Below the pieces are notes generated by a model, which ran no database searches, had not been told where the DNA came from, and saw only the letters and a list, made by a program, of their open reading frames with translations. The position numbers and the translations under genes were made by a program. This document shows positions 1 through 36,449 of a stretch of DNA of 36,449 nt, piece after piece. Source of the stretch: an uncultured Bacteroides sp. (lineage in GTDB: Bacteria; Bacteroidota; Bacteroidia; Bacteroidales; Bacteroidaceae); NCBI GenBank assembly GCA_945607605.1, contig CALYZE010000022.1:1-36449 (forward strand). Reading direction: 5' to 3'. Each line of letters opens with the position of its first letter. The stretch's first letter is position 1.

Positions 1-77
1 GAAGGAAAGTAACTTTAATTCGGAAGAATTTTAGGGAAAAATAAGTACACGTATGATGAGCAGAGCATACCATCGGA

Positions 78-111
78 CAGCAATAATACAATATTCGTCG
101 TGCTATTGCTG
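78..111. other. Inverted repeat downstream of the anti-sigma-like gene
   Basis: An 8-bp perfect inverted repeat (CAGCAATA at 78-85, TATTGCTG at 104-111) encloses an 18-base loop, about 60 bases past the stop of the minus-strand regulator gene. Neither side has a convincing T-run, so calling it a terminator would be a guess. The rest of bases 1-171 shows no gene that I can support. Confidence 0.3.
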
Positions 112-171
112 AAAAATCTCTCTTTTGATAATCAAGAAAGTAGATTAAGAGGCATATCGATTTTACATAAA

Positions 172-1353
172 TCAGAATTTAATTACCAATATTACAGGCT
201 GATTGCTCAAAGTCCACTTCGAACCTTCTTTCACTAAACGAATGGCTTCCTGGTCAGCCGACTTGCATAGGCCTTGTACAACTGTGATCTGCTCCGGGCT
301 CCCATCTTCATCAATATAGAAGGAAAGGGTTACGGTTCCTTTTACGTGCTTACAGGCTTCATCTGAAGGTCGGATTAAATTCTTTTTCAGATACTTGTTG
401 TATTTAGATTTTCCAATCAATGGCTTGGATATGCGATTGTCCTTTTTTTCAGAGCCATAACCTACCACTACTACTTCATTCAATTCTTGCGAATCTTCTT
501 TCATGGCAATCAACATATTTCCTAAGGTGTCAGCGGGTATATGGACGGACTGATAGCCGATATACTGGGTTGTCAATTCGATAGGTCCTTCGGGAGTTTC
601 TAACTCAAACTCACCTTTGGCATCAGTCATGGCGGCGATCGTTGTTCCTTTAACGGAGACAATGGCACCAATGACCGGCTCGTGTTGTTCGTCCACTACC
701 TTGCCTCGCACCTTATGCTTTTCAGAGGCTATGGTCATTCTCGTGGAAGTTCCTGCAGGTTGATTAAGTATCAATGCCGCAGGCTCTTCTGCCTTTGCCA
801 CTACCATGGTGCTTTCTGCCTCTTTTTCGAATACTTCTTCTTGGGCTTTTTCGTCCATCCGTCTCTCTCTGTCTTCCACTGCAACGGGGTCAGACTGTAT
901 CTGTCTGGTTTGCGCCAATACTTCGGAAGAGATTTTTTGTTTGGAGGCTGTAGGAGGGGCTGATAAGGCCAAAGCATGGAGGGTATCAGAAGGAGAACTG
1001 CTTTTTGCTAATTGATCTTCAGAGGAATGAACCACGGGTGAGAGTGTTTTTTCCTCCAAAGCAAGGGACGACATTCTATCGTCTCCTTTCATGAATAAGA
1101 AGTAGCTGCTGATGCCTATTCCTACTGCGAGGCAGGCGGCAATGCTCCAACTGACAGCACGGAGGTGTGTGGCTTTTGAAGTTCGGGCAGTTACTTGACG
1201 GTGCAATTGCTCAAGTTTGTGTGCATGCTCCCCTTCCACTTGCCGGTATCCGTCCAGTGCATCGGCAAGGAAAGGGTCTTTCATCGACTCTTTTTCGAGC
1301 CGATGTGCCTCTTTTCCTTTGCGGAGTCCTTTTATGTAATCCGATAGTTTCAT
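172..1353 (-). CDS. Membrane-anchored anti-sigma-like protein with carboxypeptidase-regulatory and TonB-C-like domains
   Basis: This 393-residue protein has a short charged cytoplasmic N-terminus, one transmembrane helix (about 66-87) and a low-complexity periplasmic stretch. A carboxypeptidase-regulatory-like beta-sandwich follows (about 213-286), then the motif NEVVVVGYG (about 292-300) that resembles the region between the N-domain and plug of SusC-type TonB receptors. The C-terminus (about 330-393, with SFYIDEDGSPEQITVVQG) resembles a TonB C-terminal fold. Its ATG overlaps the stop of the upstream ECF sigma gene as ATGA, so the two are probably translationally coupled. Position and topology suggest it controls that sigma factor, but no canonical anti-sigma zinc motif is visible, so the role is inferred. 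No other gene follows it in the window. Confidence 0.7.
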   Translation of the reverse strand: MKLSDYIKGLRKGKEAHRLEKESMKDPFLADALDGYRQVEGEHAHKLEQLHRQVTARTSKATHLRAVSWSIAACLAVGIGISSYFLFMKGDDRMSSLALEEKTLSPVVHSSEDQLAKSSSPSDTLHALALSAPPTASKQKISSEVLAQTRQIQSDPVAVEDRERRMDEKAQEEVFEKEAESTMVVAKAEEPAALILNQPAGTSTRMTIASEKHKVRGKVVDEQHEPVIGAIVSVKGTTIAAMTDAKGEFELETPEGPIELTTQYIGYQSVHIPADTLGNMLIAMKEDSQELNEVVVVGYGSEKKDNRISKPLIGKSKYNKYLKKNLIRPSDEACKHVKGTVTLSFYIDEDGSPEQITVVQGLCKSADQEAIRLVKEGSKWTLSNQPVILVIKF

Positions 1354-1919
1354 GGGGTTTGTTTCTGGATACAGTTCTTTAAGTTTCGCTTTCCGTTTTG
1401 GATAAAGCTTTTCACATTATTCAGAGTAAATCCGGTTTGTTGGGCTACATCGGCATACGACATTTCTTGCAGGAAGAAATAGGTGATGCTGACTCGCTGA
1501 TCGTCAGGCAACTTCTTCAAACAACGATGGAGCGCCTGAAGTTGTTCTTCCGTACTTTCCTCTTCATATAAGAGATGCAGAAACTCGTCTGATTCCATAA
1601 CATTGATGTCATAATCTAACAGAATTTCTTTGTTTCCTTTTCGCAAGAGTTGCAGACAATGGTTTTTGGCTACCTTGTAAAGCCAGGGCTTGAAGGCTGT
1701 AATCTCGTAATGAGCCAACTTCGGCAACAAATCTTCAAACAACTGCATCACGGCTTCTTGGGCACGATCTTCATCTTGTAGGTATTTGAGGCATAGCCCG
1801 TATAGCAACGGGATGTAGCGGTTGTATAATTCACCGAAATATTCCGTGTTTCCAGACTTTGTGTAGTTTGCCAACAACTCTTCATCCGAAAGTTTTGATA
1901 TGTTCTTTCTGAAAAACAA
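1350..1919 (-). CDS. ECF RNA polymerase sigma factor
   Basis: This is a sigma-70 family ECF factor of about 189 residues with two visible regions. Region 2 is helical (SGNTEYFGELYNRYIPLLYGL, then DRAQEAVMQLFEDL). Region 4 is helix-turn-helix-like (LPDDQRVSITYFFLQEMSYADVAQQTGF). The frame stays open upstream to 2030, but those codons give an atypical Phe/Cys-rich extension, and a promoter-like element lies at 1938-1968. Translation therefore most likely starts at the TTG at 1917-1919 (M-FFRKNISKLSDEEL), or at the TTG six bases upstream (1923-1925). The stop overlaps the ATG of the membrane-anchored regulator. The two products probably form a sigma/anti-sigma pair that responds to an envelope signal. 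The regulon cannot be read from the sequence. Confidence 0.85.
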   Translation of the reverse strand: MFFRKNISKLSDEELLANYTKSGNTEYFGELYNRYIPLLYGLCLKYLQDEDRAQEAVMQLFEDLLPKLAHYEITAFKPWLYKVAKNHCLQLLRKGNKEILLDYDINVMESDEFLHLLYEEESTEEQLQALHRCLKKLPDDQRVSITYFFLQEMSYADVAQQTGFTLNNVKSFIQNGKRNLKNCIQKQTP

Positions 1920-1937
1920 GTACAATACTTTTGCCTC

Positions 1938-1968
1938 CAAAGATAGCACCACGGATTGGAAATGACAA
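1938..1968 (-). promoter_or_regulatory. Bacteroides-type promoter of the ECF sigma gene
   Basis: The minus strand reads TATCTTTG (1938-1945), an exact TAnnTTTG -7 element, with TTG at 1966-1968 and a 20-base spacer. This fits the Bacteroides primary-sigma consensus. It would start transcription only about 10-15 bases before the TTG start at 1919, which argues against the longer reading frame. Confidence 0.6.
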
Positions 1969-2077
1969 CTAACAGGAAAAAAAATAAAAAATAGTTGGGT
2001 GCATTTATGGAATCCGAAAGAAAACCGCATCTCTATACTAAAAGCAGAATGAACATCACATTTAAAAACTTATAGTT

Positions 2078-3907
2078 ATGAAAACAATTCAAACGAGAGT
2101 AACAATGCTTGCCACAGCTTTTATCTTCATGGTACTAACAGCTGCATGGGCACAGCCAATCAAAGTGAGTGGAATAGTAAAGGATGCGTCAGACGGTTCT
2201 CCTCTTATCGGGGCTTCGGTGTATGTAGAAGGAACGGTGCGAGGTACTGTAACGAATAGCCGAGGAGGGTATTCTATGGAGGCTAAGATGGGAGACGTTT
2301 TGGTGTTCTCCTTTATTGGCTATGTGTCCGAAAAGAAGGTAGTGAAGTCGGCTACGCTGAATGCTGAACTTCGTGCGGATGAACAGATACTGCAAGAATG
2401 TGTCGTGGTAGGGTTTGGCAAGACTAAATCGCCCAGGATGAGTGCCACTAAGAGTCTCATGCGGAGTGCTTCTTTCTCTTACGATGCGGCGAATACGGAA
2501 GCCTATAAGTCCATTGAAGAGAATGGGTTCAAGCAGGTAAAGAAGAATCCGCTCTCTACATTTTCGATGGATGTGGATGCAGCGTCGTACAGCAATATGC
2601 GCCGCTATCTCAATCAGGGCAAATTGCCTCCTGCTGATGCCATCCGTACGGAAGAGCTGGTGAACTATTTTACGTATCATTATCCGAAACCCACAGGGAG
2701 TGATCCGGTGAAAATTTCTACTGAGGTAGGTAGTTGTCCTTGGGAATCGTCACACCGCTTGGTGCGTATCGGACTGAAGGCGAAAGAAATTCCATCGGAG
2801 AACCTGCCTGCTTCTAATCTGGTGTTTTTGATTGATGTTTCCGGTTCCATGTTTGGACCTACTCGTCTGGATTTGGTTGTTTCATCATTGAAACTGTTGG
2901 TGGATAATTTGCGTGAGAAGGATCGGGTAGCCATCGTTACTTATTCGGGGAATGCAGGTCTTGCATTGCCATCTACACAGGGTAATGATAAGCAGAAGAT
3001 AAAGGAGGCGCTTGAAAAACTGACAGCCGGAGGTTCAACAGCCGGAGGAGAAGGGATTCAGCTTGCTTATAAGATTGCACGGCAAAACTTGATAACAAAT
3101 GGCAATAATCGGATTATTCTTTGTACGGATGGTGACTTCAATGTAGGCGTTTCGTCGGAAAAGGGATTGGAGGAATTGGTTGGAAAAGAACGTAAGTCAG
3201 GTGTGTTTCTCACGGTACTTGCCTATGGAATGGGGAATTATAAAGATAATTTAGTGCAGACTTTGGCCGAAAAAGGGAATGGTAATCATGCGTATATTGA
3301 TAATTTGCAGGAAGCCAACCGGGTGTTGGTTAATGAATTCGGAGCAACGATGCACACGGTTGCCAAGGATGTTAAACTTCAGATAGAGTTCAATCCTGAA
3401 TGGGTGCAGGCCTATCGGTTGATAGGATACGAGAGTCGTTTGCTGGAAGATGAGGATTTCAATAATGATGCAAAAGATGCGGGTGAAATGGGTGCTGGAC
3501 ATACTGTGACAGCTCTCTATGAGGTGGTTCCTGTTGGTGTGAAGTCCAACTATGCCGGAAAAATAGATGATTTGAAGTATCAAAGTACGAAAGAGCCGGT
3601 TGTAAACAAGAAGAGCTCTAATGAGTTGCTGACTGTCAAACTCCGTTATAAAACACCTGACGGGGAGGTAAGTAAGAAGATGGAGTGGCCTTTGATTGAT
3701 TGGAAAGGGGAACGTGTTTCGTCTGATTTCCGTTTTGCATCGGCGGTGGCTATGTTCGGACAGTTGCTTCGTGACTCAGAGTATAAGGGAAGTGCAAGCT
3801 ATGATCAGGTGATCGGTTTGGCAAAACAAGGGTTGGATAATGATGAAAAAGGGTATAGAAGGGAGTTCATCCGACTGGTGGAAGCTGCGAAAGGATTAGC
3901 GAAATAG
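2078..3907 (+). CDS. Secreted von Willebrand factor type A protein with carboxypeptidase-regulatory N-domain (YfbK-like)
   Basis: This 609-residue protein begins with a signal peptide (about 1-25, cleavage after AWA). A carboxypeptidase-regulatory-like domain follows (about 29-98, GSPLIGASVYVEGT), then a CVVVGFG motif (about 108-114) like that of SusC receptors. Next come a conserved pre-VWA segment (STFSMDVDAASYSNMRRYL, about 160-178) and a VWA domain (about 246-415). The metal-ion-dependent adhesion site looks intact: DVSGS at 253-257, Thr321 and Asp351. The C-terminal 180 residues match the DUF3520-type tail of YfbK proteins. It is probably periplasmic or envelope-bound, making metal-dependent protein contacts; its ligand is unknown. 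It is divergent from the sigma/regulator pair 160 bases away, and both arms carry the same module combination. Confidence 0.85.
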   Translation: MKTIQTRVTMLATAFIFMVLTAAWAQPIKVSGIVKDASDGSPLIGASVYVEGTVRGTVTNSRGGYSMEAKMGDVLVFSFIGYVSEKKVVKSATLNAELRADEQILQECVVVGFGKTKSPRMSATKSLMRSASFSYDAANTEAYKSIEENGFKQVKKNPLSTFSMDVDAASYSNMRRYLNQGKLPPADAIRTEELVNYFTYHYPKPTGSDPVKISTEVGSCPWESSHRLVRIGLKAKEIPSENLPASNLVFLIDVSGSMFGPTRLDLVVSSLKLLVDNLREKDRVAIVTYSGNAGLALPSTQGNDKQKIKEALEKLTAGGSTAGGEGIQLAYKIARQNLITNGNNRIILCTDGDFNVGVSSEKGLEELVGKERKSGVFLTVLAYGMGNYKDNLVQTLAEKGNGNHAYIDNLQEANRVLVNEFGATMHTVAKDVKLQIEFNPEWVQAYRLIGYESRLLEDEDFNNDAKDAGEMGAGHTVTALYEVVPVGVKSNYAGKIDDLKYQSTKEPVVNKKSSNELLTVKLRYKTPDGEVSKKMEWPLIDWKGERVSSDFRFASAVAMFGQLLRDSEYKGSASYDQVIGLAKQGLDNDEKGYRREFIRLVEAAKGLAK

Positions 3908-3929
3908 TGTTAGGAAAGGAGTGTTAAGA

Positions 3930-3962
3930 GTGGGGGCGTATCATCGGATATCCGCTCCCCAC
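3930..3962. terminator. Possible bidirectional hairpin between convergent VWA and nadK genes
   Basis: A G/C-rich inverted repeat (GTGGGGGCG at 3930-3938 with CGCTCCCCAC at 3953-3962, one bulge) spans the gap and the nadK stop codon. T-tracts are weak on both sides, so it may be a bidirectional or factor-assisted terminator. Confidence 0.4.
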
Positions 3963-4810
3963 ATTAATTTGTTACGCAGTGTATCAAAGAATATGTGATT
4001 GTAGCGTTTCACTACTTTGATGGAATAATCTGCTCGTGAGATGGTTAGTCGGGTCGATTCTTTGCAGGATTCACTGCGACCGTCAATCGCCACCAGAAAA
4101 TTATGGCTTCGGCTCTCTACATCAAGGGTGATTTCCCAATCATCACAGATGACAATGGGACGTACATTTAGGCTATGTGGAGCGACGGGAGTAATGGCAA
4201 TCGTTTTACTGTGGGGCACGATGACCGGACCACCCACGCTGAGTGAGTAGGCAGTAGAACCGGTTGGGGTGGAAATGACCAAACCGTCGGCTTGATAGGT
4301 AGTAAGTGGGGCACCGTTGATGGCTGTATGAATGCTAATCATAGAGGAACTATCTCTTTTTAATATAGCAATTTCATTGAGTGCATAAGGAGATTTCATC
4401 AACTGTGCATGGTCGCATTTCAATTGCAGCACACTGCGTTCTTCTACCTTATAGTGGTGGTTGTAAATCTCTTCAAAGGTGCTCTCCATTTCTTCGGGAG
4501 AAACGTCAGCCAAAAAGCCCAAGCGTCCGGTGTTGATTCCCAAGATCGGAATGTTTTTCTTTCCTACACGACTGGCGGCTTTTAGAAAGGTACCGTCACC
4601 ACCGATACTAATCACCATGTCGGCCGAAAAGTCGTCTCCATCAAACAGCTCCGCAGAGGGGATGTTAAGGTGTAAATCGGCGATCAGAAAATGATAGAAT
4701 TCCCGACATATACTTAGTTGTGCGTTGTGCCGTTCCAGTATGCGGAAAAGATTTTCTGCATGGGAGGATTTTTTAGCCTGATAGGTATTTCCAAATATGG
4801 CAAACTTCAT
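3941..4810 (-). CDS. nadK: NAD kinase
   Basis: The enzyme phosphorylates NAD to NADP in the cytoplasm using ATP. The 289-residue product from the ATG at 4810 ([14 protein letters not shown]) carries the GGDGT nucleotide-binding motif (70-74), NE (145-146) and the [11 protein letters not shown] signature (181-191), all diagnostic of the PpnK family. The frame extends nine codons upstream to 4837, but a promoter-like CATCTTTG (4835-4842, minus strand) overlaps that extension, so the shorter start is preferred. It is divergent from pdxJ. The length is normal for the family. Confidence 0.95.
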
Positions 4811-4885
4811 GATCAAATCTGTTATTATGCTGCGCAAAGATGCTATTTTTTTCTCAGAATGTAGCCAACCTATCGCTATTATTTG

Positions 4886-4893
4886 TACTTTTG
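4886..4893 (+). promoter_or_regulatory. -7 element of the pdxJ-exbB-exbD-tonB promoter
   Basis: TACTTTTG matches TAnnTTTG and lies 21 bases before the pdxJ ATG at 4915. The -33 region is poor. Its position excludes the longer upstream pdxJ start at 4840. Confidence 0.5.
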
Positions 4894-4914
4894 TCCCAAA
4901 CTGTAAATGAAATT

Positions 4915-5628
4915 ATGACGAGATTAAGCGTAAATATAAATAAAGTGGCAACGCTACGTAATGCCCGTGGAGGCAATGCACCGAATGTGGTGAAAGTGGC
5001 ATTGGATTGTGAAAGCTTTGGCGCTGATGGTATTACCGTGCATCCACGTCCGGATGAAAGACATATTCGCCAAAGTGATGTTTACGATTTACGCCCGTTG
5101 CTGCGTACCGAATTTAATATTGAAGGACATCCTACTCCGGAGTTTATAGACTTGGTATTGAAGGTAAAACCACAACAAGTTACTTTAGTGCCTGACAGCC
5201 CTACGCAGCTCACTTCGAATGCGGGATGGGATACCAAGACTCATTTGAATTTCTTGAGTGAGGTGCTGGATGAATTTAATAATGCCGGTATTCGTACCTC
5301 TGTTTTTGTTTCTACAGACTTAGAGATGATTGAATACGCTGCAAAAGCCGGTGCCGATCGGGTGGAACTATATACAGAGCCTTATGCAACGGCTTATCTG
5401 AAAGAAAAGGAAGCGGCAGTAGCTCCTTTTGTGGAAGCTGCCAAAGTGGTGCGTAGCTTAGGATTAGGTTTGAATGCCGGGCACGACCTGAGTTTAGTGA
5501 ATTTGAATTATTTTTATCAAAACATTCCGTGGTTGGATGAAGTTTCCATCGGTCATGCACTGATTTGTGATGCATTGTATCTGGGATTGGAACGCACCAT
5601 TCAGGAATATAAAAACTGTCTTCGCTGA
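4915..5628 (+). CDS. pdxJ: Pyridoxine 5'-phosphate synthase
   Basis: PdxJ condenses 1-deoxyxylulose 5-phosphate with 3-amino-2-oxopropyl phosphate to give pyridoxine 5'-phosphate, the last ring-forming step of DXP-dependent vitamin B6 synthesis. The 237-residue TIM barrel shows HPRPDERHI (43-51), the Glu in [10 protein letters not shown] (Glu70) and the C-terminal [12 protein letters not shown] motif with the catalytic His. The start at 4915 ([20 protein letters not shown]) matches the family N-terminus. The frame continues 25 codons upstream, but that extension is hydrophobic, untypical and overlaps the promoter. Its stop overlaps the next ATG as TGATG, so the TonB-system genes downstream are probably cotranscribed. 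Confidence 0.96.
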
Positions 5629-6344
5629 TGAATGCAATGTTATTATTGGCCCAAGTGGCACCGGCACTCACTGATTCTATTACAGGTGCTAATCCTGTAT
5701 TGACTCAGGTATCTGCTCCCGATGAAATGAATTTATGGAGTATGGCTGTCAAAGGTGGTTGGATTATGGTCGTGTTAGGTCTGATGTCCATACTTTGCTT
5801 TTATATTCTGTTTGAGCGTTATTATGTAATCCGAAGGGCGGGGAAAGAAGATCCTCAATTCATGGATAAAATCAAGGATTATATCTTAGGTGGAGAACTC
5901 AAGGCGGCTATTGCCTATTGCCGTAGTGTGGATACTCCTTCTGCCCGTATGATTGAAAAAGGGATCAGCCGTTTGGGACGACCGGTAAACGATGTGCAAG
6001 CCGCCATTGAAAACGTGGGTAATATTGAAGTGGCAAAGTTGGAGAAAGGTATGACGATTATGGCTACTATCTCCGGTGGTGCTCCGATGCTTGGTTTTCT
6101 TGGTACGGTCACAGGGATGGTGCGTGCCTTCTGGGAAATGGCCAATGCCGGTAATAATATAGATATTACGCTGCTTTCGGGTGGTATTTACGAAGCGATG
6201 ATTACCACAGTAGGTGGTCTGGTGGTCGGTATCATAGCCATGTTTGCTTACAACTATCTGGTGACGCTGATAGATGGTGTTGTCAATAAGATGGAGGGTA
6301 AGACCATGGCATTTATGGATTTGCTGAATGAGCCGTCAAAATAA
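5628..6344 (+). CDS. exbB: MotA/TolQ/ExbB proton channel family protein
   Basis: This is the proton-channel subunit that, with ExbD, energises TonB for uptake through outer-membrane receptors. The 238-residue protein has a first transmembrane helix at about 44-63, a cytoplasmic loop, and two further helices at about 141-163 and 190-212. The family signature GGAPMLGFLGTVTGM (150-164) and the GGIYEAMITTVGGLVVGI segment are clear. The N-terminal 40 residues are hydrophobic and may be a signal peptide or periplasmic extension, as is common in Bacteroidetes. The start codon overlaps the pdxJ stop. exbD and tonB follow directly, so ExbB is favoured over MotA; TolQ is the alternative. Confidence 0.92.
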   Translation: MNAMLLLAQVAPALTDSITGANPVLTQVSAPDEMNLWSMAVKGGWIMVVLGLMSILCFYILFERYYVIRRAGKEDPQFMDKIKDYILGGELKAAIAYCRSVDTPSARMIEKGISRLGRPVNDVQAAIENVGNIEVAKLEKGMTIMATISGGAPMLGFLGTVTGMVRAFWEMANAGNNIDITLLSGGIYEAMITTVGGLVVGIIAMFAYNYLVTLIDGVVNKMEGKTMAFMDLLNEPSK

Positions 6345-6388
6345 CAGTGAGTAAATTAAAATTAATCATTTAAAGGTAGGGAACAAAC

Positions 6389-6802
6389 GTGCTAAAACGT
6401 AGAATAAAAATATCACCTAATTTCAGCATGGCGTCCATGACGGACTTAATCTTCTTGCTGCTGATTTTCTTTATGATAACCTCTACAATGGTATCACCCA
6501 ATGCTATCAAAGTATTGTTGCCACAAGGAAAACAACAGACGTCTGCCAAGCCTTTGACGAGGGTCATTATTGATCAGGATCTGAATTATTATGCTGCTTT
6601 CGGTAATGATAAGGAAAAGATGCTGTCGTTGAACGAACTGACCCCGTTTTTGCAGGAGTGTGCGTCAAAGGAGCCTGAAATGTATGTGGCTCTATATGCT
6701 GACGAAACAGTGCCTTATCGAGAGATTGTTAAGATACTGAATATTGCGAATGAAAATAAATTCAAGATGGTGTTGGCTACACGCCCACCGGAAGGAAGAT
6801 AA
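6389..6802 (+). CDS. exbD: Biopolymer transporter ExbD/TolR
   Basis: This 137-residue protein has a short basic cytoplasmic N-terminus, one transmembrane helix (about 18-36, TDLIFLLLIFFMITSTMV) and a periplasmic ExbD/TolR domain. Asp19 in the helix is the position of the essential proton-carrying aspartate of ExbD. The start is a GTG at 6389, preceded by AAAGGTAGGG at 6373-6382, one of the few purine-rich candidate ribosome sites in this window. It pairs with ExbB upstream and the TonB-like protein downstream. TolR is the alternative assignment. Confidence 0.9.
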   Translation: MLKRRIKISPNFSMASMTDLIFLLLIFFMITSTMVSPNAIKVLLPQGKQQTSAKPLTRVIIDQDLNYYAAFGNDKEKMLSLNELTPFLQECASKEPEMYVALYADETVPYREIVKILNIANENKFKMVLATRPPEGR

Positions 6803-6831
6803 TGAAGGAATGATATCAAATAGTAAATGCT

Positions 6832-7647
6832 ATGGGAGTTCAGAAAAAAAAAGGAAAATATGTAGGAATAATAGGGGCATTGCTGGTGCATGTCGCCTTT
6901 ATTGCCTTTCTGATACTGGTAGGATTTACAGTTCCTAAGCCTTCGGAAGAAGAGGGCATGCCTGTGATGCTGGGAGAAGTTCCTGATGCATGGGGCATGG
7001 CTGATCCTTCTTTAGTAGAGGTGGAGGTGGTTCCGGAAGAGGTTGCTCCTCAAGTGGAAGAAGCAGCTGAACAAGATATCATAACGCAGGAGGCAGAAGA
7101 GTCAGTTGCTTTAAAACCCAAGACTGAACCTAAGAAGAAAGAGGTGACGAAGCCTGAAAAAACAGCTGCCGAAAAAGCGGAGGAAGCCCGTAAACTGGCA
7201 GAAGCAAAGGCTGAGAAGGAACGTCGGGATGCAGAAGAAGCTGCACGCAAACGAGTTTCCGGAGCTTTTGGTAAAGGTGCGCAGATGGGTAGTAAAGGAG
7301 ACACCGAAGGGGATGGAATTCAAGGTAGTGCTACGGGCAATGCGCCTACAGGAGCAACCACCGGTACAGGTGGCTATGGTAGTTTTAATCTTGGAGGACG
7401 TTCTTTAGGAGAAGGAGGACTTCCACGTCCGGTATATAATGTGCAGGATGAGGGCCGAGTAGTGGTTACGATCACGGTGAACCCGGGAGGTCAGGTTATC
7501 TCAACCAGTATTAACCGGCAAACGAACACTGTAAATTCGGCTTTGCGTAAGGCGGCGGAAGATGCTGCCAAGAAAGCGCGCTTCAATGCTGTGAGTGGTT
7601 TGAATAATCAAACGGGAACAATTACGTATTATTTCAATCTAAAATAA
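6832..7647 (+). CDS. tonB: TonB-family energy transducer
   Basis: This 271-residue protein has an N-terminal membrane anchor (about 11-32) with His20, the position of the conserved His in the TonB anchor. A Pro/Glu/Lys-rich periplasmic spacer (about 60-145) with a strongly charged helix-forming KAEEARKLAEAKAEKERR tract follows, then a Gly/Thr-rich linker (150-195) and a C-terminal TonB/TolA-like domain (about 200-271). It would transmit ExbB/ExbD energy to outer-membrane receptors of the SusC type. The charged Ala/Lys/Glu spacer is TolA-like, so a TolA role is the alternative; no TolB or Pal gene is nearby. It is the last of the pdxJ-exbB-exbD-tonB run, with a 14-base gap to the DJ-1 family gene. 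Confidence 0.85.
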   Translation: MGVQKKKGKYVGIIGALLVHVAFIAFLILVGFTVPKPSEEEGMPVMLGEVPDAWGMADPSLVEVEVVPEEVAPQVEEAAEQDIITQEAEESVALKPKTEPKKKEVTKPEKTAAEKAEEARKLAEAKAEKERRDAEEAARKRVSGAFGKGAQMGSKGDTEGDGIQGSATGNAPTGATTGTGGYGSFNLGGRSLGEGGLPRPVYNVQDEGRVVVTITVNPGGQVISTSINRQTNTVNSALRKAAEDAAKKARFNAVSGLNNQTGTITYYFNLK

Positions 7648-7661
7648 GAGGAGAAACAAGT

Positions 7662-8222
7662 ATGGGTACAGTTTATGTTTTTTTTGCGGATGGGTTTGAA
7701 GAAATTGAAGCTTTCACTTCTGTGGATGTACTGAGACGTGCAGATTTGAAGGTTGAAATGATAAGCGTAACCCCTGATGAAATTGTAACAGGTGCACATG
7801 GAGTACCGGTCTTATGTGATAAGAATATAGTGAACTGTGACTTCTTTGATGCTGAATTGGTCTTATTGCCGGGAGGTATGCCGGGAGCTGCTGCTTTAGG
7901 AGAGAGTGAAGACTTACGCAAGCTATTGTTGCACTTTGCAGAGAAAAACAAACCGATTGCAGCGATTTGTGCCGCACCGATGGTGTTGGGCAAATTGGGT
8001 TTGCTGAAAGGTAAAAAGGCAACCTGTTATCCGGGTTTCGAGGAATTCTTGGAAGGAGCTGAATATACCGGTGCTATCCTTGAAAAGGATGGTAACATCC
8101 TGACTGGTAGAGGACCGGGGGCTGCTATGGATTTTGCATTAGCGGCTGTTGAACTTTTGAAAGGCAAAGAAAAAGTGCAGGAATTAAAAGATGCGATGTT
8201 GATTCAATCATTCACTATCTAA
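7662..8222 (+). CDS. DJ-1/PfpI family protein (YajL-like)
   Basis: This 186-residue protein of the DJ-1/ThiJ superfamily has the nucleophile-elbow cysteine Cys103 in AAICAAP and the N-terminal GFEEIE motif, whose Glu16 aligns with the Cys-activating Glu of human DJ-1. Members have been described as glyoxalase III, deglycase or oxidative-stress chaperone, and which applies here cannot be decided from sequence. It sits in a tight forward run between tonB and ispD (14- and 12-base gaps), so it is probably cotranscribed with them. Confidence 0.9.
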   Translation: MGTVYVFFADGFEEIEAFTSVDVLRRADLKVEMISVTPDEIVTGAHGVPVLCDKNIVNCDFFDAELVLLPGGMPGAAALGESEDLRKLLLHFAEKNKPIAAICAAPMVLGKLGLLKGKKATCYPGFEEFLEGAEYTGAILEKDGNILTGRGPGAAMDFALAAVELLKGKEKVQELKDAMLIQSFTI

Positions 8223-8234
8223 CATGTAATTTCA

Positions 8235-8906
8235 ATGAAGTATGCTCTGATTGTGGCGGGTGGTAAGGGATTGCGTATGGGAACTGAACTACCCAAGCAG
8301 TTTCTTCCTATTGGAGGAAAACCCGTTTTGATGCGTACTTTAGAAGCTTTTTATACTTACGATCCCGAAATACATCTCATATTGGTACTTCCACACAGCC
8401 AACAAAATTATTGGAAACAACTGTGTGAAGAATATCAGTTTACTCTTGCTCATGTCATAGCCGACGGGGGAGATACTCGTTTCCAATCGGTAAAGAATGG
8501 ACTGGATTTAGTCACAACCCCGGGCTTGGTGGGAGTGCACGATGGAGTACGTCCGTTTGTATCGCAAGAGGTCATTGCTCGTGGGTATGCTTTGGCAGAA
8601 AAGAAGAAAGCCGTTGTTCCTGTGATCGATGTGGTAGAAACGATTCGTCATCTGGAAGGAGAACGAAGTGTAACCGTTGGTCGGGATGAGTATAAACTTG
8701 TGCAGACGCCGCAGGTTTTTGATGTCCACCTTTTGAAAGAGGCATACGAACAGCCTTATTCTACCCATTTTACAGACGATGCTTCGGTGGTGGAAGCGTT
8801 GGGTATTCCCGTTTTTCTGACCATGGGTAACCGAGAAAATATTAAAATAACCACTCCTTTTGATTTAAAAATAGCTACGGCACTTATAAATTCATGTTTG
8901 ATTTAA
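8235..8906 (+). CDS. ispD: 2-C-methyl-D-erythritol 4-phosphate cytidylyltransferase
   Basis: IspD transfers CMP to methylerythritol phosphate in the non-mevalonate isoprenoid pathway. The 223-residue protein shows the N-terminal [16 protein letters not shown] motif (8-23) with the Arg and Lys residues that bind [16 protein letters not shown] in the middle and the HDGVRPFV segment. The length is standard. Its 3' end overlaps recG by 13 bases. An IspF partner is not in the window. Confidence 0.95.
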
Positions 8907-10990
8907 CTACGCGTGACATAAAATACTTGTCGGGCGTCGGGCCACAGCGTGCTTCGGTGCTCAATAAAGAATTGGGCATTTATTCCCTCCACGATTTAAT
9001 CTATTATTTTCCTTATAAGTATGTGGATCGTAGCCGCATCTATTCTATTCAAGAGATAGACGGCACGATGCCCTATATTCAGTTGAAAGGAGAGATCCTA
9101 AGCTTTGAAACGGTAGGTGAGGGACGTCAGCGGCGGTTGATTGCTCATTTTTCAGATGGTACGGGCATTGTTGATCTGGTATGGTTTCAGGGCATTAAAT
9201 ATTTGATTGGGAAGTATAAAATACAAAAAGAGTACATCGTTTTTGGGAAGCCATCGGTCTTTAACGGGCGGATAAACATCGCTCATCCGGATATAGATCC
9301 GGCTTCAGAACTGACGCTTTCTACGATGGGAATGCAGCCTTACTACAATACGACAGACCGGATGAAACGTAGTTCGCTGAATTCACATGCCATTGAAAAG
9401 ATGATGAATACCGTGGTGAAGCAACTGCAGGATCCTTTGCCTGAAACCCTTTCTCCCTCCATCTTGAAAGAACATCATTTGATGTCTTTGACGGATGCTC
9501 TGACCCATATTCATTTTCCCGTTCATTCAGATTTGTTACGCAAGGCACAATATCGCCTCAAGTTTGAAGAGCTTTTCTATGTGCAATTGAATATCTTGCG
9601 CTATGCCAAAGATCGTCAGCAGAAATATCGTGGTTATATCTTTGAAAAGGTAGGAGAGGTCTTTCATTCTTTTTATTCCCGCAATCTTCCTTTTGAATTG
9701 ACGAATGCACAGAAGCGTGTACTCAAGGAAATTCGTCGGGATGTTGGTTCCGGCCGACAAATGAATCGCCTGCTGCAAGGAGATGTAGGTAGTGGAAAGA
9801 CGTTAGTTGCCCTCATGAGTATGCTCATGGCACTCGATAATGGATTTCAGGCCTGTATGATGGCTCCGACTGAAATCTTGGCGAACCAACATTATGAAAC
9901 CATTCGTGAGTTATTGTACGGTATGGATGTGCGTGTAGAACTGTTGACGGGTACCATCAAAGGCAAACGCCGTGCATCTATTCTTTCCGGTTTACTGACG
10001 GGCGACATACATATTCTGATAGGAACGCATGCGGTGATAGAAGATACTGTCAACTTTGCTTCTTTAGGTTTGGTTGTGATTGATGAACAGCATCGTTTCG
10101 GAGTGGAACAGCGTGCCCGTTTGTGGACGAAGAATGTACAACCTCCTCATGTGCTTGTCATGACTGCTACTCCTATACCCCGTACGCTGGCTATGACTTT
10201 ATATGGTGATCTCGATGTGTCGGTCATTGATGAACTTCCTCCCGGACGCAAACCCGTTGTGACCATTCATCAATTTGATAATCGCAGAGAGAGCTTAGTT
10301 CAGTCGGTAAGGAAGCAGATTGCGGAAGGGCGACAGATTTACATGGTTTTTCCGTTGATAAAGGAGAGCGAAAAGATTGACTTGAAGAATCTGGAAGAAG
10401 GTTATTTGCATATTTGCGAAGAATTCCCTGATTGTAAAGTTTGCAAAGTGCATGGTAAAATGAAAGCTGCCGAGAAAGAGGCACAGATGCAATTGTTCGT
10501 TTCAGGTGAGGCTCAGATTATGGTGGCTACGACTGTCATTGAGGTAGGAGTGAACGTTCCGAATGCCTCTGTCATGATTATAGAGAATGCTGAACGCTTT
10601 GGCTTGTCACAGCTGCATCAGCTACGTGGCAGGGTGGGACGTGGTGCAGACCAGTCCTATTGCATTCTTGTGACCGGCTATAAACTGGCGGAAGATACTC
10701 GGAAGCGTTTGGAAATCATGGTTCGCACGAACGATGGTTTTGAGATAGCAGAAGCGGACTTGAAATTGCGTGGCCCGGGTGATTTGGAGGGCACTCAGCA
10801 GAGTGGTATTGCCTTTGATTTAAAGATTGCCGATATTGCCCGTGACGGACAATTGTTGCAATACGTTCGGGAAGTCGCTCAAAAAGTTATAGATATTGAC
10901 CCCAATGGCACGCTTCCGGAGAATGAAATTCTTTGGAGACAGTTGAAAGCGCTGAGAAAAACGAATGTGAATTGGGCGGCTATCAGTTGA
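8894..10990 (+). CDS. recG: ATP-dependent DNA helicase RecG
   Basis: RecG is a branched-DNA translocase that remodels stalled replication forks and Holliday junctions. The 698-residue product shows the N-terminal wedge/OB region (about 60-135), Walker A GDVGSGKT (296-303), the DEQH box (397-400), motif [12 protein letters not shown], and the C-terminal helicase motif QLRGRVGRG. The C-terminal [12 protein letters not shown] is typical of RecG. The start overlaps the ispD end by 13 bases, which implies coupled expression. Confidence 0.97.
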
Positions 10991-11152
10991 GAAAAACGGT
11001 TAAACATGCACTTTGTTTGCAGTTTATGTTGTAGAACATGTTTCGCTGTATTTGTCCTATTTATAGGGGATTAAGGCGGAAGTTATTTCTCAAGCACTTT
11101 CTTTGCATTGAAAAAATGTATAGGAGAAGTTCTGTCTTTCAGAGAGAAATAT

Positions 11153-11160
11153 TATCTTTG
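11153..11160 (+). promoter_or_regulatory. -7 element ahead of the LysM/M23 peptidase gene
   Basis: TATCTTTG matches TAnnTTTG, about 90 bases before the ATG at 11249. The -33 region is not clear. The 258-base gap between recG and the peptidase gene holds this element and a long A/T-rich leader; I see nothing else supportable in it. Confidence 0.45.
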
Positions 11161-11248
11161 GGAGAATTTTTAAAAAATCAATCTGGATATTTGTGTTGAA
11201 TAAGTAGTTGTGCTTACCATATACGCTTACCGCAAATATTAAAAATGA

Positions 11249-12130
11249 ATGACGAAACGGATGAATTTTAATTGGATTAAAACAGCTTTATTGGCTGCGA
11301 CAGCAATGGTCAGCTTGAACTCCTTCTCGCAAGACCTAATCGCACGTCAAGCTCCCATTGATAGAAAACTTAAAAGTGTTGATTCACTAGCTTTGCAAAA
11401 ACAAATACGCGCAGAGCAATCTTTGTATCCGGGTTTGGATTTATATCCTAATTGGGATAATGAGTTTGTTCAGGCTTATGGCAATGCTATTGTACCAAGC
11501 AGTTATACGTTTGATTTGAAAGGCTTCTGTATGCCTACTCATAACACTCGTATTACAGACGTATTTGGCTATCGTCCCCGCCGAAGAAGAGGACACTACG
11601 GATTGGATATCAAAGTATATGTAGGAGATACGATCCGCGCTGCTTTTGATGGGAAGATACGTGTTGTGAAGAATCAAGGCCGTCGTGGATATGGGAAATA
11701 CGTTGTGGTTCGTCATGATAACGGCTTAGAAACTGTTTATGGACACTTATCCAAACAATTGGTAGATATGAATCAGTTGGTGAAAGCCGGAGAGCCTATT
11801 GGGTTAGGCGGTAATACCGGACGTTCTACCGGTTCGCACCTCCATTTTGAAACACGCTTCTTGGGAATTCCTATTAATCCCGCACTCATGTTTGATTTTG
11901 AAAAACAAGATATTGTTGCCGACTCTTATACTTTCAATAAAACGAAGGGCTCTTCCGGTACAGCTCGTAGCATGGCATCCGGTGAAGGCTTATTCTACAA
12001 AGTAAAGAAAGGGGATACTTTAGGTCGCATTGCCTCTCGTCAGGGAACAAGCATAGACAAACTTTGCAAACTGAACCGAATTACGCGCAAAACCATTTTG
12101 CGCCCGGGGCAAGTGTTGCGTTGCTCATAA
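11249..12130 (+). CDS. Secreted M23 family metallopeptidase with C-terminal LysM domain
   Basis: This 293-residue protein is exported (hydrophobic signal about 9-27, ending NSFSQ). It carries an M23/LytM peptidase domain with all zinc and catalytic positions: HYGLD (His116, Asp120), His166 in YGHLS, and HLHFE (His197, His199). A LysM peptidoglycan-binding domain follows (about 249-293, YKVKKGDTLGRIA). It is probably an active cell-wall endopeptidase cutting stem-peptide cross-links in the periplasm, unlike EnvC/NlpD activators that lack these residues. Translation may instead start at Met5 (11261). It has its own promoter and is closed by the terminator at 12153-12190, so it is monocistronic. 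Confidence 0.93.
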   Translation: MTKRMNFNWIKTALLAATAMVSLNSFSQDLIARQAPIDRKLKSVDSLALQKQIRAEQSLYPGLDLYPNWDNEFVQAYGNAIVPSSYTFDLKGFCMPTHNTRITDVFGYRPRRRRGHYGLDIKVYVGDTIRAAFDGKIRVVKNQGRRGYGKYVVVRHDNGLETVYGHLSKQLVDMNQLVKAGEPIGLGGNTGRSTGSHLHFETRFLGIPINPALMFDFEKQDIVADSYTFNKTKGSSGTARSMASGEGLFYKVKKGDTLGRIASRQGTSIDKLCKLNRITRKTILRPGQVLRCS

Positions 12131-12152
12131 AAACGTAAACAATCTCAATAGG

Positions 12153-12195
12153 AGAGGGTGCTTTAATATAATTTAGAGTGCCCTCTTTTTCTTTT
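12153..12195 (+). terminator. Intrinsic terminator of the LysM/M23 peptidase gene
   Basis: A 14-bp stem with three G-T wobbles (arms 12153-12166 and 12173-12186, starting AGAGGG and ending CCCTCT) has a 6-base loop and is followed at once by a T-rich tract. It lies 22 bases past the stop codon. Confidence 0.85.
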
Positions 12196-12210
12196 TCCTT
12201 TAATTATTCC

Positions 12211-12218
12211 TAACTTTG
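12211..12218 (+). promoter_or_regulatory. -7 element ahead of the DUF1599 gene
   Basis: TAACTTTG matches TAnnTTTG and lies 12 bases before the ATG at 12231. The -33 region is T-rich without a clear TTTG. It directly follows the terminator of the preceding gene, marking the start of a new operon, and excludes the in-frame TTG at 12216 as a start. Confidence 0.5.
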
Positions 12219-12230
12219 CAGCTTATTTGT

Positions 12231-12779
12231 ATGGATATGAAAGATACCAAGCAACAATTTGAACATGTCATTGCTATGTGTCGTGACTTGTTTTCTAAGA
12301 AACTTCATGATTACGGTCCGGCGTGGCGTATTCTCCGTCCGGCTTCCGTGACAGACCAGATATTTATTAAAGCCAATCGCATTAGAAGCATTGAGACCAA
12401 AGGGGTCAGATTGGTAGATGAGGGAATTTCCTCAGAGTTGATCGCTATTGTGAACTATGGAATCATTGGATTGATACAGCTGGAACTAGGCTATGCCGAA
12501 TCTGCAGATATCACCAATGAGAAAGCCATGACGCTCTATGATAAATATGCCCAAATCTCTTTGGATCTGATGTTGGCCAAGAACCATGATTATGATGAGG
12601 CTTGGCGTAGCATGCGTATCAGTTCTTATACGGATTTGATATTGATGAAGATTTACCGGACCAAACAAATTGAGAGTCTGTCCGGACAAACTTTGGTGTC
12701 AGAAGGCATCGATGCCAACTATATGGATATGATTAATTATTCCGTGTTTGGTTTGATTAAGATTGCATTTGGAGACTGA
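12231..12779 (+). CDS. DUF1599 domain protein with internal duplication
   Basis: This protein of about 182 residues has unknown function and I recognise it as DUF1599. The fold is duplicated: KLHDYGPAWRILRPASVTDQ in the first half and KNHDYDEAWRSMRISSYTDL in the second, each followed by a basic helix with RxxxIE and a predicted amphipathic helix ending in GLI. There is no signal peptide, so it is cytoplasmic. It may start at ATG 12231 or 12237. It overlaps the downstream DoxX-type gene and shares its operon with tpiA. The HDYxxAWR repeat could be a ligand- or metal-binding site, but that is only inference. Confidence 0.8.
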   Translation: MDMKDTKQQFEHVIAMCRDLFSKKLHDYGPAWRILRPASVTDQIFIKANRIRSIETKGVRLVDEGISSELIAIVNYGIIGLIQLELGYAESADITNEKAMTLYDKYAQISLDLMLAKNHDYDEAWRSMRISSYTDLILMKIYRTKQIESLSGQTLVSEGIDANYMDMINYSVFGLIKIAFGD

Positions 12780-14088
12780 GAAGAAACATATTATTGAGAA
12801 AGTCTGGGTGAACGCCTGCCGCTTTTTGCTGGGAATAGTCTTTATATTTTCAGGTTTTGTAAAAGCAGTCGATCCGTTAGGATCATTTTACAAGATACAG
12901 GATTATCTCACGGCATTTGGCATGGCTTCCTGGTTCCCTTCTTACTTACCTTTATTCTTTGGCATTGTTTTGGCAGCCGTAGAATTCAGTGTAGGTATCT
13001 TCTTGTTTTGGGGTATACGCAAGAATGTGGCGTCTATATTGGCTCTGCTCTTCATGGCTGTGATGACTCCGTTGACTCTCTATCTGGCTTTAACTAATCC
13101 GGTGTCTGATTGTGGCTGTTTTGGGGATGCTTGGATATTAACCAACTGGCAGACTTTTGGGAAAAATATAGTGTTGTTGATCGCTGCCATCTCCGTTTTT
13201 AAGTGGAAAGCTTGGATGGTGCGTTTCATTACGGCAAAAATGGAATGGATGGTTTCTATGTATACCCTCTTGTTTGTCTTTGCCTTGGCATTTTATTGTC
13301 TGGGTGATTTGCCGATCTTGGATTTCCGCCCTTATAAGATTGGAACGGATATCAAAGCCCATATGGAAATTCCTGAAGGTGCAAAACCGAGTGTCTTCGA
13401 GAGCCGTTTCATATTGGAGAAAGGCGGCAAACGTCAGGAGTTTACATTGGAGAACTATCCGGACACTACCTGGAAATTTATTGAAACGCGTACGATACTG
13501 AAAGAAAAAGGATACGAACCGCCTATTCATGACTTCTCTATCATGAATCTGGAAACCGGAGAAGATATAACGGATCAGGTGCTCTCGGATCAAGAATATA
13601 CGTTTTTGCTGATAGCCCATCGCATAGAGCAGGCGGATGACAGCAATATCGATTTGATCAACGAAATCTATGATTATAGCGTAGAGCACGGTTATGCCTT
13701 TTATGCCATCACCTCCTCTCGGGAAGAGGAGATTGAATTGTGGCGTGACAAGACGGGGGCTGAATATCCGGTTTGCCAAATGGATGACATTACATTGAAA
13801 ACGATTATACGCTCTAATCCCGGACTTTTATTGCTGAAAGACGGAGTCATTTTGAATAAATGGAGTGACAATCGGTTGCCCGATGAATATGTGCTGACAG
13901 ATAGTTTGGACAAACTCGAACTGGGGCAACTGAAGCAAGAGAATGATTGGCAGACTATTGGATATGTACTGCTTTGGTTTATTATTCCTCTGCTGATGAT
14001 TATTGGAGTAGATATTCTGGTTATCAAACGTAGAGAGAAGAAACGGCAAGCAGCCGCAAATCAAAAATCGCAAACAGTTAAATCATAA
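12763..14088 (+). CDS. DoxX/MauE-type membrane protein with C-terminal thioredoxin-like domain
   Basis: This protein of about 440 residues has four N-terminal transmembrane helices (about 20-150, [11 protein letters not shown], and a CGCFGD motif at 117-122 as in MauE/DoxX proteins). A further helix follows (about 162-180), then a periplasmic domain (about 205-395) and a last membrane helix (about 401-421) with a basic tail. The periplasmic part looks thioredoxin-like (strand TFLLIAHRI, then [16 protein letters not shown] with the cis-Pro-type NPG) but lacks a CxxC. From memory this is the family NCBI names after BT_3928. The start is a TTG at 12763 or 12769, inside the end of the DUF1599 gene. 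The function is unknown; a redox role is suggested only by fold. Confidence 0.8.
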
Positions 14089-14119
14089 ATACATTAACCC
14101 TTTTAAGATTAAAAACAAA

Positions 14120-14875
14120 ATGAGAAAAAACATTGTTGCAGGAAACTGGAAAATGAACAAAACCCTTCAGGAGGGTATTGCTCTTGCAAAAGAACTGAAT
14201 GAAGCTTTGGCTAACGAAAAGCCTAATTGTGATGTAATCATCTGTACTCCGTTTATCCACTTGGCATCTGTTACTCCGTTGGTAGATGCTGCTAAAATAG
14301 GTGTAGGTGCAGAAAACTGTGCAGATAAAGTATCCGGTGCTTATACCGGTGAAGTTTCTGCCTCTATGGTTGCTTCTACAGGTGCTAAATATGTAATTCT
14401 GGGTCACTCAGAACGTCGTGCATACTATGGTGAAACCGTAGCTATCTTGGAAGAAAAAGTAAAATTGGCTTTAGCTAACAACCTGACTCCGATTTTCTGT
14501 ATCGGTGAAGTGTTGGAAGAGCGTGAAGCAAACAAACAGAATGAAGTGGTGGCAGCTCAGTTGGCATCTGTATTCTCTTTGTCGGCTGAAGACTTCTCTA
14601 AGATTGTTTTGGCTTATGAACCCGTTTGGGCCATCGGTACAGGTAAGACTGCTACTGCTGAACAAGCACAAGAAATCCATGCGTTCATCCGTTCACTGAT
14701 TGTTGAAAAATACGGAAAAGAAGTGGCTGACAACTGCTCTATTCTTTATGGTGGTAGCTGCAAGCCTTCCAACGCGAAGGAATTGTTTGCTAATCCGGAT
14801 GTTGACGGTGGTCTGATTGGTGGTGCTGCTTTGAGCGTTGCTGACTTCAAAGGTATCATCGACGCTTTTAATTAA
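14120..14875 (+). CDS. tpiA: Triose-phosphate isomerase
   Basis: TpiA interconverts dihydroxyacetone phosphate and glyceraldehyde 3-phosphate in glycolysis and gluconeogenesis. The 251-residue barrel has Asn9/Lys11 (AGNWKMNKT), the catalytic His96 in GHSERR, the catalytic Glu167 in [14 protein letters not shown], and the phosphate-binding [13 protein letters not shown] and GGLIGGAAL loops. All catalytic residues are present. Codon choice looks more restricted than in its neighbours, as expected for a highly expressed gene. It follows the DoxX-type gene by 31 bases. Confidence 0.98.
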
Positions 14876-14906
14876 TTGAATACTGGAAAGTAAATGTTGA
14901 AAATAG

Positions 14907-14943
14907 AAAATGTGCTATGCCATTTTGATGGCTTAGCCATTTT
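14907..14943 (+). terminator. Hairpin between tpiA and the SPOR gene
   Basis: A long stem (AAAATG...GCCAT at 14907-14923 with ATGGC...CATTTT at 14928-14943, one bulge and one mismatch, TTTG loop) is followed by a TTCCATTTTTAGTTTT tract. It may attenuate read-through after the strongly expressed tpiA, or stabilise its 3' end. Confidence 0.55.
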
Positions 14944-14980
14944 CCATTTTTAGTTTTCCATTTTATAAAAATAGGCAGTA

Positions 14981-15439
14981 ATGAAGAAACTTAGTTTACT
15001 TTTGGTTGCGTGCTTTGCTTTGGCAACTCTTTCTGTAGCGCAGAATAACATTGTGAAGAGTCTGGAGCGTAATGTACCCGGACAAGGCAAAGTGACCATC
15101 CAACAAGATGCCCGTATTGCGGCATTGATAGGTACGGAATATATTCCTATCGGGAGTGATGATCGGAAGGTGATTAAGAGTTCGGGTTATCGCATACAGG
15201 TATATGCCGGTAATAACACGCGTGAGTCTAAGAACGAAGCTTATTCGGTGGCTTCACGTGTCAAAGAACGTTTTCCGGAACTTACCGTCTATACTTCCTT
15301 CACCCTTCCCCGTTGGCTGTGTCGTGCCGGTGATTTTCGCAGCATTGAAGAAGCGGATGCTGTGATGCGCCAGTTGCGTGCTACCGGTGTATTTAAGGAA
15401 GTTTCGATTGTAAAGGATCAGATTAATATCCCTTTATAA
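14981..15439 (+). CDS. Secreted SPOR-domain protein
   Basis: This 152-residue protein has a signal peptide (about 1-20, cleavage after SVA) and a C-terminal SPOR domain (about 68-150, GYRIQVYAGNNTRESKNEAYSVA and AGDFRSIEEADAVMRQLR). SPOR domains bind peptidoglycan stripped of stem peptides and often gather at the division site. It is probably periplasmic; no lipobox is visible. It lies between tpiA and folE in the same direction, but its functional link to them is unclear. Confidence 0.88.
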   Translation: MKKLSLLLVACFALATLSVAQNNIVKSLERNVPGQGKVTIQQDARIAALIGTEYIPIGSDDRKVIKSSGYRIQVYAGNNTRESKNEAYSVASRVKERFPELTVYTSFTLPRWLCRAGDFRSIEEADAVMRQLRATGVFKEVSIVKDQINIPL

Positions 15440-15500
15440 GTAGCAGTTTATCATTGGGTATGGCCCATTTTATCGTAAATCATAAATTATAAATCTTCTC

Positions 15501-16088
15501 ATGTTAGGAAAAGAAGAAATAGTATCTCCTTCATTGGATGAGCTGAAAGAACATTATCATCGTATTCTTGCTTTATTGGGTGAAAACCCGGAACGCGAAG
15601 GCTTGTTGAAAACTCCGGAGCGGGTGGCTAAAGCCATGCTGTCGTTGACGAAAGGTTATTTTATGGATCCTCATGAAGTACTTCGTTCTGCTAAATTTCA
15701 AGAAGAATACAGTCAGATGGTTATTGTGAAAGATATTGATTTCTTCTCACTGTGCGAACACCACATGCTTCCGTTTTACGGTAAGGCACACGTGGCTTAC
15801 ATTCCTAACGGTTATATCACGGGACTGAGCAAAATAGCCCGCGTAGTGGATATCTTTTCACACCGCCTGCAAGTGCAGGAACGCATGACCCTGCAAATCA
15901 AAGATTGCATTCAGGAAACGTTGAATCCGTTGGGTGTTATGGTCGTTGTGGAAGCAAAGCATATGTGTATGCAAATGCGCGGAGTTGAAAAGCAGAATTC
16001 CATTACTACTACCTCCGATTTTACGGGAGCATTCAATCAGGCAAAGACTCGGGAAGAATTCATGAATCTGATTCGTCACAATTCGTAG
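15501..16088 (+). CDS. folE: GTP cyclohydrolase I
   Basis: FolE converts GTP to dihydroneopterin triphosphate, the first step of folate (and queuosine-type) pterin synthesis. The 195-residue protein shows the zinc ligands Cys85 and His88 in [12 protein letters not shown] and Cys156 in HMCMQMRGV, plus the family signature [10 protein letters not shown] (108-117). It ends 22 bases from the convergent dnaG stop, with no obvious terminator between them. Confidence 0.97.
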
Positions 16089-16110
16089 CGCTTCATTCGC
16101 TCAATCAGCA

Positions 16111-18219
16111 TTAGAAACTGACGACTACCCTGTCTCCCAAACGCTTTGCCATGATACTTTTGATTTCGCGCAGGTCATTGTAGCGTTTCATCATGTTGTT
16201 GCATTTGGTTTCGTCATTCACAATAGCGGGATCTTGCAAGGCAGACATGATATGCTTGAGTTCTTCACTGACAATGGCATACTTAAAGTTAATCATCAGG
16301 GTAGGCACTAACTCATAGAGGCGGTCTTCGTCCGTCACCATTTGATCCATCTGTGACTTTCTTAACTGGTAACGGTTACTGATAAGCTCTACACTGAGTT
16401 TGCTGATAACGGTGTCAGGATGCGACAGGAAATAACGCTCAGCTGTAAAACCTTCCTTATGACTACGCTCGGCAGCTTCCGAAAGTATTTGCCGATGGAG
16501 CGGATTATGAAAGGCAAGTTCGTCTTCTTTCAAATCGTTGATGACGTATTCAGTGACGGTGATAGGTATCTCTATCCCTTCATCGTTGGTGATTTTACAC
16601 ATCACCCTTTCTCCGTAACGTACTACCATTTGCAGAATCAGCCGTTCAAATTTATAGAACTCTTGCCCCTCTTTCCCTTCTTGAGGAATAAACGAGATAT
16701 AGTTATCCTCCGGCGGAAAAGGAGCCGTAGCCTCGGGTGGAAAACCGGGAAGAGGCACTGTTTCAAGAGGAACATCGGTGGGCTGTTGCGAGCCGTTTAC
16801 AGAGCTCTCCGGCGGAACCTGATTTCCATGAATACCTGCTTCCGCATTCATTCTTGCTGCCTGTGCAGAACGGCGTTCCCGCTCGATGCGTTCCTTTTGT
16901 TTCTTGGCTTGCGTTTCACGACGTTTGGCTACTTCGGAAACTAACAACTTATCTTCTACGTGCAGCAATTGAGCACACTCTTTGATATATACGTCGCGTA
17001 CAATCGCTTCGGGAATAATCGAAATGCTTTGTATCAGATTGGCTATAAGCTCGGCACGTTTGATAGGATCTTTTCCGGCATCCTCAAGCAATAGATTGGT
17101 CTTGAAGCGGATAAAGTCCGTTTCGTTCTTCTGAATGAATTCTTGAAATTCCGTAGCGTTGTGCTTGCGGGCAAAAGAGTCAGGATCGTCCCCATCGGGC
17201 AGGAGGCAGACCTTGATATTCATGCCTTCTTCCAACAGCATGTCTATGCCTCGGATAGAGGCTTTGATACCGGCAGCGTCACCGTCGTAAAGCACGGTCA
17301 TATTGTTGGTGAAACGGTGAATCATGCGAATTTGTCCGGGTGTCAATGCCGTTCCTGAAGAAGACACTACATTTTCAACACCCGACTGATGCATGGAGAT
17401 GACATCCGTATAACCTTCTACCAGGAAACACCGATCTTGTTTCACAATGGCTTGCTTCGCAAAATAGATGCCATACAGCTCATTGCTCTTATGGTAAATC
17501 TCCGATTCAGGAGAATTGACATACTTCACCTTGATTCCCTTGGTTGCATTGGCAAGCACGCGTCCTCCAAAGGCCACTACTTTTCCGGATAGTGTGTGTA
17601 CCGGGAAGATGACCCGTCCCCAAAAGCGGTCACGCAGGCGGTGATCCTCTGTTTCGTAACAAAGGCCGGTCTTTATCAAAAATTCTTTCTTGTATCCTTT
17701 CCTCAACGCCTCTTCTGCAAGGGCGTTATGGCTTTCTGTGCAGTAGCCCAACTGGAACTTTTCGATGATATCATCCCGAAAGCCACGGCTACGGAAATAA
17801 GCCATACCAATGCTGCGCCCGTCTACATGGTTGCGAAGGATATGCTGGAAATACTCGAGTGCAAAGTTATTGACAATAAACAAACTCTCTCGCTCACTCT
17901 GAGCTATCTTTTCTTCATTGGAGAGTTCCCGTTCTTTGATTTCTATGCCGTACTTCTTGGCAAGGAATTTCAGTGCCTCAGGATAAGACATCTGTTCATG
18001 CTCCATGATGAAGTGCACGACGTTCCCACCCTTTCCACATGAAAAACATTTGCACAACCCTTTGGCAGGCGATACATAGAAAGAGGGCGTTTTGTCGTCA
18101 TGAAAAGGACATAGACCTACATAGTTGACACCACGCTTACGCAGGGTGACAAAGTCGGATACGACATCAGTAATCTGAGCCGCATCTAAAATTCGGTCTA
18201 TGGTGCCTTGATCAATCAT
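16111..18219 (-). CDS. dnaG: DNA primase
   Basis: DnaG makes the RNA primers for replication. The 702-residue product from ATG 18219 (MIDQGTIDRILDAAQITDVV) has a zinc-ribbon (Cys37, His40, Cys58, Cys61: CPFHDDKTPSF...CFSCGKGG). It then has the TOPRIM core with EGYTDVISMHQSG and LYDGDAAG, and a C-terminal helicase-interacting region after a Pro-rich linker (about 460-510). The frame stays open 17 codons further upstream, but the promoter at 18240-18271 lies there, so the shorter start is right. It has its own promoter downstream of the tyrA end, 30 bases away. Confidence 0.97.
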   Translation of the reverse strand: MIDQGTIDRILDAAQITDVVSDFVTLRKRGVNYVGLCPFHDDKTPSFYVSPAKGLCKCFSCGKGGNVVHFIMEHEQMSYPEALKFLAKKYGIEIKERELSNEEKIAQSERESLFIVNNFALEYFQHILRNHVDGRSIGMAYFRSRGFRDDIIEKFQLGYCTESHNALAEEALRKGYKKEFLIKTGLCYETEDHRLRDRFWGRVIFPVHTLSGKVVAFGGRVLANATKGIKVKYVNSPESEIYHKSNELYGIYFAKQAIVKQDRCFLVEGYTDVISMHQSGVENVVSSSGTALTPGQIRMIHRFTNNMTVLYDGDAAGIKASIRGIDMLLEEGMNIKVCLLPDGDDPDSFARKHNATEFQEFIQKNETDFIRFKTNLLLEDAGKDPIKRAELIANLIQSISIIPEAIVRDVYIKECAQLLHVEDKLLVSEVAKRRETQAKKQKERIERERRSAQAARMNAEAGIHGNQVPPESSVNGSQQPTDVPLETVPLPGFPPEATAPFPPEDNYISFIPQEGKEGQEFYKFERLILQMVVRYGERVMCKITNDEGIEIPITVTEYVINDLKEDELAFHNPLHRQILSEAAERSHKEGFTAERYFLSHPDTVISKLSVELISNRYQLRKSQMDQMVTDEDRLYELVPTLMINFKYAIVSEELKHIMSALQDPAIVNDETKCNNMMKRYNDLREIKSIMAKRLGDRVVVSF

Positions 18220-18239
18220 TTTTCTTCTTTTAGGTGATG

Positions 18240-18271
18240 CAAAAGTACATGATATTTTCGGGATTATCAAA
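18240..18271 (-). promoter_or_regulatory. Consensus Bacteroides promoter of dnaG
   Basis: The minus strand reads TTTG (18268-18271), a 20-base spacer, then TACTTTTG (18240-18247). Both elements and the spacer match the Bacteroides consensus exactly. Transcription would begin roughly 15 bases before the dnaG ATG at 18219. Confidence 0.75.
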
Positions 18272-18300
18272 TAGCAGTTGCCCTATAGTCACCCTCCCAC

Positions 18301-19074
18301 TCATTTAATTTTTTCCCGAATTTTAGTCAGGTATTTCTTCATCCCTTCCGCATCCTTGTTGGTAATGATTTCCAGTAGTTTCTTCAACTCTAGGCGGATG
18401 TTTTCCACTTGCGATGAAGTGCGAGGATTGAACAAAATCTCCTGAAGGAGGTAGTCATCTTCACTAAGCAGTCCCTTGGCAATGGCCATATGCTTCTTGA
18501 AAGTAGTGCCCGGTGCCTCCTGATGCTTCATGACCGCTGTGAATACAAAGGTGGAAACAAACGGAATGGACAAAGAATAGGCCACTGTTTCGTCATGTTC
18601 CTCAAAGCTATATTCAAAGATATTCAGCTTCATCGTCTGGTATAAATCTTTGAAGAAGATTTTTCCCAGATGGTCACCTTCATTGATGAGGATGGCATTT
18701 TCACTGCTCAGGTTGCTCAGGCTGGCAAAAGTCGGGCCGAACATGGGATGGGAGGATACATATCGGAAGCCACTCTCTTCATAGAACTTCTTTAACCCCG
18801 TTTTTACCGAAGCGATATCACTGATGATACAATCTTTGGGCAATACGGGCAGTACTTGTCGAAACGCATCCAGCGTATATTTTACGGTAGCGGCATTGAT
18901 GACCAACTCCGGTTCAAAATCTTTGATTTCTTCCAAAGTAGTGAAGCGGTAGGTGTTGTAAACAAAACGCAGTTGATGCGGGTTGACGTCAAACACGGCC
19001 GTCTCGTGTTGAAAACTTAAAATATCTGTGAAGAATGAGCCCATCTTCCCGGCTCCAAGTATCAATATTCTCAT
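18301..19074 (-). CDS. tyrA: Prephenate dehydrogenase
   Basis: TyrA oxidatively decarboxylates prephenate to 4-hydroxyphenylpyruvate, the Tyr branch from chorismate. The 257-residue protein has the Rossmann motif GAGKMG (7-12), the SSHPMFGP segment with the conserved prephenate-site His, and EEHDETVAYSLSIPF in the helical domain. It is short and lacks a C-terminal ACT regulatory domain or fused mutase; the mutase activity comes from the upstream gene, 30 bases away. It is the last gene of the aromatic operon. An arogenate-specific enzyme cannot be excluded. Confidence 0.92.
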   Translation of the reverse strand: MRILILGAGKMGSFFTDILSFQHETAVFDVNPHQLRFVYNTYRFTTLEEIKDFEPELVINAATVKYTLDAFRQVLPVLPKDCIISDIASVKTGLKKFYEESGFRYVSSHPMFGPTFASLSNLSSENAILINEGDHLGKIFFKDLYQTMKLNIFEYSFEEHDETVAYSLSIPFVSTFVFTAVMKHQEAPGTTFKKHMAIAKGLLSEDDYLLQEILFNPRTSSQVENIRLELKKLLEIITNKDAEGMKKYLTKIREKIK

Positions 19075-19104
19075 AATTTCTTTGATTGGTTCAATGGAAG
19101 TTTA

Positions 19105-20172
19105 TCATTGATTGATGATCTCCATTTGTTGTCTCACGCTCTCTTCGTGTATAGCCTCAAACACTTTTTTTATAAATTCGGCATCCATGCCGCAAAGGGC
19201 ACCTTGCGATCCGCGCTTCTCAAGAATCTCGTTGTAGCGTCCGGTTTGGAGGATGGTCATGTCATGTTCTTTTTTGTACGTGCCGATTTCACGGGCTACA
19301 CGCATGCGTTTGGATAACTCTTGAATCAGGTTGTTGTCACATTCATCAATCTGCTTGCGCAATTGGCTGAGACTTTCCGTGCTTTGTGTTTCCTTGCGAA
19401 TGACAAGCAGGTTGAGAATATAGTCGAGTACATCGGGAGTCACTTGCTGGGCAGCATCACTCCATGCACAGTCGGGGTTGCAATGACTTTCGATAATCAG
19501 CCCATTGAAGCCCAGATCCATGGCCTGCTGAGAGAGGGAAGCAATGAATTCGCGTTTCCCACCGATGTGGCTTGGGTCACAAATGATGGGCAGATTAGGA
19601 ATGCGGCGGCGCAATTCGATGGGGATGTGCCATTGGGGCAAATTACGGTATATCTTCCGGTCGTAGCTACTGAAACCACGATGAATCACACCCAGACGCT
19701 TCAGTCCGGCGTTGTTGATACGTTCCAAAGCACCAATCCACAATTCGAGGTCCGGGTTTACCGGGTTCTTTATAAATACGGGAATATCTACGCCTTTCAA
19801 GGCATCGGCAATTTCCTGTACGGCAAAGGGGTTGGCTGTGGTACGTGCACCTACCCAAAGAATGTCTATATCTGCTTTCAAGCATTCATACACATGCTTT
19901 GCGGTGGCTACTTCGGTAGAGGTATACATACCTGTTTCCTTCTTCACCTGCTTTAACCAGGAAAGTCCTTCTACACCGATTCCTTCGAATCCACCGGGTT
20001 TTGTACGCGGCTTCCAGATGCCGGCACGAAATATTTTCAACCCTTTGTCTGCCAATTGTTTGGCGGTGCTCATAACTTGTTCTTCTGTTTCGGCACTGCA
20101 AGGGCCTGCAATGATCAACGGGCGTTTATTCTCTACGCCGGGAAGGATGATGGGTTCTAATTCAAGTTCCAT
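19105..20172 (-). CDS. Bifunctional DAHP synthase / chorismate mutase (type II)
   Basis: This 355-residue fusion covers the first shikimate step and the branch to prephenate. The N-terminal 260 residues are a KDO8P-synthase-like (type I beta) DAHP synthase: GPCSAE (23-28), KPRT (54-57), IHRGFSSYD, CDPSHIGG and IESHCNP. The C-terminal 90 residues (about 263-355) are an AroQ chorismate mutase: LRKQIDECDNNLIQELSKRM, VAREIGTYKKEH, and a terminal helix with EESVRQQ. Fusion of mutase to DAHP synthase is known in Bacteroidetes and lets prephenate feed back on entry to the pathway. An unusual 128-base repeat array lies upstream, between it and the aminotransferase gene. Confidence 0.95.
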   Translation of the reverse strand: MELELEPIILPGVENKRPLIIAGPCSAETEEQVMSTAKQLADKGLKIFRAGIWKPRTKPGGFEGIGVEGLSWLKQVKKETGMYTSTEVATAKHVYECLKADIDILWVGARTTANPFAVQEIADALKGVDIPVFIKNPVNPDLELWIGALERINNAGLKRLGVIHRGFSSYDRKIYRNLPQWHIPIELRRRIPNLPIICDPSHIGGKREFIASLSQQAMDLGFNGLIIESHCNPDCAWSDAAQQVTPDVLDYILNLLVIRKETQSTESLSQLRKQIDECDNNLIQELSKRMRVAREIGTYKKEHDMTILQTGRYNEILEKRGSQGALCGMDAEFIKKVFEAIHEESVRQQMEIINQ

Positions 20173-20226
20173 ATGTTTTGCTTTTTAGTTTTAAATACGT
20201 TATGCGATAGTTATTCTTCATTCTTT

Positions 20227-20355
20227 CTTGTGTTTCTTACTTTGAAACGAAGTGTTCCTTCTAATAGAACAGTTTGTTTCTTCCTAATGAAACGGTTTGT
20301 TTCTCTTAATAGAACAGTGTGTTCCTTCTAATGAGAACAGTTTGTTCTTCTTAAC
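20227..20355 (-). repeat. Array of five 22-23-bp units with inverted-repeat cores
   Basis: On the minus strand five head-to-tail units follow each other without gaps: 20338-20316, 20315-20294, 20293-20271, 20270-20249 and 20248-20227. A partial copy (20355-20339) overlaps the aminotransferase stop codon. Unit core is about GTTCTATTAGAAGGAACA. Units 1 and 4 have GTTC/GAAC arms; units 3 and 5 have GTTTC/GAAAC arms, so both arms changed together. Unit 2 is imperfect. The array fills most of the gap before the DAHP synthase gene. Its role is unknown. Confidence 0.8.
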
Positions 20356-21535
20356 CCATTACTTCCTTGATGCGCTTCAGTGCTTCCGCCAGTTTGTCTT
20401 CCTTGCAACAAAGAGAAATACGGATGTATCTTTTTCCGTTGCTTCCAAAGATGAATCCCGGTGTGAGGAAAACCCTTGCTTCCTGAAGTATACGTTCGGT
20501 CAGCTCTTCAACTTCGGCACAGCTATCGGGTATTTTCCCCCAGAGAAACATGCCTACTTGGGTGTCATCATAGGTACATCCCAACGCATGCATAATTTCA
20601 CCGGCCAACTGTCGGCGGTTGCGATAATTCCGGTTGTTGCCGTCATACCACTCTTTTTCGGCTTCCAAGGCTTTGGTGGCAGCCAATTGCATGGCGCGGA
20701 ACATGCCACTGTCAATGTTGCTCTTTACTTTCAATATCCATTGCACGAAATCAGCGTTGGAGGCAAGCATGCCGATACGCCAGCCCGGCATGTTGTGGCT
20801 CTTGCTCATAGAGTTGAATTCGATGCAGCAATCTTTGGCTCCCGGCACACTGAGTATACTGAGGGGGCGTTCGTTTAGAATAAAGCTGTACGGATTGTCG
20901 TTAACGATGACAAGGTCTTTGCGACGGGCGAAGTCCACTAATTTGCGGTAAAGCTCCGGGGTGGCATTGGCTCCGGTGGGCATGTTGGGATAGTTGGTCC
21001 ACATCAGCTTGACACGGCTCATGTCCATCTTCTCCAGCTCATCAAAGTCGGGCATCCAGCCGTTTTCTTCTTTCAGATCGTAAGGAACCACTTCAGCACC
21101 CAGTATCTTGCTCAACGAAGTATAGGTAGGGTAGCCGGGATTGGGCACCAACACCTGTTCGCCGGGATTGACAAAAGCCAAAGTTACGTGCAGGATGCCT
21201 TCTTTGGAACCGATGAGTGGCTGTACTTCCGTATTCGGATTCAGTTCCACCTCGTACCATTTCTTGTACCAATGGGCAAAACTGCACCGTAGTTCGGGAA
21301 TGCCTATATAGGGTTGGTAGCCATGCCCATTAGGATTGCGGGCCGCTTCACAAAGCGTTTCAATGGTGCTTTCGGAAGGTGGCATATCGGGGCTGCCGAT
21401 ACCGAGGCTGATGACATCTTTGCCTTCAGCATTCATTTGCGCTACTTCTTTCAGCTTTTTAGAGAAGTAGTATTCGCTGACGCTTGCCAGGCGGTCGGCA
21501 GGTTTGATTTTAGATCGTTGATTTTCCATCTTCAT
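20351..21535 (-). CDS. Class I/II pyridoxal-phosphate aminotransferase (probably aromatic amino acid)
   Basis: This 394-residue fold-type I aminotransferase has the PLP-binding Lys245 in NSMSKSHNMPGWRIG, NPGYPTY for the phosphate/ring region, and NYPNMPTGA with the conserved Asn. By sequence it belongs to the broad aspartate/LL-diaminopimelate group. Its position between pheA and DAHP synthase/chorismate mutase points to amination of phenylpyruvate and 4-hydroxyphenylpyruvate to Phe and Tyr. The start overlaps the end of pheA by 26 bases (or 20 if Met3 is used), so the two are translationally coupled. Substrate specificity is inferred from context only. Confidence 0.88.
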   Translation of the reverse strand: MKMENQRSKIKPADRLASVSEYYFSKKLKEVAQMNAEGKDVISLGIGSPDMPPSESTIETLCEAARNPNGHGYQPYIGIPELRCSFAHWYKKWYEVELNPNTEVQPLIGSKEGILHVTLAFVNPGEQVLVPNPGYPTYTSLSKILGAEVVPYDLKEENGWMPDFDELEKMDMSRVKLMWTNYPNMPTGANATPELYRKLVDFARRKDLVIVNDNPYSFILNERPLSILSVPGAKDCCIEFNSMSKSHNMPGWRIGMLASNADFVQWILKVKSNIDSGMFRAMQLAATKALEAEKEWYDGNNRNYRNRRQLAGEIMHALGCTYDDTQVGMFLWGKIPDSCAEVEELTERILQEARVFLTPGFIFGSNGKRYIRISLCCKEDKLAEALKRIKEVMG

Positions 21536-22358
21536 ATTCTCCTAATATTTTAAGTTCTTTGGTCAGCGGGGTAATTGCAACAATGGATTGTTTATACCTC
21601 AATACATTGTCGAAAACAACATCCACATAAAATTGATATTCCCATTCACGTCCTATAATGGGGAGCGACTGTATCTTTGTCAGGTTGATGTTGTAGAAAG
21701 ATAAGATGGACAGTACTTGTGAAAGGCTTCCCTCGGTATGCGGAAGAGTGAATACCATGCTGGCCTTGTTGATGGCTTTCTGGCGGTGGCGGTTCAGCTC
21801 GTCCACTTGCCAGGGATCGGCCACCACTAAAAAACGGGTAAAGTTATGTTTGTTGGTTTCGATTCCTTCTTGTAGCACTTTCATTCCATACCGTTCGGCG
21901 GCAGCTTTGGAGCAGATGGCGGCATGTCCCTTCAGATTCTCTTTCTTTATGATTTCGGCGCTCAAAGCCGTATCTTCTGCTTCTACGACCTTAATCTTTG
22001 GGTGTTGACCAAGGAATTCACGGCATTGCATCAAGGCGATGGGGTGGGAGTTGACTTCTGTAATGTCTTCCCAGGTTTCTTCGGGCAGGCAAACAAAACT
22101 GTGAGAGATGCGTAATTTATATTCTCCTACGATTTGTATCCCACTCTGGCGCAACAACTCATTGTTGTGCAACAGGCTGCCTGCAATCGTGTTTTCTATC
22201 GCCAACATGCCTATCGTTTGATTGTCTTTCTTTACGGCCGCAAACACATCTTCAAAGTTGGCGCAACAGATTAACTCTATGTCTTCTCCTTCGAAATACT
22301 TGTGTGCGGCGATGTCGTGATATGAGCCTAATGTTCCTTGAATGGCTACCTTTTTCAT
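21510..22358 (-). CDS. pheA: Prephenate dehydratase with ACT domain
   Basis: PheA converts prephenate to phenylpyruvate. The 282-residue protein has a catalytic domain (about 1-185) with GTLGSYHDIAA, the AIENTIAGSLLHNN loop and the TRF motif (174-176) that carries the catalytic Thr. A C-terminal ACT domain follows (about 198-275), the usual site of Phe feedback; the motif usually written GALV appears here as GSLS, and ESRP as IQSLP, so allosteric tuning may differ. There is no fused chorismate mutase. It is the first structural gene of the aromatic operon, and its ATG lies 25 bases after the attenuator terminator. Confidence 0.95.
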   Translation of the reverse strand: MKKVAIQGTLGSYHDIAAHKYFEGEDIELICCANFEDVFAAVKKDNQTIGMLAIENTIAGSLLHNNELLRQSGIQIVGEYKLRISHSFVCLPEETWEDITEVNSHPIALMQCREFLGQHPKIKVVEAEDTALSAEIIKKENLKGHAAICSKAAAERYGMKVLQEGIETNKHNFTRFLVVADPWQVDELNRHRQKAINKASMVFTLPHTEGSLSQVLSILSFYNINLTKIQSLPIIGREWEYQFYVDVVFDNVLRYKQSIVAITPLTKELKILGEYEDGKSTI

Positions 22359-22383
22359 GATCTATTTTCGTTAGTTATGCTAC

Positions 22384-22418
22384 AAAAAAATCCCGCGTCC
22401 ATAGGATGGAGCGGGATT
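22384..22418 (-). terminator. Attenuator terminator upstream of pheA
   Basis: On the minus strand AATCCCGC (22418-22411) pairs with GCGGGATT (22396-22389) and TCCAT (22410-22406) with ATGGA (22402-22398), giving 13 bp with one bulged C and a CCT loop, then a run of T to 22384. It sits inside the pheA leader, before the gene rather than after one. The 5' arm is also complementary to leader codons 21-23 (GAGCGGGA at 22488-22481), which offers a competing antiterminator. Confidence 0.88.
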
Positions 22419-22422
22419 CAGT

Positions 22423-22528
22423 ATATTACTTCGTTCTCTCTTCAGTTCTTAAGCATCACTGTCACTTGATACATACAAACTCCCGCTCTACTTTCTGGCT
22501 AAAGTAAAAGTAAAAAAAGAAGTAATAT
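22423..22528 (-). promoter_or_regulatory. Attenuator pairing segments of the aromatic operon leader
   Basis: Two pairings can be read directly on the minus strand. First, ATATTACTTC (22528-22519, leader codons 7-10) is perfectly complementary to GAAGTAATAT (22432-22423), just before the terminator, over 10 bp. Second, GAGCGGGA (22488-22481, codons 21-23) is perfectly complementary to TCCCGCTC (22416-22409), the 5' arm of the terminator, over 8 bp. When the first forms, it traps the second's left arm in its loop and leaves the terminator free. A ribosome stalled on the aromatic codons blocks the first and frees the second. Confidence 0.8.
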
Positions 22529-22548
22529 GCATAAGTAAATGATTTCAT
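22462..22548 (-). CDS. Phe/Tyr leader peptide of the aromatic operon attenuator
   Basis: This is a 28-codon ORF on the minus strand, ATG at 22548-22546 and TGA at 22464-22462. Residues 4-16 read FTYAYYFFFYFYF, so 11 of 13 are Phe or Tyr; over the whole peptide 7 Phe and 5 Tyr make 12 of 28. It lies about 30 bases after a TACTTTTG promoter element and ends 44 bases before the start of a terminator stem that precedes pheA. The composition, position and mutually exclusive pairings are those of a ribosome-stalling leader peptide. It has no expected function as a protein; its translation rate would report Phe- and Tyr-tRNA charging. Confidence 0.88.
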   Translation of the reverse strand: MKSFTYAYYFFFYFYFSQKVEREFVCIK

Positions 22549-22578
22549 ACTTATATTCTCTGTTTTTGAATAATGCGA

Positions 22579-22612
22579 CAAAAGTAATGCTTTTCTTTTA
22601 TATACAAGCAAA
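22579..22612 (-). promoter_or_regulatory. Promoter of the aromatic amino acid operon
   Basis: The minus strand has TACTTTTG (22579-22586), an exact TAnnTTTG. Upstream are TTG at 22605-22607 (18-base spacer) and TTTG at 22609-22612 (22-base spacer), either of which could serve as the -33 element. It would start a transcript just ahead of the leader peptide ATG at 22548. The 301-base gap between pheA and the TPR gene holds this promoter, the leader peptide and the attenuator; the first 45 bases after the TPR stop show nothing else clear. Confidence 0.6.
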
Positions 22613-22659
22613 AAACTATATTTTTTTTACGGTTAGTAACTATTTTACTGTTTTGTGGT

Positions 22660-23619
22660 TTATAACCCTAATACATTGCCGGTAGTTCCTCCCGGTTGGT
22701 TGCCATATTGTCCGTCGAAACTTTGTACGTCTTTCGGGTTGAGTCTCAACCCCTGTTTCATGTCTTCTACAGAACCTTCCTTGTCGCCGTTCAGCAGTTT
22801 GGCTCGACCCCGTTCATGATAGGCTTTTGCAAAGTTGGGATTCAACTCGATGGCTTCATCAAAGAGAGCGATGGCTTCGGTCAGCTTCTTTTGCGTGATG
22901 TATAGCTGTCCTAAATAAAGAAATGCTTGTTCATTAAATGGATTGAGTTCCGTGACATTGAGGTAATCTTTTTCAGCTTCTTCCTCAGAATGGGTGGCTT
23001 CCTTTATTTTGCCACGCAACAGAAGGGCACTTTCATCTTCTGAATTTTGTGCCAGAATGGCATCGATGTCTTCCATGGCTTCTTTGTATTGCTGCATCTT
23101 GATCAATGCTTCTGCACGAAGTAGCCGGGCTTCGATAAAATCATCTTGCAACACGATGGCCTTTGTGAGGTGGGCAATGCTCATAATGCCTTCTCCTTGG
23201 CTGTGATCTGCTTTGCCAAGCAAGTAGTGTGCTAAAGCGTTGCCTTCTTCAAGTTCAACGGCTTTCTTAGCAGCTGCGGCCATGGCAGGATACTCTTCTT
23301 GCATGTAGCAAAGATTGGCAAGGGAGAGGTAGGTGGAAGTATGTGCCGGCTCAAGGGCAATCATACGTTCCAACAAGTTGCGGCCTTCATCCATCATGCC
23401 GGTTTGGATGTAAATTTGGGCCAGATAACCCATCGTTTCGAAATCTTCTTGCAACGCAAGAGCTTCTGTAAAGCATTTGATGGCATAGTCTGCACGTCCC
23501 ATACGCTGTGCACGCATGCCGTCATATTTAAATATTTCAAAATTCTTTTGGTTGTTTTTTAGTTTGTCATCTGCCGAGTTTTCTGACTTACCGGAGAAGA
23601 AAGACTTGAGGAATCCCAT
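22660..23619 (-). CDS. Tetratricopeptide repeat protein
   Basis: This 319-residue protein is made almost wholly of TPR helices, about seven repeats from residue 30 to 300 (for example EAIALFDEAIELNPNFAKAYHERGRAKLLNGD). The N-terminus (MGFLKSFFSGKSENSADDKL) has no clear signal peptide, so it is probably cytoplasmic. TPR proteins mediate protein contacts; no partner can be named. The start at 23619 is preferred over the frame's upper limit (23700), because a promoter-like TACTTTTG lies at 23698-23705. A C-terminal Gly/Gln-rich tail follows the last repeat. Confidence 0.85.
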   Translation of the reverse strand: MGFLKSFFSGKSENSADDKLKNNQKNFEIFKYDGMRAQRMGRADYAIKCFTEALALQEDFETMGYLAQIYIQTGMMDEGRNLLERMIALEPAHTSTYLSLANLCYMQEEYPAMAAAAKKAVELEEGNALAHYLLGKADHSQGEGIMSIAHLTKAIVLQDDFIEARLLRAEALIKMQQYKEAMEDIDAILAQNSEDESALLLRGKIKEATHSEEEAEKDYLNVTELNPFNEQAFLYLGQLYITQKKLTEAIALFDEAIELNPNFAKAYHERGRAKLLNGDKEGSVEDMKQGLRLNPKDVQSFDGQYGNQPGGTTGNVLGL

Positions 23620-23655
23620 AGTGCGTAAATTAAGAATTAAATGGTAAATAGTAAA

Positions 23656-23686
23656 AAGGAGAAGAGGTGAGAGACTGCTCCTCCTT
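23656..23686 (-). terminator. Hairpin with T tail downstream of recQ
   Basis: On the minus strand AAGGAGGAG (23686-23678) pairs with CTTCTCCTT (23664-23656), 9 bp with one wobble, followed by TTTACTATTT. It lies 24 bases after the recQ stop, as a recQ terminator would, but also downstream of the only promoter-like element seen for the TPR gene. Confidence 0.45.
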
Positions 23687-23697
23687 GCTTTTAGGGG

Positions 23698-23705
23698 CAA
23701 AAGTA
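23698..23705 (-). promoter_or_regulatory. -7 element ahead of the TPR gene
   Basis: The minus strand reads TACTTTTG, an exact TAnnTTTG, just after the recQ stop codon and about 80 bases before the TPR start at 23619. No TTTG lies at the right distance upstream. The recQ 3' terminator hairpin follows directly, so whether this promoter is used is uncertain. Confidence 0.35.
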
Positions 23706-23710
23706 CTAAT

Positions 23711-25609
23711 TTATTTTTTGATTTGCAGCATTCCGTTCACAGCAATTACCTTGTTCTCATCGAGTAACCGGTGGAGAGCCTCTGTGAGATCTTCTTTTTC
23801 AACCGGTATGTGTTCGGCCAAAGCTGTTGGGGTCATGGTTTGTCCGGACAGAGTTTGCAGGATCTGTTCAGCCAGTTCTTTGGTAGAGGTGCGGTCGGAA
23901 TTCTTCTGGTTTCTTAAACGGATGCAAGTGTCACATTCTCCGCAGTTATGCTCATTGGATTCTCCGAAATAATGCAACAACATGCGGCTGCGGCATACGG
24001 TGTCATTGGTTACATAATCCAACATGGCCTCAATGCGCTTCTCGTAACGCTCTTTGCGCTCTTCATATACACTAGGCAAAATTTGTAGATGATGCCTTTC
24101 TACCCGTTCGCGTGTATATATAATGAAAGGAGTCTTTTTACGCGGAACATAGCTTATGATTCGCAACTTGGCAAGGCGGATGAGCAGTTCGTATATTTGT
24201 CTGCGAGTCAGGCCGGTGCGTGTAGCGAGTGATTCTTCGTTGATAAAGGCGTAGTCAGTGAACAAGCCCGTATAGGAGCGGAGGATGGTTTGGATTAACG
24301 TATCCATGTCTTCACCCAATTCCCTCAGTTTGTAGAGTTCGTCCCGATGTACGGAGAATCTTAGCCTCGAGGCATTGTCTTGTTCATCGGTATATTCCAG
24401 GTAACCGGCTTGTGTCAATATCTTCAGCGCACTGTCTACCGGAACAGGGAAGTATTTAAATTTTCGGCAGAAATCTTCGATGTTAAATTCGCGTATGCAA
24501 TCTTGTCCGTCGCCCATGGCCATCTGATAGTAGTATTGCAGATGTTCATAGACTTGCTTGATATACTCCTTCTCCGGAAAAGTATCAGGCATACGCTTGT
24601 GGAGTGTGGTTTGGTCTGATTTGGAATAGAGAATGACCGCATAGGCTTTCTCTCCGTCACGTCCGGCACGTCCGGCTTCCTGGAAATAAGCTTCTATGGA
24701 ATCGGGCAAGTCCAAATGGATCACGATGCGTACATCCGGTTTATCAATGCCCATACCAAAGGCATTGGTTGCTACGATGACACGACTTTCACCGGTTTGC
24801 CAACGCTGCTGGCGGAGGTCTTTGGTGGCGTCATCCAAACCTGCATGATAAAAGTCGGCAGTGATGCCTTCGTTGTGTAGTAATTCGGTAATCTCTTTCG
24901 TGCGGCGGCGGTTGCGTACGTAGATGATGGCACTGCCGGGCATACGACGTAAAATATGCAGCAGCTCTCCTGTTTTATTCTCTGTTTTGCGAATGATGTA
25001 AGCAAGATTCTTACGCTCGAAACTCATCTTGAACACGTTCTCCTCTTGGAAACGGAGACGCATTTGGATGTCTTTCACCACTTCCGGAGTAGCAGTGGCT
25101 GTCAGGGCGAGTACAGGTACCCCCGGTAATAACTCACGTATTTCGGCAATTTTGAGGTAAGCCGGACGAAAATCATAACCCCATTGTGAGATGCAATGGC
25201 TTTCATCAACCGTAATCATACTGATTTTCATCTTCAGCAATTTGGCGCGGAAGATTTCAGTGTTCAGTCGTTCGGGAGAGATATAGAGAAATTTGTAGTT
25301 GCCGAAGATGCAGTTCTCAAGAGTGATAATGATCTCCTGCCGACTCATGCCGGAATAGATGGCAAGTGCTTTGATCCCTCGGCTTTTGAGATTTTGCACC
25401 TGGTCTTTCATCAAAGCAATCAGGGGAGTAATCACCAAGCAAAGCCCGTCTTTGGCAAGTGCGGGCACCTGAAAAGTGATGGATTTTCCACCACCGGTAG
25501 GCATGAGCCCCAAGGTATCTTTACCATCGCCAATACTGTGGATGATCTCTTCCTGAATGCCTCGGAAGTGATCATATCCCCAATATTGCTTTAAAATCTC
25601 TTGGTACAT
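23711..25609 (-). CDS. recQ: RecQ family ATP-dependent DNA helicase (no HRDC domain)
   Basis: This 632-residue 3'-5' helicase acts in recombination and fork repair. Walker A is GGGKS (39-43), the DESH box 135-138, motif III ALTATATPEV, and motifs V-VI are VATNAFGMGIDKPDVR and QEAGRAGRDG. A RecQ C-terminal winged-helix region follows, with a Cys cluster (CRSRMLLHYFGE...CGECDTC, about 537-560) likely to bind zinc. The tail after the cluster is a short helical/winged domain instead of the HRDC domain found in E. coli RecQ. Bacteroides often encode more than one RecQ, so this may be the shorter paralogue. recJ lies 44 bases upstream in the same direction. Confidence 0.93.
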   Translation of the reverse strand: MYQEILKQYWGYDHFRGIQEEIIHSIGDGKDTLGLMPTGGGKSITFQVPALAKDGLCLVITPLIALMKDQVQNLKSRGIKALAIYSGMSRQEIIITLENCIFGNYKFLYISPERLNTEIFRAKLLKMKISMITVDESHCISQWGYDFRPAYLKIAEIRELLPGVPVLALTATATPEVVKDIQMRLRFQEENVFKMSFERKNLAYIIRKTENKTGELLHILRRMPGSAIIYVRNRRRTKEITELLHNEGITADFYHAGLDDATKDLRQQRWQTGESRVIVATNAFGMGIDKPDVRIVIHLDLPDSIEAYFQEAGRAGRDGEKAYAVILYSKSDQTTLHKRMPDTFPEKEYIKQVYEHLQYYYQMAMGDGQDCIREFNIEDFCRKFKYFPVPVDSALKILTQAGYLEYTDEQDNASRLRFSVHRDELYKLRELGEDMDTLIQTILRSYTGLFTDYAFINEESLATRTGLTRRQIYELLIRLAKLRIISYVPRKKTPFIIYTRERVERHHLQILPSVYEERKERYEKRIEAMLDYVTNDTVCRSRMLLHYFGESNEHNCGECDTCIRLRNQKNSDRTSTKELAEQILQTLSGQTMTPTALAEHIPVEKEDLTEALHRLLDENKVIAVNGMLQIKK

Positions 25610-25618
25610 AATGTAGAG

Positions 25619-25655
25619 GGTGATAAAGGGATAGAATGATTTATCACCTTTTTTT
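25619..25655 (+). terminator. Terminator-like hairpin oriented against recJ-recQ
   Basis: A 9-bp perfect stem (GGTGATAAA at 25619-25627, TTTATCACC at 25640-25648) is followed on the plus strand by seven T. Both flanking genes run on the minus strand, so the T tail would stop transcription entering recJ antisense. On the coding strand the tail lies before the hairpin, so it would not be an intrinsic terminator there. Confidence 0.6.
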
Positions 25656-27369
25656 AGTTCGGTTTTATATCTTCAATCTGCAACTGCACTTCTCCTCGTT
25701 TGTGGGTGTTTTCTTCAATAGAATAACAGATATCAAACGAACGTTTGGTCTTGATGAAACGCACGTGAGAGCTTTGGCCGAATGCAATGCCGTTCATGAC
25801 ATTGTTTGACTTATTATCCACTAACTCCAATTTAATGTGTTCCTGACCACGTCCTACCACCTTGCTGGTGCCGTAATCGTAAACATTGTGTGTACAGAAT
25901 ATAGGCTTGATATTATCCGGACCAAATGGATTAAACTTTTTCAGATCGCTGTAGAACTTTGAAGTAATGTCTCTGAAATCAATCTCGGCATTGATGTTGA
26001 TTACTGCGCTGGTTTGTTCAGGGAGTATGTGCTCAGAGACAAATGTTTCAAAACGCTTCGTAAAAGCAGGTACGTTCTCTGCTTTCATGGAGAGCCCGGC
26101 CGCATACGTATGTCCTCCGAAGTTTTCCAGCAAGTCACGGCAATTTTCAATGGCTTTATAAACATCGAAACCCGAAACGGAACGGGCAGAACCAGTTGCC
26201 ATGTCATCCGTACGAGTCAGTACAACCGCCGGTCGATAGTATATTTCTGTGAGACGAGAGGCAACAATGCCAATGACGCCTTTATGCCAGTCTTCATTGT
26301 ACAGCACAATGGAACGGCGTTCGGCAAGCCCATCCAGATCGGCCACAATTTGATTGGCCTCTTCCGTCATGTTTTTGTCCAGATCCTTGCGTGTCTCATT
26401 GTATTGATTGATCTGATTGGCCTTCTCCAAAGCCAGTGAAAAGTCTTTCTCGGTGAGCAGATCTACTGCTTCTTTACCACTTTGGATGCGTCCGGAAGCA
26501 TTGATGCGAGGACCAATCTTAAAAACAATGTCGCTCACGGTGATCTCTTTTTCCATCAGTCCGCAGACGTCAATAATCGCTTTCAGTCCTATGCTGGGAT
26601 TGCTGTTCAGCTGTTTCAAACCATGGTAGGCCAAGATACGGTTTTCTCCCATGATAGGAACAATGTCCGATGCAATACTGACGGCCACCAAATCCAATAA
26701 AGGAATAAGATGGTGGAATTCGATCTTGTTGCTGATGGCAAAGGCCTGCATGAATTTAAAACCCACTCCGCAACCGGAAAGATGTTCGTATGGATACGTA
26801 TTGTCTGCTCGTTTGGCATTGAGTATAGCTACAGCAGGAGGCAATACTTCATCGGGGACGTGGTGATCACAAATGATAAAGTCGATCCCTTTTTCTTTGG
26901 CGTATGTAATTTCATCGACCGCTTTGATGCCGCAATCTAATACAATAATGAGCCCTACGCCGTTTTCAGCAGCATAATCCACACCTTTGGTTGAAACCCC
27001 ATATCCCTCATTGTAGCGGTCGGGGATGTAATAATCAATGTTCGAATAAAACTGTTGAATAAACTTGTAAACGAGTGACACAGCAGTGGTCCCGTCCACA
27101 TCATAATCTCCATAAATAAGAACGCGCTCTTTCTTTCCCATTGCCTTGTTCAGGCGCTCTACGGCCACATCCATATCTTTCATAAGGAAGGGGTCGTGTA
27201 GATCCGGTAGTTGCGGGCGGAAAAACTTCCGGGCACCCATGATAGTGCTTACTCCTCGCCCCACCAGCAATCTCCCAAGTATTGGGCTAATTCCCAGCTC
27301 TTGGGCCAAATGTTGGCTTGTTTCTGCCTGTTCGGATGTAATGGGTTGATAATTCCATTTGTGAGTCAT
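25654..27369 (-). CDS. recJ: Single-stranded-DNA-specific exonuclease RecJ
   Basis: RecJ degrades single-stranded DNA 5' to 3' in recombination and mismatch repair. The 571-residue product from ATG 27369 (MTHKWNYQPITSEQ) shows the DHH-family metal motifs: GDYDVDG (87-93), DCGIK (145-149), DHH (168-170) and the LSGCGVGFK segment. The DHHA1 motif with GGHTYAAGLSM and a C-terminal OB-type domain follow. The frame is open 39 codons further, but the extension is atypical and the shorter start matches RecJ. It is followed by recQ in the same direction, the classic RecJ/RecQ partnership. Confidence 0.96.
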   Translation of the reverse strand: MTHKWNYQPITSEQAETSQHLAQELGISPILGRLLVGRGVSTIMGARKFFRPQLPDLHDPFLMKDMDVAVERLNKAMGKKERVLIYGDYDVDGTTAVSLVYKFIQQFYSNIDYYIPDRYNEGYGVSTKGVDYAAENGVGLIIVLDCGIKAVDEITYAKEKGIDFIICDHHVPDEVLPPAVAILNAKRADNTYPYEHLSGCGVGFKFMQAFAISNKIEFHHLIPLLDLVAVSIASDIVPIMGENRILAYHGLKQLNSNPSIGLKAIIDVCGLMEKEITVSDIVFKIGPRINASGRIQSGKEAVDLLTEKDFSLALEKANQINQYNETRKDLDKNMTEEANQIVADLDGLAERRSIVLYNEDWHKGVIGIVASRLTEIYYRPAVVLTRTDDMATGSARSVSGFDVYKAIENCRDLLENFGGHTYAAGLSMKAENVPAFTKRFETFVSEHILPEQTSAVININAEIDFRDITSKFYSDLKKFNPFGPDNIKPIFCTHNVYDYGTSKVVGRGQEHIKLELVDNKSNNVMNGIAFGQSSHVRFIKTKRSFDICYSIEENTHKRGEVQLQIEDIKPN

Positions 27370-27514
27370 TTTATATATTATTTTTCTTTTTTCTATCTCA
27401 AGGTGCTGGATGCTAAAATTCCAACAAGTTGTAAAGGTATGAAAAACTCTTGAAACGAAAGTGGATTCTATCAAAATTCTTCTCAATCTATAGTTTTCTC
27501 TACTAAATTCCTTT

Positions 27515-27522
27515 TATTTTTG
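27515..27522 (+). promoter_or_regulatory. -7 element ahead of yaaA
   Basis: TATTTTTG matches TAnnTTTG and lies 22 bases before the yaaA ATG at 27545. No convincing TTTG lies at -33. Confidence 0.4.
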
Positions 27523-27544
27523 CAAAACTAAAAAAAAGAGACTT

Positions 27545-28315
27545 ATGCTTACTTTTATATCTTGTGCAAAGACGATGGCGTCTTGTTGTTCTGTGAACGT
27601 GCCTGAAATGACTATTCCGCAGTTTAAAACCGAAGCGGTGCAGCATGCTTTGGAAATGTCGCAGTATTCTTCGGTGGAGTTGGAAAAACTTCTTCGTGTA
27701 AATGCGAAGATAGCGGCCGAAAACCGTTTGCGTTACCATGACTTTTGTTCGGAAGACAATCGTTCGATGCCTGCGATTTATGCTTATACAGGAATTGTCT
27801 TCAAGCATATTCTGCACAAAGATTTTACGGTAGATGATTTTAACTTTATGCAGCAGCATTTACGTATCACTTCTTTTCTTTATGGACTGCTTCGGCCCTT
27901 GGATGGCATCAAACCTTATCGTTTGGAGGGGAGTGCACGCTTACCCGAGAAAGGTGGAATCTCCCTATTTGAGTATTGGAAACCCTTGCTGACGGATTAT
28001 TTTATGGATGAAATCAAACGTCAAGGAGGTGTACTTCTCAATCTGGCAAGTGGGGAAATGAAGGAGCTGTTTGACTGGAAAAGGATAGAGAAGGAGGTAC
28101 GTGTGATTACTCCTGAATTTCAAGTGTGGAAAGATGGGAAATTGAAAACCATAGTGGTCTATACGAAGATGTGTCGTGGCGAAATGGTGCGCTTCCTTGT
28201 GAAAAACCGTATTGAAAATCCGGAGGACTTGAAAGCTTTTTCGTGGGAAGGTTTTGCGTGGGATGAGGCTTGCAGTACGGAGAATCATTGGCAGTTTACT
28301 TTAGGTATAAAATGA
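27545..28315 (+). CDS. yaaA: Peroxide stress protein YaaA (DUF328)
   Basis: This 256-residue cytoplasmic protein is of the YaaA/DUF328 family, which in E. coli is induced by peroxide and limits damage by unbound iron. Recognisable segments are MLTFISCAKTM at the N-terminus, AIYAYTGIVFKHI, SGLYG-like SFLYGLLRPLDGIKPYRLEGSA (about 109-131) and LLNLASGEM. The length is standard. It has its own promoter and is divergent from recJ. The family function is established in E. coli; the role here is inferred. Confidence 0.92.
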   Translation: MLTFISCAKTMASCCSVNVPEMTIPQFKTEAVQHALEMSQYSSVELEKLLRVNAKIAAENRLRYHDFCSEDNRSMPAIYAYTGIVFKHILHKDFTVDDFNFMQQHLRITSFLYGLLRPLDGIKPYRLEGSARLPEKGGISLFEYWKPLLTDYFMDEIKRQGGVLLNLASGEMKELFDWKRIEKEVRVITPEFQVWKDGKLKTIVVYTKMCRGEMVRFLVKNRIENPEDLKAFSWEGFAWDEACSTENHWQFTLGIK

Positions 28316-28367
28316 AGACTTTAGAGAGCGTTGTGTGATTTCTTCCATTGTTTTCTCACAAACATAG

Positions 28368-28397
28368 TTTGTTATCGTGGCGAATTTGCTAATTTTG
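28368..28397 (+). promoter_or_regulatory. Promoter of the tsaC-ClC-fmt operon
   Basis: TTTG (28368-28371) is followed after 18 bases by TAATTTTG (28390-28397), a good match to the Bacteroides consensus with a slightly short spacer. The tsaC-like start at 28429 lies about 30 bases downstream. Confidence 0.55.
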
Positions 28398-28428
28398 CGT
28401 GTTAATCACTATATTTATACATCAAGGA

Positions 28429-28992
28429 ATGATAGAAGATATTAAAAAAGCCTGCCAAGTGATGAGTGAAGGTGGAGTAATTCTATACCCTACCGATACC
28501 ATTTGGGGCATAGGTTGTGACGCTACCAACGAGGAAGCGGTGCGCCGTGTATATGAAATTAAGCAACGTGCTGACAGCAAAGCGATGTTAGTGTTGGTAG
28601 ATTCTTCCGTCAAGGTGGACTTCTATGTACAGGATGTACCGGACATAGCGTGGGATTTGATAGATTTGGCTGATAAACCTCTTACTGTCATTTATTCCGG
28701 CGCACGTAATCTGGCTCCCAATTTATTGGCGGAGGATGGGAGTGTAGGTATTCGGGTGACTCATGAAGATTTCTCCAAAAGACTTTGTCAACAGTTCCGT
28801 AAAGCCATTGTTTCTACTTCTGCTAATATTAGCGGACAGCCTTCACCGGCTAATTTTAGTGAAATTAGTGAGGAAGTCAAGTTGGCGGTTGATTATATAG
28901 TGGGATATCGTCAGGAAGAAATGGGACGACCGAAACCATCGAGTATTATTAAATTGGATAAGGGCGGAGTCATTAAAATAATCCGCGAATAA
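28429..28992 (+). CDS. tsaC: L-threonylcarbamoyladenylate synthase (YrdC/TsaC type)
   Basis: The enzyme makes threonylcarbamoyl-AMP from threonine, bicarbonate and ATP for the t6A37 modification of tRNAs decoding ANN codons. The 187-residue protein is a YrdC fold: GGVILYPTDTIWGIGCDA near the N-terminus, the KQRADSKAMLVLV segment that lines the threonine site, and STSANISGQPSP. It lacks the Sua5 C-terminal domain. The start at 28429 (MIEDIKKACQV, preceded by AAGGA) is preferred over the GTG at 28399. It is followed four bases later by the ClC gene. Confidence 0.94.
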   Translation: MIEDIKKACQVMSEGGVILYPTDTIWGIGCDATNEEAVRRVYEIKQRADSKAMLVLVDSSVKVDFYVQDVPDIAWDLIDLADKPLTVIYSGARNLAPNLLAEDGSVGIRVTHEDFSKRLCQQFRKAIVSTSANISGQPSPANFSEISEEVKLAVDYIVGYRQEEMGRPKPSSIIKLDKGGVIKIIRE

Positions 28993-28996
28993 AAGA

Positions 28997-30784
28997 ATGA
29001 TAGAAAAAGTAGGATGGTTGCAGCGCTTTATCTTGTGGCGTGAAAAGAATATTAAAGAAAAGCAGTTTATATTAATGCTCAGCTTTCTGGTGGGTATCTT
29101 TACGGCATTTGCTGCATTGATATTGAAGATGCTGATACATTGGGTACAGAATTTTCTGACAGAAAATTTCAACTCTACAGAAGCGAATTACTTATATTTG
29201 GTCTATCCGGTAGTGGGTATTTTCTTGGCGGGATTGTTTGTTCGCTACGTGGTGAAAGACGACATCAGTCATGGAGTCACTAAAATTTTGTATTCCATCT
29301 CCAGAAGACAGGGAAGGATTAAGCGGCATAACACTTGGTCGTCCATTATAGCCAGTTCCATCACCATCGGCTTTGGTGGATCAGTAGGGGCGGAGGCGCC
29401 GATTGTGTTGACCGGTTCAGCCATTGGCTCGAACCTGGGAAGTGCCTTCAAGATGGAACATCGCACTTTGATGCTGTTGGTGGGCTGTGGAGCAGCTGGG
29501 GCTGTTGCCGGGATTTTCAAGGCACCGATTGCCGGACTGGTCTTTACTCTGGAGGTCTTGATGATAGACTTGACCATGTCTTCCCTGCTTCCGCTTCTGA
29601 TTTCTGCTGTGACAGCGGCCACGGTTTCCTATATTGTTACGGGTACGGATGCTTTGTTTAAATTTCATTTAGACGAAGCCTTTGAATTGGCACGTATTCC
29701 ATACGTAATCATGCTGGGTATCTTTTGCGGACTGGTTTCGCTTTACTTTACCCGTGCCATGAATTCGGTAGAAGGAGTTTTTGGGAAGTTGAAAACGCCT
29801 TTGAAGAAGTTAGCGTTGGGAGGCGTCATGCTAAGTGTACTTATTTTCTTGTTTCCACCGCTTTATGGGGAAGGATACGATACCATTGAACTCTTGCTGA
29901 ATGGAGTAAGTAATGCAGAATGGGATACGGTCATGAATAATTCCTTCTTCTACGGTCATGGCAATCTGTTGTTGGTTTATTTAATTCTGATTATTCTGCT
30001 GAAAGTTTTTGCATCGAGCGCGACGAATGGGGGTGGCGGTTGCGGTGGTATTTTTGCACCTTCCTTGTATTTGGGGTGTATTGCCGGATTTATCTTTTCG
30101 CATTTCAACAATGAATTAGGAATGACAGCTAATTTACCTGAAAAGAATTTTGCTTTGATGGGCATGGCGGGAGTTATGAGCGGGGTGATGCATGCTCCAC
30201 TGACCGGCGTATTCTTGATAGCCGAACTAACCGGAGGGTATGACCTTTTCTTGCCGTTGTTGATTGTTTCTGTCAGCTCCTACCTTACTATCATCATGTT
30301 TGAGCCCCATAGTATTTATTCTATGCGTTTGGCAAAAAAAGGTCAACTGTTGACGCATCATAAGGATAAGGCCATCTTAACCTTGATGAAGATGGAGAAT
30401 GTGGTAGAAAAAGACCTGGTGGTGGTGCATCCTGAAATGGACTTGGGCGAACTGGTAAAGGCGATTTCCGCTTCGCGACGTAATATTTTTCCGGTGACTG
30501 ATAGCTCGGATGTATTGATTGGCATTGTTCTGCTAGATGATATCCGTAACATTATATTCCGTCACGAGTTGTATCATCGTTTTAAGGTAAGAAAGTTGAT
30601 GACTTCCATTCCGGCGCGACTCTACGATACAGACAGTATGGAGCAGGTGATGCGTACCTTTGATGATACCGGAGCTTGGAATTTGCCCGTGGTAGATGCA
30701 GAAGGAAAGTATCTGGGTTTTGTTTCTAAATCGAAGATATTTAATTCGTACCGTGAGGTGTTGGTACATTTCTCTGAAGATTAA
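28997..30784 (+). CDS. ClC-family chloride channel/transporter with C-terminal CBS domains
   Basis: This is a 595-residue inner-membrane protein. The ClC core (about 25-440) shows GSVGAEAP (128-135), where Glu133 aligns with the gating glutamate, and GGGCGGIFAPSLYLG near 345, the anion-selectivity region. Two cytoplasmic CBS domains follow (about 455-590, with VVHPEMDLGELVKAISASRRNIFPVTD). The CBS domains probably sense adenine nucleotides. Channel or H+/Cl- antiporter mode cannot be told from sequence, though keeping the gating Glu is compatible with exchange. It lies between tsaC and fmt, with spacing of a few bases on each side. Confidence 0.94.
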   Translation: MIEKVGWLQRFILWREKNIKEKQFILMLSFLVGIFTAFAALILKMLIHWVQNFLTENFNSTEANYLYLVYPVVGIFLAGLFVRYVVKDDISHGVTKILYSISRRQGRIKRHNTWSSIIASSITIGFGGSVGAEAPIVLTGSAIGSNLGSAFKMEHRTLMLLVGCGAAGAVAGIFKAPIAGLVFTLEVLMIDLTMSSLLPLLISAVTAATVSYIVTGTDALFKFHLDEAFELARIPYVIMLGIFCGLVSLYFTRAMNSVEGVFGKLKTPLKKLALGGVMLSVLIFLFPPLYGEGYDTIELLLNGVSNAEWDTVMNNSFFYGHGNLLLVYLILIILLKVFASSATNGGGGCGGIFAPSLYLGCIAGFIFSHFNNELGMTANLPEKNFALMGMAGVMSGVMHAPLTGVFLIAELTGGYDLFLPLLIVSVSSYLTIIMFEPHSIYSMRLAKKGQLLTHHKDKAILTLMKMENVVEKDLVVVHPEMDLGELVKAISASRRNIFPVTDSSDVLIGIVLLDDIRNIIFRHELYHRFKVRKLMTSIPARLYDTDSMEQVMRTFDDTGAWNLPVVDAEGKYLGFVSKSKIFNSYREVLVHFSED

Positions 30785-30790
30785 AAAAGT

Positions 30791-31759
30791 ATGGAAAGAA
30801 AAGAGTTAAGAATAGTCTATATGGGCACTCCCGATTTTGCAGTGGAGGCTCTTCGTTGTTTAGTAGAAGGGGGTTACCAGGTGGTAGGCGTTATCACAAT
30901 GCCTGATAAACCAGCCGGACGCGGACATAAAATTCAATATTCTCCGGTGAAACAATATGCATTGGATCATCATCTCCCGCTGCTTCAACCGGAGAAGTTG
31001 AAAGGTGAGACATTCATTGAGGAGTTACGTGCGTGGAAAGCTGATTTGCAGATTGTGGTTGCTTTCCGTATGTTACCCGAAGTTGTGTGGGACATGCCTC
31101 GTCTAGGCACATTCAATTTACATGCTTCTTTATTGCCGCAATACCGGGGCGCTGCTCCCATCAATTGGGCGGTAATAAATGGAGATACGGAAACGGGAAT
31201 TACAACTTTCTTCCTGAAACATGAGATTGATACAGGCGAAGTGATTCAACAAGTACGCGTACCTATTGCTGAGACGGACGATGTAGGTGTGGTGCATGAT
31301 AAGTTAATGAAACTGGGCGGTCGTCTGGTCGTGGAAACAGTGGAGGCCATTCTTCAGGATGCTGTAAAGAGCATCCCTCAGGAAGAGATGGCGGTAATGG
31401 GCGAACTGCGTCCGGCACCGAAGATTTTTAAGGAAACTTGCCGCATAGACTGGAATCAACCGGTGAAGCGTATTTATGACTTTATACGAGGTCTTTCTCC
31501 TTATCCTGCTGCATGGGCAGAGATGGTGCAACCCGATGGAAAGACAATGGTCGTGAAACTTTTTGAAACAGAAAAGAAGGAAGTTCCTCATTCCTTGATT
31601 CCCGGAACTTTGCAAACAGATGGAAAGACTTATATCCGTGTGGCAGCTACCGATGGTTTTATCGAGATCCGTGCTCTTCAGCTTCCGGGTAAGAAGCGTT
31701 TGAAAACTGACGAATTGCTTCGCGGTTTCCGTTTGACGGAAGAGTTCAAAATGAACTAA
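30791..31759 (+). CDS. fmt: Methionyl-tRNA formyltransferase
   Basis: Fmt formylates initiator Met-tRNA using 10-formyltetrahydrofolate. The 322-residue protein shows YMGTPDFAV at the N-terminus, the signature NLHASLLPQYRGAAPI (109-124) with catalytic Asn109 and His111, Asp147 in HEIDTGE, and a C-terminal OB-like domain (about 210-318). The length is normal. It is the last gene of the tsaC-ClC-fmt operon and is followed by three hairpins. Confidence 0.97.
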   Translation: MERKELRIVYMGTPDFAVEALRCLVEGGYQVVGVITMPDKPAGRGHKIQYSPVKQYALDHHLPLLQPEKLKGETFIEELRAWKADLQIVVAFRMLPEVVWDMPRLGTFNLHASLLPQYRGAAPINWAVINGDTETGITTFFLKHEIDTGEVIQQVRVPIAETDDVGVVHDKLMKLGGRLVVETVEAILQDAVKSIPQEEMAVMGELRPAPKIFKETCRIDWNQPVKRIYDFIRGLSPYPAAWAEMVQPDGKTMVVKLFETEKKEVPHSLIPGTLQTDGKTYIRVAATDGFIEIRALQLPGKKRLKTDELLRGFRLTEEFKMN

Positions 31760-31778
31760 TTGCTTGTGATTGATTGAT

Positions 31779-31862
31779 ACCCTAAGCTTAGGGTGAATAA
31801 AGTATGTGAACCATACTTTGTCCTCATTTTCTCCGTATGTTTTTTAGTAAACATACGGTCTT
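31779..31862 (+). terminator. Three consecutive perfect inverted repeats after fmt
   Basis: First, a 16-base palindrome ACCCTAAGCTTAGGGT (31779-31794). Second, AAAGTATG/CATACTTT with a 5-base loop (31799-31819). Third, CCGTATGTTT/AAACATACGG with a 6-base loop (31833-31858), followed by TCTTGTTTT. The third is the best intrinsic terminator candidate. The rest of this 246-base gap is T-rich leader of the efflux gene, with a near-consensus TACTTTTA at 31962-31969. Confidence 0.65.
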
Positions 31863-32005
31863 GTTTTGCATCAAATAGATTGTTTTAACAAAAAACGGTC
31901 ACTTCACTCCCCATTTCTTCCGTTTCACTTCTTTTTTTTTACCACGAATCTTTCGTTTTCTTACTTTTATTGACATTAACTCTCATCATTTAAAACCCGA
32001 TAAAG

Positions 32006-35000
32006 ATGTTTAATGCAATAGTACGTTTTTCTGTCAGAAAGAAATTGTTTGTCGGTTTGACGACACTTTTCCTCCTTATCGGAGGAATTTATGCCATGAT
32101 GACGCTGCCCATTGATGCAGTGCCCGACATCACTAATAATCAGGTGCAGATTGTGACCATATCACCCACTTTAGCCCCACAGGAGGTGGAACAGCTGATT
32201 ACTTTCCCTATAGAAATAGCCATGAGCAATATTATGAATGTGGAAGAAATCCGTTCGGTGAGTCGTTTTGGTTTGTCTTTGGTTACCGTTGTTTTCAAGG
32301 AGAGTGTACCTACCTTGCAGGCACGCCAGCTTATCAATGAACAGATACAGGCAGTGGCAGGTGAAATACCTTCAGAGTTAGGTACGCCTGAATTGATGCC
32401 CGTAACTACCGGATTGGGAGAAATCTACCAGTACACGCTGAATGTGGCTCCCGGTTACGAAGAGAAGTATGATGCGATGGAACTTCGAACTATTCAAGAC
32501 TGGATTGTGAAACGGCAATTGTCAGGCATTCCCGGCATAGTGGAAATCAATAGTTTTGGCGGTCATCTGAAGCAATATGAAGTGGCAGTGGATCCGGATG
32601 CATTGTATTCCCTCAATATCACCATTGGTGAAGTGTTTGAAGCCTTGAACCGAAACAATCAAAATACCGGTGGTAGTTATATTGAGAAAGTAAACAAGGC
32701 CTATTACATACGTTCCGAAGGGATGATTAATAGTTTGACAGATATTGAGCAAATTGTTGTTACCAATCGTAGTGGTATTCCTATCCACGTAAGTGATGTG
32801 GCAAGTGCTCGTTTGGGTAGTGCCAAACGCTTCGGTGCCATGACGATGGACGGCAAAGGAGAATGTGTGGGTGGCATTGCTATGATGCTGAAAGGGGCAA
32901 ACGCCAACATTGTTACTACGGAACTGGAAAAAAGGGTGGAACAAGTACAAAAGAGGTTACCGGAAGGCATCAGTATTGAACCTTACCTGAATCGTTCGGA
33001 ACTGGTAAGTCGTAATATTTCTACCGTAATCCGCAATCTAATAGAGGGGGCTGTCATCGTATTTTTGGTTCTGATAGTTTTCCTAGGTAACCTGCGTGCC
33101 GGTTTAATTGTGGCTTCTGTCATTCCTCTATCGATGTTGTTTGCCTTTATCCTGATGCGTGTATTCAATGTTTCTGCCAATTTGATGAGTTTGGGAGCTA
33201 TTGACTTTGGTATTGTGGTGGATGGGTCCATTGTAATTTTGGAAGGTATATTGGCACATATCTATAGTCGGCGTTTCCGGGGACGCAATTTGACTCAGGA
33301 AGAAATGAATGCGGAAGTAGAGAAGGGGGCAAGCAATGTGGTACGTTCCGCTACTTTTGCCGTTCTCATCATTCTGATAGTGTTTTTCCCGATATTGACA
33401 TTGACAGGTATTGAAGGTAAATATTTCACACCGATGGCCAAGACGCTGATATTCTGCATTATTGGAGCCTTATTGTTATCTCTTACTTATGTCCCTATGA
33501 TGGCTTCCCTTTTCCTGAAGCGTGAAATAAAGAATAAAAAAGTATTTGCCGATTACTTCTTTGAAAAATTAAACCGTGTCTATCACAAAGCATTGACAAG
33601 CTGTTTGCGCCATATTAGGCTAACGGTGTCTGCTGCTTTTCTGGCATTGGCGGCCAGTCTGTTCTTGTTTACCAAACTGGGTGCTGAATTTATTCCGACT
33701 TTGGATGAAGGGGATTTTGCCATGCAAATGACGTTGCCTGCGGGAAGTTCATTGACCGAGAGTATTGAACTTTCTCGCCTGGCGGAAAAGACGTTGATGG
33801 ACCGCTTCCCCGAAATTAAACATGTAGTAGCCAAGATAGGTACAGCGGAAGTTCCTACCGACCCGATGGCGGTGGAAGATGCCGATGTTATGATTATTAT
33901 GAAGCCTTTTAAGGAATGGACCAGTGCCCTCAGCCGTGCAGAGATGGTAGAGAAGATGAAGGATGCACTGGAACCTTTGTCCGAACGCGCCGAGTTCAAC
34001 TTTTCCCAACCTATCCAATTACGTTTCAATGAGCTGATGACAGGTGCCAAGGCTGATATAGCCGTGAAACTTTATGGCGAAGATATGGAAGAATTATACG
34101 CCAAGGCCAAAGAAGTGGCCCGATACATCGAGAAAATACCCGGTGCCTCTGATGTGATTGTAGAGCAGGCCATGGGATTGCCGCAGTTGGTTGTCAAATA
34201 CGACCGCACCAAGATAGCACGATACGGTATTAATATTGAAGAACTGAATACCATAGTACGCACGGCTTATGCGGGAGAGGCGGCAGGAGTGGTCTTTGAG
34301 AATGAGCGTCGTTTCGATTTGGTTCTTCGCCTTGATTATGACAAGGTAAAAGACTTGAATCTGGATAAGCTGTTTGTCCGTACCACGGACGGTATACAGA
34401 TTCCGGTCAGCGAGGTGACCACCATTGATCTGATAAACGGTCCGTTGCAGATCAACCGTGATGCCACAAAACGACGCATTGTGATTGGAGTCAATGTGCG
34501 TGATGCCGATATTCAACAGGTGGTTAGCGATATTCAGAACACCTTAGAGAAAAATATACAGCTGAAGCCGGGTTACTATTTTTCTTATGGCGGACAGTTC
34601 GAGAATCTGCAGAATGCTATAAATACTTTATTAGTTGTTGTTCCCGTAGCCTTGTCGTTGATGTTGTTATTACTTTTCTTTGCTTTTAAATCGGTTACCT
34701 ATACGCTCGTAGTATTCAGTACGGTACCTTTGTCATTGATAGGTGGTATTTTTGCATTGTGGATACGTGATCTTCCGTTCAGTATTTCGGCGGGTGTAGG
34801 TTTCATTGCACTGTTTGGTGTGGCGGTACTCAACGGTATCCTGATGATCAATCATTTTAATGACGTCCGTCAAAGCACTAAATACTCGATGAGTACTTCG
34901 CGTGTCATCCGTGAAAGTTGTCCGCATTTACTTCGTCCGGTATTTCTCACAGGATTGGTTGCTTCGTTGGGATTTGTTCCGATGGCTATTGCCACTTCTG

Positions 35001-36337
35001 CCGGTGCGGAGGTACAGCGCCCGTTGGCAACGGTGGTGATAGGTGGATTGCTTGTGTCTACAGTGCTGACCTTATTGATCATTCCTGTATTCTATCATAT
35101 TGTAAATTCTACGGTTATGTTGCGACATAGTAAAAGTAAAAAATGGTTTGGTTTGGGATTCTTTACCTTATTAGTAACAGTGCTGCCTGCGTCTGCTTCT
35201 TCACAGGAAGCGCCTCGAACTGTCAGTCTTGATCAAGCCATTGAGATGGCTTTGCAAAATAATCCGCGTTTGCGGATAGCTACCACAGACATTAGGCGTG
35301 CCCGGGCCGTTCGTGGCGAAGTTGTTGAACTGGGGCCAACGGAGTTTTCTTATTCTTGGGGGCAACTTAACGGCACTGAACGTAAAGATAAAGAGATGGA
35401 GGTAACCCAATCCATAGGTTCACTCTTGATACCTTTTTATAAGAATGCTCTTGTAAACAAGCAGGTTGCCACTAGTACTTACTATAAACAGATGGTTGAA
35501 AAAGAAGTGAAGGCAGAAGTGAAACGTGCGTGGGCTTACTACCTGTATGCTTGGAACTTGAGGGATATGCATAAAGAACAAAGTGATCTGGCTGATAAAA
35601 TACAGAAGGCGGGAGAACTACGCTATCAGCAAGGCGAGATTACTTTGCTTGAAAAGAGTATGACTGCTACCATTGCCTCTGATATGCGCAATAAACTCTT
35701 TCAAGCGAATGAAGAACTGAAGCTTGCTGCTTCGCGCCTGCAATGGACTTGCTACACGGAACAATCTCTTGTGCCGGATGAAACTTCTATACAGCTCTAT
35801 CCGGTCAGCATAGGTACTTTATCTCTTTCTGAGGTTCATTTGAAATACTTCCAAAGTCAGGTTAGCGAAAAACAGGCCATGCTGAATATAGAACGTAGCC
35901 GTTTCTTCCCGGAACTCTCTTTGGGATATGTTCGCCAGAATATTCTTCCGGAGAAGGGGTTGGACTTCTGGATGGTAGGAGTTTCTTTTCCGGTTTGGTT
36001 TTTGCCACAACGTAGTAAAGTCCGTCAGGCGAAGTTTGATAGGCACATCGCTCAGACGCAGGCAGAAGCGAATGTGTTTGAACTGAATAATAAGATTACG
36101 GAGCTTCGAGCCGGAATCAGACGTTATGGAGAAAGTATTCGTTTCTATACTACGAGCGCATTGGCTGAGGCGGAAAACCTGATAAAGACTGCCGATTTGC
36201 AATTTCGTGAGAGCGAAACGGATATTACTGAATATGTGCAGAGCCTAAACGCTGCCCGTGAAATTAAGAAAGGATATATCGAAGCTGTTTATCAGTATAA
36301 TATTGCAGCTTTGGAATATGAATTGTATCATCAATAA
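32006..36337 (+). CDS. CusA/CzcA-type heavy-metal RND efflux pump fused to an outer-membrane factor
   Basis: This 1443-residue protein combines two parts. Residues 1 to about 1037 are an HME-RND transporter: 12 membrane helices, two periplasmic porter loops, and the TM4 motif DFGIVVDG (Asp400, Asp406), the CzcA-like pattern typical of Zn/Co/Cd pumps. From Met1038 (35117) the frame continues as MLRHSKSKKWFGLGF...LPASASSQ, which has the form of a signal peptide. About 390 residues of a TolC/CzcC-like outer-membrane factor with coiled-coil helices follow. The fusion is in frame with no stop. It probably forms a tripartite pump with the adaptor lipoprotein that follows. The substrate is inferred from the motif only. 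Confidence 0.9.
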   Translation: MFNAIVRFSVRKKLFVGLTTLFLLIGGIYAMMTLPIDAVPDITNNQVQIVTISPTLAPQEVEQLITFPIEIAMSNIMNVEEIRSVSRFGLSLVTVVFKESVPTLQARQLINEQIQAVAGEIPSELGTPELMPVTTGLGEIYQYTLNVAPGYEEKYDAMELRTIQDWIVKRQLSGIPGIVEINSFGGHLKQYEVAVDPDALYSLNITIGEVFEALNRNNQNTGGSYIEKVNKAYYIRSEGMINSLTDIEQIVVTNRSGIPIHVSDVASARLGSAKRFGAMTMDGKGECVGGIAMMLKGANANIVTTELEKRVEQVQKRLPEGISIEPYLNRSELVSRNISTVIRNLIEGAVIVFLVLIVFLGNLRAGLIVASVIPLSMLFAFILMRVFNVSANLMSLGAIDFGIVVDGSIVILEGILAHIYSRRFRGRNLTQEEMNAEVEKGASNVVRSATFAVLIILIVFFPILTLTGIEGKYFTPMAKTLIFCIIGALLLSLTYVPMMASLFLKREIKNKKVFADYFFEKLNRVYHKALTSCLRHIRLTVSAAFLALAASLFLFTKLGAEFIPTLDEGDFAMQMTLPAGSSLTESIELSRLAEKTLMDRFPEIKHVVAKIGTAEVPTDPMAVEDADVMIIMKPFKEWTSALSRAEMVEKMKDALEPLSERAEFNFSQPIQLRFNELMTGAKADIAVKLYGEDMEELYAKAKEVARYIEKIPGASDVIVEQAMGLPQLVVKYDRTKIARYGINIEELNTIVRTAYAGEAAGVVFENERRFDLVLRLDYDKVKDLNLDKLFVRTTDGIQIPVSEVTTIDLINGPLQINRDATKRRIVIGVNVRDADIQQVVSDIQNTLEKNIQLKPGYYFSYGGQFENLQNAINTLLVVVPVALSLMLLLLFFAFKSVTYTLVVFSTVPLSLIGGIFALWIRDLPFSISAGVGFIALFGVAVLNGILMINHFNDVRQSTKYSMSTSRVIRESCPHLLRPVFLTGLVASLGFVPMAIATSAGAEVQRPLATVVIGGLLVSTVLTLLIIPVFYHIVNSTVMLRHSKSKKWFGLGFFTLLVTVLPASASSQEAPRTVSLDQAIEMALQNNPRLRIATTDIRRARAVRGEVVELGPTEFSYSWGQLNGTERKDKEMEVTQSIGSLLIPFYKNALVNKQVATSTYYKQMVEKEVKAEVKRAWAYYLYAWNLRDMHKEQSDLADKIQKAGELRYQQGEITLLEKSMTATIASDMRNKLFQANEELKLAASRLQWTCYTEQSLVPDETSIQLYPVSIGTLSLSEVHLKYFQSQVSEKQAMLNIERSRFFPELSLGYVRQNILPEKGLDFWMVGVSFPVWFLPQRSKVRQAKFDRHIAQTQAEANVFELNNKITELRAGIRRYGESIRFYTTSALAEAENLIKTADLQFRESETDITEYVQSLNAAREIKKGYIEAVYQYNIAALEYELYHQ

Positions 36338-36351
36338 TACTTACATAAATT

Positions 36352-36449
36352 ATGAAAAAGATAATTATTCCAGTTGTGACTTTGCTGTTGACATCTTGCA
36401 ACTCTTCTGATAAACGGGCTGAAAATGTGGTTGCTGATACTCAACCTAT
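36352..36449 (+). CDS. Lipoprotein, probable RND periplasmic adaptor subunit (partial)
   Basis: Only the first 32 codons are present; the gene runs off the window end. MKKIIIPVVTLLLTSCNSSDK is a lipoprotein signal with a lipobox (LLTSC, Cys16). It starts 15 bases after the RND/OMF fusion stop, where the membrane-fusion adaptor (CusB/CzcB type, lipid-anchored) is expected to complete the pump. The adaptor identity is inferred from position only. Confidence 0.65.
   Translation, partial: MKKIIIPVVTLLLTSCNSSDKRAENVVADTQP

Follow-up and report, generated by a model that had tools for sequence, protein, structure and literature searches.

The DNA upstream of pheA in an uncultured Bacteroides sp. 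raises the question of how transcription of the phenylalanine and tyrosine genes is controlled in this organism. The window analyzed here is a stretch of 36,449 nucleotides (contig CALYZE010000022.1), on the minus strand of which a TPR gene, a TACTTTTG box, a short leader ORF, a hairpin at the leader stop codon, a terminator, and pheA follow one another (Table 1). A sequence-only reading of this DNA had proposed ribosome-mediated attenuation through Phe and Tyr codons, and the parts that it named (a promoter element, the ORF, a terminator, and pairings of 10 and 8 bp) are all present. The comparisons described below support that proposal through the aromatic ORFs of relatives, their spacing, and covariation, and they add a stop-codon hairpin, a wide spread, and tandem versions. 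We conclude that the leader is very probably a ribosome-mediated transcription attenuator that would read charged tRNA-Phe and tRNA-Tyr together, by folding that we computed and by stalling and a response that the arrangement predicts.

RESULTS

A probable aromatic operon behind a leader

Prephenate dehydratase, an aminotransferase, a DAHP synthase-chorismate mutase fusion, and prephenate dehydrogenase adjoin one another by their Pfam matches and, as the sequence-only reading had it, probably form one operon. Of the 80 loci L031-L110, 70 share the order pheA-aminotransferase-DAHP synthase/mutase-tyrA, and several of the others are short contigs. The ACT match of pheA is weak (20.3 bits; cut-off, 27), and the closest named relatives of pheA are from Bacteroides (class Bacteroidia by NCBI lineage). 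No terminator was found between tyrA and dnaG (positions 18190-18300, minus strand); dnaG lies close behind tyrA with a TACTTTTG box before it and may have its own promoter.

TABLE 1 Positions of the leader elements and downstream genes in the window
Feature	Position	Strand	Basis or remark
-7 promoter box TACTTTTG	22579..22586	minus	Fits Bacteroidota consensus TAnnTTTG
Leader peptide ORF MKSFTYAYYFFFYFYFSQKVEREFVCIK, 28 codons	22462..22548	minus	ATG 22548, TGA 22462
Sensor codons 4-16, Phe/Tyr 11/13	22501..22539	minus	Genus alignment
Protector hairpin, 5′ strand (strand 1)	22507..22531	minus	Minimum free energy (MFE) fold of untranslated leader
Protector hairpin, 3′ strand (strand 2)	22470..22494	minus	Pairs 7/8 antiterminator bases
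Antiterminator strand GAGCGGGA	22481..22488	minus	Begins 12 nt past last aromatic codon; within ORF
Hinge hairpin spanning leader stop (AGUUU:GAACU, GUAUC:GAUGC)	22444..22481	minus	Fold and genus alignment
Intrinsic terminator hairpin	22388..22419	minus	14 pairs with bulge (fold); 5′ arm 22416-22409 common to antiterminator
Terminator T-run	22384..22390	minus	25 nt before pheA ATG (22358)
pheA, prephenate dehydratase	21510..22358	minus	PF00800, E 1.8e-56
Class I/II aminotransferase	20351..21535	minus	PF00155, E 1.2e-60; overlaps pheA end
DAHP synthase-chorismate mutase fusion	19105..20172	minus	PF00793 and PF01817
tyrA, prephenate dehydrogenase	18301..19074	minus	PF02153

Aromatic leader ORFs are widespread upstream of pheA

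Homologues of pheA were found in 112 of 119 genus, 108 of 121 family, 68 of 148 order, and 172 of 198 phylum genomes; these terms, like class, are kinship labels of the genome samples searched. Upstream sequences were read for 253 loci, a part of the pheA matches (at most 30 per sample search plus 60 chosen regions), and a leader was scored as an ORF of 10 to 60 codons starting with ATG, GTG, or TTG and containing at least 7 aromatic residues in 14 codons. The sequence-only reading had proposed aligning relatives in search of a Phe/Tyr ORF and covarying stems. Such an ORF was present in 232 of the 253 upstream sequences, near-identical loci counted, and 205 of these leaders were distinct, doubtful non-ATG ORFs such as those of L155 and L222 included; of the stems, the antiterminator and hinge covaried and the 10-bp pairing was not conserved (see below). 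The 28-codon ORF with 11 aromatic residues in 13 codons was confirmed in the window, and aromatic ORFs are far more frequent before pheA than in shuffled sequence: mononucleotide shuffles of 97 leader-bearing upstream sequences gave an aromatic ORF in 14 of 970 cases, and random 400-nt windows from loci L031-L110 contained one in 29 of 960, several being the leader itself.

By kinship, the leader was present in 104 of 110 loci of L001-L110 (mostly genus, with L001-L030 overlapping L031-L110), in 8/8 additional genus loci, in 51/59 loci from other genera of the family, in 41/47 from other families of the order (the missed L158 has 15 nt upstream, and L155 is doubtful), and in 25/26 elsewhere in the class. 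All three loci from outside the class also had it, a biased pick from among the best pheA matches. Among 20 further chosen out-of-class loci, one had a clear leader (L259), one a doubtful leader (L272), and 18 had none. Fewer than 7 aromatics in 14 codons were found at 17 of the 253 loci, and 4 (L009, L038, L073, and L158) had no usable upstream sequence. Loci short of the threshold include L028 and L051, near contig ends; L188, L212, L217, and L220, with 6 aromatics; and L070, L147, L148, L183, L191, and L248. No aromatic leader was found at the family loci L199-L203, where a divergent pheA (36 to 39% identity over the fetched part) is perhaps a replaced gene.

The leader is followed by an intrinsic terminator

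The terminator that had been described for this locus stood as to its hairpin, T-run, and 25-nt distance from pheA; its stem, counted there as 13 bp, has 14 pairs with a bulge in the computed fold. A hairpin of −6 kcal/mol or lower was found in 197 of the 205 distinct leaders, and the 8 that failed this criterion were left out of the antiterminator analysis. A greedy cut of the 197 at 80% similarity left 97 non-redundant leaders, which range from genus to class plus three outside the class. Rows were admitted to the genus-level alignments (83 and 62 rows) if the peptide contained REFVC, a terminator was present, and pheA was at least 75% identical, a choice that favors conserved leaders. In the genus alignment, 93.2% of terminator cells were paired, with double-change counts that were unremarkable beside those of slid versions. 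In L079 and L104 the leader is present and the terminator 5′ arm is apparently deleted; the operon there should be independent of attenuation, or the assembly is at fault.

A terminator in this position might merely end the upstream TPR transcript, with the aromatic ORF a by-product of T-rich DNA. The TPR gene does lie upstream on the same strand, as it does in 47 of 80 loci (L031-L110). However, tblastn (E, 1e-5; 1.5-kb flank where the contig allows) placed a TPR gene upstream in only 11 of 54 loci of L111-L164, a count that a diverged copy could escape, while most of these loci kept the leader. Moreover, the promoter box stands between the TPR gene and the leader, and the ORF, the spacing, and the covariation all exceed shuffles. 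We therefore regard this explanation as extremely improbable. Of the 97 non-redundant leaders, 80 have TAnnTTTG, named as the Bacteroidota promoter consensus in PMC9723704, at most 60 nt before the leader start, where shuffles would give 3.96.

Phe and Tyr codons alternate in the run

The terminator and operon fit an attenuator, and the codons of the run bear on what it would sense. Of the 97 non-redundant leaders, 94 had two or more residues each of Phe and Tyr. A real attenuator might nevertheless be read mainly by one amino acid, the codons for the other being incidental, and Phe is the more frequent (mean residues per leader, 5.5 for Phe and 3.9 for Tyr) and usually comes last (the last aromatic codon is Phe in 74, Tyr in 19, and Trp in 4 of 97). 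Against this, 90 of 97 leaders have both residues among the final five codons of the run, and the operon genes serve both branches. The alternation TAC TTT TAC TTT is also nearly fixed in the genus: all 83 genus-level leaders have TTT TAC TTT at codons 14 to 16, and 82 have TAC at codon 13, the remaining row having a gap. Reading by one amino acid, a sub-case of the attenuator, thus seems rather unlikely, and from codons and gene content we infer joint sensing of Phe and Tyr.

Trp stood within the run in 24 of the 97 leaders (L205, L231, L247, L252, and others), mostly those with a less similar pheA. Some of these leaders may sense Trp too.

The antiterminator strand usually lies 7 to 14 nt past the last aromatic codon

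The sequence GAGCGGGA (22488-22481) exactly complements TCCCGCTC (22416-22409) in the terminator 5′ arm. This is the 8-bp antiterminator that the sequence-only reading had set against the terminator, and the comparisons that follow support it. To locate the antiterminator strand, the sequence following the aromatic run was compared with the terminator 5′ arm in each leader that has a terminator, and the best ungapped helix was kept. In 83 of the 97 non-redundant leaders the strand began 7 to 14 nt past the last aromatic codon, compared with 1,464 of 9,700 shuffles (15%); 248 of the 9,700 matched the real score. In the other 14 leaders the best strand lay outside this range, and at three of these loci (L143, L218, and L224) the leaders are in tandem and the scan paired the first leader with the second terminator. 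The most common distance was 12 nt (94 of the 197 leaders, a set heavy in close relatives).

Leaders also paired better with their own terminators than with those of other leaders. The score was 21.15 for own pairs and 14.93 (standard deviation, 0.30) when terminators were swapped, and 0 of 2,000 swaps were as good. The difference was seen both at pheA identities of at least 60% (48 leaders; 22.62 own versus 18.34 swapped) and below 60% (49 leaders; 19.70 versus 13.59), and the 83 strand pairs comprised 68 different sequences. Within the 62 genus leaders, 100% of antiterminator cells were paired with 22416-22409, 7 of the 8 pairs being invariant. Since own pairing beats swaps while the strands themselves differ, the strand is kept for pairing and not for the residues it encodes.

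A ribosome covers about 10 nt beyond its A-site codon, as known from toeprint data. A 12-nt spacing would therefore leave the antiterminator strand roughly just clear of a ribosome at the last aromatic codon. The stall geometry proposed earlier, in which a ribosome at codon 16 ends short of position 22488, is borne out by the 7- to 14-nt spacing in 83 of 97 leaders.

The peptide itself might act instead, as a TnaC-like nascent-chain arrest peptide that senses free Phe or Tyr rather than empty tRNA, and in Bacteroides the leader peptide hardly varies, even in its tail KVEREFVC. More distant leaders, however, rebuild the run and lose the tail or change frame, yet keep the RNA strand. Among the 83 leaders with 7- to 14-nt spacing, the strand occurred in all three codon phases (0, 1, and 2 in 30, 19, and 34 leaders, respectively) and lay within the ORF (56 leaders), overlapped the stop (16), or followed it (11). 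All three phases and the variable stop position argue that the strand is kept as RNA and not as peptide; the fixed synonymous positions of codons 14 to 16 likewise fit RNA pairing. An arrest peptide is thus very improbable, and attenuation by the position of the ribosome is the reading pursued here.

A putative protector hairpin and a stop-codon hinge in the genus

In the MFE structure of the untranslated leader, codons 6 to 14 pair with codons 19 to 27 of the same ORF. In the 62 genus leaders, 97.9% of the cells of this protector hairpin were paired, compared with at most 65.1% for slid versions. Its double-change cells numbered 18, all in one pair at a base common to the hinge, and many other pairs were invariant or varied on one side only; support for the protector appears to come mainly from fixed synonymous positions (codons 13 to 16). 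In a separate scan, 5 or fewer of 100 shuffles were as good in just 19 of the 97 non-redundant leaders; with T-rich and purine-rich strands, such mononucleotide shuffles have little power. Within the genus, the self-fold of the ORF over the antiterminator strand is a conserved putative trap.

A different trap had been proposed for codons 21 to 23, a 10-bp pairing of ATATTACTTC (22528-22519) with GAAGTAATAT (22432-22423), which is perfect in this leader. It did not survive comparison. In the 62 aligned genus leaders, 62.0% of its cells were paired versus 60.5% (standard deviation, 0.6) for shuffled versions, and five of its ten pairs were broken in at least 33 of the 62. It beat most shuffles (2 of 500 were as high) and slid versions (at most 59.4%), which makes it slightly better than random and no kept helix, and we rejected it as the trap. 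The pairing encloses the antiterminator strand without covering any of its bases.

The hinge hairpin, which spans the leader stop codon, showed compensatory change in the genus alignment. Pair 22470:22455 was AU in 23, GC in 19, GU in 14, other in 3, and a gap in 3 of the 62 leaders. Antiterminator and hinge together had 98.2% of cells paired (best slid version, 57.9%), with both-side changes at 4 pairs and 25 cells versus 0.6 and 1.5, respectively, for shuffled versions. By eye, L116, L117, and L120 had no hinge and L086, L099, and L100 had an altered one, so the hinge seems to help without being essential.

Computed folding of stalled and untranslated leaders

Folding preferences were computed for the states that the attenuator would pass through. 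Before the terminator 3′ arm of this leader is made, the antiterminator had a predicted probability of 0.96 when a ribosome occupied codon 16 and 0.00 without translation, when the leader folds on itself and masks the antiterminator strand. The antiterminator was in the MFE structure at all six stall positions (codons 6, 10, 12, 13, 15, and 16). The calculation was extended to 192 of the 197 leaders (spacing, 5 to 18 nt), divided into a genus-like set (86) and two more distant sets (60 and 46). With a stalled ribosome, the antiterminator probability was at least 0.5 in 85 of 86, 56 of 60, and 28 of 46 leaders, respectively; for untranslated leaders, the corresponding counts were 40 of 86, 36 of 60, and 31 of 46. 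Because the stalled count (28) was below the untranslated count (31) in the most distant set, there is no computed switch in that set. Median untranslated probabilities were 0.42, 0.84, and 0.89, respectively, so masking is predicted to be weaker outside the genus-like set.

Folding of the complete transcript at equilibrium was uninformative as a test of the switch. The terminator won in all three states (medians, 0.905 to 0.945 in the genus-like set), so a switch would have to be kinetic. With a ribosome at the stop codon, all upstream sequence was hidden by construction, and this state has no bearing on that step.

Tandem leaders and candidate sister devices

The 97 non-redundant leaders were scanned for a second aromatic ORF over the 369 to 500 nt that precede pheA. 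L140, L143, and L144 contain two successive leader ORFs, and each ORF has a terminator of its own and a candidate antiterminator strand that fits it (distances, 11 to 13 nt; scores, 18 to 28). A similar tandem was found in L214, L218, L224, and L239, where one or both strands scored below 18, and L225 is incomplete.

The source genome also contains a leader with six His codons, MKNMVAHHHHHHPDE, and a strong terminator before hisG (L274, 1177-1312), with the same TACTTTTG box; it is probably a histidine attenuator. Likewise, a leader with three Trp codons, MKTMFINTNWWWHSTTPTVVREQRSYVYM, and a strong terminator (L275, 15-165) precede a gene starting at L275:237, which stands upstream of a trpE-like match, and this is probably a tryptophan attenuator. 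For both, the best antiterminator lay 13 nt past the last sensor codon, with shuffles as high in 18 of 500 (His) and 68 of 500 (Trp) cases. Before the aspartokinase/homoserine dehydrogenase gene of the same genome (L277), the ORF MNQCYQHTVTSMCTMTLRG has 4 Thr in 10 codons, with a T-run within 180 nt, and is a weak candidate for a threonine leader.

DISCUSSION

The pheA leader combines a run of codons for the amino acids made by the operon, an intrinsic terminator, a covarying antiterminator strand, and a spacing that would leave that strand free; these parts, their conservation, covariation, and spacing are read from sequence and its comparison among relatives. In the proposed mechanism, RNA polymerase would start at the TACTTTTG promoter and a ribosome would begin the 28-codon leader. 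When Phe- or Tyr-tRNA is short, the ribosome would stall in codons 4 to 16; one waiting at codon 16 would end at about 22488, having opened the protector hairpin and left the antiterminator strand free. The hinge hairpin would then bring GAGCGGGA against UCCCGCUC in the terminator 5′ arm before the 3′ arm is made, and with the antiterminator formed, polymerase would enter pheA, the aminotransferase gene, the DAHP synthase/mutase gene, and tyrA. When Phe and Tyr are plentiful, the ribosome would reach the stop codon and disturb the hinge and the antiterminator strand, and the terminator would form. Without translation, the ORF would fold on itself and mask the antiterminator strand, and the terminator would form as well. 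The fold that prevails in vivo and the responsiveness to Phe and Tyr are predictions of this scheme.

The mechanism is classical. In the E. coli trp and his attenuators, strands pair 1:2, 2:3, and 3:4, and the same logic applies here. The leader described here differs in having a separate stop-codon hinge hairpin inside the antiterminator loop; we know of no such hinge in the E. coli trp and his attenuators. E. coli pheL is not known to be read by any amino acid but Phe, whereas in the present leader Phe codons alternate with Tyr codons and the downstream genes include DAHP synthase and tyrA. The likeness to the E. coli pheA attenuator (pheL, RF01859) consists of an aromatic-rich leader peptide and a terminator before the prephenate dehydratase gene, together with weak full-length matches to the covariance model. 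The match scored 24.8 bits in the window and at best 36.9 (L224) among 20 chosen relatives; the window, L224, L197, and L179 are all below the gathering score of 55, and membership in the Rfam Phe_leader family was rejected. The search for an existing Rfam family that the sequence-only reading had suggested gave no match at the gathering score for any of 4,227 families over the whole window, T-box and other cis-regulators included.

Related arrangements have been reported. In Flavobacterium psychrophilum, of the same phylum, there are strong clues for leader-peptide attenuation before amino acid biosynthesis operons (PMC9723704); the main text of that paper contains neither "phenylalanine" nor "tryptophan," and its supplement may hold a pheA case. 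Small ORFs reminiscent of leader peptides are described in 5′ untranslated regions of B. thetaiotaomicron (PMC7366714). The tandem leaders L140, L143, and L144 resemble Salmonella mgtCBR, where a pair of short ORFs within one long leader is expected to control operon transcription (PMC3641672), although that operon, as described there, encodes MgtC and a Mg2+ transporter and is no amino acid operon. Among the best open-licence matches listed, judged by titles and abstract openings, no description of a Phe/Tyr attenuator in Bacteroidota was found. Within the open-licence literature searched, the tandem forms, the wide distribution, and the alternation of Phe and Tyr codons appear to be undescribed.

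It is plausible, if somewhat short of probable, that the aromatic pathway of Bacteroidia has one ancestral attenuator with a fixed 7- to 14-nt ruler, whatever the peptide, frame, or stop; that the His and Trp leaders share this distance (13 nt each, weakly supported); that some lineages stacked two; and that attenuation, not repressors, is the main control of aromatic and histidine synthesis. If so, two stacked Phe/Tyr attenuators in series should steepen the response. Bacteroides and its kin are major gut bacteria, and the literature searched yielded little on control of their amino acid synthesis. The leader would provide a concrete, easily tested control point that couples entry into the whole pathway to the supply of Phe and Tyr, and its relatives form a large natural collection in which to study how the position of the ribosome becomes RNA folding.
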